Source: Candidatus Tiamatella incendiivivens (GTDB lineage: Archaea; Thermoproteota; Thermoprotei_A; Sulfolobales; Acidilobaceae). From it: a stretch of DNA of 60,241 nucleotides. The position numbers were made by a program, and so were the translations under genes. Of the stretch, positions 1 through 60,241 are shown piece by piece. The notes below the pieces were generated by a model. That model worked only from the letters and a program-made list of their open reading frames with translations, did no database searches and had not been told where the DNA came from. Numbering within the stretch: the stretch's first letter is position 1; each line of letters starts with the position of its first letter. Location: contig WALW01000023.1 of assembly GCA_015522635.1 (NCBI GenBank), positions 1 through 60,241 of the forward strand, read 5' to 3'.

Positions 1-138
1 GGCGAAGCTTGAGAAGAGCCAAAGTGAAAGCCATATTATCGCTATAAACAGTATTCTACTCTTCTCGTTTACGGCGAGGGATCTCCTCAGCTTCTTTATA
101 GCTCTGTAAATTGGGAATATCAACGCGTTATCCTCCAC
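1..138 (-). CDS. Membrane protein, N-terminal part, runs off left edge
   Basis: An open frame on the minus strand begins at a GTG at 138 (or a TTG at 123 preceded by a GGAGGAT ribosome site) and stays open to base 1, giving 46 residues. It starts with a short polar stretch, then a basic segment (KKLRR, residues 15-19), then a hydrophobic Trp/Leu/Ile-rich segment from about residue 29 that looks like a first membrane helix. An AT-rich stretch near 165-175 could be its promoter, divergent from the archaemetzincin gene. I do not recognise the family. The opposite strand is also open at the edge but encodes a less protein-like segment. Confidence 0.5.
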   Translation of the reverse strand, partial: MEDNALIFPIYRAIKKLRRSLAVNEKSRILFIAIIWLSLWLFSSFA

Positions 139-215
139 TACCTTATTATTCTACGATGAATCCAAATTATTAAAACTAGGAGTCTCAGTTGTTGTGTCTT
201 AGGTGTTAAGTAAGG

Positions 216-770
216 GTGCTTGTGTTGAGAAAGATTAACGGTTTACTATTGTATCCAATAGGATATGTATCTATTGACGACTTGGTCAGAGCTCGGTTAT
301 TGATCGATGAGGCTTTTCATAAACGGGTATCTACTTATATTGCTACTGCTAAAACTAATCCTCCTGTGCATCTTATTGATTGGAATAGAATCCAGTATAA
401 TGCTGAAGAAGTTACATTATGGGTTTCTGAGAAGAGTAGGACTATTCTATCGTCAGGTTTTCTCGTTGTGGGAGTATGTGGATGTGATGCTTATGTGAAG
501 GGGTTGAACTTCGTTTTTGGCCTAGCTATTCCGAGGTTAGGTGTTGCTACAGTTTATACTAAGAGGCTTGAAACAGGAGATCACGAATTGTTTATTAGAA
601 GGCTTGCTAAAGAGATTGCCCATGAGACCGGGCATCTCTTTGGGTTGGATCACTGCAGTTCTAGGAATTGTGTTATGAGTTTCAGTAACAGCATAAGTGA
701 TGTTGACAGGAAAAACTATAGGTTCTGTGATAATTGCTGGAGTAGAATAGAAAAATTGCTTAGTGACTAG
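216..770 (+). CDS. amzA: Archaemetzincin, zinc metallopeptidase
   Basis: Predicted zinc-dependent peptidase of the archaemetzincin (AmzA) family. The full signature is visible: His136-Glu137-x2-His140 with Gly143 and His146 as the extended metzincin zinc site, then Cys147, Cys152, Met154 and the later pair Cys171 and Cys174, which in this family bind a second structural zinc. Length (184 residues) is normal. The GTG at 216 was used; GTG 222 or TTG 225 are alternatives because the first residues are not conserved. The stop codon overlaps the stop of the converging archease gene by four bases. Physiological substrates of archaeal members are not established. Confidence 0.93.
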   Translation: MLVLRKINGLLLYPIGYVSIDDLVRARLLIDEAFHKRVSTYIATAKTNPPVHLIDWNRIQYNAEEVTLWVSEKSRTILSSGFLVVGVCGCDAYVKGLNFVFGLAIPRLGVATVYTKRLETGDHELFIRRLAKEIAHETGHLFGLDHCSSRNCVMSFSNSISDVDRKNYRFCDNCWSRIEKLLSD

Positions 771-1210
771 ATATCGACGACGAATGTTAAAACCCAGCAA
801 TCTCCCTCCCTATGTATACTCATCTGAGAGTATGTCATGGCTTTAACTATAGTCCTATGCTCGTGTTTCTCTGGATCAAACTTTTCACCGCATACCATTC
901 CTCTGAGGATATATGAATCAGTCTTGCATTGTATTTTATTCACTCTGAAGTATCCGAAGATCAATCCTTCTACGTCGATGTAGTAGAGTAGCTCTTCTAT
1001 CCACCTGTATAGCAGATTCTCCAGGTCATAACCTTCTATATAGACATCCATCTCCTTTTCACAGGCCACTTCCGAGGTATCCGTTACAACCTCGAAAACA
1101 GCCTTTGCAGCTTGCTCGAAGGCTTCTTCTAGACTCCTCCCCCTAGCTTCTATTAACTCATCTGCCGTGTGCTCTTTACTTATGAATCCGGGGCAGGAGG
1201 CTTCCGTCAA
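767..1210 (-). CDS. Archease, RtcB activator
   Basis: Archease family protein of 147 residues. In archaea it accelerates the turnover and guanylylation of the RNA ligase RtcB and broadens its nucleotide use. The typical N-terminal segment with His14 and Asp17 (EHTADELIEARG) and the acidic C-terminal end (FVVDI) are present. It starts at a TTG two bases after the rtcB stop codon, so the two form a tight operon, which is the classic archease-RtcB pairing and strongly supports the assignment. Its stop overlaps that of the converging archaemetzincin gene. Confidence 0.93.
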   Translation of the reverse strand: MTEASCPGFISKEHTADELIEARGRSLEEAFEQAAKAVFEVVTDTSEVACEKEMDVYIEGYDLENLLYRWIEELLYYIDVEGLIFGYFRVNKIQCKTDSYILRGMVCGEKFDPEKHEHRTIVKAMTYSQMSIHREGDCWVLTFVVDI

Positions 1211-1212
1211 CG

Positions 1213-4068
1213 TTAACCCTTCGCTACCCCGAGCGGTTTTAATCTAACCACAAGTTTCCCTATACCTACGGCGTTCGCAACTTCCGCTACTTTATCAACA
1301 TTCTTGTAGGCTTCAGGGGCCTCCTCTACTATTACTCTCTTGTTTGCCGCGCGTATGTAGATGCCTAGTTTAGACAGTTCCCCTAGAACGTCTCCCACAG
1401 TCATGGTTCTCAGTGCTTTCTTCCTGCTCATCCATCTTCCTGCACCATGTGGCGCTGTATACCAGCTCTTCGCTCCATCTTCGCTCCCAGCTAATATATA
1501 GCTTGCCGTTCCCATGCTACCAGGTATCAACACCGGTTGTCCCACATCTTTGTAGTCCTGCGGTATATCAGGATGGCCCGGTGGAAAAGCTCTGGTTGCT
1601 CCTTTCCTATGTACTATAAGCTTCACTCGTTTACCATCTACAATATGCTCCTCAATCTTCGCAATATTGTGTGCAACATCGTAGACCAGCTTCAAACCAA
1701 GCTTATCCGCGTCTGTATGGAAGACTTTCCCGAAGCTCTCACGGGTCCAGTAACTAATAAGCTGCCTATTGGTCCAGGCAAAATTGGCTGCAGCAGCCAT
1801 TGCACGTATATATTTCTGTGCCTCCTCACTAGAATAAGGCACACTCGCTAACTCTCTATCGGGTGGAACTGTACCATACTTCCTCATAGCCCTCTCCATA
1901 ACTTGGAGGTAATCACTAGCAACCTGGTGGCCGAGACCTCTACTACCAGTATGAATCATAACAGTTACTTGGCCTTCACGGGTGAACCCAAAAGACCTAG
2001 CTATCTCCTCATCATAAATCTTATCCACAATCTGGACTTCCAAGAAATGATTACCCGAACCTAACGTACCGAGCTGCTGAGCACCCCTCTGCTTAGCCCT
2101 TCTACTAACCATAGAGCTATCCGCTAAACCCCAACTACCATGCTCCTCAATATGCAGAGGATCATCACTCCAACCGTAACCCTTACTAATAGCCCACTCA
2201 ACACCCTCATCCAGCACCCTATCAAGCTCTTGTATAGAAACCCTAACCTTACCGCTGCTACCCAACCCGGAAGGAACATTACGGAACAACTCATCAACAA
2301 GCTCCCTTAACATAGGCTGCACATCGCCAACATCTAGATTCGTAACCATAACCCTAACGCCACAATTATGGACAATTACACCGTTTGCAATGAAATTATG
2401 TGCGAAATGACCAACACCAATATCATAGACCTCCTCAGCGTCACTAGGGATTTTCTCGGTTTTTTCAATGATATCAATAACAAATCCTCCCGATGTGCAA
2501 TATTTCTTAACAAAGTCATCAAAGGTTCCCAACTCTTTCGCAATAAGCCTGTTCATTTCTACCTTCGAAAGGTTTAAACTTCCATATTGTTCTATTAACT
2601 TCAGCTTTCTCTTCACATACTCCGTATAGTAAAGGATCTCTTCTTTATTCTCAGTATATTCGTACCCGATTTTGCTTAAGAAGCTATATAGATGTTTCGT
2701 ATTAGATGGAATTACAAGTCTATAAATCCAGTTATCACCTGTTGATGGTTCTACTTTTCTAATGAAGGCTGAAATACCAAATTCTTTAAGCATATCCCTA
2801 ATATCTTCAAGGAATTCGATAGCGTTGATTTCTAAGTTTTTATTCCCAGAAATCGTGTAGTTAATAACATTTAAAGGATATAGATGTCTCCTAGTACGTT
2901 GAGCTGGTTCGCTTCCATCCGCTCCAAATAAGCCTGCTAGAAAATTTCTTTTCACCCACAACGGGCCTTGTTTTATCCAATCTGGAATTCTAAAGTTGAC
3001 ATTCTGTCTTCTTCTAAGTGGAAAGCCGAGTTTAAGAATTAGTAGTGCAAATGCCTTTGAGTTTATGTGCAATGAATGCTTTGTCCCAATTGTTTCTTTA
3101 CCTTTAACTACTATTTTCCTCTTACGTGAATATATTTTTGAAACTTTTATTCCTAGATTTTCTTCTAGATCTCTTTTTAATTCTTGAAGCCCTCTTTCTC
3201 CGCCATAAATAGCGATAGTAAATCTTTCTCTCTTTTTATCCTTGTATAATTCGGTGTATTTGTATATAGTTCCATTGCTTAATAAGTATCCGAAGAGTCT
3301 TGCTATTATTGCAAGTTTTAAGTCCATGGAGTGTAATGGGATTAAGTTTTTTTTCTTAAGGTATTTGATGATTTGGCTGTTTTCATTTGTGAATGCCTCT
3401 TCATCTAAAACTAACTTACTGTTACCCTCCTCATAATCTACACCCTCGAAGGGATGCACTATGATTTTATCGCCAGCCTTAATTTTTAACGCAATCTTAT
3501 ATCCCTCTGGAGTAAGAATCGGATGATCTTCCGAGACGATAATTTGTCTGCCCCACTTAGTCTGTATTCTGTATAAAAACTCGTCAGCAGGTCTTGATGC
3601 TAGGAGAGTGATTTTAGAGGAATCATTATGTCCCTCTTGTTGATTGAATATTTTTAATTTCAATGCCTTTATTCTTCCTTCCTTTGCCCATTTTACTATA
3701 TGTTTTACATGCATTCTAAAGCCATAGTGGGTCAAAACGTTTGTACTCGGATGTAAGCAATTCACGTCATAGCCGACGCCGCCTGGGCTTATGACTCCGT
3801 CTTCTTCAATGGACATTGCTGCTACTCCTCCTATTGGGAACCCGTAGCCTTGGTGTCCGTCAGGCATTACTAGGCTGTGCTTTTGTATTCCTTTTAGGCA
3901 TGCTGTATTTGCGGCTTGTTTGAGGGTTAGGTCTTGTTTCATTTTGTCTATCAGGAAGTCGTCGGCGTAGATTATGGTTGGTACCTTCATGCATGGTTGA
4001 TATTCTTTTGGTATCATCCATTCGTATTTGTTTATTCTTTTTAATGGTGGTGTTGTCAATTGTTTCAC
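1213..4068 (-). CDS. rtcB: tRNA-splicing RNA ligase RtcB, intein-containing precursor
   Basis: RNA ligase that joins 2',3'-cyclic phosphate and 5'-OH ends, as in tRNA exon ligation. The 951-codon frame is a 486-residue RtcB (exteins 1-103 and 569-951, a normal family length) interrupted by a 465-residue intein. Visible RtcB features include the DGHQGYGFPIGG block near residues 70-81, the metal-site segment GGVGYDVN before the intein and CGVRV after it, HNIAKIEEH, and the guanylylated-histidine block APHGAGRWMSR near the C-terminus. Start is GTG at 4068 with a GGGGTG ribosome site. It is followed two bases later by archease. Protein splicing is required for activity, because the intein splits the metal-binding Asp-x-Asn-Cys segment. 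Confidence 0.95.
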   Translation of the reverse strand: MKQLTTPPLKRINKYEWMIPKEYQPCMKVPTIIYADDFLIDKMKQDLTLKQAANTACLKGIQKHSLVMPDGHQGYGFPIGGVAAMSIEEDGVISPGGVGYDVNCLHPSTNVLTHYGFRMHVKHIVKWAKEGRIKALKLKIFNQQEGHNDSSKITLLASRPADEFLYRIQTKWGRQIIVSEDHPILTPEGYKIALKIKAGDKIIVHPFEGVDYEEGNSKLVLDEEAFTNENSQIIKYLKKKNLIPLHSMDLKLAIIARLFGYLLSNGTIYKYTELYKDKKRERFTIAIYGGERGLQELKRDLEENLGIKVSKIYSRKRKIVVKGKETIGTKHSLHINSKAFALLILKLGFPLRRRQNVNFRIPDWIKQGPLWVKRNFLAGLFGADGSEPAQRTRRHLYPLNVINYTISGNKNLEINAIEFLEDIRDMLKEFGISAFIRKVEPSTGDNWIYRLVIPSNTKHLYSFLSKIGYEYTENKEEILYYTEYVKRKLKLIEQYGSLNLSKVEMNRLIAKELGTFDDFVKKYCTSGGFVIDIIEKTEKIPSDAEEVYDIGVGHFAHNFIANGVIVHNCGVRVMVTNLDVGDVQPMLRELVDELFRNVPSGLGSSGKVRVSIQELDRVLDEGVEWAISKGYGWSDDPLHIEEHGSWGLADSSMVSRRAKQRGAQQLGTLGSGNHFLEVQIVDKIYDEEIARSFGFTREGQVTVMIHTGSRGLGHQVASDYLQVMERAMRKYGTVPPDRELASVPYSSEEAQKYIRAMAAAANFAWTNRQLISYWTRESFGKVFHTDADKLGLKLVYDVAHNIAKIEEHIVDGKRVKLIVHRKGATRAFPPGHPDIPQDYKDVGQPVLIPGSMGTASYILAGSEDGAKSWYTAPHGAGRWMSRKKALRTMTVGDVLGELSKLGIYIRAANKRVIVEEAPEAYKNVDKVAEVANAVGIGKLVVRLKPLGVAKG
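2365..3759 (-). other. Intein with LAGLIDADG homing endonuclease inside RtcB
   Basis: A 465-residue intein. It begins with Cys (codon 3757-3759) in the block CLHPSTNVLT, has a block-B-like segment IIVSEDHPILT (intein residues 73-83), and ends with block F VYDIGVGHFAHNFIANG followed by VIVHN. The first C-extein residue is Cys (codon 2362-2364), so splicing residues Cys1, His-Asn and Cys+1 all look intact. Two dodecapeptide endonuclease motifs are present: ARLFGYLLSNGTI at 153-165 and FLAGLFGADGS at about 273-283, each keeping its acidic or polar catalytic end. The insertion point, immediately before the metal-ligand cysteine, matches the site known from the Pyrococcus horikoshii RtcB intein. 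Confidence 0.93.
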
Positions 4069-4103
4069 CCCATGTATAGTATTGTATTATTTGGTGTTGT
4101 AGA

Positions 4104-4115
4104 TTTTATTATATT
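4104..4115 (+). promoter_or_regulatory. TATA box for the CYTH gene
   Basis: TTTTATTATATT, a good archaeal box A. Transcription would start near 4134, which places the ATG at 4127 upstream of the transcript and favours the GTG/TTG starts at 4160/4163. Confidence 0.5.
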
Positions 4116-4159
4116 CTAGTTCGTATATGATTGTATTTGTCGGTGTTTGCTTGGGGATA

Positions 4160-4702
4160 GTGTTGCTCGAGGTTGAGAAGAAGATTATTATTCCATGCGA
4201 TTTTATGGAGAGTCTTCGGGTCAGATTAGAGAAGGCCGGTTTTTCCTTGGAGTGGAATGGCTTGGAGGTTGACAGATATTATCAGCATCCTTGTAAGGAT
4301 TTCTCTGTAACTGATGAGGCGTTTAGGCTGAGGGAGGTTATTAGCGGTGGAGTTAGTCGATTCGTGTTGACTTGGAAGGGTCCTAAGGTTGGTGTAGGTG
4401 TTAAGGCTAGGGAGGAGGTTAACTTTGGGTTTGACGGTGATGTTGGTAGGCTCGAATCGATATTAAGTCGCCTTGGTTTCTCTGGAGTAGCTGTTGTGAG
4501 GAAGGAGCGGTCTGTTTATTCTGGGCTGGATGTTAAGGTTTACTTGGACCATATCTCCGGATTGGGTTGCTTTGTGGAGGTTGAGGCTTTGGGGGAGTAT
4601 TCCATTGCTAAGACTTTTGTTGACAGGGCTGTGCATATACTGGAATTGGATTCCTATCCTTCTACGGTTAAGAGCTATCTAGAACTCGTATCAGAGAGAT
4701 AA
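4160..4702 (+). CDS. CYTH-domain protein (CyaB / thiamine-triphosphatase-like)
   Basis: CYTH superfamily protein of about 180 residues. It opens with the diagnostic acidic-basic N-terminal strand (LLEVEKK), followed by the segment DRYYQHPCKDF, then FRLRE and a later WKGPK segment. These supply the Glu, Arg and Lys residues that line the triphosphate tunnel. In archaea such proteins are annotated as class IV adenylate cyclase or thiamine-triphosphatase-like; the true substrate (triphosphate, polyphosphate or ATP) cannot be told from sequence. I chose GTG 4160 because CYTH proteins usually begin right at this strand, a GGGGAT ribosome site precedes it at 4153, and the promoter lies just upstream. 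A longer start at ATG 4127 is possible. Confidence 0.85.
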   Translation: MLLEVEKKIIIPCDFMESLRVRLEKAGFSLEWNGLEVDRYYQHPCKDFSVTDEAFRLREVISGGVSRFVLTWKGPKVGVGVKAREEVNFGFDGDVGRLESILSRLGFSGVAVVRKERSVYSGLDVKVYLDHISGLGCFVEVEALGEYSIAKTFVDRAVHILELDSYPSTVKSYLELVSER

Positions 4703-4746
4703 TTAGCCAATCGTCTATAAGAGATTAGCTTGTTGTCGGAGTAACC

Positions 4747-4755
4747 TTATATACT
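4747..4755 (+). promoter_or_regulatory. TATA box for the malic enzyme operon
   Basis: CTTATATAC lies 20-28 bases upstream of ATG 4775, so the transcript would begin at or just after that ATG. Confidence 0.45.
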
Positions 4756-4774
4756 ATGCTCTCACTGTTTCTAC

Positions 4775-6145
4775 ATGGAACAATCCAAACTAAGGTGGAT
4801 CATTTTGTCCGAAGAAAAGAAAATTGACTGGTATAGTATATCCGAGAAACTTCACAAGTTCTATGGAGGTAAAATAGAAACTATACCCAAAGTACCTATT
4901 AGAACATTGAATGATTTCGCTATATGGTATACTCCAGGCGTAGCCGAACCCAGCATGAGAATCGCTAAAGAACCGGAGCTAAGCTTCGAATACACAAGCA
5001 GGTGGAATAATATTGCAATAGTAAGCGATGGAACTAGAGTGTTAGGTCTAGGGAAAATAGGTCCCGAAGGAGCATACCCTGTTATGGAGGGAAAAGCCCT
5101 CATATTCAAATACCTGGGAGGAGTAGATGCAGTACCACTCGTTCACAGAGCAAGGGATCCTGAGAAATTCCTAGAACTCCTCGAACTAATAGAACCATCA
5201 TACGGAGGAATAAACCTCGAAGATATAGAGAGCCCTAAATGCTTCTATATCCTTGATGAAGCGAGGAAACGGCTAAAAATACCTGTCTGGCACGACGATC
5301 AACAGGGAACAGCAGCTATTACGTTAGCTGGACTTATAAATGCATTGAAAATCGTTAACAAGAACATAAAGGATGTCAGAATAGTTTTAGTAGGAACAGG
5401 AGCAGCTAACGTCGCACTCTACAGGATACTGAAACCCTTCGGTGCAGATCCTAAGAAGATAACTGCAATTGACAGTAAAGGTGTACTCCACCCTGATAGG
5501 CCCGATATAGACAAGCTGATGGTTTCGAATAAGTGGAAATACCAAATAGCCATTGAAACCGAGGGCGGAGGAATACGAGGTGGGGTTCCCGAAGCAATGG
5601 AAGGTGCAGATGTGGTTGTTGCTGCGAGTAAACCAGGTCCCGGGACAATAAAGAAGGAGTGGGTTGCGAAAATGGCTAAGGATGCTATAATATTCCCTAT
5701 GGCTAACCCTGTCCCAGAAATTTGGCCTTGGGAAGCCAAGGAGGCTGGTGCAAGGATCGTTGCCACAGGAAGAAGCGATTTTCCCAACCAGGTAAATAAT
5801 AGCTTAGTATTCCCAGGAGTATTCAGGGGAGTACTAAACGTTAGAGCTAGAACTATAACAGATGAAATGGCTATCGCGGCTAGCTTGGAAATAGCAAAGT
5901 TCGCGGAAGAGAAAGGTATACATGAAGAGTATATTGTGCCAACTATGGAGGAATGGGAGGTGTATCCCAGAGTAGCTACAGCTGTTGCTCTTAAAGCAAT
6001 AGAGCAAGGCCTTGCGAGGAAGGTTATGACTAGAGATGAAATATATAATATGTCACTTGAAATAATCAAGGCAACAATGGGGAAATACCAACTTCTCCGC
6101 AAGAACGGGTACATAAAAGAAATACCAAAAGAGGTGAATGCTTAA
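4775..6145 (+). CDS. Malic enzyme (malate dehydrogenase, decarboxylating)
   Basis: Predicted NAD(P)-dependent oxidative decarboxylation of malate to pyruvate and CO2. Visible: the catalytic-tyrosine block WYTPGV (residues 51-56), NLEDIESP with metal-binding acids (147-154), the strongly conserved [10 protein letters not shown] (171-180), and the nucleotide-binding GTGAAN (208-213). The length of 456 is slightly more than usual for small archaeal malic enzymes. The true start may be TTG 4805, which has an AGGTGGATC ribosome site at correct spacing and would shorten the protein by 10 residues. Its stop overlaps the start of the first of two GNAT genes, so the three are probably one operon. Cofactor preference cannot be judged here. 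Confidence 0.92.
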
Positions 6146-6624
6146 TGTATGAGCCTGGTCTAACTGTAAAGGAAGCAGAAGCAAAACATATAGAAGACCT
6201 TGTAGACATGACTGTAAGATTCTACAGGTTCAATGAGGAATTCGATCCAGCATACTCTACTAAGCCAGAAATTGATGATGTAGCGAGAGCATACATACAA
6301 GAGAGCCTAGAAAAGGAAGACATAATCCTCCTAGTAGCATGCTGGAACGATAAGCTCGTTGGTTTTGCAAGGATAGAGATTAGAAGAAACAGACTTATTA
6401 AGAACGAAAAATATGGAACTCTGATTGAATTATACGTTAAACCTAGATACAGAAGGCAGGGGATTGCATGGAAACTTATAGAAGAAACCAAGAAAAAACT
6501 AGCGGATAAAGGCATCTACCATGTAGTAGCACAATTTCCTGCGATGAACATTATAGCGGAGAGGTTCTACAAGAAACATGGTTTCAGGCCGTGGACACAG
6601 ATATTTATACAAGAGGTGGGGTGA
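6145..6624 (+). CDS. GNAT family N-acetyltransferase (first of tandem pair)
   Basis: A 159-residue GCN5-related acetyltransferase. The acetyl-CoA pyrophosphate loop appears as YRRQGIAWKLI (about residues 112-122), followed by the usual C-terminal AERFYKKHGFRPW block. The start ATG overlaps the malic enzyme stop (TAATG). It is clearly paralogous over its whole length to the next gene; compare FNEEFDPAYST here with LNEELDPNYKT there. Substrate unknown. The shared operon with malic enzyme is the only clue to its context. Confidence 0.9.
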   Translation: MYEPGLTVKEAEAKHIEDLVDMTVRFYRFNEEFDPAYSTKPEIDDVARAYIQESLEKEDIILLVACWNDKLVGFARIEIRRNRLIKNEKYGTLIELYVKPRYRRQGIAWKLIEETKKKLADKGIYHVVAQFPAMNIIAERFYKKHGFRPWTQIFIQEVG

Positions 6625-6625
6625 A

Positions 6626-7108
6626 ATGTCGTCTAAATCTATAGTTATAAGGAAGCCTGCAAGGGAAGACTCCCAGGTCATGGTTGACCTAGTCGCTAGA
6701 CTAAAATTTCTCAATGAGGAACTTGATCCTAACTACAAAACGGTAAGTGAATTACAGAACGTAGCTAGAGAATACGTTGAAGAGGCTATAGGGGATCCTA
6801 ATTCAATTATACTTGTTGCTGAGGATGAAAATACTGGCCAATTGATTGGCATCCTTAAACTAGATATCGAGGATAGACGCTTCTACGAGCCCAAGGTTGC
6901 AGGTGTTATAACAGACCTATATGTACATCCTAGTTACAGGAGGAAGAGATTGGGTGTTCTCTTGATTGGTAAAGCAATTGAAGAACTTAGGTCTCGTGGA
7001 ATTAAAATGATTGCAGCTATCTATCCTGTGAATAACATTATCGCAAGGAGATTTTATGAGAATCTCGGGTTCACAGACCTAGAAGTCGAAGTTTATAAAG
7101 AAATTTAA
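6626..7108 (+). CDS. GNAT family N-acetyltransferase (second of tandem pair)
   Basis: A 160-residue GNAT paralogue of the preceding gene. It has the CoA loop YRRKRLGVLLI and a C-terminal ARRFYENLGFTDL block. ATG 6626 was chosen because GGTGGGGTGA lies just upstream and the shared N-terminus aligns from there, although the frame is open to 6578. The last acceptor-loop glycine pattern (R-R-K-R-L-G) differs slightly from the upstream copy (R-R-Q-G-I-A), so the two may differ in activity. Its stop overlaps the stop of the converging tmk gene by four bases. Substrate unknown. Confidence 0.88.
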   Translation: MSSKSIVIRKPAREDSQVMVDLVARLKFLNEELDPNYKTVSELQNVAREYVEEAIGDPNSIILVAEDENTGQLIGILKLDIEDRRFYEPKVAGVITDLYVHPSYRRKRLGVLLIGKAIEELRSRGIKMIAAIYPVNNIIARRFYENLGFTDLEVEVYKEI

Positions 7109-7692
7109 ACCCATTTTCTCTTTTTCAATTCTGAGACTACTTCACTAACTAATACATTGGGATTTTTGGAGGCATCTAGAACTAGGAACCCGTATAGTGA
7201 TGCTAATTCCAGATATATTTTCCTTATATTCTCAGAAAACACCTTGTCCTCTAGTGCTTGCAATCTAGCATCTCCGCTTCTAGCCTCTGCTTCCCGCGGA
7301 TCTATATCAAGTAGAATCGTTATGTCGGGTCTGACCGCGTAACGGTTTATTTCTTCCACCCATTCTCTTTCAGCCCCCCTAGCAGTCTGGTAAGCTATAC
7401 TCGAGTAGACGTATCTATCTGTAATAACCCATTCCCCGTTTTCCAAGTTAGGTTCGATGAAGCTTCTTATATGAAGAAGTCTATCAGCTGCGAAGAGAAG
7501 CGCCTCAGCATACCCGTCAACCCCTTTACTAGTCGCCTCATTTATTACGTGCGTTATAAGCGGGTGCCAAGGTTCTCTAGTAACTACATTCCGTATTCCC
7601 ATTCTCGCGAGCTTTATGGAAAGCTGTTTTGCTAGAGTAGTTTTCCCCGATTTATCTATACCTTCTATAGCTATGAATTTTCCCTTACTCAT
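7105..7692 (-). CDS. tmk: Thymidylate kinase
   Basis: dTMP kinase, making dTDP for DNA synthesis. The P-loop GIDKSGKT (residues 11-18), the DRYVYSSIAYQ nucleotide/dTMP-binding segment near residue 95-105, and a LID region with basic residues (EAEARSGDAR) are present. Length of 195 is normal. The ATG start lies eight bases inside the end of the aconitase-X small-subunit gene with GGTGGAG upstream, so tmk is probably co-transcribed and translationally coupled with the isoprenoid genes. No functional link between the two is obvious. Confidence 0.94.
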   Translation of the reverse strand: MSKGKFIAIEGIDKSGKTTLAKQLSIKLARMGIRNVVTREPWHPLITHVINEATSKGVDGYAEALLFAADRLLHIRSFIEPNLENGEWVITDRYVYSSIAYQTARGAEREWVEEINRYAVRPDITILLDIDPREAEARSGDARLQALEDKVFSENIRKIYLELASLYGFLVLDASKNPNVLVSEVVSELKKRKWV

Positions 7693-8089
7693 AAATCTCC
7701 ACCCATCCTCCAGGCTCTATTATTACCTTCCTTAGAAGTCGCGGGGTTCCATAGAAATCTCTAGGCATACCATCTAGGAGTGGTATATCACTTATAACTG
7801 CACCTGTTATGATTATCGGCTCTGCCTTATGCATAACCAATGCAAGAGGCTGTTTTCTATTGAATTTTAACGCGTACATTATATAGGATCCAACGGTGCT
7901 ACCACGCCCTTCAGGTGCGAATAAAACTCTATTAGATACTATTTCACCTTTAACCCTAGAGTCTGGTTGAACTAAGACGCCTGTTTCAGGGTCAACGTCT
8001 CCTAGGAACGAGATAGGGTTCTCGACCACCAATCCCCCCCCTTCGATTATTGTTGAAGTATCTACTATCGGCTTCAAATGCAACCTCAA
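7685..8089 (-). CDS. Aconitase-X swivel subunit (phosphomevalonate dehydratase small subunit)
   Basis: Small swivel-domain protein (DUF126), the partner of the aconitase-X large subunit. In the archaeal mevalonate pathway the two form phosphomevalonate dehydratase, which makes trans-anhydromevalonate 5-phosphate. The conserved PISFLGDVDPETG segment (about residues 26-38 in this numbering) and the GRGSTVGSYIMY glycine-rich block are visible. I chose the TTG at 8089, seven bases after the large-subunit stop, because AGGTGAT ends at that stop codon and family members begin close to this point; the frame is open upstream to 8116. Order large subunit then small subunit then tmk indicates one transcript. 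Confidence 0.9.
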   Translation of the reverse strand: MRLHLKPIVDTSTIIEGGGLVVENPISFLGDVDPETGVLVQPDSRVKGEIVSNRVLFAPEGRGSTVGSYIMYALKFNRKQPLALVMHKAEPIIITGAVISDIPLLDGMPRDFYGTPRLLRKVIIEPGGWVEIYE

Positions 8090-8096
8090 TAAGCCA

Positions 8097-9290
8097 TCAC
8101 CTGAACGATAAATCAACCAGCTTATTCACTGAAGCCAAATATGACTCTAAACCATGTATCCTTTTCATATAGAACATTGTTTTGAAAGAATTTGTAGCTA
8201 CAGATGCGTTGGTTTCCTTCCATCCAGGACTTACCACTATACAAGTATCTCTCATAACACGAATGTTCTTCTTCTTCAAAATGCCGATAATGCCCTCCGA
8301 TAACGCTTCATTGTAAACGGATCTACTAGCTGCTACCCAAAAACTATTCACTGCTCGTCCCGGGTGGTTAAGAGCTATTCTCGCGATATCCCTAAGTTCC
8401 TCAACGCTCACATGAGGACATCCCAAAAAGACAATATCTGGCCTAGAAGCCGGCTCATATTTCTCAAGTTCAGTTATAATATCGGCTTTCTCTACAGTTA
8501 TCTCCTCTTCTATTCTAGTTTCATCCATGTTTACCTTAGTTATTCCTGGGATTATGCACATCTCGATATTCCCGACTGCCCCAGCAGCAGCACACATCGA
8601 TTTTACCTCAGGTTCCCTTATACCTATTATACCCTTGATAAGTGGCTGTTTAATCCTTGTTTGCATTGCTATTATCTCCCCTAATATGCTTGATACCGCT
8701 TGGTCATTCTCATAGTACTCTACGTTGAATCTTGTTCTTGGGAGTCTGTTCTCTGGTATGTGGACACCAGAGTAATAGGTCTCTCCCGCTATCGCAGCCA
8801 TGAGAGCCAGAGGTCCACCTTCCCTGTTAGTCCATGCACTAATGTAGGTATTAGCATAGCCTACAGCACTAGACTCTCCCCATGCTAGATGCCATCCAGA
8901 CTGGACTCGGTCTACGTAGTAAGGTGTACAAGTCATAACAGGCTTTCCACCCATTGAAGCTATATTATCAATTATTTCTTTTTGCTTCCTGATGAACTCT
9001 GGTGTGACTCCGGGTATACCCGTTGGGTCATCAAGGTCGAGTCCTATAGGGTTAATTGTGGTAGGTACCTTGAATTTACCTCCTTTCTCCATTATTTCAC
9101 GGATAAAATTTAGGCCTGGATCACCTATGTTGTTATATGATATACCTGATATGTGTGCGTGATTTATTGGTATAAGTTTCTCAGCTCCCAATGCTTCCCC
9201 TACTTTGACTATAACTTCATATGCTATTCTAATTGCTTCACCATACTCCCCGGCGAGCGCGGCTTCCTCCAGCCTCGTGAGATACAACAA
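8097..9290 (-). CDS. Aconitase-X catalytic subunit (phosphomevalonate dehydratase large subunit)
   Basis: Aconitase-X catalytic domain (DUF521), 397 residues. With the small subunit just downstream it should dehydrate mevalonate 5-phosphate to trans-anhydromevalonate 5-phosphate using an Fe-S cluster. Candidate cluster cysteines include those in MTCTPYYVDRV (about residue 120), FLGCPHVSVEEL and RDTCIVVSPGW; which of them ligate iron is my inference. Start is a TTG (two TTGs in a row) preceded by GAGGGGGG. It lies 24 bases after the UbiD-family gene, and this gene order is what supports the isoprenoid role over a role in hydroxyproline metabolism. Confidence 0.92.
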   Translation of the reverse strand: MLYLTRLEEAALAGEYGEAIRIAYEVIVKVGEALGAEKLIPINHAHISGISYNNIGDPGLNFIREIMEKGGKFKVPTTINPIGLDLDDPTGIPGVTPEFIRKQKEIIDNIASMGGKPVMTCTPYYVDRVQSGWHLAWGESSAVGYANTYISAWTNREGGPLALMAAIAGETYYSGVHIPENRLPRTRFNVEYYENDQAVSSILGEIIAMQTRIKQPLIKGIIGIREPEVKSMCAAAGAVGNIEMCIIPGITKVNMDETRIEEEITVEKADIITELEKYEPASRPDIVFLGCPHVSVEELRDIARIALNHPGRAVNSFWVAASRSVYNEALSEGIIGILKKKNIRVMRDTCIVVSPGWKETNASVATNSFKTMFYMKRIHGLESYLASVNKLVDLSFR

Positions 9291-9314
9291 TTCCCCCCTC
9301 TTTCACTGCAGATG

Positions 9315-10604
9315 TTAGTTGCTGCATCCTGGTATGGATGCTTTCTCAAAAGTCTCCCCTCCTTGAAGTGGCTTGGTCGCATCTATGCCTATTTTCGCGG
9401 TTAAACCATCTTCCGCTGATGGATCTAGAGTTGAACCCCTAGCATTTCGAAGCATAATGAGATCCTTATCCGCCTGGAACCTCGTCGCGATCGCCCATTC
9501 AACTTGGTACGGGTCATCAGTGTCTATATCTGCGTCGACTACCACAACATGTTTTAGACTGGGATGACCAGCGAATGCTGCTAGAATAGCATTCTTCCCA
9601 TCTCCATCGTTATTCTTTGTTATGCTGACTACTGCATGAAGCCATCCCCCACTGGCAGGCGTTAACGATACCTTATGAACTTTTGGAACGACCCGCGACA
9701 CGCTCTGATATATCGAGGCTTCTCTAGGGAACCCCATTAGAAAGGCGTGTTCCGTTCCACCAGGAAGAATCACTTGAACATATGATGACGGTTTATAGAA
9801 TATTTTCTCAATTACTATTTTGGGTTGAAGACGAGATCTATCGTAAGTTCCCATTGCATCAACAAATGGACCTTCACGGGTCCTCTCTGGAGTAATCCAT
9901 CCTTCCACTACAATTGAAGCCTCTGGAATAGGATGTCCGTGTATTGGTGAACCATAGAGTCCTCCACCAAGTATCCTTGCAGAGTGAGACAGTTCAAATA
10001 CTCCCATCGGAGGACTGGTAGCTGCTGCAACAATGTGCAGGGGATGTACTCCCATAACGATAGTTATGGGTAGATTCACACCTTTCTCCGATGCTTCTCT
10101 AGCCATGAAATACAAGTGCCTTGGGACTAATCTAATCGCTATTTCACCAGTATCTGAAAGCATTATCCTGTGAATACTGGCATTACAAAGTTCATCTTTG
10201 CATGATACAACTATAGGACTAGTTAAATAATAACCACCATCTCTTTTATAGAATTTTATCCAAGGCAAAATACAAGGGTCTCCAGTGATTTCATAGCTTC
10301 CAGGGAGATCTCCATTAACATGTTTTTCAATTTTATTGTTAAACGATGTTATTACCTGGTATGCATCAACAGGGTCTCCTGGTTTACCTAAAAGAGCATA
10401 GAGAACGCTTTTCTTAGCTATTAATCCAGCCACTATGGTGTAGGGAGAATCTTTTAGCTTGAAAAAAACAGGAACCTGCTCAGCCTCAGATTTCTTTATC
10501 AGGCATGCAGCCTCATATTTCCTGTTAACAATAGGGAGTTCCTGGCTGTAAATAGGAATCAAACCTTTATCTTCCAAGTAACTCTCAAGTGTCGCCTTGT
10601 TCAA
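9315..10604 (-). CDS. UbiD-family decarboxylase (anhydromevalonate phosphate decarboxylase)
   Basis: UbiD-type prenylated-FMN decarboxylase, 429 residues. Next to both aconitase-X subunits it is very probably the anhydromevalonate 5-phosphate decarboxylase that yields isopentenyl phosphate. Family blocks visible are MGVHPLHIVAAATSPPMG, ARILGGGLYGSPI, EASIVVEGWI and EGPFVDAMGTY, and the C-terminal VVVDADIDTDDPYQVEWA. The protein would need prenylated FMN from a UbiX homologue, which is not in this window. Start is TTG at 10604, with a TATA box about 40 bases upstream. First gene of the minus-strand operon. Confidence 0.9.
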   Translation of the reverse strand: MNKATLESYLEDKGLIPIYSQELPIVNRKYEAACLIKKSEAEQVPVFFKLKDSPYTIVAGLIAKKSVLYALLGKPGDPVDAYQVITSFNNKIEKHVNGDLPGSYEITGDPCILPWIKFYKRDGGYYLTSPIVVSCKDELCNASIHRIMLSDTGEIAIRLVPRHLYFMAREASEKGVNLPITIVMGVHPLHIVAAATSPPMGVFELSHSARILGGGLYGSPIHGHPIPEASIVVEGWITPERTREGPFVDAMGTYDRSRLQPKIVIEKIFYKPSSYVQVILPGGTEHAFLMGFPREASIYQSVSRVVPKVHKVSLTPASGGWLHAVVSITKNNDGDGKNAILAAFAGHPSLKHVVVVDADIDTDDPYQVEWAIATRFQADKDLIMLRNARGSTLDPSAEDGLTAKIGIDATKPLQGGETFEKASIPGCSN

Positions 10605-10643
10605 GAATTCTCAGCCCTCATAACGTTAAGTTGGATGGGTATT

Positions 10644-10651
10644 CTTATAAA
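10644..10651 (-). promoter_or_regulatory. TATA box of the UbiD-AcnX-tmk operon
   Basis: Read on the minus strand the element is TTTATAAG within CTTATTTATAAGAAT. It predicts a transcript start near 10623, leaving a leader of about 20 bases before the TTG at 10604. Confidence 0.5.
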
Positions 10652-10702
10652 TAAGGGTTAGTTTTAAGGGTGGTGAACTCGAGAAAATAGGATAAAAGAG
10701 GG

Positions 10703-10939
10703 TTAAGCTTTCCCTAAAGCATTGAGAACTATTTCCACGATCTTCTCTAATTCAAGTGTTTCCTTTGCACCGTCTAGCATAACTAAGCGAACTTCACCGG
10801 TTTGCTTGTCTTTCACCCTCAACTCGTCAACTGCTATAAGCTCATCCCCCTTCTTCTCATGCCTTCTATAGATATCAAGTAACTGTATTCCCTTCTTAGA
10901 AAGTAAATCTCTCAACTTCAACGATATCGTCGAGGCCAT
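10703..10939 (-). CDS. Small conserved-looking protein of unknown function
   Basis: A 78-residue charged protein that I do not recognise. It begins with ATG preceded by GGTGGTGGAG, an excellent ribosome site, and uses codons like its neighbours, so it is probably real. It reads as an alpha-beta protein: an N-terminal helix (ISLKLRDLLSKKGIQLL), a strand-rich middle ending in EVRLVMLDG, and a C-terminal helix (LELEKIVEIVLNALGK). No signal peptide, membrane segment or cysteines. It diverges from the winged-helix gene at 11019. Confidence 0.65.
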   Translation of the reverse strand: MASTISLKLRDLLSKKGIQLLDIYRRHEKKGDELIAVDELRVKDKQTGEVRLVMLDGAKETLELEKIVEIVLNALGKA

Positions 10940-11018
10940 ACTCCACCACCTTGTAATCTCAATAGTTCCACGTACCTCTCCCGGGTTAAAAATTTAGCCA
11001 GTAAAAACGGTGGTTGCA

Positions 11019-11255
11019 ATGAGTGAAAGCCGGGTATTAGTCAAACTTGACGTGTTTAGACTAGCATTCTACCTAGCAAGGAAGAAGAAAGCTAAGTATA
11101 TAAGAATTAGGGATCTCGCTGAAATGCTGGGTGTCTCAACACGTAGTGCAGGTAAACTCCTTGCAAGAATGGAAAACTACGGGTTGGCTAGGAGGTACAG
11201 TAACACTGTTTACGAAGTAGTTTCATCTCGAGAGAAAATAAGGGAAGTCATTTAG
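11019..11255 (+). CDS. Small winged-helix DNA-binding protein
   Basis: A 78-residue protein with a helix-turn-helix pattern: IRIRDLAEMLGVSTRSAGKL (about residues 29-48) followed by the wing-like segment NYGLARRYSNTVYEV. It may be a small transcription or chromatin factor; nothing shows what it controls. ATG 11019 was preferred over GTG 11010 because CGGTGG at 11008-11013 sits at proper spacing. It diverges from the 78-residue unknown gene, whose start lies 79 bases away, and its stop overlaps that of the converging aminotransferase gene by four bases. Confidence 0.75.
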   Translation: MSESRVLVKLDVFRLAFYLARKKKAKYIRIRDLAEMLGVSTRSAGKLLARMENYGLARRYSNTVYEVVSSREKIREVI

Positions 11256-12595
11256 ATGTTCTTCTGCACTTCTCGTAGGAGCTTCTCTAATATTTCCAAG
11301 CCTTTATCCACTTCTTCCCTGGTTATAATTAGGGGAGGAGCAACCCTTAAGGTTGAAACGCCAGCGCTAATTATTAGAAGACCACGTTTAAACGCATTAT
11401 TGATTATCCATGACATTTCCTTCCTTGCAGGTTCCTTTGTTTCACGGTTTTTAACGAGTTCTACGCCTATCATTAATCCTTTACCCCTTACATCGCCTAT
11501 CAATTCCATGGAATCCTTCAACTCTTCAAACCTCTCTACGATATACTCTCCCTGAACAGCAGCATTCTCCAGCAGGTTCTCCTCTCTGATAACTTCTATG
11601 ACGGCTTCAGCTGCAGCTAAAGACACGGGATTTCCCCCGAAAGTACTAGCATGGCTTCCAGGAGGAAGATTCATTACTTCTGCTTTTCCACCTATAACAC
11701 CCAACGGAAGGCCCGAGGCTATACCTTTAGCGCTAGTAATAACATCTGGTTCCACATCCCAGTGATCAACAGCATACCACTTGCCGGTTCTCCCGACTCC
11801 AGACTGGACTTCATCGACTATCAGTAAAATACCATGCTCATCAGCAAGTTTCCTCAAGTTAGGCAGAAAGTTATCCGGTGGTACAATATATCCACCTTCC
11901 CCCTGTATAGGTTCAATAATAAAAGCAGCTACCTCAGAGGGGTCAACTATCTTAGATAAAATCCAGTCTTCAATGTATCCTATAACAGCATCACTGCATT
12001 CTTCTGGAGTTTCAACCTTGAATGGGCATCTGTAACTATAGGGGTAAGGTACATGTATTATTCCCGGGACGAGGGGCGAAAACCACTTCCTTTGCACAGG
12101 TTTACTTGCAGTTATACTTACTGCACCCAATGTTCTGCCGTGAAATGCTCCGAGGAAACCAATGATGTACTGTCTCGTACCCTTGAAATACCCTCTAGCA
12201 ACCTTAACCGCACCCTCTATCGTTTCGGCACCGCTGTTAGCATAGAATAGCCGGGAGTCCGATTTGAACGGCATTATGCTCTTAATCTTCTCTCCGACCC
12301 TAATTGCCTCCTCATAGTAGAAATCCGTTAGACTGTAATGGAGAAGTTTCTCTGATTGCCTTTTGATAGCTTCTACGATTTTGGGGTGAAGATGACCAAC
12401 ATTCATGACTGCTATACCGGAGTTGAAGTCCAAATAACGGTTGCCGTCAACATCAGTTACCATAGTACCTTTGGCGGTAGCTACGACGAGAGGATACCAT
12501 CTGACAAAGCTTTGCATAAGAATATTCCTGTCCTTCTCAAGGATCTCTCTGGCTTTAGGTCCTGGTGGTTCCACAATAATATAAGGAACTTCCAT
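11252..12595 (-). CDS. Class III PLP-dependent aminotransferase (4-aminobutyrate/ornithine type)
   Basis: Class III aminotransferase of 447 residues. Visible are the N-terminal VTDVDGNRYLDFNSGIAV strand, the cofactor-binding NSGAETIEGAVKVAR and GFLGAFHGRT, the Asp of LLIVDEVQSGVGRTG, and the Schiff-base lysine in TSAKGIASGLPLGV. Homologues are annotated as GABA or acetylornithine aminotransferase, but in Thermococcales closely related proteins were shown to be amino-acid racemases, so substrate and even reaction type are open. ATG start with GGAGGTG about ten bases upstream. Stop overlaps that of the winged-helix gene. Confidence 0.88.
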   Translation of the reverse strand: MEVPYIIVEPPGPKAREILEKDRNILMQSFVRWYPLVVATAKGTMVTDVDGNRYLDFNSGIAVMNVGHLHPKIVEAIKRQSEKLLHYSLTDFYYEEAIRVGEKIKSIMPFKSDSRLFYANSGAETIEGAVKVARGYFKGTRQYIIGFLGAFHGRTLGAVSITASKPVQRKWFSPLVPGIIHVPYPYSYRCPFKVETPEECSDAVIGYIEDWILSKIVDPSEVAAFIIEPIQGEGGYIVPPDNFLPNLRKLADEHGILLIVDEVQSGVGRTGKWYAVDHWDVEPDVITSAKGIASGLPLGVIGGKAEVMNLPPGSHASTFGGNPVSLAAAEAVIEVIREENLLENAAVQGEYIVERFEELKDSMELIGDVRGKGLMIGVELVKNRETKEPARKEMSWIINNAFKRGLLIISAGVSTLRVAPPLIITREEVDKGLEILEKLLREVQKNI

Positions 12596-12642
12596 TTTTA
12601 ATATACACCTCCAAAACGCAATTAATTAACATGGATAATTCC

Positions 12643-12652
12643 GTATAATATA
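12643..12652 (+). promoter_or_regulatory. TATA box for the 56-residue gene
   Basis: GTATAATATA, with its centre about 22 bases before the GTG at 12669. This predicts a leaderless or nearly leaderless message. Confidence 0.4.
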
Positions 12653-12668
12653 GGTTGGTGGGACTTAA

Positions 12669-12839
12669 GTGGAGCTGGAAATCGAAGAAATTATCATCCT
12701 AGGAAATAATATAGTCGGTTCGGAGAAGAGATACAAGATCCGTCTAAAAGGAACAAACATCACATTAAACGTAAGAGCTGAAAACGACGAGGACGCCATA
12801 GAAAAGGCTATGAAAATAATTAATGGTCTCGAGGGATGA
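12669..12839 (+). CDS. Small acidic protein of unknown function (56 residues)
   Basis: A 56-codon frame starting with GTG and ending with TGA, filling the gap between the aminotransferase and moaD-moaE genes. The translation looks like a folded alpha-beta peptide: strand (ELEIEEIIILG), strand-rich middle (KRYKIRLKGTNITLNVRA) and a C-terminal acidic helix (ENDEDAIEKAMKIINGLEG). Codon use resembles neighbouring genes, a TATA box sits at the right distance, and the stop lies three bases before the end of the converging MoaE frame, as is typical of this compact genome. No known family recognised. Confidence 0.6.
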   Translation: MELEIEEIIILGNNIVGSEKRYKIRLKGTNITLNVRAENDEDAIEKAMKIINGLEG

Positions 12840-12842
12840 GAG

Positions 12843-13535
12843 TTACTTAACTTTCACATCAGACTCGCCGGTAATCCAATAAACGCCGTCATCCCTCACT
12901 TCTCTCTTCCATATAGGAGCTTCATGCTTAACCAACTCAACAAGCTCCTTCAAAGCAGCAAATCCAGGGATGCGGTTACTAGTTCTCACAATGGCAATAA
13001 AAGTGATATCTCCAGGCTTCCGGGTTCCCATATAGTGAATTAATGCAACACTATCTAAACTGTATTTCTCCATGACACTCGAAGCAATATCTCTAAGCCT
13101 ATCCTCCAAGCTTTCATGCGCCTCGTATTGAAGCTCAGAAACAACTCCACCATTATTCAGCTTCCTGACTGTACCAACGAAAAACAATGTAGCACCGCTC
13201 TCATTGCTAGAGTCCAACATCTCGAATAACTCGTCAAGCGAGAAAATGTCATTCTCGTCTGCAATACGTACATAAATACGGGTTCCACCAGAGGAGGGGG
13301 GTAAAATATCAATTCTCCCTTCCCTAACCACATCGTTCATCCTTAACCGCCTCCCTTTCTCGTCTAGAACAATGATCCCCTTAAGTTTGGATAAGACTAT
13401 AGATAACCCTTCATTTAACCCAGTTATAACATTTAGAAGCTTCCTCACGTTGCATTCATCATTGCAGTCAATAACTAGTTCCCTTGAACCAGCAAGTTCA
13501 GCTAAGACTGCATAAAGCCTAACTTGAACCCTCAA
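12843..13535 (-). CDS. MoaD-MoaE fusion, molybdopterin synthase
   Basis: Both halves of molybdopterin synthase in one 230-residue chain. Residues 1-84 are a MoaD/ThiS ubiquitin-fold sulfur carrier ending in DILPPSSGG (Gly83-Gly84). From about residue 85 the chain continues as MoaE, with GATLFFVGTVR and the active-site lysine region HEAPIWKREV. The enzyme converts precursor Z (cPMP) to molybdopterin or its tungsten counterpart. Oddly, the Gly-Gly that must carry the thiocarboxylate is internal, so cleavage after Gly84 or a free MoaD from elsewhere is needed. A small zinc-binding protein gene lies 13 bases upstream on the same strand. The start used is the one at 13535. Confidence 0.9.
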   Translation of the reverse strand: MRVQVRLYAVLAELAGSRELVIDCNDECNVRKLLNVITGLNEGLSIVLSKLKGIIVLDEKGRRLRMNDVVREGRIDILPPSSGGTRIYVRIADENDIFSLDELFEMLDSSNESGATLFFVGTVRKLNNGGVVSELQYEAHESLEDRLRDIASSVMEKYSLDSVALIHYMGTRKPGDITFIAIVRTSNRIPGFAALKELVELVKHEAPIWKREVRDDGVYWITGESDVKVK

Positions 13536-13548
13536 AACTTATGCACCG

Positions 13549-13785
13549 CTAGATATCCTTCTCCTTAACCTTAGAAGCCTTAAGCTTATCGAGTTCATCC
13601 AAGACTTCGTTAATAGCACTTCTAGCACAGTCCTCATCAAGCCTCTCCAGTAAAAGTCTAAGGAACTTTGATGCACACCTATTGCTATGGAAATACAAGG
13701 TAAAACCCGATTTGTTCAGGACTATTCCCTGTCCTATCGGGAACTTTCTACCACAAACATTACATTCATAATAATCTTCAGGCAA
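13549..13785 (-). CDS. Small zinc-binding protein (L24e/TRASH-like)
   Basis: A 78-residue protein whose first half carries a treble-clef pattern, Cys8-x2-Cys11 then His33-x3-Cys37 in YFHSNRCASKF, like the fold of ribosomal protein L24e and TRASH metal-binding domains. The C-terminal half is a charged helix (LDEDCARSAINEVLDELDKL). It is too unlike true L24e to call it a ribosomal protein. Start is TTG 13785 with GGGTGATC upstream. It precedes moaD-moaE by 13 bases, so they may be co-transcribed. Function unknown. Confidence 0.75.
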   Translation of the reverse strand: MPEDYYECNVCGRKFPIGQGIVLNKSGFTLYFHSNRCASKFLRLLLERLDEDCARSAINEVLDELDKLKASKVKEKDI

Positions 13786-13909
13786 CTCCGATCACCCATT
13801 TGTCCCCTAAATCTAAGAACCATCAACGAATAGAAATATATAAGCTAGATATCCACAATTCTCGGGAGGTAATAGGTGTAGCCTTAATAGATAGTATTTA
13901 ACGGCACGA

Positions 13910-16723
13910 ATGGGATGGAAGACGATGATGTCTAAGGAAATAGTGGAGTTAATAAGGAAGAAAGGATGGCAAGGACTAAACCAAATCCAGCTCAAAGCTT
14001 ATAACGAGATACTGGAAGGTAAAAACACGCTTATAATAGCCCCCACTGGAAGTGGGAAAACGGAAGCAGCGATCCTTCCGCTACTAGACATGATGTTAAA
14101 AGAAAACTCTAAACCTGTAACAATCCTATATATAACGCCTCTAAAGGCCTTAATCAACGACCTCTACGAGAGAATAAAATGGTGGGCAGTACAACTCGGT
14201 TTCACTGTTTCGAGAAAACACGGGGACGTCTCAAAAGGAGAGAGGGCCAGGAGAACCAGGAAGATACCTCATATCATAATAACCACACCTGAAAGCCTGA
14301 AAATAGATCTAGACTGGGCGAGTAGTTTTAGGGTTAACTACAGGAACCTGAAATTCATCATAGTTGACGAGGTACACGAACTAATAGGAACTAAAAGAGG
14401 TATACAGCTGGCAATACTCCTTGAGAGATTAATGCATCTTACTGGGAGAGACATTCAAAGAATAGCTTTATCAGCAACCATCGGAGACCCAGAAAAAGTG
14501 GCACAATTTGTTTTCGGATCATCAAAAAGACCGGCAGCTATAGTGAAACCCCAGGTAACTAAGCCTATCAGGATAAAGGTAACGTATGCTTCTGGAGACG
14601 ATATTTTCGAGGAAAGCGCTAAGCTGGTCTCAAAGGAAATAGAAGGCAAAACAATAGTTTTCGTAAACTCACGCTTCATAGCGGAGAGATTACAAGACTA
14701 CCTGAATAAGATAGGTATGAAAGACATTTATGTACACCATAGTAGTGTTTCAGCCGAAATACGGGAAAAAGCCGAGAAGATGTTTAAGGAAGGAAGCATC
14801 AGAGCAGTAGTTGCGACAAAAACACTTGAACTAGGTATAGATATAGGTGAAGTAGAAAAAATCGTCCAGTACCGTAGTCCTCCTCAAGTTTGCAGTCTTC
14901 TTCAGAGAATAGGTAGAAGCGGCCACAAGATGGGTGTAGAAAGCAAGGGTGCAATAATCACACTAGACCCTGTTGATTATCTAGTAGCAATAGCTACCTC
15001 AAAACTAGCGTTAGAAGGCTGGATAGAAAAGCCTACCGATAATATCATACCATTAGACGTAGTATCCAGAGAATTAGTTGGAATAACTCTTGAGCATGGA
15101 AAAGCGAGCATTGACCTATACTATGACATACTTAAAGGAGTTGGATCATTCTATGAAGGCTTGAAGAAAGAGGATGTAGATAAACTGGTAAACTATCTAA
15201 TCAGAAATAAGCTTCTCGTCCATAAAAATGGAGCTCTCAAGGTAGGACCCACATTCTATAAGATATGGAGATTCAAGGACCATGACAAGCCTTGGTGGGC
15301 TAAAAGCTTCGCAGAATTCTTCACAGTTATCCCTCGGAATGAGGCTTTCACAGTATATTATAGGCGGAAACCCATAGGCAACATTGACTCCTCCTATGTA
15401 TACCGGCATCTAAGAGAAGGTGACACTATTAGGTTAGCCGGAAGCCTATGGCAAGTTAAAGAGATAAACGAGCAGCTTAGATCTATAGAGGTCATTAAAG
15501 GTGTAGGAGAAGGTGAGATACCTCTATGGAGGGGGGAGACATTCTCGAGAAGCCCAGTCATAGCAGAAACTGCTTACCAGATCCTGGTGAATCTAGCGGA
15601 GAAGGGTACCTACAATAAACCTGATACACTCGAAACTGACCCAGGGGCAGACAAGGAGCTCGGGTCAATGGCACGGGAGTACGTTGATATAGGTGTACCA
15701 ATAGCTTCACGCGATTTAATGCTGGTAGAACAAGCGAATGAGGAATACATATTCCAATATCCTACAGGGAATAGGATAAGCGAGACACTTGGAGCAATAA
15801 TATCATTCATAATATCCAAGAAACACGGTCTTGGGACGTATTATAGAAGTAGCACAATGGGGTTCTCAGTAAAAGCTCCAAGCGGCATCAACCCTCTAGA
15901 CATTCTACTAAACTTGGACCTTGAAGACATAGATCAACTAGCAGTAAAAGCTGCTCTCAGAACACCATACTATAACTTAGTTACATCGGAAATCCGTGCT
16001 AGTTTCGGAATAGTAGTCAAAGCAGACCCTGAAGAAGATCAGATACTACTGGATGATGCCCTAAAACAAGTGCTGTATAGGATATTCGATGTAGAGGGAG
16101 TGAAGAAATTCGTAGGGAAACTGAAGGCTAATGAAATAAAAATATACACTAAGAACACAGGTCCATTAACACCGGTTGCAAAGCATATACTAAGCCTCCC
16201 GCAAGTAAAGCCTTGGATGAAAAGGGTTGAACGCCTCCTGGCTGAGAACCTTCAGGGATTCGCTATGACGATCCCAGAACTCTCAGAAACGCTTGATTTA
16301 GCAGAGAAAACTATTGAGAATGCGTTAAGGGAAATGAGAAAACCCGGGCACCCGTATAGAGTGTTCTGCTTCAAAGATCCCTATGACAATGATTGTAGGT
16401 GGGCACTGATAGGGGATGCTGAAGTAATAATGGAAATGGAAGAGTTTATGGAAAGTTTCCAACCCGTAAAAGATGAGCCGTTCCAGGTTGAGATACATAC
16501 AAGCAGGGGAGGAGTTCCATACACATTCATGGTTAGTTCTATGGAAGACGGGATAGATAGAAAGTTAAATGTGATTCCGAACGATGTTTACAGCGTCAAG
16601 ATTAAATCAATGAACCTCTACGATGAAAGGGACGTTGGCTATCTACATACGCCTAAGGAACTAGTGCCTCACCTGATAAGGAATGGAATAGCATACATAC
16701 AGAGAACGAGAATGTACTACTAG
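13910..16723 (+). CDS. lhr: Lhr-family ATP-dependent helicase
   Basis: Superfamily 2 helicase of the Lhr-core type, 937 residues. P-loop APTGSGKT (44-51), TTPESLKIDL, the Lhr-characteristic DEVHELIGTKRG, SATIGD, and a second RecA domain with VATKTLELGIDIGEV and QRIGRSGHK. The long C-terminal part corresponds to the winged-helix and Lhr-specific domains. Family members unwind RNA:DNA hybrids and branched DNA and are linked to replication-coupled repair in archaea. ATG 13925 or 13928 could be the real start, since the first residues are not conserved. A TATA-like ATATATAAG near 13835 and another AT-rich element near 13893 lie upstream. Confidence 0.9.
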   Translation: MGWKTMMSKEIVELIRKKGWQGLNQIQLKAYNEILEGKNTLIIAPTGSGKTEAAILPLLDMMLKENSKPVTILYITPLKALINDLYERIKWWAVQLGFTVSRKHGDVSKGERARRTRKIPHIIITTPESLKIDLDWASSFRVNYRNLKFIIVDEVHELIGTKRGIQLAILLERLMHLTGRDIQRIALSATIGDPEKVAQFVFGSSKRPAAIVKPQVTKPIRIKVTYASGDDIFEESAKLVSKEIEGKTIVFVNSRFIAERLQDYLNKIGMKDIYVHHSSVSAEIREKAEKMFKEGSIRAVVATKTLELGIDIGEVEKIVQYRSPPQVCSLLQRIGRSGHKMGVESKGAIITLDPVDYLVAIATSKLALEGWIEKPTDNIIPLDVVSRELVGITLEHGKASIDLYYDILKGVGSFYEGLKKEDVDKLVNYLIRNKLLVHKNGALKVGPTFYKIWRFKDHDKPWWAKSFAEFFTVIPRNEAFTVYYRRKPIGNIDSSYVYRHLREGDTIRLAGSLWQVKEINEQLRSIEVIKGVGEGEIPLWRGETFSRSPVIAETAYQILVNLAEKGTYNKPDTLETDPGADKELGSMAREYVDIGVPIASRDLMLVEQANEEYIFQYPTGNRISETLGAIISFIISKKHGLGTYYRSSTMGFSVKAPSGINPLDILLNLDLEDIDQLAVKAALRTPYYNLVTSEIRASFGIVVKADPEEDQILLDDALKQVLYRIFDVEGVKKFVGKLKANEIKIYTKNTGPLTPVAKHILSLPQVKPWMKRVERLLAENLQGFAMTIPELSETLDLAEKTIENALREMRKPGHPYRVFCFKDPYDNDCRWALIGDAEVIMEMEEFMESFQPVKDEPFQVEIHTSRGGVPYTFMVSSMEDGIDRKLNVIPNDVYSVKIKSMNLYDERDVGYLHTPKELVPHLIRNGIAYIQRTRMYY

Positions 16724-16750
16724 CAATAACTTAACAGTTTAAACTTTTTG

Positions 16751-16816
16751 TGAGGCAATGATGAACGCTACGACTCCGAATCCCCCTATGTGGAGGGCAC
16801 GTGTTCCTGAGCCTCC
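16751..16816 (+). ncRNA. Archaeal C/D-box guide RNA
   Basis: C box ATGATGA at 16758-16764, D' box CCGA at 16776-16779, C' box ATGTGGA at 16788-16794 and a perfect D box CTGA at 16807-16810. The flanks form a terminal stem, GAGGC (16752-16756) with GCCTC (16811-16815). Size (about 65 bases) and box spacing fit archaeal sRNAs that direct 2'-O-methylation. The guide before D is GGGCACGTGTTC and the guide before D' is about 11 bases (16765-16775). A T-rich run at 16825-16831 could end transcription. The C' and D' boxes deviate from consensus. Targets are not established. Confidence 0.7.
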
Positions 16817-16874
16817 TTGAAAACTCTTTTTATCTATTATTCCGTTATTCTTAGTACTAGAAGGTGATTCCTAT

Positions 16875-17540
16875 ATGGAATACAAAATAGAATATAGGCC
16901 ATCCTTTGCATTATTAAAAGTGAAGTTATCCCCTAGAGATACGATAACCGTAGAAGCAGGTAGCTATATGCTCCATAAAGGGGATATTGAAATCCAAACT
17001 AAGACCGGAGGATTATTCAAGGGACTGGCTAGGTCCTTGCTTGGAGGGGAAAGCCTTTTCATGAATACATTTGTTGCAAAATCTCCCTCTGAAATATGGA
17101 TAGCGCCAAGTCTTATGGGTGACATTATAGAAGTAGACGTTAACGGGTCATTGTTCGTACAAGATATGAGTTACTTAGCACATGCCGGGAATCTAGAGGT
17201 ATCAGTCGGATGGAGAGGATTGAAAGGGCTCTTGGCTGAGGGAGAACTAGTCTGGCTTAAGATAGAGGGAACTGGTAAAGTGTTCATAAACAGTTACGGG
17301 GCAATAGAGCGATTGGATCTACAGCCAGGAGAGAAGACAACCATTGACAACATGCATTTCGTTGCAATGGATGGAACAGTGACGTGGAGAACTAGAAAGT
17401 TCGGCGGAATGAAGTCTTTCCTATTCGGTGGAGAAGGAATAGTCATGGATGTGGAAGGCCCGGGTAGAATATGGGTGCAAACAAGGAACTTACCGCTATT
17501 TGCTAGGGTTCTACGGAAATACCTTCCAGGTCGAGACTGA
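16875..17540 (+). CDS. AIM24 / TIGR00266-family protein
   Basis: A 221-residue beta-rich protein of the AIM24 family (DUF124), with a double-psi-like repeat structure seen as VEAGSYMLHKGDIEIQTKTG, GLARSLLGGESLF near residues 50-62, and the C-terminal repeat DNMHFVAMDGTVTW. In eukaryotes AIM24 acts in mitochondrial inner-membrane organisation; the role of archaeal members is unknown. ATG start with AAGGTGAT upstream. It follows the C/D-box RNA, from which it may or may not be separately transcribed. Confidence 0.85.
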   Translation: MEYKIEYRPSFALLKVKLSPRDTITVEAGSYMLHKGDIEIQTKTGGLFKGLARSLLGGESLFMNTFVAKSPSEIWIAPSLMGDIIEVDVNGSLFVQDMSYLAHAGNLEVSVGWRGLKGLLAEGELVWLKIEGTGKVFINSYGAIERLDLQPGEKTTIDNMHFVAMDGTVTWRTRKFGGMKSFLFGGEGIVMDVEGPGRIWVQTRNLPLFARVLRKYLPGRD

Positions 17541-17561
17541 AGAATATTAGAGGGCTCGGAC

Positions 17562-17620
17562 GGGGATAATGAGGATCACTGCAACTGAAGAGCTCTCCTC
17601 GGGCGCTATCCTCATCGCCC
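17562..17620 (+). other. Hairpin-forming intergenic element
   Basis: Within a 131-base gap. ATGAGGAT (17569-17576) is perfectly complementary to ATCCTCAT (17608-17615), extended by GGG (17563-17565) with CCC (17618-17620). A competing short hairpin, GGGCG (17601-17605) with CGCCC (17616-17620), shares the 3' arm. A CTGA at 17585 and an ATGAGGA resembling C/D boxes occur but do not make a complete guide RNA. It could be a small RNA, an H/ACA-like hairpin or a regulatory leader for the next gene. Confidence 0.3.
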
Positions 17621-17671
17621 TAAATAGATGTTCTATGAAGAGATATATTTCTAGTCAACGGTGAATATGGT

Positions 17672-18130
17672 TTGTGTAAATGTAAGCTTATCATCGTTCT
17701 AATCCTTTACTCAAAACCTTACGAAACAGCATTACTCAGCCGATTATCACAGGATAAATGTAGACTAGTAAATGCCGAGGAATCTATAGGTAGAATACTA
17801 GTTGACTGCTCGGGAGCGAATCTGGATAAAGTCCGGCAATTACTTGTAAAAACGGAGAGCTGGACCGGCGAAGTCAAACTAAAATGCCTATCAAAGAAAT
17901 GCAAGGTAGTAGGGTTATGTAATATAGGTGGAATATGCTTGGTTAACTCTAGACTCACATTGCTATCCGGAACTTCTAGTGGCTGTGAAGTAAAAGTCTG
18001 TTCTAAAACTGTTAGAAAACTTGTTTCACTGATACTAACAGCCATATTTTATACCGCATCATTTGATGACTTAAAAGAAAGGCAAGAAAACCTAGTTAAC
18101 TTGCAAGGGAAACTAGATTGCAGTGATTGA
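17672..18130 (+). CDS. Cysteine-rich protein of unknown function
   Basis: A 152-residue protein I do not recognise. It has several cysteines in pairs (KCLSKKCKVVGLCNIGGICL near residues 72-91, and SGCEVKVCS near 103-111), suggesting metal binding or disulfides, and a moderately hydrophobic segment near the C-terminus (LVSLILTAIFYTASF). The TTG at 17672 lies eight bases after GGTGAAT and was taken as start. Codon use is ordinary. It lies between the hairpin element and a candidate C/D RNA. Confidence 0.6.
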   Translation: MCKCKLIIVLILYSKPYETALLSRLSQDKCRLVNAEESIGRILVDCSGANLDKVRQLLVKTESWTGEVKLKCLSKKCKVVGLCNIGGICLVNSRLTLLSGTSSGCEVKVCSKTVRKLVSLILTAIFYTASFDDLKERQENLVNLQGKLDCSD

Positions 18131-18182
18131 AATGTTATAATATTTTATCTTGCTCATCCTATAAGATAATTGTTTGACGGTA

Positions 18183-18249
18183 CAGATGAGGTGAACCCCT
18201 ATCCCCAGACCTCAATAGAACAGGGATGAAGAACAGAAACCCCGTCTGA
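18183..18249 (+). ncRNA. Possible second C/D-box guide RNA (weak)
   Basis: CAGATGA (18183-18189) as a poor C box, CAGA (18206-18209) as D', GGGATGA (18223-18229) as C' and a perfect CTGA (18246-18249) as D. Spacing is about right, but there is no terminal stem and two boxes are off consensus. It ends ten bases before the next gene's first start codon. Confidence 0.25.
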
Positions 18250-18258
18250 TAATAAGGG

Positions 18259-19572
18259 GTGGAAAGTTTGCAGCTGTCAACAGAACTAGGAGTGTTTACG
18301 ACAAGAATGCTAATAGCATTCTTCACAGGAGCCTTAATAGGGCTGGAAAGGGAGAGGACCCGAATTAGGAATCAGAAAAAATATGATTTACCAGGCTTGA
18401 GAAGTTTCGGTTTAACCGGGTTGTTCGGAGGGCTTACCTCTTATCTGACTATACACCCATACGGTCTGAATGGAAGCATAATATTTTCTGCAAGTACTAT
18501 TGGATTCCTGATAGTGCTTGTTTTCTATATAATTCACCGTGCAATAATACTTAAACTCACAGGTATAACTACTTACCTAACATTACTCATAACCTATACT
18601 TTAGGCATAATGTGTGGATTAGGACTACTAGTGGAAGCCGTTTCTGCTAGCATACTTGCAACTTTTGTACTTGCTATCAAATATCCTTCTAGGAAACTCA
18701 TAAGGGAGCTATCTTATAAAGAGTTTATTGCCTTACTGGAGGTAGGAACGCTTAGCCTTATATTAGGTCCCATTATTTATAGCTTGAATGTTACATTCCT
18801 CGGTCTTAGCGTTTTCAAGGTATACATATTCTTTATGATTGTTCTGTTGATCAGTCTCTTCTCTTACTTCCTCGTAAAGGTCTTTGGTACTGTGGGTCTT
18901 GAGTCAAGTGCTGTTCTCGGCAGTCTCGTCAATAGCGAAGCAACTATAGCGTCTATAACATCCATTTTAGATAAAATAGAGGATGAGCTCACATGGAATA
19001 AACTATTGAGGTCTTCCACTCTAATCGTTATATCTACACTCCACGTCAGGTCTGCCATATTAGCTCTAGTTGCAGTATACACGTTCCTTAGTACCCAACT
19101 AGCGACGGAGCTAATACTACCTGTGCTAATAGCAACTTTACCTGCAATAGGCGTATTGACAGTGTTATCAATACGGCGTGGAAAAACTATGGGTCCAGGG
19201 AAATTCGTCTTGGAAAGCCCTCTTAACTGGGGTGGAGCGCTAAGGACGGCTATAGCATATTCGATTTTAACTCTCACAGTATATTTAGTATCAAGTACCT
19301 ATAAAGAATTCTTGCCGCTAGTAGCTTTTCTAGGAGGCCTTGTAAACGCCACAGCAACTATCTTCTCATTGACAGCTTATGCATCATCCCTTCCACTGTC
19401 ACTGGTTGCGAGTAGTTTACTCCTCTCAATAGCCTCTGCTACATTAAACAAGGTATTCTATTTGTCAGACAAGACTTACAGAACAGGAAGGTGGAAAATG
19501 GTATTTCTTACATCAATACTTATGAGTATACCGTTCTTCGCTGTTGCCCTATTTGAACTACTTCAATCTTAA
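18259..19572 (+). CDS. MgtC/SapB-like membrane protein with DUF4010
   Basis: A 437-residue polytopic membrane protein with about 12 hydrophobic helices. The N-terminal part has the MgtC/SapB signature FFTGALIGLERER followed by LPGLRSFGLTGLFG. The C-terminal half resembles DUF4010, with the paired GSLVNSEATIAS (about residues 217-228) and GGLVNATATIFS segments typical of that domain. Transport or regulatory function in ion homeostasis is likely, but the substrate is unknown. GTG 18259 was used; TTG 18268 is equally good because GGGGTGG lies across the first GTG. Confidence 0.87.
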   Translation: MESLQLSTELGVFTTRMLIAFFTGALIGLERERTRIRNQKKYDLPGLRSFGLTGLFGGLTSYLTIHPYGLNGSIIFSASTIGFLIVLVFYIIHRAIILKLTGITTYLTLLITYTLGIMCGLGLLVEAVSASILATFVLAIKYPSRKLIRELSYKEFIALLEVGTLSLILGPIIYSLNVTFLGLSVFKVYIFFMIVLLISLFSYFLVKVFGTVGLESSAVLGSLVNSEATIASITSILDKIEDELTWNKLLRSSTLIVISTLHVRSAILALVAVYTFLSTQLATELILPVLIATLPAIGVLTVLSIRRGKTMGPGKFVLESPLNWGGALRTAIAYSILTLTVYLVSSTYKEFLPLVAFLGGLVNATATIFSLTAYASSLPLSLVASSLLLSIASATLNKVFYLSDKTYRTGRWKMVFLTSILMSIPFFAVALFELLQS

Positions 19573-19646
19573 GAATTCTTATATACTTGTTGATACACCG
19601 TTCAATCATATGTAAAGGGAGTTAGCGGTTTAGAGAGGAGTTGGAT

Positions 19647-19934
19647 ATGTCAAGTTCTGGCGTACTTGAAATAAACATTGGGCAAAAACCATTGGAGGAG
19701 TATCTTCTAGAAGCAGTAACTGCATATCAAAGCGGAATCGAGGCTATTGTAATAAAAGGAAGAGGATTCAATATATGCAAAGCTGTTGATCTCTACAATG
19801 ATCTCCTTGAAAGACTAGGGGAGGACGCGTTCAGGGTTGAGAATGTGGAGATAGGAACTGAGAGAGTACGAGAGAAAGGCAGAACAGTCCCGAGGAGCAT
19901 TATAGTCATAAAGCTAAAATCCGTTCCCCTCTAA
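19647..19934 (+). CDS. albA: Alba-family nucleic acid-binding protein
   Basis: A 95-residue Alba-fold protein that coats DNA and binds RNA in archaea. Recognisable blocks: INIGQKPLEEYLLEAV with the surface lysine equivalent to the acetylated Lys of Sulfolobus Alba, IVIKGRGFNICKAVDL, and VENVEIGTERV in the hairpin. It is divergent from the main Sulfolobus Alba1 and may be the Alba2-like copy. ATG 19647 with GAGAGGAG just upstream was preferred over the TTG two codons earlier. Its stop overlaps the stop of the converging reverse gyrase gene. Confidence 0.88.
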   Translation: MSSSGVLEINIGQKPLEEYLLEAVTAYQSGIEAIVIKGRGFNICKAVDLYNDLLERLGEDAFRVENVEIGTERVREKGRTVPRSIIVIKLKSVPL

Positions 19935-22900
19935 GCAGAGCTGATGGTTTCACCTATCTCGCCTCTACCCATAGATTCTGTAATCAAACTCTCAACTTGA
20001 GCCTTCAGAGTTGTTAACGCATTATCGATATCCACAGAACCTTCGTATATCAAATCCATAACTCTCTCCATAACTCTACTAGCCTCCTCCGACAATAGCT
20101 GGTCGAAATTACCCATAACATAATTATAAGCTTCTACTCCCTGCTTGGTAGGTATCACAAACTTTCTCTTCTTACTCTCAATAACGTAGCCATGACGCTT
20201 GTTAGCATGTATAGCATTGGCATACGTGCTCGGTCTTCCTATACCTTTCTCCCTCATAAGCTTTATCAGATCACCGCTCTTATAGAGGGATACTGTACTT
20301 GACCTATACACTAAATACTCCTCAACATCCATTTTTTCACCAGGTTCAACATTCATAATCCATGCAAAGGTTACAGGCGGATCAGCGAGATCGTATCCGT
20401 GTTCCAGTACTCCAACAACTCCTTTAACCACACTCTCTAAACCATATGGAGCGTTGACCTTGGCCTCTCCCAGGAGTAGCTTGGCAGATTTCATCTGGCT
20501 AGCTATGAACCTCCTAAATATCATATCATATAGTTTCAAATGCCAGCTTGTAATCTTAACCTGTACCCTTAGGCTTCCATCTATGATTCTTCTTTTTACC
20601 TCCTCAGCATCCAAAGGTTGGGTAGGCCTTATTGCCTCGTGAGCTCCTCCCTCCCCCCAGGATCTGGGTGTCGCTAGGCTTTCCATGCCTTTCTTACGGA
20701 GATATTCTAATGCAACCCGTATACCTGTGCTAGATATTCTCGTACTATCCGTCCTATGATAGGTAATGAGGCCAGCTTCGAATAAGTTTTGAGCTAGGGA
20801 CATGGTTGTCTCGGAGTTGAAACCGAGCTTTCTACTTGCATCAAACAATAGCGAGTCGGTTGAGTATGGAGGAGGCGGGGTTCTAATAATCTCCTCCATC
20901 TTCTTATCAGAGATAGTAACATACCCTACTCCATTCTTCCTGATCTCTCTGGCTAAACCCTTGTCATTCATGTAGAATACTATTTTGGCTCCATTAGCTA
21001 GTTTGACCATTACTCCGTAACCAAGATTCTTCTTCCATTCCTCATAGCGCTCAATAACCCATCCTAGAACAGGTGTTTGAACCCTACCAGCTCCAAACCA
21101 TCTCTTCCCAAATCTATCCCATAGTCTTCTCGAGACAGAGAATCCTATCCATCTGTCCTCTATTCTCCTGTAAATCTGGGCTTTAACAAGCCTCATATCG
21201 ATTTTCCTAGGACTCCTTATGGCTTCAATGACAGCTAGAGGAGTAACCTCATGGAACTCTCCTCTCCATATATTGCTATTATATGGTTTGAGGGTCAGGT
21301 AGACATCATATGCTATCTTCTCGCCCTCTGTATCTGGATCAGTCGCTACTATGATTTTGTCTACCTCTCTAGCAAGCTTAGTCAGCACATTTAGCCGTGT
21401 GCTACTATCAATAATAGCTTCAGTTTCACCACAGATAGGACACTTGTTCTCTATACTTGCAAATCTGTGGCCACACTTTAGGCATCGTTTGATTGTGCCA
21501 TATATAGGCATAAAGCCTTTATCTGGAGACAGGCGGACACCGTGGAAACTATCCTTGTCATCTACAACTAGATCATATAAGTGTCCGAGAGTGCTTGTTA
21601 TAGTGACAAGGTAAGCTTTACCTGTATTTGGATCCATTATTGAAGTCTCATAAACAGTAAGCCGGCCATATCTCCTCCTAGCAGGGCGTCCCCAGAACCA
21701 AGCTATCGTCCTAGCCTTGTTGGGGCTTTCAACTATGAATAGCAGTGTTTCTATATCAACCTTTTTGCCAATGCCTTTCCTGGATAACTCTATTTCTTCC
21801 AGGAGATCCTTCTTATCTAGTTCCCCATAGGGTTCAAGCTTGTTCTCGAAAACATAAAACTTTAGCCTATCTCCGAAAGCTTCTATTCTCTCTTTTACAG
21901 GGTCTATTACAACGCTTAACCCTTTAGTCATAACCATCTTATAAAGCCTACTGGCTCTACCGCTCGCCTGTAAATACGTGGGTATATCTGGGACGTCTAT
22001 ATAGAGGTTTCCACCTCTTTTAACCAGGACGTAGCTTGAGACACGTATTGAACCGCCTTCCTCTACTAGTGAGTCGTATGCTGTGGCTACATAAGCTCCC
22101 CACTCTCGAATAAGGTTCACAAGCTCCTCAACCAAACCTGTGGGGGTAATTTTCCCTTGAAGAGCCATCTGGATAACTTCATAGTTCCCTACTTTTTCTA
22201 GGAGCCAAGAAATCCGTTCTGCTGCCAGGCCAGCTTTCTTATCACCTCTATCTTGCAGCCCTGATAATAAGCTCACGAGCCTCTGAGGGCTCTTAACAGC
22301 ATTCTCTATAGATATTCTTCTACCGGGAACTCCTATGAATACAGTATACCTTACTTTCTCAGGTAAATCCAGTCCCCTGACTATAACACCGTATCTCGAG
22401 GCCATACCGACTATTACATCAACCTCGCCCTGGGAAAGCTTGCGAACAGCCTTTCTGCTACCTGTTAGGGCTTGCTCGACGCTTACTCCCAAGCTTTTCA
22501 GGTGGCTGATCACCCTAACCGCTTCTTCTTTACCGTAGATTTGTGATACGAAAATTAATCCTCCAGCACCTAACTCGCTGACTACTTCCCCTAGTTCCTC
22601 ATAAGCATTACCTGCTATAATGTATGAGTCAACTATGTCCCTCATATAATCGCTTCCTCCACCTACCTCAAAGCCTAGCAGCTCTTTGAATAGGAAATGT
22701 TTGAACCCTCTCGGTCTTCCCGTCGCGGTCGCTATTACGAGCTGACCTATAGGTCTGTCTCTAATGGATTCAGCCAAGGTTTTCTCTAAATCAACTACCT
22801 TAGCTTTTAGCTCTTCTATAATATTCTCCCGGCCATTCCTTAGCTCAGCAAAGAACTTCAACCTGGTTTTGACTAGTTTATACGCTATTTCTATGCCTTC

Positions 22901-23590
22901 AGGAGGGAAGCCTAAGAGGACAAGAACACGGTCTATATTCTTAGAGTTCCGGAGCAGGCTGTCGACATCGTCTATCATTACATAATCAAAATTCTTCTCG
23001 GAGAGAAGCCCATATCTTCTCTGGAGGAACCCTGTGGTTATAACGAGTATATCATATTCTCCGGATTCTATTCTAGAGAGAGCCTCATCTCTCTTCTTTT
23101 TACTCATACTTCCATAATAGTAAGCTATAGAGACATGCTCCCCAGAATTCTCAGCGATCTCTGCTAGCCTAGCAGCAACCTGGATAACGAGATTCTCTGT
23201 TGGGAGAACATAAAGTACACTACCTTCTCCCCCAGAAGCCTTATAAACTGCATAGGTCATGAGAAGAGTGCTCTTGCCAACTCCAGTAGGAGCTATTATA
23301 GCGAAACTCTGTCCGTTGAGAAGCCTCTTAGCCCAGCTACTCTGGGCACTCCATAAACTGCTAGCATTTGCCTTCTTGAAAAACTCTTGAAACCTCCCGT
23401 ATTCCTTTTCCTGGATCCAAAGGAGGGAATACCTGCCGGTTACACCGTTCTTTCTTAAAGCCCTGTAAATCTCTCTAACTCCTCCCTCGACAGGATTAGG
23501 TAAGCATCTCTCACAAGGTAGGCCCTTCTCTAGTCTCTCCGCAGTAATAGGTCCACCACAGTTAGGACAGCCCTTGCTAAGTATCGGCAT
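19931..23590 (-). CDS. rgy: Reverse gyrase
   Basis: ATP-dependent type IA topoisomerase that introduces positive supercoils, a hallmark of hyperthermophiles. About 1,219 residues: N-terminal zinc finger (CPNCGG with a later CERC), helicase-like domain with APTGVGKSTLLMT and a DDVD box instead of DEAD, then the topoisomerase half from LLFIVESPNKARTIAWF, a second zinc finger (CLKCG ... CPICGE) and the active-site tyrosine in LITYHRTDS at about residue 945. All key parts are intact. The ATG at 23590 follows a TTG that is also in frame. No intein. It faces Alba at its 3' end. Confidence 0.97.
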   Translation of the reverse strand: MPILSKGCPNCGGPITAERLEKGLPCERCLPNPVEGGVREIYRALRKNGVTGRYSLLWIQEKEYGRFQEFFKKANASSLWSAQSSWAKRLLNGQSFAIIAPTGVGKSTLLMTYAVYKASGGEGSVLYVLPTENLVIQVAARLAEIAENSGEHVSIAYYYGSMSKKKRDEALSRIESGEYDILVITTGFLQRRYGLLSEKNFDYVMIDDVDSLLRNSKNIDRVLVLLGFPPEGIEIAYKLVKTRLKFFAELRNGRENIIEELKAKVVDLEKTLAESIRDRPIGQLVIATATGRPRGFKHFLFKELLGFEVGGGSDYMRDIVDSYIIAGNAYEELGEVVSELGAGGLIFVSQIYGKEEAVRVISHLKSLGVSVEQALTGSRKAVRKLSQGEVDVIVGMASRYGVIVRGLDLPEKVRYTVFIGVPGRRISIENAVKSPQRLVSLLSGLQDRGDKKAGLAAERISWLLEKVGNYEVIQMALQGKITPTGLVEELVNLIREWGAYVATAYDSLVEEGGSIRVSSYVLVKRGGNLYIDVPDIPTYLQASGRASRLYKMVMTKGLSVVIDPVKERIEAFGDRLKFYVFENKLEPYGELDKKDLLEEIELSRKGIGKKVDIETLLFIVESPNKARTIAWFWGRPARRRYGRLTVYETSIMDPNTGKAYLVTITSTLGHLYDLVVDDKDSFHGVRLSPDKGFMPIYGTIKRCLKCGHRFASIENKCPICGETEAIIDSSTRLNVLTKLAREVDKIIVATDPDTEGEKIAYDVYLTLKPYNSNIWRGEFHEVTPLAVIEAIRSPRKIDMRLVKAQIYRRIEDRWIGFSVSRRLWDRFGKRWFGAGRVQTPVLGWVIERYEEWKKNLGYGVMVKLANGAKIVFYMNDKGLAREIRKNGVGYVTISDKKMEEIIRTPPPPYSTDSLLFDASRKLGFNSETTMSLAQNLFEAGLITYHRTDSTRISSTGIRVALEYLRKKGMESLATPRSWGEGGAHEAIRPTQPLDAEEVKRRIIDGSLRVQVKITSWHLKLYDMIFRRFIASQMKSAKLLLGEAKVNAPYGLESVVKGVVGVLEHGYDLADPPVTFAWIMNVEPGEKMDVEEYLVYRSSTVSLYKSGDLIKLMREKGIGRPSTYANAIHANKRHGYVIESKKRKFVIPTKQGVEAYNYVMGNFDQLLSEEASRVMERVMDLIYEGSVDIDNALTTLKAQVESLITESMGRGEIGETISSA

Positions 23591-23690
23591 CAAACCTGTA
23601 AACCCGAGAAACGCTTAAGTAAAAGGTTTGTTTAATGATGAGCGGCTCGGTATTACCGGTATGAAAAACTAGTGGAAATGAATGAAATGG

Positions 23691-25073
23691 TTAAGGGGTT
23701 AATCTCTCCGGATCCCTAGGTAGAAGCCTAGCCTCCCTAATGTTCTGAAGGCCTAGAATCTGCTTTACAACTCTCTCCAATCCCGTCCCTGCACCGCCAT
23801 GAGGAGGAGCACCATATTTGAACATTTCAACATACCATGACAAGCCTTCCGGGTTAATGCCCTTATTCTCAATCTGCTTCAGCAAACGCTTGTAACCGTG
23901 TTGCCTTTGACCACCTGTAGTCATTTCTAAACCTCTAAATATCAAGTCAAAGCTACATGTAGGAGTCTCAGGCTTTAACTCATCGCAATATTCTTCACTA
24001 GAGCTTCCCGCACATGTACATGGCATAGTGTAGAAGGGCCTCAGACCCCAGGGATAACGGGTGATGAAAACAGCATGATAACCATATTCCTTCTCAAGGA
24101 ACTCGCCCAGAAGCCTTTCTCCCTCAGTATCTAAATCTTCCCCTGGAGGATACTTTTTCCCGTACTCCTTTTTCAATATACCCAGCACATCTTCCAGAGG
24201 CATACGCGGTATCTCTTTCACAGGCTCTAGGAGAGCATTTGGATAATATTTCTCTATGAGATCACCATACTTATGTAAAATCTCTGTAGTAGCGTTCTTC
24301 AAAAAAGCCTCAGCCACATCCATGATTTGATTGAAATCATTTATGAACCCCATCTCGTAATCCATGCTCGTATATTCCGTCAGATGCCTAGGTGTGTGAT
24401 GGGGTTCAGCCCTAAAGACCGGTCCTATTTCGAAGACTCTTTCCAGACCAGAAATTACTCCAAGTTGCTTGTAAAGCTGGGGGCTTTGTGCTAGGAATGC
24501 CTCTCTTTTGAAATATATTACTGTGAAGACCTCTGCTCCTCCTTCGCTTGCAGCTCCCAAGATTTTTGGAGTGAATATTTCCGTGAAGCCCTTCTCCCTG
24601 AGGGTTTTCCTGAAAATATCTGCTACATCAGCCTGAATCTCGAATATCATCCTGATCTTATCATTCCTTAAATCCAAGTACCTATAATCCAGTCTTTTAG
24701 CGAGAATAGTCTTTTCCGGTTCTCTTATATCTATTGGTAGCGGTTCCGCCGCTGACAACATCACTAGCTCGCTTACAACAAGTTCCCGCCTGCCAGGAGC
24801 TTCATCACTCTCTTTCAAGACGCCTTTAGCCGCAATAGCGCTTTCTATACTTATTTTCTTAGCAAGCTTCCAAGCTTCTTGGGATACGTTCTCCCTTACG
24901 ACGAGCTGAATTTTACCGGTTCCATCTCTCAGTACTACGAATACGAGTCTACCTATAACCCTTATATGCTCAGCCCACCCGGCGACAACGAGCTCCTTTC
25001 CTACTAATTTCCGGTCGGAGAACAGTTCAATAGCAGTCTTCCGCAAACGTAAATCAATAGGCAAAACTTCCAC
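23691..25073 (-). CDS. aspS: Aspartyl-tRNA synthetase with Cys-rich insertion
   Basis: Class II synthetase of archaeal/eukaryal AspRS type, 460 residues. N-terminal OB-fold anticodon domain (VVAGWAEHIR), flipping-loop block GAASEGGAEVF, QSPQLYKQ, motif 2 FRAEPHHTPRH and motif 3 GAGTGLERVV. Residue 35, which aligns with the Trp that marks the discriminating enzyme of Thermococcus, is Glu, so it may also charge tRNA-Asn; this is inference. Between PFYTM and SFDLIFRGLE it carries a stretch with Cys352, Cys354, Cys363 and Cys373 that is longer than in the Thermococcus enzyme as I recall it. Start is GTG with GGTGA upstream. Divergent from the topoisomerase gene. Confidence 0.92.
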   Translation of the reverse strand: MEVLPIDLRLRKTAIELFSDRKLVGKELVVAGWAEHIRVIGRLVFVVLRDGTGKIQLVVRENVSQEAWKLAKKISIESAIAAKGVLKESDEAPGRRELVVSELVMLSAAEPLPIDIREPEKTILAKRLDYRYLDLRNDKIRMIFEIQADVADIFRKTLREKGFTEIFTPKILGAASEGGAEVFTVIYFKREAFLAQSPQLYKQLGVISGLERVFEIGPVFRAEPHHTPRHLTEYTSMDYEMGFINDFNQIMDVAEAFLKNATTEILHKYGDLIEKYYPNALLEPVKEIPRMPLEDVLGILKKEYGKKYPPGEDLDTEGERLLGEFLEKEYGYHAVFITRYPWGLRPFYTMPCTCAGSSSEEYCDELKPETPTCSFDLIFRGLEMTTGGQRQHGYKRLLKQIENKGINPEGLSWYVEMFKYGAPPHGGAGTGLERVVKQILGLQNIREARLLPRDPERLTP

Positions 25074-25113
25074 CCTTCACCTGATGCCTAGCTGGAAGAA
25101 ATCCACACATGTC

Positions 25114-25124
25114 CTATATATAAA
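25114..25124 (+). promoter_or_regulatory. TATA box for the type IA topoisomerase gene
   Basis: CTATATATAAA places the transcript start near 25143. An ATG at 25084 in the same frame is therefore outside the message, and ATG 25159 becomes the likely start. Confidence 0.55.
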
Positions 25125-25158
25125 CAATATCAGAAGATTATCCTACCTGGAGAGTCGT

Positions 25159-27231
25159 ATGGTGAGGAAGCAGACTTCACATCGAACTAACAGTAATAGC
25201 TGTAAACTGAAGCCTGGATATACACTTGTTATTGCAGAGAAGCCTAAGGCTGCCAGCCGGATAGCATTAGCACTTAATGCCGGGAAGAAATGCTACTATG
25301 GTAGAGCCTCATATTATATAGATCAGTCCAGGCGTATTGTAATTGCTTCAGCTGCCGGACACTTATACGGTTTATACACTAAAAAGAGTGGGTATCCTGT
25401 TTTCACATACGAATGGATACCCATACATGAATATGAGAGAGGCACATATTATCTAAAGCCTTATTATAATTTGCTCTCGAGATTAACGAGAGACGCGGGA
25501 CTATATGTAAATGCTTGCGACTACGACATAGAGGGAAGTGTCATCGGATATATGGTCATAGCCAAAATGGGTGACCCGAATAGAGCTAAACGAATGAAAT
25601 ACTCAACACTGACGCAAGCTGAACTAAGGGTAGCTTGGAGAAAACTTGTACCTCTAGATACGGATATGGTGGAAGCAGGCATTGCAAGACACGAAGTAGA
25701 CTGGTTATGGGGAATCAATATAAGTAGAGCATTGATGGATCTAGCAAAAAGGACGACTGGACGCCGTATAATACTTAGTGCTGGCAGAGTTCAGAGCCCA
25801 ACTCTAGTTAAAGCTTATCAAGATTGGATGGAGAGGAGGCTATACGTACCTGATCCCGTCTTCGAAGTCATTGTATTCCTAGAAAAAGACGGGGTGAAAT
25901 TTAATGCTAAACTCATAGGTGACCCTGAAACTAGGAAGGAAGCATTAATGATAGCTGAACAAATCGGGCGAGACGGTAAGCTCCAGGTCTTATATGTGGA
26001 AAGGAAACCATATGAGAGAAAACCTCCTCCCCCGTTTAACCTCCCAGATCTACAGGCGGAAGCTTCGAGAATATACGGGTACAGTCCCAGTGAGACGCAG
26101 AAGCTAGCAGAGGATTTGTATTTAGCTGCTACAATAAGTTATCCGAGAACTAACAGCCAGAAACTACCAGCAACGATAGGATATAGAAACATTATAGGTA
26201 AGCTTGGATCGATATATAAGTACAAGGATTTCACAAAAAGCCTTCTCTCCAGGGATAAACTATACCCAAGGCAGGGGCCGAAAGAGGACCCAGCTCATCC
26301 AGCAATATATCCTACTGGCTATATATCAGGAGACCTCACACCAAGACACTATAGAATACATGATCTTATTGTGAGGCGATTCCTAGCAACATTCAGCGAC
26401 AACGCTCTCCTAGTGAGAACGGATTCGACATTAACAGATATCCATGGTAGATATAAATTCCAAGCAACTGGTACGAGCGTCGTAAGGCCAGGCTGGATGG
26501 AAATATACATCTTTTCCAGACCGGAGGAGAAGCCTATACCGCCGCTATCTGTAGGTGAACTTGTTGATGTAATGGATGTGAAAATGAAAACGGTATGGCC
26601 CAAGCCTACTGATCCGCCCATCAGGAAGATTAACCTTGTTAAGTGGATGGAAAAAGTTGGAATAGGAACAGAGGCAACTAGAGCGAGGATAGTTGATACA
26701 TTATACAGGAGAGGATATCTCAAGAGAGGAGGAATGGAAGACGAAGTGACTAATCTAGGTGTTGGTGTCGCGAGGCTTGTAATGAACGCCTTCCCCCAAC
26801 TGTCCACGCCTGATCTTACGAGGAAGCTTGAAGAAGACTTAGAATCCATAAGAATTGAGAGGAATACTAGGAGTAAAGTTGTCCTCGAAACTAGGAGAAT
26901 TATAACTAAACTGCTTGACTCCTATGAGGATCTACTGGAATCAGAAAAGGCTAATATTGTAGCGGAAGAGGCAGGACTAAGGATCCCTAAGATGAAATGC
27001 CGGTTATGTAACATGCCAGCTAAGACCGAGGTCAACGGTGTACCTTTATGTGACGTTCACTATGAGGCATACATAAAGCTCAAGAGAAGGCTTCCATCTC
27101 TCAAGTATCGGGTAGAATCTCCAGTTGATAGGTTGCTATCGAAAATCATTAGAGTCTCAGGGAGGTTTGTTGCTGACGTAGCGAAGGAAGCCCTCCGAGA
27201 TAAAAAGCTTTATACCGAGCTTAGTGCTTGA
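25159..27231 (+). CDS. DNA topoisomerase IA (topoisomerase III-like)
   Basis: Type IA topoisomerase of about 690 residues that relaxes negative supercoils and decatenates single-stranded junctions. TOPRIM domain opens with TLVIAEKPKAASRIALAL, followed by the acidic CDYDIEGSVIG, and the active-site tyrosine lies in ATISYPRTNS. A single zinc ribbon near the C-terminus is CRLCNMPAK ... LCDVH. ATG 25159 was chosen because of the TATA box at 25114 and GGAGAG just upstream. This is a second type IA enzyme 1.6 kb from reverse gyrase. The 3' end overlaps the converging signal peptidase gene by 11 bases. Confidence 0.93.
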   Translation: MVRKQTSHRTNSNSCKLKPGYTLVIAEKPKAASRIALALNAGKKCYYGRASYYIDQSRRIVIASAAGHLYGLYTKKSGYPVFTYEWIPIHEYERGTYYLKPYYNLLSRLTRDAGLYVNACDYDIEGSVIGYMVIAKMGDPNRAKRMKYSTLTQAELRVAWRKLVPLDTDMVEAGIARHEVDWLWGINISRALMDLAKRTTGRRIILSAGRVQSPTLVKAYQDWMERRLYVPDPVFEVIVFLEKDGVKFNAKLIGDPETRKEALMIAEQIGRDGKLQVLYVERKPYERKPPPPFNLPDLQAEASRIYGYSPSETQKLAEDLYLAATISYPRTNSQKLPATIGYRNIIGKLGSIYKYKDFTKSLLSRDKLYPRQGPKEDPAHPAIYPTGYISGDLTPRHYRIHDLIVRRFLATFSDNALLVRTDSTLTDIHGRYKFQATGTSVVRPGWMEIYIFSRPEEKPIPPLSVGELVDVMDVKMKTVWPKPTDPPIRKINLVKWMEKVGIGTEATRARIVDTLYRRGYLKRGGMEDEVTNLGVGVARLVMNAFPQLSTPDLTRKLEEDLESIRIERNTRSKVVLETRRIITKLLDSYEDLLESEKANIVAEEAGLRIPKMKCRLCNMPAKTEVNGVPLCDVHYEAYIKLKRRLPSLKYRVESPVDRLLSKIIRVSGRFVADVAKEALRDKKLYTELSA

Positions 27232-27682
27232 AGCTAAGCAAACCCAGATACGGGATCTTGAATACCGAGCCGTGAATAGTTAGTACTACACCCTTAATCC
27301 TCCCATAGGATATACCTATACAACTACCCCACATTCTATCATACTGGTACTGATCTTCAATACCATTGTTATCCCCCCATACACGGTAATAGTAAACCCC
27401 ATTATATCTACATGAACTGATTACTCTGTGAATAATATAGTTACCAGTCTTGCTCTTGTAGACAACTATATCACCAGGCTTTATTTCTTCAGGATTTTTG
27501 TGAATAAGCATAACCATATCGCCTGTTCTGAGGAGGGGGTACATACTGTATCCTCTTACAACCGCTATCGAAGTTTTTGTCCCCGTGAATACAGGTAGCC
27601 AGTAATTCATTGTCAACACTAGTACCAAGATAACTATTGTAGCGGCATAACCAGCTATCTCAACTCTGCTAGGCTTCTCCAA
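27221..27682 (-). CDS. Signal peptidase I (archaeal type)
   Basis: Membrane serine protease that removes signal peptides, 153 residues. One N-terminal membrane helix (about residues 9-31), catalytic serine in GYSMYPLLRTGDMV (residue about 46), the archaeal histidine in place of lysine in NYIIHRVI, and Asp in the VWGDNNG segment. Start is a TTG. The gene converges on the topoisomerase gene with an 11-base overlap. It would process secreted proteins such as the surface protein at 29341. Confidence 0.9.
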   Translation of the reverse strand: MEKPSRVEIAGYAATIVILVLVLTMNYWLPVFTGTKTSIAVVRGYSMYPLLRTGDMVMLIHKNPEEIKPGDIVVYKSKTGNYIIHRVISSCRYNGVYYYRVWGDNNGIEDQYQYDRMWGSCIGISYGRIKGVVLTIHGSVFKIPYLGLLSFKH

Positions 27683-27745
27683 TGTTCAACACCATAAACC
27701 AGATTATATAGAATAGATTAAACTACAAATTAAGGTGTTACCCTT

Positions 27746-28390
27746 TTGACTATTAGGGTAATGAGTAAGCTTGCTGGCATCCCTGTGGAGATCATGGAAA
27801 TAAAGATTAACGCCAATCCCAACATTTGCAATTCAATAAATATCGACGAAGTTTCCCGTAGAATCACATCAAATTATCCCTCACCCCGAGATATAACTGG
27901 GGATCCCAGAGTCAGGGAGTATAGGAGAACATTATGGAGTTTCAAAATAGATCCGACGAAAACCAGGCCTAGTCCCGAGGCTCTTCTCCGGAGACTAGTT
28001 AGAGGAAAAGGGTTTCCCCTAGTTAATTGCGCTGTAGATATGGTCAACTTGGCAAGTATGGAGTATATCGTTTGTATAGGATTGTACGATAGAAGAAAAC
28101 TCCCTTCCAAACATATCATCCTAAAAACCTCCTCTGGGTCACAGACATTCTATCTCCTCGGTGGAAATGAGAGGATACTACCGGTAGGAGTGCCGATAGT
28201 AGTCTCCGGTGATATAGTAATACACCAATACTCAAGTAGGGATTCCAGATTAACCTCTGTAGACTATTCTAGCGAATATCTAGTAGCTATAGCATATGGA
28301 CACCTAGGAGATGACCCAGAATATCTAAAGGAATCGCTTAACAGGTTCAAGGAACTCATAGACATGTGCGGTTGCCTTAAAGAGTTATAA
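27746..28390 (+). CDS. B3/B4 tRNA-binding domain protein
   Basis: A 214-residue stand-alone relative of the B3/B4 domain of phenylalanyl-tRNA synthetase beta (COG3382). Typical blocks are RPSPEALLRRLVRGKGFPLVNCAVD (cited only as residues 73-97), the LPVGVPIVVSGD turn, and the C-terminal AYGHLGDDPEYL. In the synthetase this domain edits mischarged tyrosine; stand-alone copies are of unproven function, possibly binding or editing tRNA or amino acids. TTG 27746 with AAGGTGT upstream was used; ATG 27761 is an alternative. Confidence 0.82.
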   Translation: MTIRVMSKLAGIPVEIMEIKINANPNICNSINIDEVSRRITSNYPSPRDITGDPRVREYRRTLWSFKIDPTKTRPSPEALLRRLVRGKGFPLVNCAVDMVNLASMEYIVCIGLYDRRKLPSKHIILKTSSGSQTFYLLGGNERILPVGVPIVVSGDIVIHQYSSRDSRLTSVDYSSEYLVAIAYGHLGDDPEYLKESLNRFKELIDMCGCLKEL

Positions 28391-28431
28391 TACTCTTAGA
28401 ACATTTTAATGCCAAGCAGAGGTTGGGGTGA

Positions 28432-29226
28432 ATGGATACTTTTGGGATCTATAAGATACTATATAAGGTAGCTGGCGAAGCTGCAGGCTTAGTTAGAGAG
28501 CGATTCTGGGATGATTCCTCTAGAGAAATGATTGCAGAAGACACTATGAAGATAGATTTGGAAAGCGAGCAGTATATAGTTGACTCTCTTAGAAGTGAGG
28601 GCATTTCAGGCAAATTCATAGCTGAAGAAACCGGAGTAACCGAATACCAGGGCAGCTATAAGATTATCATAGATCCCCTGGATGGAAGCAGAAATTACAA
28701 AAGAGGAATCCCTTGGTTTAGTATAAGTATAGCCGTTGCTCCCAAAGAAGGCTCCCTGAAAGACGTTATAGCCGGAATCGTCTATCCACCTCTGGGAATT
28801 GAACCGTTAGGATTCGCTAAAGGCCTAGGATGCTATAGAGGATTAGTGGAGACTAAGGCGAAAAAGGGGTCAGAATATGTTTTTGTATATGTAGATAACC
28901 CTGAAGCATACAGATTGATGGGAGAGGGCTTCTCGAAACTTAAAGGTAAAGTTGTCAGAAGCATGGGAAGTGCTGCTCTAGAAATCGGTCTGACAGGAAT
29001 AGGAGTAGGATATGCTTTCATAGATTTACGGGCCAAGTTGCGTGTAGTAGATGTAGCTGCAGCAAGTGGAATAGTATGGGAGTGCGGCGGGACTATTCAT
29101 ATGCTACCGGGAGTAGAGCTTGATGCTCCTCTGAGAAACATCGAACGTTTCAAAATGGTTAACGCTAGCCTAGAAAAGGAATTTGTCGAGTACTGGGATA
29201 CTATAGGAGGTAAAGAACTGCAATAA
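28432..29226 (+). CDS. Inositol monophosphatase/FBPase-family phosphatase
   Basis: Li+-sensitive-type sugar phosphatase family, 264 residues. Metal ligands are visible in IAEETG, the signature IIDPLDGSRNY (Ser where most members have Thr), and the C-terminal VVDVAAASGIVWECGG. Archaeal members dephosphorylate inositol-1-phosphate and often also fructose-1,6-bisphosphate; which applies here is open. ATG start with GGGGTGA upstream. Lies 41 bases after the B3/B4 gene on the same strand. Confidence 0.88.
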   Translation: MDTFGIYKILYKVAGEAAGLVRERFWDDSSREMIAEDTMKIDLESEQYIVDSLRSEGISGKFIAEETGVTEYQGSYKIIIDPLDGSRNYKRGIPWFSISIAVAPKEGSLKDVIAGIVYPPLGIEPLGFAKGLGCYRGLVETKAKKGSEYVFVYVDNPEAYRLMGEGFSKLKGKVVRSMGSAALEIGLTGIGVGYAFIDLRAKLRVVDVAAASGIVWECGGTIHMLPGVELDAPLRNIERFKMVNASLEKEFVEYWDTIGGKELQ

Positions 29227-29272
29227 TATCTATATAATGTTTTAACTATTTAATATATAAAACAAACGTACT

Positions 29273-29286
29273 AAATATATAATAAC
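29273..29286 (+). promoter_or_regulatory. TATA-like elements upstream of the surface protein
   Basis: The 114-base gap 29227-29340 is extremely AT-rich and holds several box-A-like elements (near 29258-29270, 29273-29286 and 29319-29329). The middle one would give a leader of about 36 bases before GTG 29341 with its GGTGAT ribosome site at 29330. Confidence 0.4.
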
Positions 29287-29340
29287 TCTATCAGCTATTT
29301 TTCTTTAATAGATAAAAGCAATATAAATAGGTGATTGTTC

Positions 29341-31485
29341 GTGGAACGTAAAATAGGAATTATCTCAGTTATCCTGCTATTTATGCTGGTAATCCAACCG
29401 CTAATAGTGTACCAGTCATCAGCTGATACAAACACCAACCACATCATAATAAAGGCAGAGATGAATGACAAGCAGACAGTCCTTCACATAGACTCAAAAC
29501 TCTACGGTGAAAACGCGAAGAAACTCGCTTCACATAACAACCTCGCAGGAATGAGTAGATCATATGAACTCAACATATTCTACAATTCGACGACAGTCCA
29601 TCTAAACGGAACCATACAGGTGTTAAAGAATATAACATCAATATCCCAAGGCATACAAACATCAGGGCCAACGGGGCAAGGAATGAGATTTGGCAGTGTT
29701 GAAAATCTAACAATAGGAGTAAAGGCCCATCTCGAGTACATACCGCAAACTAATATGACTGATATAAACTACCAAGGACAAGCAAAATTCGACGTTAAAT
29801 CCAATCAAACAGGAGGCCATTACATAGTAGGATTTACCGGAAAAGAAGCCAGGAATACCACCTTAGTAATTAATAATGTTAACCTAGCCATAAACCACTC
29901 CTTCCAAATGACAGCTAATATGTCAGTACCGGAAGCAGGCGGCATGGGGGGATCATCCATACCTTCGACGGGAACGACAGTAACAGCTCATACGTATGTT
30001 TATATTTATAGAAATACACTGATAGTCAATAACAGTAGCAATAGCCGCACCCACATAAAAATAATAACTGACGACTCAGCTGACTGGTTTGTTGTTCAAG
30101 GTATAGCTTTGATGATGAAGTATCAAGGAGCGAATGTAACAATGCCACCGATGGGTCAGTTACCTATAGTTGGACGGCAAAACGTTACAGTGATTATAGA
30201 TATGAGTAAATCAGCTCAATTGAACTTCCATATGATCAATGCCACTGAACTAAACATACTGAACGAGACGCATCCTGGCCCATTTACTGCTGATGCCGTT
30301 ATAAATGTCTCAGAAGACTCTACCGGGTATCTAGTTAAAATCGATGTTAACGGGAAGGGAGACTTCAGTAATGGTGTTCTTTACCCGCAATTCGGTGTAG
30401 ACGCCACGTATATGAATGTCCATGCAGAGGGATCTAGAGTTCATGGATCAATAGAGCAAGTAATTGTTGGAAATGTTAAACTAAAGCAGGAGGATCCCGG
30501 ATTAGTCTTCCTAGGAGTAAAACATGCTATGATGAAGTCCTACGCGGAAGTAGGCTACAATGGTACCGTTGAGTATTCATTTAAGTCGGATACTGATAAT
30601 ATGAAATTCCTACTAGATAATAATGAATACACTCAAATAACATTTACATCAGAAAACGCTACCAAGCTACCAGAGCTCAAGTTAAAGTACAATGGAACAG
30701 TTATAGGCGGGGCAAACGGTATTTTAGAATTAGTTGTCCTTCAGCACATACCGAAAGCATCAGTGATAATTCCATCAGTAAAGAACATGAGCAAAGTAGT
30801 AATTAGAGCAGGAGAATCCGATTCGCTGGTAATACATCCTAAAGGAGGCATTCACGCAGCTAAAGAAGTATTAGTTAATATAACAATTGCCGGTAAACAC
30901 CAAGTATTAATGCAGCTGGAACCGGGAACAGATGTTTCTGGCGATATAAACATAACTGTAATAAATAATCCGGGAGAAATACAAGGTGTACCAGAAGGCT
31001 ATGGACTTGCTGGTCCAGCATATAATGTTAATGCGAACGTGCAGGGTAAAGTAATGCTTGGAATAAAGGTTGACAAAGGTGATCTCAACTCAGTACTTAT
31101 CCTATGGGTGCATGGATCAGGGTCAAACAAGAAGGTAGAAATACTTCATCCGGTAAAAACTGATGAACAATCAAGAATGGTGTTCGTACTAGTGCCTGGA
31201 TTCAGCACATTTATACCAATAATGCCTATGACCGCAACGACCTCGACATCTTCTCCGCAGCCTACTGAGTCTACAGGAACAGAGACCTCGACAAGTATCT
31301 CGACTCAAACCAGTACCCAGACCTCGACATGTTCAACATGTACTTCAACAAGTTCTCCTATTCAAACCGGATCTTCAAGCACTACAGGAACCTCAGGAGC
31401 GAAGTCTAACACTGGAGTAATCGCTGGAGTTATACTAGTAATAATAATTTTAGCATTCGCTGGCTACTACCTAGCTAAGCGCTAG
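29341..31485 (+). CDS. Large secreted, membrane-anchored surface protein
   Basis: About 714 residues. It has an N-terminal signal peptide (basic start, then ISVILLFMLVIQPLIVY), a long beta-rich ectodomain, a Ser/Thr-rich stalk of about 60 residues and one C-terminal membrane helix (GVIAGVILVIIILAFAGYYL) with a basic end (AKR). I count about 22 N-x-S/T sequons, so heavy N-glycosylation is likely. The stalk contains an odd Cys-x2-Cys (TCSTCTS). GTG 29341 was chosen over TTG 29335 because GGTGAT is optimally spaced. No enzyme motif seen; S-layer or adhesin-type role is a guess. The end overlaps the converging rimI gene by 15 bases. Confidence 0.8.
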   Translation: MERKIGIISVILLFMLVIQPLIVYQSSADTNTNHIIIKAEMNDKQTVLHIDSKLYGENAKKLASHNNLAGMSRSYELNIFYNSTTVHLNGTIQVLKNITSISQGIQTSGPTGQGMRFGSVENLTIGVKAHLEYIPQTNMTDINYQGQAKFDVKSNQTGGHYIVGFTGKEARNTTLVINNVNLAINHSFQMTANMSVPEAGGMGGSSIPSTGTTVTAHTYVYIYRNTLIVNNSSNSRTHIKIITDDSADWFVVQGIALMMKYQGANVTMPPMGQLPIVGRQNVTVIIDMSKSAQLNFHMINATELNILNETHPGPFTADAVINVSEDSTGYLVKIDVNGKGDFSNGVLYPQFGVDATYMNVHAEGSRVHGSIEQVIVGNVKLKQEDPGLVFLGVKHAMMKSYAEVGYNGTVEYSFKSDTDNMKFLLDNNEYTQITFTSENATKLPELKLKYNGTVIGGANGILELVVLQHIPKASVIIPSVKNMSKVVIRAGESDSLVIHPKGGIHAAKEVLVNITIAGKHQVLMQLEPGTDVSGDINITVINNPGEIQGVPEGYGLAGPAYNVNANVQGKVMLGIKVDKGDLNSVLILWVHGSGSNKKVEILHPVKTDEQSRMVFVLVPGFSTFIPIMPMTATTSTSSPQPTESTGTETSTSISTQTSTQTSTCSTCTSTSSPIQTGSSSTTGTSGAKSNTGVIAGVILVIIILAFAGYYLAKR

Positions 31486-31935
31486 CTCTTTCACCATGAC
31501 CAATGCATCCATACCATCTCTGTAATATTTTTTCTTTACGCCATTAATCTTATATATGTTCTCCTTGTAGAACCTAATTGCATTGTAATTATCCGCCCTA
31601 ACTTCGAGGTAAAAAGTTATTGCACCTAATGATTTTAGCTCAGCTTCAAGCCTGGACAAGAGAAGAGCCCCGACTCTTTTTCTCCTATAATCTTTTCTGA
31701 CTGCAATGTTCAATACATGGCCGAATCCTCCTTTCTCAACAATGCCTATGGCATAACCGATGATTTCGCTGGCATCGTAAACCAGGAATCTCGCTGTGTC
31801 TAGATGTAAGAAGAAGCCTAGGGCGATGGGATGCCACGCGTCGTCCCCAAAAACTTCTAATTCTATCCTGTAAATTTCCGGCAAATCCTTGTTTGTAGCT
31901 CTTCTTATCCTGGTGTTCCCAATCATTGTTATCAT
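31471..31935 (-). CDS. rimI: RimI-type protein N-terminal acetyltransferase
   Basis: A 154-residue GNAT enzyme of the archaeal Ard1/RimI type, which acetylates N-termini of proteins. CoA-binding loop YRRKRVGALLL, the substrate-strand block GFGHVLNIAVRK, and the C-terminal RADNYNAIRFY with KKKYYRDGMDAL are diagnostic. It is more similar to RimI than to the tandem GNATs at 6145-7108. It converges on and overlaps the surface-protein gene and is divergent from pelota. Confidence 0.9.
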   Translation of the reverse strand: MITMIGNTRIRRATNKDLPEIYRIELEVFGDDAWHPIALGFFLHLDTARFLVYDASEIIGYAIGIVEKGGFGHVLNIAVRKDYRRKRVGALLLSRLEAELKSLGAITFYLEVRADNYNAIRFYKENIYKINGVKKKYYRDGMDALVMVKELALS

Positions 31936-31992
31936 CTAGTGCTCTAATTATAATTAGACTTAATGTATCATTAATTACCGTCGGACTATGGT

Positions 31993-33087
31993 GTGCTAGG
32001 GTTGCAGGTGGAGCAACTGAATAAGAAAGGGCGGAGTGTTAGGTTAAAGCTAGAGTCTGAGGAGGATCTATGGATACTTAGAACATTACTGAGAGGCGGA
32101 GATATAGTTACGGCGAAGACTACTAGGGACGTCAAAGTGTCTGAGACAGGTGAGGCTGAAAGGAGGCCTATGATACTAACAGTCAAAGTGAGAGGGGTAG
32201 AGTTCCAGCCTTTCTCAGGTAGCCTAAGGGTTAAGGGGGTGATTATAGAAGGTCCTGAAAGGTACGGTCTGAGAGGATCATGGCATTCGTTTAACTTTAA
32301 ACCTGGTATGGAGCTCGAGGTTGAGAAACCTAATGGTTGGAGTAGGAGGGATCTTGAGAGGGCTTCTAAAAAAACGTATGGAGGCAAGGCTATTGTAGCT
32401 GCCGTGGATTATGACGAGTATGCTATAGGTCTTGTTAGTGTTCAAGGCATTAAGATTCTAGAGGAGTCTGAAATATATTTACCTGGTAAGGATGATCCTA
32501 GTAGAGATCAGGTTTTGGAGAAAGAACTGGCTGCCTTGGCTCGTAGAATAGTAGAGCATACTCCGCGATATAATGCGGATGCTATTGTTTTGGTCGGCCC
32601 AGGGTTCTTGAAGGAAATGTTAGCAGGACGTGTAAGGGAACTTGTTCCAGGTAAGAAGGTGTTAGTGGATAATACTAGTATGGGCGGTGTTAAGGGTGTG
32701 GAGGAGGCTTTGAAGAGGGATAGAATAGCAGAGGCTCTCGGGGAGGTTGAAGCGGTTAGAGCTGAAGGGATTATTGAGGAATTTAACAGGTTACTCGTCA
32801 AGGACCACGATCTCATCGCCTATACACCTGCTGATGTCTCTCGAGTATCCCGTATTGGAGCTGTCAAGAAACTCGTTATAGTTGACGAACTGCTCTATTC
32901 TCCAGAGGATACTACTAGAATGCTTGTAGAAGAGATCTTGGAGAATGCAGAGAAATACAGGGCTGATGTTATAATAGTACCTGCCAAATCACCCGTTGCC
33001 CGCAGACTACTGCCTCTCGGAGGTGTGATTGCTATACTTAGATATAGGATTACCGGAGACGCTAGATTAAGTACCGATAAGGGTTAA
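31993..33087 (+). CDS. pelA: mRNA surveillance protein pelota (aPelota/Dom34)
   Basis: Ribosome-rescue factor that recognises stalled ribosomes with ABCE1 and aEF1A. 364 residues in the usual three domains: N-terminal Sm-like domain with EEDLWILRTLLRGGDIV, a central domain starting at AIVAAVDYDEYAIG (about residue 136), and a C-terminal eRF1-like domain with LVIVDELLYSPE. GTG 31993 was used; TTG 32002 and GTG 32008 are also possible. It overlaps the converging Lrp-type gene by 21 bases. Confidence 0.93.
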   Translation: MLGLQVEQLNKKGRSVRLKLESEEDLWILRTLLRGGDIVTAKTTRDVKVSETGEAERRPMILTVKVRGVEFQPFSGSLRVKGVIIEGPERYGLRGSWHSFNFKPGMELEVEKPNGWSRRDLERASKKTYGGKAIVAAVDYDEYAIGLVSVQGIKILEESEIYLPGKDDPSRDQVLEKELAALARRIVEHTPRYNADAIVLVGPGFLKEMLAGRVRELVPGKKVLVDNTSMGGVKGVEEALKRDRIAEALGEVEAVRAEGIIEEFNRLLVKDHDLIAYTPADVSRVSRIGAVKKLVIVDELLYSPEDTTRMLVEEILENAEKYRADVIIVPAKSPVARRLLPLGGVIAILRYRITGDARLSTDKG

Positions 33088-33321
33088 ACTGGTAAGTACT
33101 CCCTTTAAACTCCTCATCTTTGTTATGATCTTGTCTATTTCCCTCAAAGAAGAAGCCTTCACCTTAACTACAACGTCAAACTGACCATAAGTCACCCTGA
33201 CATCTTCGACGTTATCCTTAAATTCCTTTTTTACGGCCTCCGCGACCTCGTGTTCCTTTGCCACTTCAGTGTTTATTAGAACATACGCGATTATCTGTTC
33301 CTCCAACTTTTTTCCCACCAA
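33067..33321 (-). CDS. Stand-alone Lrp/AsnC ligand-binding (RAM) domain protein
   Basis: An 84-residue protein comprising only the effector-binding domain of Lrp/AsnC regulators: AYVLINTEVAKEHEVAEAV, then VRVTYGQFDVVVKVKA, then a C-terminal strand. There is no DNA-binding helix-turn-helix. Such proteins bind amino acids and can form mixed oligomers with full Lrp regulators. Divergent from valS, with about 100 AT-rich bases between them. Confidence 0.88.
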   Translation of the reverse strand: MVGKKLEEQIIAYVLINTEVAKEHEVAEAVKKEFKDNVEDVRVTYGQFDVVVKVKASSLREIDKIITKMRSLKGVLTSLTLIGT

Positions 33322-33421
33322 TTTCCCTTTAATTAATTTAATTTAACAATAAAAGGTTACTTTCACGGGATTGATTAATATTCTACTCTAATACGTATAC
33401 AATCCCCGGGGTGCTGTCTGA

Positions 33422-35848
33422 ATGGTAGAGCTTAAGCCTAGGATCAAGGAGAAACGCTGGGATATAAAGAGAGAGAAGGAGATCATTGATAAATGGAAGG
33501 AGGAGAAGATTTACACGTACACAATGAACTCGAAGGACACCAGGCCACTCCTGGTGATAGATACTCCTCCTCCATATCCAAGTGGTAAATGGCATGTCGC
33601 CGGTGCAGCTCACTATTCCCAGATTGACATGATAGCCAGGTACTTTAGACTCAAGGGATACAACGTTGTATTCCCATTCTATGCAGATAGGAATGGTCTC
33701 CCTGTCGAAGTCAAAGTCGAGAAAACCTACAATGTGAATGCACACAAAATGGCTTCGACCCCTGAAGGGAGGAGGAAATTCATCCAACTCTGTAGCAGTT
33801 TCCTAGACGAAGTGGAAAGCGAGCTTATAACTATAATGGAGAGAATGGGTTGTAGCCATACGTATTGGAAGAATGGGACTGATAGTGTGAAATATAGAAC
33901 AATGACTCAGGCAACGTTCATAGAGCTATGGAAGAAGGGGATGATTTATGAGGATGAGAGACCTGTCAGATGGTGCCCCAGGTGTAAGACCACTCTAGCT
34001 GAAGCAGAAGTCGAGTATGAGGAGAGGAAAGGCTATCTATACACTGTAATCTATACGCTAAAAGAGACAGGTGAACCTCTATACGTTTCGACTACTAGAC
34101 CTGAACTCATAGCCGCATGCAGAGCTCTAGCATTTAACCCAGAAGACGAGAGATACAGGCATTTGGAGGGGAAGACGGCTCTAGCTCCTATCTATGGGCA
34201 TGAACTAAAGATCCTCTCTCACCCACAGGTCGATCAAACCTACGGTACAGGTCTGATGATGATATGTAGCTATGGTGATGAAGACGATGTTAGAATGTTC
34301 AAGGAATTGGGATTAGAACCCAGGGTTATAGTCAATGAGGATGGAAGGCTAACAGAAGAGGCTGGGCCTTTAGCGGGTCTTAAGGTAGATAAGGCTAGGG
34401 AAAGGATCGTTGAATTATTAGAAAGGGAAGGATTACTACGTGATAAAAAGGAGATAACCCACAAGGTACCTACTTGCTGGAGATGCCATACCCCCATACA
34501 GATCATCCATAGAAGGGAGTATTTCCTGAAGCAAATGGAGTTCCTCCCAGAGCTAAGAAAGCTGATTGATAAAATAGAATTCAAACCACCTATACATAAA
34601 AGGAAGCTCCTCGATTGGATGGATAGTATAACAATGGACTGGCCAATATCTAGAGACAGATATTATGGTACTGAGATACCAGTATGGCATTGCACTAGTT
34701 GTGGTGCAAAAATAATCCCAGAGCCGGGGAAATATTATAGACCCTGGATAGATGAACCACCCTTTGACAAATGTCCTGTATGTGGCGCTTCTAAAGATAA
34801 ACTTGTAGGTGAGAAGAAGACATTTGATACCTGGTTTGATAGTAGCGCATCAATGCTATATGTTACACAATGGTTCTATAACAAAGGTTTCTATGAGAGA
34901 GCTAAAGAAAATACCTTACGCCCTCAGGGATACGAGATCATTAGGACATGGCTATACTATAGCCTGCTAAGAGTATACCAGTTAACTGGTAGACCGTCAT
35001 TCAAGTTGATTAGAATATCAGGTATGGGATTGGATCAGAAGGGTAGAGCAATGCATAAGAGCCTCGGAAATGTTGTAGACCCCGAGCCCATCCTTGGCCA
35101 AGAAGGAGCTGATGCTTTCAGATACTGGGCAGCTGCCTCAGCTAAACTAGGGTATGACTATAGATTCAATCCCGACGTGATTAGGACAGGTAAACTATTT
35201 GCAACTAAACTCTGGAACATAGCTAGGTTCATAAGTAGCTTCCCAGTACCCGGGGATAGCTACGAATTATCTAATCTAGACAAAGCATTCTTAGGCTTAC
35301 TGGATGAGTATTTGGAGAGGATAGATGGAGGGTATAGTAATCTAGATGTATTTGACCCTATCCATCTAATATACGAGTTCACATGGAATTTCTTCGCAAG
35401 CCACTACTTGGAACTATCCAAGAAAACTGCCTATAATAGAGATGGAAACTATTCCGAGGAAGTGCAGAGAGGTACATGGTATGCTCTCCACCAGATTCTC
35501 CGACGAATACTAATAATTCTCTCACCAATTATGCCGGTTGTAACTGACGCTATTTACAGAGAACTCTATGGTGGGAGTGTACATAAACAGTTATGGCCTG
35601 AGAAGGTAGGATACGAGGAACTTGCAGATCTGGCAAGGAGCATAGTAAAGATAAACAATGCTATCTGGGGTGAGAAGAGAAAGCTGGGCTTGAAGCTGGT
35701 TGACAGTCTACCTGGAAAGCTATGTTTAGCTATTGAAGCCCCTAGCGATATATTAAGTATAATGGAGGAGTTCCACAAAGCACGAATAACGGTTAATACA
35801 GATTGCGATGGTATAGAAATAGCTCCTGGGATAAAATTACTTGACTAA
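33422..35848 (+). CDS. valS: Valyl-tRNA synthetase
   Basis: Class I synthetase, 808 residues. The subgroup specific to Val/Ile is shown by DTPPPYPSGKWHV, PVRWCPRCKTTLAEAEVEYEE (cited in two parts), the editing-domain STTRPELIAACRAL and YGTGLMMICSYGDEDDV, and the WPISRDRYYGTEIPVWHC block with a zinc knuckle (CTSCG ... CPVCG). These blocks fit archaeal ValRS better than IleRS. The signature motifs are degenerate: HVAGA (58-62) replaces HIGHA, and AMHKS (about 543-547) replaces KMSKS. The protein is short for ValRS, but ends in a normal anticodon-binding helical region. Start is the ATG at 33422 following GGGGTG. Confidence 0.88.
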   Translation: MVELKPRIKEKRWDIKREKEIIDKWKEEKIYTYTMNSKDTRPLLVIDTPPPYPSGKWHVAGAAHYSQIDMIARYFRLKGYNVVFPFYADRNGLPVEVKVEKTYNVNAHKMASTPEGRRKFIQLCSSFLDEVESELITIMERMGCSHTYWKNGTDSVKYRTMTQATFIELWKKGMIYEDERPVRWCPRCKTTLAEAEVEYEERKGYLYTVIYTLKETGEPLYVSTTRPELIAACRALAFNPEDERYRHLEGKTALAPIYGHELKILSHPQVDQTYGTGLMMICSYGDEDDVRMFKELGLEPRVIVNEDGRLTEEAGPLAGLKVDKARERIVELLEREGLLRDKKEITHKVPTCWRCHTPIQIIHRREYFLKQMEFLPELRKLIDKIEFKPPIHKRKLLDWMDSITMDWPISRDRYYGTEIPVWHCTSCGAKIIPEPGKYYRPWIDEPPFDKCPVCGASKDKLVGEKKTFDTWFDSSASMLYVTQWFYNKGFYERAKENTLRPQGYEIIRTWLYYSLLRVYQLTGRPSFKLIRISGMGLDQKGRAMHKSLGNVVDPEPILGQEGADAFRYWAAASAKLGYDYRFNPDVIRTGKLFATKLWNIARFISSFPVPGDSYELSNLDKAFLGLLDEYLERIDGGYSNLDVFDPIHLIYEFTWNFFASHYLELSKKTAYNRDGNYSEEVQRGTWYALHQILRRILIILSPIMPVVTDAIYRELYGGSVHKQLWPEKVGYEELADLARSIVKINNAIWGEKRKLGLKLVDSLPGKLCLAIEAPSDILSIMEEFHKARITVNTDCDGIEIAPGIKLLD

Positions 35849-36177
35849 CCTATTTTGAATCCTGCTGCGAAACCTGCTAGGAAGCTTGCTGCAAAGGGGA
35901 TGTTCATAATTACATACGTCTTCATGCTAACTCCAGCTCCAGCAATGTGGCCTGCAGCTCCTTCTATCTTATCTTTTAGCGCATCATAGTTAACCGATAT
36001 TATTCCCTGGTTTGCCAGGTAGAGAAGGCCTAGTGTGAATAGTCCTAGGATTATGAGTAACAGTTTCATCACCTTTTTTACAGCGAAGCCTGTGGCAAAA
36101 CCCAGTATAAACCCTCCTCCAGCTTGAAACGCCAAGTTCATCCAAATATCACTGTTCGAGGTATCCACTGACTTCAC
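35845..36177 (-). CDS. FUN14-family small membrane protein
   Basis: A 110-residue membrane protein with three hydrophobic segments and the FUN14 pattern: GGGFILGFATGFAVKKVMKLLL (residues about 20-41, glycine zipper followed by K-K), a second helix LGLFTLGLLYLANQG, and SVNYDAL after it. Archaeal members are of unknown function. Its stop overlaps that of the converging valS gene by four bases. Confidence 0.75.
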   Translation of the reverse strand: MKSVDTSNSDIWMNLAFQAGGGFILGFATGFAVKKVMKLLLIILGLFTLGLLYLANQGIISVNYDALKDKIEGAAGHIAGAGVSMKTYVIMNIPFAASFLAGFAAGFKIG

Positions 36178-36231
36178 CCCTATGGTTTAACTACTAGTTT
36201 CCCCGATTAAGAATAAAAAGGGTGTGGAACC

Positions 36232-36510
36232 TTGGTTGAGCGTGTTTGTCTAAAGGTATATGTAGAGGGGAGAGTTCAAGGGGTTTTCTTTAGAGCTAAT
36301 ACGCAGGCAATTGCTAAGCAGTTAGGTGTAAATGGTTGGGTAAAGAATCTTACAGATGGACGTGTTGAAATGCATTTAGAAGGGACATACTCTAGTGTCG
36401 GGAGCCTAGTGGCTTGGGCGTTGAAGGGTCCTAGGCATGCTAGGGTGGATAGATTGATTGCTGTCAGAGTGGAATGTAAGGATTACGCTGTATTCGATAT
36501 TATGTACTAA
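36232..36510 (+). CDS. Acylphosphatase
   Basis: A 92-residue acylphosphatase, hydrolysing acyl phosphates such as 1,3-bisphosphoglycerate or carbamoyl phosphate. Active-site Arg lies in GRVQGVFFRANTQ and the catalytic Asn in GVNGWVKNLTDG. Length is typical. Start is a TTG at 36232. It diverges from the FUN14-like gene. The following 136 bases to 36646 contain no gene I can support. Confidence 0.92.
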   Translation: MVERVCLKVYVEGRVQGVFFRANTQAIAKQLGVNGWVKNLTDGRVEMHLEGTYSSVGSLVAWALKGPRHARVDRLIAVRVECKDYAVFDIMY

Positions 36511-36646
36511 TACAGGATTGGGGTCAGTAGCGCCGACCATGCTCATAGGCTATATTTGGGCCTCACGCCGTGGTCTATCTCCATTCCCCATACCGTATAT
36601 TTACACTAGAACTTGGAATATTAAATCACAGAGAGCTATTGGCGGG

Positions 36647-37600
36647 TCAGTGAGAGAGCCAGAGATCATCCCCTCTAGCAGGGTCGCCCGGTTTGCTAGT
36701 CCTCATCCCCGCTACCTTCTCTTTAATCAATTCTAGTAATCTTTCAACTATATACTCGGAAGGGTCTGTTCTCGTAGCATGGTAGAAACCCCTCCATAGT
36801 GGTGCACTATTGACTTCAAGTACTAAATACGATCCATTGTTAACATCCTCGGCAATATCTACTCCAGCAAATTCTAATCCAAGGATTCTAGTTGCCCTCA
36901 AAGCTAGCTCCTCTAGTTCTCCGTTTAACTCGGCTTTAACAGGCTTTGCTCCCCTCGCTATATTTGTTTTCCATCCCATTGAGACGCGGTACATACCTCC
37001 AAGGATCTTACCGCCAACAACGAAAACCCTAATATCTCTACCCGGCTTCTCAATATATCTTTGAATGTATATTGGTTGACCACTCCTGAGAACAGTTGAT
37101 AAATCATAGAATGCTCTATCCTCATCGTCTATAAGCATAACACCACGGCCCAAGCTTCCTATTACGGGTTTGATTATCGCTTTACCCCATTTGGATAGGT
37201 ATCTCAGAGCAGTTGACACACTCCAAGTCATAATAGTTTCTGGTGTGGGAAGGCCTCCCTCGGATAAATATAGTAGCTGGGTTATTTTGTCTCTTGATAA
37301 AAGAAGACTTTCAAACGGGTTTATCACAACAGTGCCAGAGAGTTCCAGGCTTTTAATTAAACCTAACTTACCAACAGCTTCTTCTGCAGTGTTAATGTCT
37401 CCGAGACCCTTCACTATAGCTCCATCTAGCTTCACCTGCTCGTCTTCTGCAATAGCCAAACCTCCCTCAAGACTATAAGGCACAGAGGTAACCCTGAGGT
37501 AATATGGAGTATGGCCTTTCTCTATTATTCTCCTGAATAATTGTCTGACACTCCAAACCATATGCGGTGTATCATGGATTACCGCAATTCTAAACGTCAA
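36647..37600 (-). CDS. RimK-like ATP-grasp ligase
   Basis: An ATP-grasp enzyme of about 317 residues of the RimK/MptN/LysX group, which adds amino acids (commonly glutamate) to a carboxylate acceptor. ATP-grasp features: GKAIIKPVIGSLGRGVMLI, YIQRYIEKPGRDIRVFVVGG (about residues 190-209), GLEFAGVDIAED and LVLEVNSAPLWRGF. The target may be a cofactor, a carrier protein or ribosomal S6-like protein, and cannot be decided. TTG 37600 was chosen because GGTGGATC lies five bases upstream; the frame is open to a GTG at 37621. Confidence 0.85.
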   Translation of the reverse strand: MTFRIAVIHDTPHMVWSVRQLFRRIIEKGHTPYYLRVTSVPYSLEGGLAIAEDEQVKLDGAIVKGLGDINTAEEAVGKLGLIKSLELSGTVVINPFESLLLSRDKITQLLYLSEGGLPTPETIMTWSVSTALRYLSKWGKAIIKPVIGSLGRGVMLIDDEDRAFYDLSTVLRSGQPIYIQRYIEKPGRDIRVFVVGGKILGGMYRVSMGWKTNIARGAKPVKAELNGELEELALRATRILGLEFAGVDIAEDVNNGSYLVLEVNSAPLWRGFYHATRTDPSEYIVERLLELIKEKVAGMRTSKPGDPARGDDLWLSH

Positions 37601-37695
37601 ACTCGATCCACCAGGGCTCACAGCATGTTTGTATTATATTATCCCAGGGATATTATAATGAGAAGAGGGATTAAGGCTAACGGGGTAGCAGGGAC

Positions 37696-38700
37696 ATGAA
37701 TACTTGTATAGCCAATGCTATCATTGCAGGGATTATAGGGGCAGTACTATACGTTCTCCTAGTCAGACCATATATAAGATGGGCACATAGACATGGGAGA
37801 GTCGGTAAGGATATGCATAAACCTCAGCATCCGCCAGTAGCTGAATCTGGCGGAGTAATATTCTTTATCTCAGCGTTAGCAATAGAATCGACACTATACC
37901 TTCAAGGCGCATTTAACCTTAACCAGTTATACACTATGTTATTAGTGACAATTATAGCTGGCATCATAGGAATTATAGATGATGAACTCGTCCTCTCGCC
38001 AAGTGGAAAAGTCCTAGGCGGCTTAGTACTAGGGGCTCCCTTCATATTATTCAACACCTATGACCCCCACCTAGCTATACCCTTAATCGGTTCGGCAAGG
38101 TTTACAATACTTTACCCTGTCGCAATCCCTATAGCAATGACGGTATTCGCGAATGCGGCAAACATGAGCGATACTCATAATGGAGTTCTTCACATAACAT
38201 CTATATTTATATATCTAACTGCAATTACCTCCGGGTACATACTATGGATGCATGGAGGTACACCCAACGCTGTTATTTTAGGAATCTCCTTCCTCCTATT
38301 ACACCTTGTAGCTTTACACTACAATTTTTTCCCCGCCAAAGTCTTCAATGGTGATATAGGAAGTCTCACAGTGGGCACACTGGTAGGATTAGTAGCAATA
38401 CTTGGGAAGGTTGAGTTGGCAATCATACTTGCAATGATGCCCTGGGTTATAAATGGGTATGGTAACATAGCAAGCCTCCGGGGCTTCAGAGGGCGACACC
38501 AGTTACGTAAGAGACCGGTTGTTGTAGAGGGATGGGAAATAAAGGGGAGTAGTGAAAAAAGCGTACCCATAACTCTAGTACGGCTCTTAACGAGTGATCA
38601 CTCACTAACGGAACCTGAAGTGATCGCCGCCTATATAATATTGTCTGCACTAGCTTCCACTCTCTCCTTGATTATAGCTCTCTTTACTTATACAATGTAA
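37696..38700 (+). CDS. UDP-GlcNAc:dolichyl-phosphate GlcNAc-1-phosphate transferase
   Basis: Polytopic membrane enzyme of the MraY/WecA/GPT family, 334 residues with about ten helices. The catalytic signatures are IGIIDDELVLSPSGK (Asp-Asp), FANAANMSDTHNG, FNGDIGSLTVG, and the nucleotide-loop GFRGRHQLRKRP. It most likely transfers GlcNAc-1-P (or a related sugar phosphate) to a dolichyl phosphate as the first step of N-glycan assembly, which fits the sequon-rich surface protein at 29341. ATG start. Confidence 0.87.
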   Translation: MNTCIANAIIAGIIGAVLYVLLVRPYIRWAHRHGRVGKDMHKPQHPPVAESGGVIFFISALAIESTLYLQGAFNLNQLYTMLLVTIIAGIIGIIDDELVLSPSGKVLGGLVLGAPFILFNTYDPHLAIPLIGSARFTILYPVAIPIAMTVFANAANMSDTHNGVLHITSIFIYLTAITSGYILWMHGGTPNAVILGISFLLLHLVALHYNFFPAKVFNGDIGSLTVGTLVGLVAILGKVELAIILAMMPWVINGYGNIASLRGFRGRHQLRKRPVVVEGWEIKGSSEKSVPITLVRLLTSDHSLTEPEVIAAYIILSALASTLSLIIALFTYTM

Positions 38701-38738
38701 CAATATTTAGTAGAGTTTACAAGTAGAAAATATTCAAC

Positions 38739-39662
38739 ATGGGGATTGTTTTGAACAAAAAATTAGCAGTTCTAGCGGGAACGGGAGACATATCACTTTG
38801 CTATGCCCAAGGTATATCAGAAACTTTAGGCCTGGAAATATACCAAGTTGATACCAAAGTCTTCCCCGACGGTGAAAGCTATATACGACTACCTGAAATA
38901 AGCAATGAAAACATTGTTCTCATCCAGAACCTAGAGCCTCCGCAGGACAAGCGAATATGGGAAATGCTCCTTACACTTGATAAGCTGCGAAGCACAGGGT
39001 ACCACGTAATTCTAGTTGCACCATATCTAGCCTATAGCAGGCAGGATAAAGAATTCCTAAAGGGAGAAGCCATCAGCATCGCCCTTCTGCTCAGACTTAT
39101 AAGGAGCCTAGGGGCAGACGAATTCTATACTATCGAAGTACACCAGATGAATAGCTTGAAATTCTTTACCGGTAGAGCAATTAGCCTAGACCCCTACCCA
39201 TATATGGCCGGAGTCCTCTCTGACAAACTTCCTCATCCAAGCGAAGTCCTAGTATTATCTCCGGATTTAGGGGCTATAGATAGAGCTAGGAGATTCGCTG
39301 ACGCCTTTGGATCAGAGTTCGATTACATAGTCAAGAGACGGGATCGGATTACTGGAGAGATATACATGGAACCTAAGAGTATTCCTGTCAGAAATAGGAG
39401 TGTCGTAATAGTGGATGATATAATATCAACTGGAGGTACAATGGCGAAGGCTGCAAAAATGCTTCTAGAACAGGGGGCAAACAATGTCTATGCTGTCGCT
39501 GCACATGGACTCTTTGTTGGAAATGCTGTAGATAAATTGAAATCCAATGGTATCAAAAGCATATTTGTTGGAGACACTCTTCCAGACAAAGAGGGTGTCA
39601 AACAGGTGCAATTATATCCGATTGTTTCCCGGGAGTTTAAATGGGCTAAAGAATCATTGTAG
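38739..39662 (+). CDS. prs: Ribose-phosphate pyrophosphokinase
   Basis: PRPP synthase, feeding nucleotide, histidine and tryptophan synthesis. 307 residues with FPDGESYIRLPE, the ATP-site PYLAYSRQDKEFLKGEAIS (19 residues), and the PRPP-binding loop VVIVDDIISTGGTMAKAA. Archaeal-type length. ATG 38739 was used; the TTG at 38751 has GGGGAT at good spacing and could be the real start. The stop codon region overlaps the converging methyltransferase gene by nine bases. Confidence 0.94.
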   Translation: MGIVLNKKLAVLAGTGDISLCYAQGISETLGLEIYQVDTKVFPDGESYIRLPEISNENIVLIQNLEPPQDKRIWEMLLTLDKLRSTGYHVILVAPYLAYSRQDKEFLKGEAISIALLLRLIRSLGADEFYTIEVHQMNSLKFFTGRAISLDPYPYMAGVLSDKLPHPSEVLVLSPDLGAIDRARRFADAFGSEFDYIVKRRDRITGEIYMEPKSIPVRNRSVVIVDDIISTGGTMAKAAKMLLEQGANNVYAVAAHGLFVGNAVDKLKSNGIKSIFVGDTLPDKEGVKQVQLYPIVSREFKWAKESL

Positions 39663-40724
39663 CGGTTTTCTCGCAACCACTACACCTCTAACTAACCGCC
39701 TATGAACATGCATTTCAAAATACCCAGCTACCTCGAATCCAACTTCCTCAGCTAATTGCCTTGGTTTAACCTCAATGGGTGAAGCAAAGACAAGGTATCC
39801 GCCGGGAGCTATCACTCTCAGTGCCTCGGCAAGAAACTCTTTAACAATAATCCTCCTAGAAACTCCTCCTGTAGAAGTAGTTCTCCCATATGGCGGATCA
39901 GTTGCTATTCTCTCTATAGACTCGCTTCTCAGCGGAAGATCGCTGGAATTACCATAATAGAAAATGGGGGAAGAATGCTTGGATAGATAAGCATTGAGAT
40001 TAGTGACTGCCCCTTTCATCATTTGGTAATCTATATCGCCGCAGATAACTGGGTCATATCCTATAAGTCCTGCTTCTATTGCGAAACCTCCTACACCGCA
40101 GAATGGATCAATATAGGAAAGATTCTTCCTGGGACGGGACAAGTTGACGATTACCCTGGATAGTATTGGGTCAAGTGTTCCCGGCCTGAATACCGGCCTT
40201 CTCCTTGGAAGCCTATTCAAGAATCCAGTATAGTCTTTCTTTGCTATCCTGATACCAATATGAATAAATCCAGGGTAATGGTCTATCTTCAATATACTTC
40301 CTTCCTTAGAGAACTTAGACTCTTTATTAGCTAATACCACCATTCTAATTATCTCAATCGAATGAGGGTTCCACTCTGGTTTCAAGTGTTTCTCATATAC
40401 TATCCAGTATTCGCCATTGGGAAGCTTGTTTTTAGTTATGTAATCCCTGAAAAGCTTAGGGTCCTCTGGAGCAGTTATCACACTGTATCCTGCTTCCCTT
40501 ATGTAACCGCTTTCATCAACGATATGCTTTATGACGTCGGGAGGAGTATCAGTGTCTATTATTGCTAGGGATTCCAATCTATATAGTAAGCTTGTCTCTC
40601 CCCCCCAAGACTCTAGTAGAGAGGTAAGTTCTCCGTAGGGGAGCGTGGGATGCTCTCCTGACAATAGAGCATAATATAATGTATATTTAGGTGTATATAG
40701 TCCTTGCAAGGTCTTCCGCTTCAC
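39654..40724 (-). CDS. tRNA guanosine-10 N2-methyltransferase (Trm11/TrmG10 type)
   Basis: A 356-residue enzyme with an N-terminal THUMP-containing region and a C-terminal Rossmann methyltransferase. SAM-binding block YIDPFCGVGGFAIEAGLIGYD (about 208-228), ICGDID, and the N-methyltransferase motif ATDPPYGRTTS, as in archaeal Trm-G10 making m2G or m2,2G at position 10. A GTG start at 40724 overlaps the end of the SIS-domain gene by 38 bases; TTG 40709 is an alternative. Confidence 0.87.
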   Translation of the reverse strand: MKRKTLQGLYTPKYTLYYALLSGEHPTLPYGELTSLLESWGGETSLLYRLESLAIIDTDTPPDVIKHIVDESGYIREAGYSVITAPEDPKLFRDYITKNKLPNGEYWIVYEKHLKPEWNPHSIEIIRMVVLANKESKFSKEGSILKIDHYPGFIHIGIRIAKKDYTGFLNRLPRRRPVFRPGTLDPILSRVIVNLSRPRKNLSYIDPFCGVGGFAIEAGLIGYDPVICGDIDYQMMKGAVTNLNAYLSKHSSPIFYYGNSSDLPLRSESIERIATDPPYGRTTSTGGVSRRIIVKEFLAEALRVIAPGGYLVFASPIEVKPRQLAEEVGFEVAGYFEMHVHRRLVRGVVVARKPLQ

Positions 40725-41649
40725 TCCTCGTCATCCGGTAGTATGGTTCTTTTAACCCTTCTTTACTAATGTATTCTGCAATTAGTCTAGTTATTGATTG
40801 GATGGTGCAAATCAGTATACCAGCAGTATTCCCGGTTTCAGGTTCAATTAGATCTTCTAGGAAGAGAGGGTTAGACTTTTTCATAAGAACAGACAGGAAT
40901 TTTCTAGGAAGCTTGTCTCTCGGGTATAATATAACGGGGGTTTCATAATCCTTAAGGCTGAATACAGTTGCATGCATAAACTGTTCGAGGCGTTCAGATC
41001 TCGATGGCCACCCTAGATCCTCGTGTGCTTTGAGCATTGCGAAATATGCTACGCCATAACTCCATGTCTCACCTATAAAGAAAGGCGTGGCCATAGTAAT
41101 ATTCTTTGGACGGCATTGCGAATTGTAAGCAGGTTTCTCATCAACTCCTAGGAGGCCTGCTATTGCTGCAGTCATACTAACATAACTTCCGAAACCGCTC
41201 CCCAGAATGTAGGATGGGTGAACGACTTCTACTATTTTGTCACCCAACTTGGCCAATGGGGATTCCAAGTTACCTGTGACAACAATTATCTTCGAACCAT
41301 TGTGCTTGTGAATAGATACTGAGTTAACTAGACTTCTAGTCTTCCCTCCTAGGGAGACTGCTATAACAGTAATTCCACTACCCTTAGGGTAATTGGATAA
41401 TTCTCTTGGATCTACCGTCTCACCTTCGTATCCTGATAATGCTACTCCGGTTAACGATGCAGCATAACTGTCTCCGGCGCCAGAAACAAGTATTCTCCTA
41501 CCATCTAATACGCTTTCCAAGTTGTCAAGCTGTCTAGAATAAATCACCTGGTATAACTCGGCTTCCTCTTTTAATTTCTCAGCAAACTCCGTCAATATAG
41601 GGTCCCAACTTGAATATACTGAGTAAGCTTGGTTTTTAGATTTGAGCAT
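40687..41649 (-). CDS. SIS-domain sugar-phosphate isomerase-like protein
   Basis: A 320-residue protein with two SIS domains, similar to the isomerase half of glucosamine-6-phosphate synthase and to archaeal sugar isomerases. The phosphosugar-binding pattern is ILVSGAGDSYAASLTG (about 53-68), and the Ser/Thr block VIAVSLGGKTRSL. There is no glutaminase domain. Probably acts on a hexose- or hexosamine-phosphate, possibly linked to glycan synthesis, but the substrate is unknown. Start ATG 41649 lies six bases after the C/D-box RNA on the same strand. Confidence 0.8.
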   Translation of the reverse strand: MLKSKNQAYSVYSSWDPILTEFAEKLKEEAELYQVIYSRQLDNLESVLDGRRILVSGAGDSYAASLTGVALSGYEGETVDPRELSNYPKGSGITVIAVSLGGKTRSLVNSVSIHKHNGSKIIVVTGNLESPLAKLGDKIVEVVHPSYILGSGFGSYVSMTAAIAGLLGVDEKPAYNSQCRPKNITMATPFFIGETWSYGVAYFAMLKAHEDLGWPSRSERLEQFMHATVFSLKDYETPVILYPRDKLPRKFLSVLMKKSNPLFLEDLIEPETGNTAGILICTIQSITRLIAEYISKEGLKEPYYRMTRSEAEDLARTIYT

Positions 41650-41655
41650 CCTTCG

Positions 41656-41723
41656 GGGGCTCTGCTGGACTAGGAGTCTTCACAGTTTCAGACTCTGTTC
41701 CGGGTTCACATCATCACAGCCCC
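41656..41723 (-). ncRNA. Archaeal C/D-box guide RNA upstream of the SIS gene
   Basis: Read on the minus strand: perfect C box GTGATGA (41717-41711), perfect D' box CTGA (41691-41688), C' box GTGAAGA (41683-41677), and D box CAGA (41664-41661, one base off CTGA). The ends form a stem, GGGGC (41723-41719) with GCCCC (41660-41656). D'-to-C' spacing is four bases and the D guide is 12 bases (CTCCTAGTCCAG). The D' guide region is 19 bases, longer than usual. The RNA ends seven bases before the SIS-domain start codon, so it may be cut from the leader of that message. Confidence 0.7.
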
Positions 41724-41822
41724 ATATACTACTAGTACTAATATATGGCGTATAAACAACCTCATCGTTTACAACATGTTAAGCCTACTTAAATTTATCT
41801 CAAGCCAAGCCGGCTGGTCCTG

Positions 41823-41833
41823 TTATATAAAAA
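41823..41833 (+). promoter_or_regulatory. TATA box for the gene at 41867
   Basis: TTATATAAAAA, predicting transcription from about 41852. The AAGGAGGTG ribosome site at 41855-41863 and ATG 41867 follow directly. Confidence 0.5.
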
Positions 41834-41866
41834 CCTTGTTGAAAACTTGGTTTGAAGGAGGTGTCG

Positions 41867-42359
41867 ATGGATATTGAGTACATCAATAAACCCCCCAGGT
41901 GCAGTAGGGTTTCCCCTACGTGAGTGGACTCACATAGAGCCGGGGGCTAGGGATCTAGCTGGTGACTTTGTAGCCCATCTTGCAACAGTCTTCGTTTTAG
42001 ATTATCCGGAGGATATTAGGGAGCTAGTTAATGCTGGTAGGGTTCTTGATGAGATGCTGTTGAGGGTACCGTTATACAACTATGATAGAGTGAAGGATTA
42101 TTTCAACCGGCCTCTTCTAGATATATTCGAATTAGCGGAATGTGTAGGTTTAGATGGGATAGAGGAAATTCTAGCTTGGAGCCTCTCTACTCTAGAGGGA
42201 GGAACACTTGAACCAGAACCTTCCACAAGTCTGGTCAAGATATTTGGTGGCTGCGTAGGCTGGAATAGTGAGCCAAGTGACCCTCTGGACCTGGCTAGCC
42301 TGGTATTCCTTTCGACTATAGCAGTCTACAATAAAACGCTAAATAATACCGGTGAATAA
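41867..42359 (+). CDS. Acidic protein of unknown function, apparent frameshift near start
   Basis: About 163 residues, acidic, no recognised family. The best start is ATG 41867, five bases after GGAGG, but that frame stops after 18 codons. The long frame begins at TTG 41874, one base out of phase. A run of six C's at 41891-41896 separates them: removing one C joins MDIEYINKPP to GAVGFPLREW without a break. Either the true start is TTG 41874 with a distant ribosome site, or there is a one-base insertion or sequencing error in the C-run, or a frameshift during translation. The rest is predicted helical with a Leu-rich C-terminal segment. Confidence 0.6.
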
Positions 42360-42395
42360 ACATATAATCACCCCGGCTCTCCAATCACTTAAACG

Positions 42396-42719
42396 GTGCT
42401 ATTTTTGCCCAGGTCGGGCCTTTTCAGGAATAGGATAGAAATATATGTTGCAAGGCTTGCAGCTGAACTAGTTCCATGCAGCGAGTTCGATACACCCGTT
42501 CTTCCAAGAAACATAGTATATGCCATTAGGAATATAGGCCGATTACTCTCGAAGAGAGATGGCAATGGTAAGTATATGTGTGCACTCTGTGGGAAAGGTG
42601 GTTTCACGAAGAGAGGACTATATCTTCATCTTATTAGAATGCACGGCGATGAAATAAGAGATCTTGTATCGCGAGAAGGTGAAAGAATACTCTCTAAGAA
42701 ACAGGTTTACATTGAGTGA
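42396..42719 (+). CDS. Small protein with one C2H2 zinc finger
   Basis: About 107 residues. The C-terminal half contains a classical C2H2 finger: Cys62-x2-Cys65-x12-His78-x4-His83 (YMCALCGKGGF ... LYLHLIRMHGDE). The N-terminal half is basic and helical. Starts are GTG 42396 or TTG 42405; a TATA-like CATATAATC lies near 42361, which would make the message almost leaderless. Function unknown; nucleic acid binding is likely. It overlaps the converging unknown gene by 26 bases. Confidence 0.7.
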   Translation: MLFLPRSGLFRNRIEIYVARLAAELVPCSEFDTPVLPRNIVYAIRNIGRLLSKRDGNGKYMCALCGKGGFTKRGLYLHLIRMHGDEIRDLVSREGERILSKKQVYIE

Positions 42720-43221
42720 GCGTCCTCCTACCCTTTTCTGTATCAAGTATAACAAGTAATGCATCCTCTGGAGCCTCGCAGAATCCCTCGAACACGTATA
42801 CTTCCTTTGACGCTACGTCAATCCACTTTATATCCTTGTCCTCTACCTGGAACTTACCACTATCGGTCTCCTTCTTACGGACGACCCCTATCCTTATCAG
42901 CTTACTCGGACTAGGGAACAGCACTTCATCCCAGTCATAATTAGGTCGATCACCATGGGTTACAACAAGCCCTGGAGCCTCAACAGCTACTTCAACATAC
43001 CCGAGATCTCTTAGCTCTTTATCCTTTGATACCCTAGTGGCATAGCTCAGTAAAGCATCTAAAGGTCCCTGCCTACTACGGAGTTTTTTCTCTTTCCAGT
43101 CCTCCTTAACTCGCTTTAAGACACCAAGCTTTATTCCTTTAACCTTAAGGATATCTGGGGAATAGCCGGAAACATTATAGATTATCGTTTTCTTCGCCAA
43201 TTCTGCCAACCCGACAGACAA
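42694..43221 (-). CDS. Protein of unknown function
   Basis: A 175-residue soluble protein that I do not recognise. It starts at TTG 43221 with an AT-rich element (CTTATTAATATG) about 25 bases upstream. The N-terminal part is basic (LKRVKEDWKEKKLRSRQG); the middle is beta-rich with KLIRIGVVRKKETDSG, and the end has VYVFEGFCEAPEDALLVI. The 3' end overlaps the zinc-finger gene by 26 bases. Divergent from the aminotransferase gene. Confidence 0.65.
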   Translation of the reverse strand: MSVGLAELAKKTIIYNVSGYSPDILKVKGIKLGVLKRVKEDWKEKKLRSRQGPLDALLSYATRVSKDKELRDLGYVEVAVEAPGLVVTHGDRPNYDWDEVLFPSPSKLIRIGVVRKKETDSGKFQVEDKDIKWIDVASKEVYVFEGFCEAPEDALLVILDTEKGRRTLTQCKPVS

Positions 43222-43285
43222 GATATAATGTTGGGCATATTAATAAGATAGTATAATTATCTATATTTAACTTGGGTGAAAAGTA

Positions 43286-44503
43286 GTGGAATCTAAGCCT
43301 CCTACATTAAATCTTACACCGGAAGTTCACTCAATAGAAGGAGAAACAAGTTTTGCATATCTGTCAAAGGCTAGGGAAGTACACGAGAAAAAAGGCATAC
43401 CTATATATAGTTTTGGTATAGGTCAGCCGGACTTCCCTACTCCGAAACATATAGTTGAGGCAGCCAAGAAAGCGTTAGACGAGGGCTTCACAGGATACAC
43501 TGAAACAGCAGGTATCCCTGAGCTAAGGCAAGCGATATCCGATTATTTAAATGGGAGGTATCATGGGGAGGTCTCGCCTGATGAAATTGTGGTTACACCT
43601 GGCGCTAAAAACGCTATCTACCTTACACTTGCTTCATATATAACAGAAGGAGATGAAGTAATAATCGTAGAGCCCAGCTACTATGCTTACGCGATGGTCG
43701 TGAAGATGAGGAGAGGAAAACCCGTCTTTGCCGCTGCTGACTTCGTACCTGGAAAAGGATTTGTGGTTAACACGGATAAGATACTGGATAAAATAACAAG
43801 CAAAACAAAAGCAATAGTGATAAACAATCCCCATAACCCTACTGGAAGCATATTTTCGCCGAGTCAGATAAACGGTCTCGTGGAAATAGCTAAGGAAAAA
43901 GGCATTCTCCTCGTATCTGACGAGATATACGATAACTTTGTGTTCCACGGGCAATTCAAGAGCCTCCTAGAATATGAAGACTGGCGTGACAATAGCATCG
44001 TTATCAATGGTTTCTCCAAGACCTTCTCTATGACAGGATGGAGATTAGGCTATTTGGTGGCAAGAAAAGAAGCTATCCCGAGGCTCACTAGTCTAGCAGT
44101 AACGATGTATAGCTGTGCTACGAGTTTTGCACAAAAAGCTGGTGCTGTCGCTCTGAGAGGCGACTGGACTCCTGTTAGAGAAATGATCCAAGAGTTTAAG
44201 GAGCGAGCTAAACTCCTTCACAGCGAACTCTCAAAAATACCTGGATTTGAAAACTATCTTCCAGAAGGCGCTTTCTACCTATACCCTAGAGTGGAAAATC
44301 TGCTCAAAATGGTTAACATGAATACGGAGCAATTCGTAAACTACCTTCTAGAAGAGAAAGGAGTGGTAGTATTACCGGGAGCATCATTTCCAGATAAGGC
44401 AGGAATTAACCACATAAGATTCAGTTTCGCGACAAGCAGAGATGTGATAAAGAAGGGAACAGAGCTGATCAAGGAAGCCGTAGAGGAACTATTGAATAAG
44501 TAA
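43286..44503 (+). CDS. Class I/II aminotransferase (aspartate aminotransferase-like)
   Basis: PLP enzyme of fold type I, 405 residues. Visible are FGIGQPDFPTP, the cofactor-stacking YTETAGIPELR, NNPHNPTGSIF, SDEIYDNFVF, and the Schiff-base lysine in NGFSKTFSMTGWRLGY. Likely an aspartate or broad-specificity (aromatic/branched) aminotransferase; specificity is not determinable. GTG 43286 is preceded by GGTGAA. It ends 15 bases before the end of the converging MFS gene. Confidence 0.92.
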   Translation: MESKPPTLNLTPEVHSIEGETSFAYLSKAREVHEKKGIPIYSFGIGQPDFPTPKHIVEAAKKALDEGFTGYTETAGIPELRQAISDYLNGRYHGEVSPDEIVVTPGAKNAIYLTLASYITEGDEVIIVEPSYYAYAMVVKMRRGKPVFAAADFVPGKGFVVNTDKILDKITSKTKAIVINNPHNPTGSIFSPSQINGLVEIAKEKGILLVSDEIYDNFVFHGQFKSLLEYEDWRDNSIVINGFSKTFSMTGWRLGYLVARKEAIPRLTSLAVTMYSCATSFAQKAGAVALRGDWTPVREMIQEFKERAKLLHSELSKIPGFENYLPEGAFYLYPRVENLLKMVNMNTEQFVNYLLEEKGVVVLPGASFPDKAGINHIRFSFATSRDVIKKGTELIKEAVEELLNK

Positions 44504-44518
44504 TAACCTGCTCCAACC

Positions 44519-45763
44519 TTAGCCTAAGACCTTGGGGGATTTCGTATTGTTTTTAATTCCATTAATTCTCTCACTAGCTCGCTTGGAAGGGTAAAATAGT
44601 ATAGCTAAGATTGAAAGTGAAATAGTATAAATACCAGCAGTCAATCTCAATGGAAGCTCCAGATTAATATCGAATAAATATCCTCCTACCATCCTGCCGA
44701 AACCAGCTGGAAGAGTCCATGAGAGGCTCATTAAGCTACTTGCTACTCCCCTTTTCTCGAAAGGCACTAGGCTCAAGGAGAATGACTGGAACAATGGATT
44801 CGCTACATTCATAAGTATACTTCTAGTTATAAAGAAGCTACTAGCCAGAGTATAGTTATTCGTTAAAGTGATCAAGACGAGTAAAGGTATACTAGAGTAC
44901 GATACCACCAGGTAAAGCTTCAAAGGACCACCGACTCTGTCTGATATATGTGGCATAGCGACCATTATGAACGCCATTATTAACTGTTGAACACCGAAGA
45001 CGCTTCCAAGGAGCCCGCTGTTAACATTGTACTTCACGGTAAAATAATAGTCTATATTATGGATGCTCATAGCTGCGGCAAACCCTATCAAAGCATTCAC
45101 TATAGCAATCCACCAAAATGCTCCTAAACCATGGAAACCTGAGAAGAAGCCTTTCCCCCCACCTTCTAACCTCTCCTCTCTAACAGTTAAAGGCAATGGA
45201 AATGATAGAATCGTTAATATGCCTAGAATAAAGAAGGTGTCCTCGTATGCTTCTACAAGAGATAGTCCCATAATACGGGACGCGTAAACTGGAGCCCACC
45301 CAAGGAAGCTTCCAATTCCTCCCCCTAAAGTCTGGCTAGCAGAGAAATAGCTGAACCTATAATGCATGTCTTTATCCAAGCCCGTTCTAGATAGTAGAAC
45401 AGTTACACCAGTATAAAGCAGACCTCCTCCTATCCCATTGATTAAAGCAGCTGTATAAATTAACGAGACAGTACCCTGGCTTAGTATGATGAACCCTATT
45501 CCAGAAAAGATTACTCCAACTAGACTAACAATCCTGCCTCCATACCTATCGCTGAGAGGCCCAGCTATGAATGTTACTACTGCAAGAGTTAGAACATTTA
45601 GCCCACCATAAAGCCCGTACATCTTACCAGTGAAACCTAACCCTCTCAGATAAGGTGCCATTGTAGCCCAGGAAATACCTCCAACTATACCAAGCAGAAA
45701 GCCTATCGTAACCATTGGAAGCTGAAGTTTACCGGTAAGCTTCATTCCACATGTACCGGTCAT
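44519..45763 (-). CDS. Major facilitator superfamily transporter
   Basis: A 414-residue protein with 12 predicted membrane helices. The MFS loop 2-3 motif appears as GPLSDRYGGRIV (about residues 67-78) and a weaker copy between helices 8 and 9 as HISDRVGGPLK. Substrate unknown. The ATG at 45763 sits about 25 bases after a TATA box, so the message is probably leaderless. Confidence 0.88.
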   Translation of the reverse strand: MTGTCGMKLTGKLQLPMVTIGFLLGIVGGISWATMAPYLRGLGFTGKMYGLYGGLNVLTLAVVTFIAGPLSDRYGGRIVSLVGVIFSGIGFIILSQGTVSLIYTAALINGIGGGLLYTGVTVLLSRTGLDKDMHYRFSYFSASQTLGGGIGSFLGWAPVYASRIMGLSLVEAYEDTFFILGILTILSFPLPLTVREERLEGGGKGFFSGFHGLGAFWWIAIVNALIGFAAAMSIHNIDYYFTVKYNVNSGLLGSVFGVQQLIMAFIMVAMPHISDRVGGPLKLYLVVSYSSIPLLVLITLTNNYTLASSFFITRSILMNVANPLFQSFSLSLVPFEKRGVASSLMSLSWTLPAGFGRMVGGYLFDINLELPLRLTAGIYTISLSILAILFYPSKRASERINGIKNNTKSPKVLG

Positions 45764-45782
45764 ACTAGACGTAATGTACTAG

Positions 45783-45792
45783 TTTAAATATA
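45783..45792 (-). promoter_or_regulatory. TATA box for the MFS gene
   Basis: On the minus strand TATATTTAAA; centre about 25 bases before the A of ATG 45763. The rest of the 175-base gap 45764-45938 shows no gene that I can support. Confidence 0.5.
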
Positions 45793-45938
45793 TAGAAATA
45801 TTGTATAATAGAGGAGAACCATGGGAAATGGGCTGTAATAATCCTATCATTAAAATGAATCCGATAAGCGAACAGCCAGTGACCAACGCTAGAAGGGTGT
45901 GAAAAGCTTTCAGCGGTAGAGGATCCTGGGAAATCACT

Positions 45939-47033
45939 TTAGAATAAACCGAACCTAGGTCTCCTCAAATCCCCTCTGAACTCTCCCCTGATATTTAGCT
46001 TGTAACCGCAATTAGGGCACTTATTACCTTTCTCCAGTCGCCAAGCAGTTATATAGAATCCATACCTTTCAATAACCAGATAACCGCATTTCGGGCAGTA
46101 CGTATTCTCTAATCTATGTCCCCATATGTTACCCACGTAAACATGCTTCAAACCTTCCTCCACCGCAATTTTAGCAAGCTTCTCCAATGTCTCAAGTGGT
46201 GTAGCAGGAAGATTTCTCAGTTTATAGTCAGGGTGAAACCTCAGCAGGTGGAAAGGAGTTTCCTCCCCCAGATTGTCCCTAACCCATCTTGCCAGTTTCC
46301 TAATGTCCTCTGGTTTATCGCCTATCTCAGGCACAACAAGGTTTGTAATCTCTAGAAACCAGCCTTCTCTATCCATCTCTAAGATAGTTTCATAGATAGG
46401 CTCAGGATTCCATACACCCATAATCTTACGGTAAAACTCCTTGTTACCTCCTCCCTTCAGGTCTACGGTTGCAGCATCCATCAAGCTACCTAGCTTTCTA
46501 ACCGCTTCAGGAGTCATATAACCATTGGTAACCATTGTATTATAGAGGCCATGCTGTTTAGCTAGCTTCGCAGTATCATATAGGAATTCGAAGAAAATAG
46601 TAGGCTCATTGTATGTATAAGTTATCCCGTCAGCACCTAGGGATAAAGCCTCTTCAACCACCTTCTCAGGAGGCATATAAACACCATACAATCCTTCTTC
46701 CAGTCTAGACTGGCTGAGCTCCCAGTTCTGACAGAATTTACAGTAGAAGTTACAGCCTACAGTAGCTATGCTGAAAGTGGAGCTTCCAGGGTAGAAGTGC
46801 ATGAGAGGCTTCTTCTCAATGGGATCCAAGTGAGCCGCTGAAACTAGTCCGTAGACCATAGTATATAATCTCCCATCGATATTCTTTCTAACACCGCAAG
46901 CTCCATATTTTCCAGGGGCTATAATGCACCTCTTGTGACATAGATTACACTTTACATAGCCGGGCTTACCTTCTACCGGCTCCCAGAAATCTGCTTCACG
47001 AACATAGGGCTTCCCTCTGAGATCCTTTGGCAA
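45939..47033 (-). CDS. amrS: AmmeMemoRadiSam-system radical SAM enzyme
   Basis: Radical SAM protein of the AmrS (PflA-like) family, 364 residues. The SAM/iron-sulfur motif is VGCNFYCKFCQNW (Cys94, Cys98, Cys101). An N-terminal Cys motif (CNLCHKRC ... GACGV) and a C-terminal zinc ribbon (YCPKCG ... KCPNCG) are typical. It belongs to the widely conserved AMMECR1-Memo-radicalSAM set whose chemical role is still unclear; the AMMECR1 and Memo partners are not in this window. It lies just downstream of alaX on the same strand. Confidence 0.9.
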   Translation of the reverse strand: MPKDLRGKPYVREADFWEPVEGKPGYVKCNLCHKRCIIAPGKYGACGVRKNIDGRLYTMVYGLVSAAHLDPIEKKPLMHFYPGSSTFSIATVGCNFYCKFCQNWELSQSRLEEGLYGVYMPPEKVVEEALSLGADGITYTYNEPTIFFEFLYDTAKLAKQHGLYNTMVTNGYMTPEAVRKLGSLMDAATVDLKGGGNKEFYRKIMGVWNPEPIYETILEMDREGWFLEITNLVVPEIGDKPEDIRKLARWVRDNLGEETPFHLLRFHPDYKLRNLPATPLETLEKLAKIAVEEGLKHVYVGNIWGHRLENTYCPKCGYLVIERYGFYITAWRLEKGNKCPNCGYKLNIRGEFRGDLRRPRFGLF

Positions 47034-47050
47034 GTGTATACACCCGTAAA

Positions 47051-47761
47051 TTAAGGCCTGATTTTGAAGTATATTCTTCTATTATTTCTTCCCTTATTCT
47101 TCAAGCGGAGGAACACTATTTCCCCTATCTCCCTAGTGTTCTTAACGTGTGGGCCTCCATCTGCCTGAATATCTAAACCTGGTATCTCAACTATCCTCAA
47201 CGTATCTACACTGGGTGGGAGAGCGTTTGCTAGCTTTACAATTCCAGGTATCTTCATAGCCTCCTCCTTAGGCAGATAGTAGATCTTAACCTCAATACCT
47301 TTGCTGACAATATCATTAGTCTCCCGGATAGCTTGCTCAACAATACTCCTATCCGGCTTCTCCAGGTTAACATCAACCCTACTCTCATCGAGCCCTATCT
47401 GATTACCTGTAACGAGAACACCTGTCATTCTATTCAACACGGCAATCAGTGCATGCAAACCTGTATGAGTACGCATAACCCTATACCTCCTCTCCCAATC
47501 GATAATACCGTGAACGATTGTTCCCAAAGGAATAGCAGCTTCTTCCAGGTAGTGATTAACTATGCCACCCTCCTTAACGGCACGAGTAACCTTAACCTCA
47601 TTGCCACTCCATTTCAAGACTCCAGTATCACAAGGCAATCCTCCACCGCGTGGATAGAAAGCAGTCTGATCAAGTATAACCCAGTTCTCACCAGAGTCAA
47701 TAACTTTAGCATCGAACTCCTTCAAATAGGAATCATCCATATAGAGGAGCTTGGTTATCAA
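47051..47761 (-). CDS. alaX: AlaX-type alanyl-tRNA editing protein
   Basis: Trans-editing protein that deacylates Ser- or Gly-tRNA-Ala, 236 residues (AlaX-M size). The N-terminal glycine-rich domain (FYPRGGGLPCDTG) is followed by the editing domain with zinc-binding RTHTGLH and, at the C-terminus, DIQADGGPHVKNT. The usual Cys of the second motif is Asp here; I believe this form also occurs in other archaeal AlaX proteins, but the zinc site should be confirmed. Lies 17 bases upstream of amrS. Confidence 0.9.
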   Translation of the reverse strand: MITKLLYMDDSYLKEFDAKVIDSGENWVILDQTAFYPRGGGLPCDTGVLKWSGNEVKVTRAVKEGGIVNHYLEEAAIPLGTIVHGIIDWERRYRVMRTHTGLHALIAVLNRMTGVLVTGNQIGLDESRVDVNLEKPDRSIVEQAIRETNDIVSKGIEVKIYYLPKEEAMKIPGIVKLANALPPSVDTLRIVEIPGLDIQADGGPHVKNTREIGEIVFLRLKNKGRNNRRIYFKIRP

Positions 47762-47830
47762 TAGCCTGTCACCCCACTAGTTAATAATTGTTGCCTACAG
47801 GATAAATGTATAGTAACTGGAGCCAGAGGG

Positions 47831-48712
47831 ATGGCATTGTCTGATAGCTTTGAACATTTACAATTATTGGGACTTGGGAGATGCCTACCAGAAGCACTAC
47901 CATTATACCATTACTGCTTATACTCAACATGCCTCAGAATAACACCGTTACACAAGAGAACATTGCCATTTGAATGTAACACCTGTAAGATAGGACAACT
48001 AAATGTACCTCCAAGTGTAACCTTTCCAGTGCAAACAGCAATACCCCGGATACGTGGAATCCTAGACAAGTGGAAGCCTTGCTGTATATTCTTGGATGGA
48101 ATTGAACCTATGGAAAACACAAGTCTCGAACACATTGAAACCCTTAATTTCCCAATCGCAGCTAGGACTCAAGGCTATTCTAGTATACCTGAGAGCATTG
48201 AAGCAGTAATATTAGACGTTTTCCCCGGAATGTATATTGGAGCTGGTGGAGTCAAGGTAATAGAAGCCTTAAGCGATATTGTTTCATCAAGAATACATGT
48301 TGAAATAGTTTTTTATTTAAGAGAACTGGGAACTGCCCCATTAGCACCATACATTCAATCACTACCGTCGAACACCATTATTCACCTAGACTATCAGGGT
48401 GTAGCAAGTGTATCTAAGGCGGAGAAACTAAAGGAGTCACTGAAGGAAAAAGGATACCATTACATCTACCTCCGAGACAGTGAGAGATGGATTTGGGATG
48501 AAACTGAATGCCAGAACTGCGGGAGCAAGATAGTGACTAGAAGGAATAGCATAACAGTAAGCCATCACGTAACTGTTGATGGAAAATGCGGTTACTGCGG
48601 TGGAGAACTCCCTTTCAAGCGGGTTTGTAAGAAAGAGGATAATGTTAGAAAAATAATGTCGAAAAAATCAATCCTCACTGAATGGTTGAATGTTTACAGG
48701 ATGGCAGGATAA
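47831..48712 (+). CDS. AmrS-like protein lacking the radical SAM cluster motif
   Basis: A 293-residue protein I do not find a name for. Its C-terminal part matches the layout of the AmrS protein 0.8 kb away: a VYV/IYL strand, then a zinc ribbon (Cys227-x2-Cys230 ... Cys253-x2-Cys256), with the ITVSHH segment where AmrS has ITAWRL. The middle could be the same barrel. In place of the C-x3-C-x2-C motif it has only FECNTCKIGQ (Cys49, Cys52), so it cannot bind the standard 4Fe-4S cluster in that way. It may be a pseudoenzyme partner of AmrS. Divergent from alaX-amrS, which supports a link. Homology is my inference from pattern and layout. Confidence 0.6.
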   Translation: MALSDSFEHLQLLGLGRCLPEALPLYHYCLYSTCLRITPLHKRTLPFECNTCKIGQLNVPPSVTFPVQTAIPRIRGILDKWKPCCIFLDGIEPMENTSLEHIETLNFPIAARTQGYSSIPESIEAVILDVFPGMYIGAGGVKVIEALSDIVSSRIHVEIVFYLRELGTAPLAPYIQSLPSNTIIHLDYQGVASVSKAEKLKESLKEKGYHYIYLRDSERWIWDETECQNCGSKIVTRRNSITVSHHVTVDGKCGYCGGELPFKRVCKKEDNVRKIMSKKSILTEWLNVYRMAG

Positions 48713-49057
48713 TCACCTGTCTTTCTTGCTGAGTTTATCTAGGAGCATCCTGTAGAACTCCAGCTTGTTCAACTCCGGGTCAAGAATGGGCGTAGAGGGA
48801 GCGGTGAGACTAGCGAGAGCATCCTTCAACTCGAAGGATCCTATTTTGCTTGGTATACTTTCTACCATGCATATTCCTTGCACTATGTTCTTTTCATCGC
48901 CCTTGCTAGTCTCCATGTAAAGGGTACTGGTTTGGATGCCGCCCTTCTTACGGAGAACTATAACCTCAACCTCTTCGCCATCCTCAATGTTAATAGGCTC
49001 CCTAAGCTCTAGCTTCCCATTCCTATAAACAGCTTCTCCCTTCAACACATTAGGCAT
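48713..49057 (-). CDS. DUF104 (AF2212-like) domain protein with C-terminal extension
   Basis: A 114-residue protein. The first about 40 residues are a DUF104 strand pattern (GEAVYRNGKLELREPINIED, then GEEVEVIVL), the AbrB-related domain of many archaeal antitoxins. The remaining two thirds is a charged extension of unknown fold. Antitoxins of this type normally sit next to a PIN-domain toxin, but neither neighbour (AmrS-like protein, transglutaminase) is one, so an antitoxin role is unproven. It abuts the AmrS-like stop directly. Confidence 0.75.
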   Translation of the reverse strand: MPNVLKGEAVYRNGKLELREPINIEDGEEVEVIVLRKKGGIQTSTLYMETSKGDEKNIVQGICMVESIPSKIGSFELKDALASLTAPSTPILDPELNKLEFYRMLLDKLSKKDR

Positions 49058-49116
49058 AACGATTCACCATCCAACCAGTTAATATTTCCTGTAAACAAAG
49101 TATTATCTAGGTTACG

Positions 49117-50139
49117 GTGGGAAAGGCATTGAAGAGGATTGCAATCACAGTAATGATACTGGCAGTAATGATGGTAATTCCACTCACATTTCCAGCTTAC
49201 TCCGGAAACCAGACGGCATACACTATTCTCTTCGCTTTCATCCCCGAGAAACCTTCCTCAACAGGCTTCACAATGGGAGCTCCCAGATGGATCCCTGGTA
49301 ACGGTCAGGAAGCTGAGGTAATGCATGAGTTAGATACTCCATATTACAGCTGTGAAATGGTTAAATGGAGCATCAAAAACACCATTGAACGATACAAGGA
49401 AGCCCCGCTATCCACGGAGTCTACCAGCCTCTTCAATTACACAAATCCAATAGTAGTAGGCTTCATTCGGAATAACATAACCAAACTCGGCTTGAACGGT
49501 CTCTCCAACAAAGATAAAATAAGCAAGATAGCAGACTACGTCTACAAGCACTTTAAGTACCAAGTAGGTCAATACCCTCACTATCCATGGGAGACCATAG
49601 AACTAAGGCACGGAGACTGTGATGATCTTGCAATACTTGTAGTCACTATAGCCAGAGCGTATCGTGTACCCTCTGCGGTAGCAACCGGTCTTCTAATAAT
49701 ACCTGGGCTCGAATCCAGCATCAAAGCTGGAGGCATAAACTACACAATCAGAGGAGTAGCGGGTCATGCATGGATAATATATGAAAACGATAAAGGCGAA
49801 CCGGTTGTAATGGATAGACTGGTACCTTTGAATGCGGTCCCGGATGAAAGGAGGATAGTACTTGACTATCCCGTCAACGGCTACAGGTATGTGAACCAGA
49901 CGAGGAGTGAGGTAATGCAGCAAGAGGGGAAGGCGTATATAATGCTATACAATGGTAATACATGCCCCTCTCCGCAGGAACTAGAGAATCCCACTCAAAC
50001 AACAAGTGAGTCAGCTCCGCAGATAAGCATAAGTGACAGGCAAGCTGTGATAGCTCTAGGCTTACTCGGTTGGATACTAGTAACACTTGCCTATTACATA
50101 TACTCAAGTGTAACAAAACCATATTGGAGTAGGTGGTGA
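49117..50139 (+). CDS. Membrane-anchored transglutaminase-like protein
   Basis: A 340-residue protein with an N-terminal signal or anchor helix (residues about 7-27) and a C-terminal membrane helix (LGLLGWILVTLAYYIYS). Between them is a transglutaminase-like papain-fold domain with the Cys in LRHGDCDDLA (about 168), His in AGHAWIIY (about 215) and Asp in VVMDRLVP. It is presumably extracytoplasmic and could be a peptidase or crosslinking enzyme. The stop codon TGA is immediately followed in the same reading frame by the RNase Z coding region. Confidence 0.82.
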   Translation: MGKALKRIAITVMILAVMMVIPLTFPAYSGNQTAYTILFAFIPEKPSSTGFTMGAPRWIPGNGQEAEVMHELDTPYYSCEMVKWSIKNTIERYKEAPLSTESTSLFNYTNPIVVGFIRNNITKLGLNGLSNKDKISKIADYVYKHFKYQVGQYPHYPWETIELRHGDCDDLAILVVTIARAYRVPSAVATGLLIIPGLESSIKAGGINYTIRGVAGHAWIIYENDKGEPVVMDRLVPLNAVPDERRIVLDYPVNGYRYVNQTRSEVMQQEGKAYIMLYNGNTCPSPQELENPTQTTSESAPQISISDRQAVIALGLLGWILVTLAYYIYSSVTKPYWSRW

Positions 50140-50142
50140 ATA

Positions 50143-51051
50143 ATTCACATATTCAAAGCCAAACTTCTAGGGACAAGCGCTGCCATCCCCCTTCCAGACC
50201 ACATGCTACCTGCCCTTCACGTTAAGGGAGTAACAGGCGAGAGCATACTCATAGATGCTGGAGAAGGAACACAACTTCAGCTAAATAAGGCTAATATAAG
50301 CATAAACAGGATAAATATAATACTAATCACACACATGCACGGAGATCATATCTTCGGGTTACCAGGCCTACTGGAAAACATGAGTTTAACCGGTAGAACT
50401 AAGGATCTCCTAATAATAGGCCCCAGCGGTCTGGTGGACTATATAGCTGAATCGTTTAAGGCAACATATTTCTACCCTAGATATAGGCTATACTATGGGG
50501 AGATAAGCGGCTGGGGGTCATACAAGTACGGCTCCATAACCATAGAATGGTTCCCAGTGTGCCACACAATAGAAACCTATGGATATAAGCTGATATACCA
50601 TAAGAGGCCTAGGCTCAGTAAGGAAAAACTAGGTCAGGTAGGACTCCTGAATAGTCCGCTGACAAGTAAATTACTCCAGGAAGGCGAAGTCGTTGTTTCC
50701 GGGAGAAAAGTAAGGCTGGAGGATGTCTTAGCTGAACCTGCGAAAAAGTATTGCCTAGCATACACGGGAGACACAGCGCCATGCGCCCGCATCATTGAAG
50801 AGGTTAAGGGATGCGACATACTGTTCCACGAGGCCACATTCGCGTCAGATCACAGGTATGAAGCCTGGGAATACGGCCATAGCACGGCAATGGATGCAGC
50901 AATAATAGCCGAGGAAGCAGGAGTAGGCAAACTAGTCCTCTACCACAACAGTACTAGGTATAAGGAGAATTATAACATACTCGAAGAGGAGGCTAGGGAT
51001 ATCTTCCCTAATGCAGAACTAGGAGTAGATTTGGGGGAATATGTTATATAA
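50143..51051 (+). CDS. rnz: RNase Z (tRNA 3' endonuclease) with apparent non-canonical start
   Basis: Beta-lactamase-fold endonuclease that removes tRNA 3' trailers. Zinc motif THMHGDHIFGLPGLLE, AYTGDTAPC, HEATF and EYGHSTAMDAA are all present. The conserved family N-terminus (KLLGTSAAIPLP) is encoded upstream of the first ATG (50203), and between it and the preceding in-frame TGA (50137) there is no ATG, GTG or TTG. Only ATA 50140 or ATT 50143 can start it, right after AGGTGGTGA. I therefore place the start at ATT 50143, giving about 302 residues; a shortened protein from ATG 50203 would lose the first strand. It probably forms an operon with the transglutaminase-like gene. Confidence 0.88.
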   Translation: MHIFKAKLLGTSAAIPLPDHMLPALHVKGVTGESILIDAGEGTQLQLNKANISINRINIILITHMHGDHIFGLPGLLENMSLTGRTKDLLIIGPSGLVDYIAESFKATYFYPRYRLYYGEISGWGSYKYGSITIEWFPVCHTIETYGYKLIYHKRPRLSKEKLGQVGLLNSPLTSKLLQEGEVVVSGRKVRLEDVLAEPAKKYCLAYTGDTAPCARIIEEVKGCDILFHEATFASDHRYEAWEYGHSTAMDAAIIAEEAGVGKLVLYHNSTRYKENYNILEEEARDIFPNAELGVDLGEYVI

Positions 51052-51153
51052 GGGATAACAGGGGATTCTTGCATTACCTATACGTTTACATGTAATTAGT
51101 ACTTACACGGTATCTTCTCTGAATAACAAGGGTTTCAATTACATACAGTGTAT

Positions 51154-51852
51154 TTAGTTAAAATAACTCAGTACATAATCCCTAATGGATTGGTATAAAC
51201 TGTCATTACAGCTATGCTTATACCTTGACAATAAACTCTTAAGGCTCTCGTCAACCTCTGTCCCAACCCTCCTAAGCAGTGCACCAGTAATGCTCGGCAA
51301 GTTCTTACAAAACCCTAAGGAAGATGAGCCAAAGTCGATTATTACAGCATTAGCCTCCGTAAGATATACATGCTTCCAAGGCCTACTAAGCTCATGGTGA
51401 TACACCCCCGCGTTATCCAATGCATAAGTGGAAGATAAGATTATCGAAACATCACTTCTGCTTAAAACAGTTAAGTCTCTCAGTGGAACCCCTTCAAGGA
51501 AATCCATCACAATCACGTTATTCCTATAGCAATAAACCCGGGTAGCTACACCAGCCCTCCAAGCCGATTCCTGCAATGCACCTTCGCTCTGAAAGGACTC
51601 ATGCTTAGAGTCAGTCCTCCTAATCTTCACAGCCACAATCCTGCCGTTATAGCATCCAAGAGACACAACAGAAGCATGCCCCTTACCCAATACACGACCC
51701 CAAGGAAGAACAACACTACCCCATGAAACAAGAGACTCAACACCGCAGTCAGTAAGATCCCTGAGAACACCTCTACACACCTCTAACTTAGATTTATTCC
51801 AAGGAAAGCATGTTGCCATTCTAGCGAAAACGCTGTCCGGAACAGGATTCAA
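51154..51852 (-). CDS. Predicted Ser/Thr protein kinase-like protein
   Basis: A protein of about 232 residues with a small kinase fold. It has a glycine-loop VLGKGHASVVSLG, the ATP-site lysine in IVAVKIRR, a divergent catalytic loop HHELSRPWKHV (His-x-x in place of HRD), and DFGSS. It resembles the archaeal predicted kinase group COG2112. TTG 51852 gives a four-base TTGA overlap with the stop of the CCA enzyme, suggesting translational coupling; the frame is open to 51903. The lack of a canonical HRD aspartate makes activity uncertain. Confidence 0.75.
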   Translation of the reverse strand: MNPVPDSVFARMATCFPWNKSKLEVCRGVLRDLTDCGVESLVSWGSVVLPWGRVLGKGHASVVSLGCYNGRIVAVKIRRTDSKHESFQSEGALQESAWRAGVATRVYCYRNNVIVMDFLEGVPLRDLTVLSRSDVSIILSSTYALDNAGVYHHELSRPWKHVYLTEANAVIIDFGSSSLGFCKNLPSITGALLRRVGTEVDESLKSLLSRYKHSCNDSLYQSIRDYVLSYFN

Positions 51853-53204
51853 AGCCAGGCCGGCTGACGCCTCCAAACATCCATGACGGTACTCTTCAAC
51901 CAATCAGGCTCTCCTCCCGGCGGGTAAACAATAGGCTCGTGTCCCTTGAAGTGAGGCGGGATAGTATACTCACTCCACCTCTTAGCTAACAACTCCCTCA
52001 AAGTCATCTTCCTCCGCTTATACGAGTAAAACCTACCATCCCAACCAACCCAAACAGGCATACTATCCCTAGCCCGTGACTCCACGTAACTAATAGCGCC
52101 ATTCCTCCAAGACTCAGGGCCCACATCAAGCACAAGCTCAGGCTTCTCGCCTTCAACCTCAACCACAACAACAGCAATGCTCGACAAGTCAGTGGAGGAG
52201 CCCGTGTAAACAGGGTTATAACCCCAATTGCGGAGGAACCCCCTAACCCGGGACTCCAGCCTCCTCAACTCACCGTATACAGTCTGCTCGGGCAAAACAG
52301 AGAGATCCAGCTTATAAACAAGCACAGCCCCCCTATCCACAGGAGGTACTATGGGAACATCCTCTCTATTAACATAGTGAAAGAAGTCCTCCCTAGGCAT
52401 AGCCAGAAACTTCTTAGCCGCTAGCACAATCCTCGACAACGGCTCGAATCTAACTGCAGCCGCTACATTCCGGGAAGGATCAACAGGGTCAACCCAGATA
52501 AGGGGGCTGTCCCTGAATCGCTTCAACAATTTCCCCTTATCCGAACCCCACTCCATATCCACAACAACAGGAGGACTCCATCCAGCAATACCCTTGAGAG
52601 CGTCGAGGAACCCGCCATAATGAATAACCATCAGCTCAGCCAAATAACCGCTGAACCCACCAACCTTAACCTCAGCACCGTAAACCCCCACACCTTTCAA
52701 GAACGACTTAAGTAACCTAACGTCCCTTCTAAGCTCACTGGTAAGCTTCTCCCAGACATACCTAGTGTGGAACGGAGTACGCTCCACAGCAAGACGGGTA
52801 TCACCCGGCTTCTCAGCCCGTAATACAGGGACAACATTAGCCTCCAAACCCATTAACACGACAGTCAAATATGGATGCTGAGCAAAGTCAACCTTAAACG
52901 GCAGATCACTCAAGCAACCCTCTAGCAAGCCAAGGCTCTCATCTAGAATCCAGTCCCTACCAAGCTCACGGGGAAAAATAACAAACACGTCCAAATCGAA
53001 GGAACCTGAAACCCAGGTATCCTTAGCAAAACTACCCTCTAAACTAACCTTCCCATAGGCCCTTCTAAGCTCTTTACAATTCTCCAATCTAGATCTAACT
53101 AAGTTATAGAAACGGTTGCCAACTAGATATTCCAACCTAGAGGGTGTTACCCTCCTAGTTGCAGACTCTAATACTTCCTCAAGTGAAGCCACTGCACACC
53201 ACAT
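51849..53204 (-). CDS. cca: CCA-adding tRNA nucleotidyltransferase (class I, archaeal)
   Basis: Adds or repairs the 3' CCA end of tRNAs. 451 residues, with the nucleotidyltransferase motif GSFAKDTWVSGSFDLDVFV (about residues 57-75) carrying the catalytic aspartates, the following KVDFAQHPYLTV strand, and the helical and tail domains of the archaeal class. Start at 53204 follows the divergent promoter region shared with the CoA-binding gene. The kinase-like gene is coupled at its 3' end. Confidence 0.93.
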   Translation of the reverse strand: MWCAVASLEEVLESATRRVTPSRLEYLVGNRFYNLVRSRLENCKELRRAYGKVSLEGSFAKDTWVSGSFDLDVFVIFPRELGRDWILDESLGLLEGCLSDLPFKVDFAQHPYLTVVLMGLEANVVPVLRAEKPGDTRLAVERTPFHTRYVWEKLTSELRRDVRLLKSFLKGVGVYGAEVKVGGFSGYLAELMVIHYGGFLDALKGIAGWSPPVVVDMEWGSDKGKLLKRFRDSPLIWVDPVDPSRNVAAAVRFEPLSRIVLAAKKFLAMPREDFFHYVNREDVPIVPPVDRGAVLVYKLDLSVLPEQTVYGELRRLESRVRGFLRNWGYNPVYTGSSTDLSSIAVVVVEVEGEKPELVLDVGPESWRNGAISYVESRARDSMPVWVGWDGRFYSYKRRKMTLRELLAKRWSEYTIPPHFKGHEPIVYPPGGEPDWLKSTVMDVWRRQPAWL

Positions 53205-53259
53205 GAAGAGACAAGTGTTAAATCCAGAGTATTAAATCATGCATGAAAAAATTATTTGA

Positions 53260-53276
53260 GTGAATTGTTCATTCAC
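53260..53276. repeat. Inverted repeat in divergent promoter region
   Basis: GTGAAT (53260-53265) and ATTCAC (53271-53276), perfect six-base arms with a five-base spacer, between the divergent cca and CoA-binding genes. An imperfect 19-base direct repeat flanks it (53220-53238 and 53280-53298; 14 of 19 identical, both beginning AAATCC). It could be an operator; no factor is known. Confidence 0.35.
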
Positions 53277-53362
53277 CTGAAATCCAAGGATTTAAATTCT
53301 ATTAATACATATTCTATGTCTAACTCAGTGTCGCTGATAGAGGGAACTCGAGGTGGTATTGC

Positions 53363-53809
53363 TTGAATTCGAGAACTATAGAAGACCCTGTTAAGGCTAC
53401 TAAAGTTCTTAAGCAGGCCAAGACTGTTGCTGTAATTGGTGCTTCAGGGACTACCAGTAAGGATGCTTATAGAGTCCCAGTGTATTTAATCAAGCACGGT
53501 TTCGACATTATACCGGTTAATCCTATTAGGGAAGAGTTATATGGTAGGAAGGCTTATCCCTCATTGCCCAGTATCCCACCTGATCTCAGGTCTAGTATTG
53601 ATATTATTGACGTGTTCCGCCCGCCTAGTGAAGCATTGAGAATTGTTAAGGATGCTGAGTCCATCAGAGTTAACGGTAAACCGTGGGTTATCTGGTTCCA
53701 ATGGGATACTGATACAGAGGAGGCGGTTAGGTATGCTGTTGAGAGAGGGTTTATTGTATTCTGTGGATTATGTATTAAGAGGTTTTACTCCTCCATGCTG
53801 AGAAGCTAG
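53363..53809 (+). CDS. CoA-binding domain protein
   Basis: A 148-residue Rossmann-fold CoA-binding protein (YccU-like). Visible: VAVIGASGTTSKDAYRVP (about 23-40), IIPVNPIREELYGRKAYPSL (20 residues) and WFQWDT. Family members bind CoA or acyl-CoA; physiological role unknown. TTG start at 53363 with GGTGG upstream. Confidence 0.88.
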   Translation: MNSRTIEDPVKATKVLKQAKTVAVIGASGTTSKDAYRVPVYLIKHGFDIIPVNPIREELYGRKAYPSLPSIPPDLRSSIDIIDVFRPPSEALRIVKDAESIRVNGKPWVIWFQWDTDTEEAVRYAVERGFIVFCGLCIKRFYSSMLRS

Positions 53810-53824
53810 TTTCTACCGGTGTTT

Positions 53825-54099
53825 CTAGGCTTTTCCGCGGTAATGAGCGTGGTATACGAATACTTCTTTATTGTCGATATCTAACCTGCATATTATTCTA
53901 ATATTGCCTATTCTTAGTCAGAGAAAACCAGTCCACTTTCCTTTGAGTCATTTTACATCTATCCTATGGAAGGGATGGTTCCCCTGGTTAAGATTCTCTA
54001 GTAATTCAATTATTTCTCATTGACTAGCTTCTTTTGATAACAAGGAATGCCTTCGATGGATCTAAGTGCTTTCTCATTTATTTTCACTTGCCATTCCAT
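53825..54099 (-). pseudogene. Decayed RelE/ParE-family toxin gene
   Basis: Reading the minus strand from ATG 54099 gives a typical RelE N-terminus (MEWQVKINEKALRSIEGI) that stops at TAA 54012-54010 after 29 codons. A one-base shift continues the protein (IIELLENLNQGNHPFHRID), followed by LKGKWTGFL and LRIGNIRIICRLDIDNKEVF, with in-frame TGA codons before LKGKW and before LRIG. The last two blocks are the RelE signature (LKGK, RLRIG, RII). So one frameshift and two nonsense changes inactivate it. AAGGAGGA lies upstream at 54118-54111. It sits in the 688-base gap before aIF5A. Confidence 0.75.
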
Positions 54100-54116
54100 T
54101 CTAAGAATTCTCCTCC

Positions 54117-54260
54117 TTATAATCTTTGGGGGAACCGCTTTTTTTCATAGTTTTCCATTTGTTTTCCATCGCTTATTGTAGGCGTAATCTCTAGAAGCGC
54201 CTCTAACAGGGCTTTCTTGACTTCTTCTCTTATTATTTTCAACAATGTTTCCTCAGTCAA
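54117..54260 (-). pseudogene. RelB-like antitoxin remnant
   Basis: A 47-codon frame directly upstream of the toxin remnant, TTG 54260 to TAA 54117. It is a charged helix (EETLLKIIREEVKKALLEAL, then LEITPTISDGKQMENYEKK) resembling the N-terminal half of archaeal RelE-partner antitoxins. The upstream in-frame codon is a stop, and a possible ATG start (54287 region) is out of frame, so it may be frameshifted as well. Its stop is followed at once by the toxin's AAGGAGGA. It could still be translated. Confidence 0.5.
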
Positions 54261-54497
54261 TAACGTTGACAGTTCCAGTCCTCATTTCATTCTATAGTGG
54301 TTTAAATTCTATAATTATTATACCAAATTTCTAACATTGATTACCTCGTTTTCAGAGTGAATTATGTTCTATAGGATATTTATCGCCGGGTGATTCTAGG
54401 TTTAATATATGAGTGTAGGTATAGTATTTATTATACTCTGAACTAATTCTATTCCTTGAAGCTCGTTAGAATATATTGCTGGTTTGGGGTGTTTGTT

Positions 54498-54908
54498 TTG
54501 AGTGTTAATTATGGTACACTTGGCGAACTCAAGAAGGGAAGTTACATTGTATTAGACGGTGAGCCCTGTAGGATTGTTGCTGTGACGAAGGCTAAGCCCG
54601 GTAAACACGGTAGCGCTAAGGCTAACGTGACAGCTATATGCGTATTCTCGGGCAACAAGAAGAACTTCGTTGCACCTGTTGACACTCAAGTCCAGGTGCC
54701 TGTTGTAGAGAAGCATATAGCCCAGGTTCTAGCAGATATGGGGGAGCAGATTCAGCTGATGGATATGGAGAGCTATGATACGTTTGAGGTTGAGAAGCCT
54801 AAGGATGACCCTCAACTCACCTCCCGCCTCCAGCCTGGTGTAGAGGTAGAGTACTGGCTTATCATGGGTAGACCAAAAATTGTAAGAATCAGGAGCAGTA
54901 CCCACTAA
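54498..54908 (+). CDS. eif5A: Translation initiation factor aIF5A
   Basis: A 136-residue aIF5A, which aids peptide-bond formation at difficult sequences. The hypusine or deoxyhypusine site is in [11 protein letters not shown] (Lys36), followed by an OB-fold domain. TTG 54498 was chosen because homologues begin at about this point and GGGGTG lies upstream at 54487; the frame is open 14 codons further. A TATA-like GTATTTATTATAC near 54424-54436 supports this start. Confidence 0.95.
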
Positions 54909-55016
54909 GGCCTCCTTTGAGTCACTCTAGAATATTTCTCTTCCACATACCTCGTTTATTTAACCCTCTAAAACCTGATGTACTTATAGGTATAAGTAGG
55001 GAACGGTGCTAGGAAA

Positions 55017-56354
55017 TTGGTTTTAGACGGCTTGAAAGGCGCGGTTTCTAAGTTCCTCAAGGGAACCGGTAGTTATGAGAAGAATGTTAACGAATTCGTT
55101 AAAGAGATGCAGAGGGAGCTTATCAAGTCTGATGTGAACGTTAAACTTGTACTCGAGCTTTCCAAGAGGATTAGGGAGAGAGCGTTGAAGGAAGCTCCTC
55201 CTCCGGGGGCTAGTAGACGGGACTGGTTCATCAAGATAGTCTATGAGGAACTGGCAGGATTCTTCGGAGGAGACGTTCAACACCATGTAAAGCCTTCAAG
55301 GAATCCTTGGGTTATAATGCTCATAGGAGTGCAGGGGTCTGGTAAAACTACTACGGCAGGAAAACTAGGCTACTACTATAGGCATCGCGGCTACAAAGTC
55401 GGGTTGGTCGCAGCGGACACTCATAGGCCGGGTGCTTATGACCAGCTTGAACAGCTCTCGGAACAGGTAGGTGCATTATTCTACGGAGAGCCAGGGGAGA
55501 AGGATGCAGTAGGCATCGCTAGAAGGGGTGTCGAGGCTCTCATAGAGAAGGGTGCTAATATCATTATAGTTGACACTGCAGGTAGGCATGGTTATGGTGA
55601 TGAGCAGGGACTCTTGGATGAGATGGAAATGATATCCAAGAAGATAAAGCCGGATGAAGTAATCCTCGTAATAGACGCTGCAATAGGGCAGAAAGCCTCC
55701 GACTTAGCCAGAAGGTTCCACGAGAGAACACCTGTAGGCTCAATAATAGTCACCAAGCTAGACGGTACTGCGAGAGGGGGAGGTGCACTGTCAGCTGTAG
55801 CTGCTACAGGTGCAGGAATAAAGTTCGTAGGAACAGGTGAGAAAATCAGTGAACTAGAGCCATTCCGGCCTAAACGATTCGTAGGCCGTATACTGGGAAT
55901 GGGGGACATAGAAACACTTCTTGAGAAGCTTCAAGCTCTCGAGGAAGCAGAGGAGCTGGAGAAGAGAACCCAGGAAATGATGGAAGGCAAAATAAATATG
56001 AGGCTAATATATCATCAGCTCAAAGATATGAGGAAAATGGGTCCTCTAAGCAAAGTCCTCCAAATGCTCCCCGGCCTCAGTCTCTTCAAACTAGACGCTG
56101 TTGACACGAAGCTCGGAGAAGAGAAGATAGATAGGTGGCTGGCAATAATAGAGTCAATGACGTATAGGGAGCTTGATAAGCCCGAGATTATTGATAAGAG
56201 CAGGATGAGGAGGTTGGCATTCGGAAGTGGGGCCACTCTCGAGGATGTCAAGGAGCTACTTGCATACTATGATAACTTGAGGAAAATGCTTAAGCAGTTG
56301 AAGAGGAAGAAGAGGCTCCTAAGGAAGCTAGGCGGAGCAGAGTTAGGAGCATAG
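55017..56354 (+). CDS. srp54: Signal recognition particle protein SRP54
   Basis: GTPase that recognises signal sequences with 7S RNA. 445 residues: N domain (1-90), G domain with GVQGSGKTTTAGKL (104-117), DTHRPGAYDQL, DTAGRHGYG and TKLDGTARGGGALS, and a methionine-rich M domain from about residue 320. TTG start at 55017. It begins a plus-strand operon: SRP54, TrmY-like protein, XPD-type helicase, methyltransferase, all within six bases or overlapping. Confidence 0.96.
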   Translation: MVLDGLKGAVSKFLKGTGSYEKNVNEFVKEMQRELIKSDVNVKLVLELSKRIRERALKEAPPPGASRRDWFIKIVYEELAGFFGGDVQHHVKPSRNPWVIMLIGVQGSGKTTTAGKLGYYYRHRGYKVGLVAADTHRPGAYDQLEQLSEQVGALFYGEPGEKDAVGIARRGVEALIEKGANIIIVDTAGRHGYGDEQGLLDEMEMISKKIKPDEVILVIDAAIGQKASDLARRFHERTPVGSIIVTKLDGTARGGGALSAVAATGAGIKFVGTGEKISELEPFRPKRFVGRILGMGDIETLLEKLQALEEAEELEKRTQEMMEGKINMRLIYHQLKDMRKMGPLSKVLQMLPGLSLFKLDAVDTKLGEEKIDRWLAIIESMTYRELDKPEIIDKSRMRRLAFGSGATLEDVKELLAYYDNLRKMLKQLKRKKRLLRKLGGAELGA

Positions 56355-56360
56355 TCCATA

Positions 56361-56831
56361 GTGGAGGGAGGAGTTATACCTATACACATACTCCTCGGCC
56401 GGTATAAAACGTGGATCATAGCATCATTCCTATCCTCAGCCCTCCTAATAAGCCACGGTGTAAGGAGGGATATGGACGCGGTATTCCAAGCAGGTGACAA
56501 AACCGTTATAGTCAAGGGAAGCAGAGTAAGATACCTCCGCCCGGACCAGGATAGTGGGGAAGGATATGTGAAGGCAGTTCTCAGAGGTAAAGCATCGCAA
56601 ATGGGGGCTATCATCCAGGAGGAATATGATATTCAGAAGCCTTGCCTTAACGTTACACAGTTCAATGGAGCAGATTTTTTCACAATGGATCCACACAAAT
56701 ATAAGTCCTTCATCTACGGAGAAAGAATAGAAGATTGCGTGACAGGCTTCCTGGGAGCAGAGGTACCTGTTAACCTGATGCCTGCAGTAATCAACATCAT
56801 ACTAGACAGGAGTAAAGCTGTGGGGGGGTAG
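56361..56831 (+). CDS. trmY: TrmY-like tRNA pseudouridine-54 N1-methyltransferase
   Basis: A 156-residue protein similar to TrmY/DUF358 (COG1901), SPOUT-fold enzymes that methylate pseudouridine 54 in archaeal tRNAs. The family pattern is LSSALLISHGVRRDMD (about 24-39), then RVRYLRPDQDSG, and a C-terminal VPVNLMPAVINIILDR that matches the closing helix. It is shorter and more divergent than the Methanocaldococcus enzyme, so exact target is uncertain. GTG 56361, six bases after srp54. Confidence 0.65.
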   Translation: MEGGVIPIHILLGRYKTWIIASFLSSALLISHGVRRDMDAVFQAGDKTVIVKGSRVRYLRPDQDSGEGYVKAVLRGKASQMGAIIQEEYDIQKPCLNVTQFNGADFFTMDPHKYKSFIYGERIEDCVTGFLGAEVPVNLMPAVINIILDRSKAVGG

Positions 56832-56833
56832 CG

Positions 56834-58699
56834 TTGTCCAGTAAATTTCCATACAAAGTATACCGTAAGGGGCAGGAGGAGGTAGCTGAGAACGTCAAGG
56901 AGACCGTTAAGAACAGTGAGATCCTCCTACTAGAGGCTCCTACAGGATTCGGTAAGACAGCTGCAGTAATTGAGGGACTTGAAAGGGGAGGGGCCGAGAA
57001 GGTATTATGGGTGGTGAGAACTGTAAATCAGATAGAACCTGTACTGCGAGAGCTTAGGAGATTCGGTTTATCCTACACATATGTATTCAGTGCAAGGAGG
57101 AGCTGCCCTCTAGTGGAGGGCTCTGACATACCTGTTGAGGATTTCTGGGTAAACTGCAGGCACCTCAGGAGCCAAGCTAGGTGCAGCTTCTATCTCAACA
57201 CCATGGAAGGTAGCGTTGAATACCTCCAGTCACTACTAAACGACTACAAGGGGTATACTGCTACAGAAACAGCCTCCCTCCTAGCTAAGATGGATGGCTT
57301 ATGCCCGTTCTTCTCCCTCCTACGCCTAGCAGGCCACTCAAAGTATGTAGTAGCCACTTATCCTTACCTTTTCAAATGGGACCTATTCACTCATGTTCTA
57401 GACATAGGAGACTATAGTGACCTAGCCTTAGTAGTTGATGAGGCACATAGCATACTAGGTATACACAGCATATACGAGTACAAGATAACGGTTGACATTG
57501 CCGAGAAGAGCCTTGATGAGGCGAGGAAATACACTGATGATGAGTCCCTAGTAGAGAGACTAGAAGTCTTCAGCAGGCTTCTCCAGCAAAAAACAACAAG
57601 CATAACACCTGGAATATACCCTCTCGATAAAACGCAGATAATTGAGGTACTAGGAGACCCGGAACAACTGGCCTATACTGCAGAAGTTGTAAGGGAAGTT
57701 ATGCTCGAAGAGAAATATAGGACAGCTGGACTCCAGGGTGTTATGAAGATAGTCTCAGGCATAACAAAACTCGCGACATGGCTAGCAACATTATCAATGG
57801 AGTCAAGCAAGCTATACATAGAATGGGATGGCGAGGAACCGCCCGAGTTCGTGGCGACACCGATGGATCCTGCTGAGATCGCGTCTCCGATAATTCAGGG
57901 AGCACAATCAGCAGTTCTTATGAGCGGTACGCTTCCGCCGGGGAACATGGTGGGGGATTTCTTAGGTATAGATAGGACTACCATGATTGTAGATGTTGAC
58001 GCCATGTATGGGCCTGTTATGCCGCTTGAGAACAAATATACGATACTTGGTATAGATGTATCCACTAGATACAGTGAGAGGGGACCGTTCACATACAAGA
58101 TATATGCTGGCTACATATCTAGTATAACAACAAGTCTCCCGGGAGCAAAGCTTGTAGTATACCCAAGCTATGATGTTCTCTACAGTGTGATAGAGAGGAT
58201 AGATCGTGGAGAGGGTAGTGTCGTGGAATCAAAGAAAACAAGCATAGCAGAAGTCGTGAGGAGGCTTGAAGATAGAGAAGACCTTGTGATCCACAGTGTA
58301 GCTGGAGGGAAACTTGTGGAAGGGGTAGAGTATGTTGATGAGAACGGTAGAAGCATATTGAAAACGGTTGTAGTAATAGGAGTACCCTACCCTCAACCTA
58401 CACCCTACACGCAAGACTATATTGAAGCACTAGCCAAGAGGATAGGAGCGAGAAAAGCGAGGGAGTATACTTATCACATTAATGCTTCCATAAAGGTCCG
58501 GCAAGCCTTAGGTAGGGCGATAAGAAGCAGGGAAGACAGGGCAGTGTATTTTCTACTAGATCACCGGTATAATAATAGGAAACTAAGAAACCTTCTTAAA
58601 ATGAGGATAGATGAGATGGTTACATATAACAAAATAACATTCCCAACCGTACTTGAAAAAGCAAGGAAACACCTGGAGACGGAGGCGAGAATAGGATGA
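56834..58699 (+). CDS. XPD/Rad3-family Fe-S DNA helicase
   Basis: Superfamily 2 5'-3' helicase, 621 residues. P-loop EAPTGFGKTAA (34-44), four cysteines placed as in the XPD iron-sulfur domain (Cys91, Cys108, Cys117 and Cys157), the DEAH box in VVDEAHSI, and RQALGRAIRSREDRAVYFLLD (about 555-575) as motif VI. Involved in nucleotide excision repair or DNA unwinding in archaea. TTG start two bases after the TrmY-like stop. ATGA overlap with the next gene. Confidence 0.93.
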   Translation: MSSKFPYKVYRKGQEEVAENVKETVKNSEILLLEAPTGFGKTAAVIEGLERGGAEKVLWVVRTVNQIEPVLRELRRFGLSYTYVFSARRSCPLVEGSDIPVEDFWVNCRHLRSQARCSFYLNTMEGSVEYLQSLLNDYKGYTATETASLLAKMDGLCPFFSLLRLAGHSKYVVATYPYLFKWDLFTHVLDIGDYSDLALVVDEAHSILGIHSIYEYKITVDIAEKSLDEARKYTDDESLVERLEVFSRLLQQKTTSITPGIYPLDKTQIIEVLGDPEQLAYTAEVVREVMLEEKYRTAGLQGVMKIVSGITKLATWLATLSMESSKLYIEWDGEEPPEFVATPMDPAEIASPIIQGAQSAVLMSGTLPPGNMVGDFLGIDRTTMIVDVDAMYGPVMPLENKYTILGIDVSTRYSERGPFTYKIYAGYISSITTSLPGAKLVVYPSYDVLYSVIERIDRGEGSVVESKKTSIAEVVRRLEDREDLVIHSVAGGKLVEGVEYVDENGRSILKTVVVIGVPYPQPTPYTQDYIEALAKRIGARKAREYTYHINASIKVRQALGRAIRSREDRAVYFLLDHRYNNRKLRNLLKMRIDEMVTYNKITFPTVLEKARKHLETEARIG

Positions 58700-59487
58700 T
58701 TAATAGAATAGAGTTTAAACCTGCTAAGGGATTACCACTGGATAAATACAGTATTCACAAGTACAGGGAACAGATACCTGGTCTAGACGACTGCCTAGTA
58801 GAAGAGATAAGGAAATCGAGGACAGTCTTCTTCTACAATAAGGAGGCCACCTCCATATACCCTGTTGAGAGGAGGGAAAACGGTTACAAAGCTCTCATAG
58901 CACCGGGCCCAAACATGTCATACACACTAGATATAAACGGTATACACATGCATAGAATAAAGGGAACAGATCCGCTAGTAGACTCTGAACTAAAAGTTAG
59001 AGCTGCACGAGTGGGGAAACACCAGAAAATATTAGACACTTGCATGGGCTTAGGATACACTGTAATTAAATCTTTACAGAAAGGTGCTAAAGTAACAACA
59101 GTGGAGAAGGACCCGGATGTCATATGGATAGCAACGCACAACCCATATAGCAGGGAACTATCCAGTAACCGAGTAGAAGTAATCCACGGCGATATCCTGG
59201 TGGTTATAAAAGAATTCCCAGATAATACTTTCAATAGAATAATACATGACCCGCCGAGGCTCACAGCTGTGACGGGAGACCTCTATAGCCTTGAGTTCTA
59301 TAGGGAACTCCTCCGCATACTAAAGCCTGGAGGAATACTATTCCATTATTCAGGACTGCCTGGAAAGAAGCGTGGTATAAATCTAATAGGTAAAACAGCC
59401 TCCAGGTTGGAGAAGGCGGGCTTCTATCCTACTCTGAAAAACAGGAAGGCACAAGGGATCGTGGCTATAAAACCTTTGGGATCATAA
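58696..59487 (+). CDS. SAM-dependent methyltransferase (COG2521 type)
   Basis: A 263-residue Rossmann methyltransferase of the archaeal COG2521 group. SAM-binding KILDTCMGLGYTVIKSL, VTTVEKD, VIHGDIL, and the IIHDPPRLT catalytic-type motif, then LLRILKPGGILFHYSG. The N-terminal region is family specific. Substrate unknown; the D-P-P motif suggests an exocyclic amine on RNA, DNA or a small molecule. Start overlaps the helicase stop by four bases. Confidence 0.85.
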   Translation: MINRIEFKPAKGLPLDKYSIHKYREQIPGLDDCLVEEIRKSRTVFFYNKEATSIYPVERRENGYKALIAPGPNMSYTLDINGIHMHRIKGTDPLVDSELKVRAARVGKHQKILDTCMGLGYTVIKSLQKGAKVTTVEKDPDVIWIATHNPYSRELSSNRVEVIHGDILVVIKEFPDNTFNRIIHDPPRLTAVTGDLYSLEFYRELLRILKPGGILFHYSGLPGKKRGINLIGKTASRLEKAGFYPTLKNRKAQGIVAIKPLGS

Positions 59488-59555
59488 GGATGGAGCAATC
59501 AAAACTTTCACAATTAGGGATAAAACAGACTCGAACCTGACGGGTTGCACTCTGT

Positions 59556-59868
59556 ATGGAAAGTTCAGTTGAGCTAAGGCTTACTAGGATAATAAGCAAG
59601 GCGATAAGGGAATATAATATGTATAGGACACCTGGGTCAGCAACCGTACTACTAGGAAATTAGAGGGAATACTATAACAACAGGATTCGAAGACTCCTAC
59701 CGTGAGACCTGCAGGTTGAACGGCTGGTTAGTAGACTTCAAATACGTACTAGAAGACTTAGGTATCCAAGTAGAAATCATAGAAATAATGGGGGGATGGG
59801 GGATGATCTCTGGAAGACAGTGGAATGGAGGATTGTGTTATTTAAAATTAAGATTCTCTCATCAATAA
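59556..59868 (+). pseudogene. Frameshifted small conserved-looking gene
   Basis: ATG 59556 opens a frame (MESSVELRLTRIISKAIREY) that ends at TAG 59661. A one-base shift at 59656-59661 continues as EIRGNTITTGFEDSYRETCR, then FKYVLEDLGIQVEIIEI. A second shift in a G-rich stretch (six G's at 59790-59795 and five at 59798-59802) gives DDLWKTVEWRIVLFKIKIL. All three pieces look like one small protein, so it is a pseudogene or the two G-runs and the first site hold sequence errors. I recall similar small archaeal proteins but cannot name the family. It occupies most of the 360-base gap before the converging gene. Confidence 0.5.
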
Positions 59869-60241
59869 TCCGAGGCTGGATAGCTTTTCAACCAAAACCA
59901 TCTTCCTAGCGTCATCTAATGGAAGGAGAGGAGGCCTTGTCACAGGCTTAATCACACCTTCAATCAAATGTAAAGCCTCCTTAATGACAACAGGAGACTC
60001 CGCTATATCGTAGACTTCGGAAAGATCCAGTACCCTCCTCCACAGAGATATGGAAGCTTCGAGACTGCCAGAGATATATGTCTCATACAAGCCTACGAGC
60101 AGTTTTGGATCAAAATTAGCTAGAGCAACTACGCCGCCGTCACCACCAGCCATAAGGTTAGGTAGAAGCATGTCACCGATACCTGTCAAAATACTGAACT
60201 GCGGGTTAACCTCCTTCAACTCGATAATAGCCCTTCGGAGA
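59848..60241 (-). CDS. DHDPS/NAL-family aldolase, 3' part, runs off right edge
   Basis: The minus-strand frame is open from base 60241 down to its stop at 59848, so only the C-terminal 130 residues are seen. ILTGIGDMLLPNLMAGGDGGVV (about 22 residues; core DMLLPNLMAGGDGG) and the following helices match the C-terminal end of dihydrodipicolinate synthase/N-acetylneuraminate lyase aldolases. The catalytic Lys and Tyr lie beyond the edge. In archaea such proteins include 2-keto-3-deoxygluconate aldolase and DapA; which one cannot be told. Confidence 0.82.
   Translation of the reverse strand, partial: LRRAIIELKEVNPQFSILTGIGDMLLPNLMAGGDGGVVALANFDPKLLVGLYETYISGSLEASISLWRRVLDLSEVYDIAESPVVIKEALHLIEGVIKPVTRPPLLPLDDARKMVLVEKLSSLGLLMRES

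Follow-up and report, generated by a model that had tools for sequence, protein, structure and literature searches.

RNase Z of this genome of Candidatus Tiamatella, a hot-vent archaeon, is probably translated from a near-cognate start codon, as one case of an apparent habit of the genus in which such codons follow a well-placed Shine-Dalgarno (SD) sequence. The gene lies in the window, the whole stretch of 60,241 nucleotides that was analyzed. Comparison between species suggests that the gene is not alone: RNase Z and at least five other Tiamatella genes appear to start at AUA, AUU, ACG, or CUG behind a strong SD. NCBI places the genus in the Acidilobaceae, Thermoproteota. This genome (G000) was compared with its sister, the nearest genome available, another Candidatus Tiamatella species (G002; MAG WALV01, contig WALV01000035.1) whose RNase Z protein is 82% identical. 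Both are metagenome assemblies. The features of the window and the genes discussed below are collected in Table 1.

Table 1. Features at the RNase Z junction and Tiamatella genes lacking a canonical start in at least one species. Start codons of the near-cognate genes are predictions; SD spacing is in nucleotides.
Feature	Coordinates	Strand	Codon	SD spacing	Remarks
Transglutaminase-like gene, 5' of RNase Z	49117..50139	+	GTG		ORF; Pfam PF01841 3.1e-10; synteny in sister species
Putative SD of RNase Z, AGGTG (sister AGGTGAT)	50131..50135	+			within end of upstream gene; last G 7 nt before ATT 50143
Codon overlapping the stop	50136..50138	+	GTG (sister ATG)		-1 frame relative to RNase Z; judged not a start, as frame not conserved
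Second-best RNase Z start candidate	50140..50142	+	ATA (sister ACT)	4
Best RNase Z start candidate	50143..50145	+	ATT (sister ATA)	7 in both species
RNase Z (tRNA 3' endonuclease)	50143..51051	+	ATT (sister ATA)	7	TIGR02651 above cut-off; single copy found in genome
First canonical in-frame ATG of RNase Z	50203..50205	+	ATG		rejected as start: conserved LGTSAAIP strand would go
Putative SD of TrmY-like gene, GGAGG	56363..56367	+			second near-cognate gene in window
TrmY-like SPOUT RNA methyltransferase	56376..56831	+	ATA	6	PF04013 4.6e-5, just under cut-off; locus 56355-56831
LutB-like LUD/ferredoxin protein			ATA/ATA	7 in both species	SD GAGGTGA
UPF0102/NucS-like protein			CTG/CTG/CTG in three species	7 in G000/sister pair	SD AGGTGAT
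NusA-like KH protein			ACG in three species		preceding codon ATA in G000, ATG in G002, GCG in G001
497-aa protein			ATG in G000, ACG in sister	7 in both species	SD GGAGG
ABC exporter (L119)	G000:C4:1745-3512				canonical start absent over 48 codons (66 in sister)

The frame from 50140 to 51051 has 303 open codons and, by family membership, encodes RNase Z, the tRNA 3'-end endonuclease. NCBIfam model TIGR02651 matches the frame from residue 8 with 297.9 bits (curated cut-off, 292.95), and the HxHxDH motif is present in the translation as THMHGDH. The alignment with solved RNase Z chains starts at residue 9 of this frame, and the LLGTSAAIP block that begins at 50164 pairs with residue 5-6 onward of the structures. 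The only other match to RNase Z in this genome is a metallo-beta-lactamase-fold sequence (G000:C14, 31%). The TGA of the transglutaminase-like gene (50137-50139) immediately precedes the frame, and the in-frame codons that follow it read ATA ATT CAC ATA TTC AAA GCC AAA CTT CTA GGG ACA AGC ... CAC ATG, the last codon being the ATG at 50203. Reading back from this ATG to the TGA, there is no in-frame ATG, GTG, or TTG. The gene thus has a conserved N-terminal coding sequence with no canonical codon at or upstream of it. The sequence-only reading had described both this gap and the conserved RNase Z N terminus inside it; the gap proved exact when the codons were reread, and TIGR02651, relatives, and solved structures all align there. 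The RNase Z of a third congener (G001:C258; L112) is only 34% identical, starts at TTG, and has a different upstream gene, so the RNase Z of G000 and G002 may have been relocated or replaced.

The comparison of starts in a sister species, also proposed in that reading, shows that WALV01 has no canonical start here either, with the phase unchanged. The junction reads AGT AGG TGG TGA ATA ATT CAC ATA TTC AAA GCC in the window and GGC AGG TGA TGA ACT ATA CAT ATT TTC AAA GCA in the sister. Over the 21 codons from 50140 to 50202, 17 of 21 residues are conserved in the RNase Z frame, and the substitutions at codon positions one, two, and three number 2, 2, and 12, respectively, placing 12 of 16 at the third position. 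The bias persists over the 20 codons from 50143, where 11 of 14 substitutions between the window and the sister are third-position changes (binomial p 0.0007). The first changes from codon 50143 onward (ATT/ATA, CAC/CAT, and ATA/ATT) are all synonymous, and codon 50140 is ATA in one species and ACT in the other. This substitution pattern indicates translation of the stretch in the RNase Z frame, beginning at 50143 or very near it.

The position of the start was estimated from SD spacing, counted to the start codon from the final G of the SD core (in the GGTG register), with a reference set of 125 ortholog pairs that share a single canonical start. Where the SD in this set is 5 nt or longer, the modal spacing is 7 nt (58/119), and 100/119 fall between 6 and 8 nt. 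RNase Z has a near-cognate codon at a spacing of 7 in both species. Of 28,440 random internal aligned codons, 0.74% have an SD (5 nt or longer) spaced 6-8 nt away in both species, and 0.07% combine such an SD with a near-cognate codon in both. A start at ATT 50143 would leave 8 residues ahead of LGT, like family members L011, L016, and L024. We prefer AUU 50143 because of its conserved position, its spacing, and this family-typical N-terminal length, and in our judgment it is probably the start. AUA 50140 is, again by judgment, an unlikely alternative, and ATA 50149 is a possible one with a spacing of 13. Initiation at AUU or AUA, an option in the sequence-only reading, is therefore supported with a preference for the first of these codons. 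UUG is the commonest start in the canonical sample (130/250), so weak start codons are normal in Tiamatella.

The proposed mechanism is ordinary methionine initiation. A strong SD overlapping the end of the preceding gene would set the near-cognate codon, likeliest AUU 50143 (AUA in the sister), exactly in the P site, where the ordinary Met initiator tRNA would read it. The one-mismatch codon would be tolerated thanks to the strong and exactly spaced SD. The ribosome would then start at 50143 itself with Met as the first residue, and coupling to termination at TGA 50137, where the upstream gene ends, may assist. An initiator tRNA with an altered anticodon was ruled out by the CAU anticodon loop found in all three congeners. 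A match to GGGCTTATAACCC in G002 C34 was considered as an initiator tRNA, but ARAGORN does not call it a tRNA and we take it as a chance match. Loss or an obvious change of aIF1 was ruled out as a cause, because Tiamatella has an aIF1 of ordinary sequence that resembles those of relatives. With an ordinary initiator tRNA and an ordinary aIF1, the analysis found no special decoder and no cause of relaxed selection. No RNA hairpin shared by the two species was found at the RNase Z start (z of -0.65 and +1.56). The initiator tRNA-Met gene has an apparent T-loop intron in G000 (L306, C19 near 261829) and G001 (L308, C243 near 5581) that is absent in G002 (L307).

Five other explanations for the missing RNase Z start were weighed. 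Translation could begin at GTG 50136 (ATG in the sister), which overlaps the TGA in the typical NTGA arrangement in both species, and reach the RNase Z frame by a programmed +1 frameshift. We consider this very unlikely. The frame of the overlapping (A/G)TG keeps only 9 of 22 residues, with 13, 2, and 2 substitutions at the three codon positions, so its changes fall mainly at position one, whereas conservation in the RNase Z frame begins at the second codon past the stop. The substitution pattern thus argues against an initial frame starting at 50136. No slippery or shift site common to the two species was seen, the SD overlaps GTG 50136 instead of preceding it, and no overlapping start of this kind occurs in the LutB-like and TrmY-like genes. 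The next explanation places the protein start at ATG 50203 and leaves the upstream stretch, KLLGTSAAIPLPDH included, untranslated. This ATG is conserved in both species (DHMLPALHVK), but a protein starting there would lack the first strand and the LGTSAAIP block present in relatives and in solved structures. The third-position bias over the 20 codons upstream is likewise evidence against it, and we regard this start, which the sequence-only reading had allowed as an outcome, as highly improbable.

Readthrough of TGA 50137 would produce a transglutaminase-like/RNase Z fusion protein, an option raised earlier and made conceivable by the adjacency of the two genes in the same frame. The sister has two consecutive in-frame TGA codons at this point, which argues against readthrough, and the upstream frame is merely the C terminus of the transglutaminase-like protein, ending in a hydrophobic helix and a short tail. 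RNase Z relatives stand alone, and an SD lies at the gene junction, leaving readthrough with scarcely any probability. A short mRNA intron concealing an upstream canonical start is just as remote. Some introns are spliced in Thermoproteota, and this genome apparently has one in its initiator tRNA gene; against this, the preceding DNA is the conserved coding region of another gene, the SD and its spacing suit an unspliced start, and a separate intron would be needed for each of six genes. Least probable is a sequencing or assembly error: one A fewer in GTGAATAATT would create a canonical GTG start overlapping the stop, but the independently assembled sister species shows the same phase and likewise no start codon, which contradicts a local error.

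Near-cognate initiation at RNase Z would be one of several such cases. An ortholog survey set 737 kb of this genome against 1,071 kb of the sister, both sampled as stretches, and gave 359 pairs after antisense and overlapping ORFs were removed; looser versions of the filter flagged upstream regulatory conservation and antisense ORFs. Pairs were flagged when, in one or both species, coding-type conservation extended at least 15 codons upstream of the first canonical start. Nine of 359 pairs were flagged, two were removed by hand as artefacts, and seven genuine genes remain. One artefact, C19:103750, appears to be an ORF antisense to a ferredoxin-like gene. The other, G000:C10:82263, is a frame-disrupted gene. 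This locus (G000:C10:82263-82926, minus strand; L174/L175) carries a VEPVQGE motif and is probably an aminotransferase, open in the sister but interrupted in G000 by a stop or frame change. The survey extends the sequence-only reading, which had treated RNase Z as a single case.

Six of the seven genuine genes have a near-cognate codon (ATA, ATT, ACG, or CTG) at the position defined by the SD. In G001, the UPF0102 gene keeps its CTG at an SD spacing of 6 and has an additional GTG inside the SD. The G001 NusA-like gene reads AGGTGGTGA GCG ACG GTT, and the ACG at a spacing of 7 is common to all three species. The TrmY-like gene of the sister has ATA at the same place as the window and no canonical codon for 36 codons. 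The G001 TrmY-like gene also lacks a canonical start and has GTT at the position, which is not a single-mismatch near-cognate codon. GTT is perhaps the start, an odd choice for which sigR offers a precedent. The seventh gene, the ABC exporter, overlaps the end of another ABC exporter gene that lies upstream of it, and a near-cognate codon is absent from its SD position.

A control of 197 ortholog pairs from other genera contained no gene in which coding-type conservation ran for 15 codons without a canonical start, compared to 7/359 in Tiamatella (Fisher p 0.046); the control is small and comes from loci around the same genes that were not randomly chosen, so specificity to Tiamatella is suggested, not shown. 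In other genera, the starts of RNase Z, LutB, and the NusA-like gene are canonical wherever they are readable. Among the TrmY-like genes, one relative (L225) has no canonical codon within the stretch inspected. On balance we favor the view that start-codon selection is relaxed in Tiamatella for about 2% of genes, essential RNA-processing genes included, perhaps with GUU in one species.

Comparable starts are documented for a few bacterial genes. The passages on infC in PMC5472188 give its start as AUU in Escherichia coli and AUC in Streptomyces and describe autoregulation by IF3. Like the Tiamatella RNase Z, infC is an essential gene related to RNA or translation whose start differs from AUG at the third position, but it is a bacterial gene with IF3 discrimination and proven regulation, whereas the Tiamatella start is predicted from sequence comparison and its regulation would be hypothetical. 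To our knowledge archaea have no IF3, and aIF1 has the analogous role. The sigR gene of Streptomyces starts at GTC, or GTT in two species, behind the conserved extended ribosome-binding site AGGAGGTG (PMC5472188). It resembles the Tiamatella genes in having a genus-conserved non-canonical start behind an extended SD, with a codon that varies between species, and it is usually misannotated; it is one experimentally demonstrated bacterial gene, whereas several genes of one archaeal genus are candidates here. These starts may serve regulation, as with IF3 for bacterial infC and with sigR, or may reflect drift under relaxed start selection.

A 2020 review of archaeal initiation gives AUG, GUG, and UUG as the start codons of all mRNA types, and AUU and near-cognate starts are absent from its text (PMC7531240). 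The Tiamatella genes share the anti-SD (AUCACCUCCU) and the SD-led geometry that it describes but differ in their near-cognate candidate codons (PMC7531240). Among the papers listed by our searches of the open-licence full-text literature, those on AUA or AUU start codons describe bacterial, organellar, and unrelated cases and no archaeal one, which is weak evidence of absence. The initiators in NCBI translation table 11 include CTG, ATT, ATC, and ATA but not ACG, and gene callers in practice accept only ATG, GTG, and TTG. Genes with near-cognate starts would therefore be truncated or shifted in annotation. The near-cognate reading, if true, would show near-cognate initiation occurring naturally across an archaeal genus, and it yields a simple gene-by-gene prediction open to proteomics. 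If AUA, AUU, ACG, and CUG do start essential genes, Tiamatella would offer a natural system for how aIF1/aIF1A and the SD interaction set start-codon fidelity, using a start-selection machinery (aIF1/aIF1A) that archaea share with eukaryotes.

An Rfam scan of the window gave zero hits. Upstream of the ORF at 40687-41679, at about 41650-41720 on the minus strand, a block conserved between the species (GTGATGA...CTGA...GTGAAGA), likewise with no Rfam match, is a possible C/D-box sRNA.
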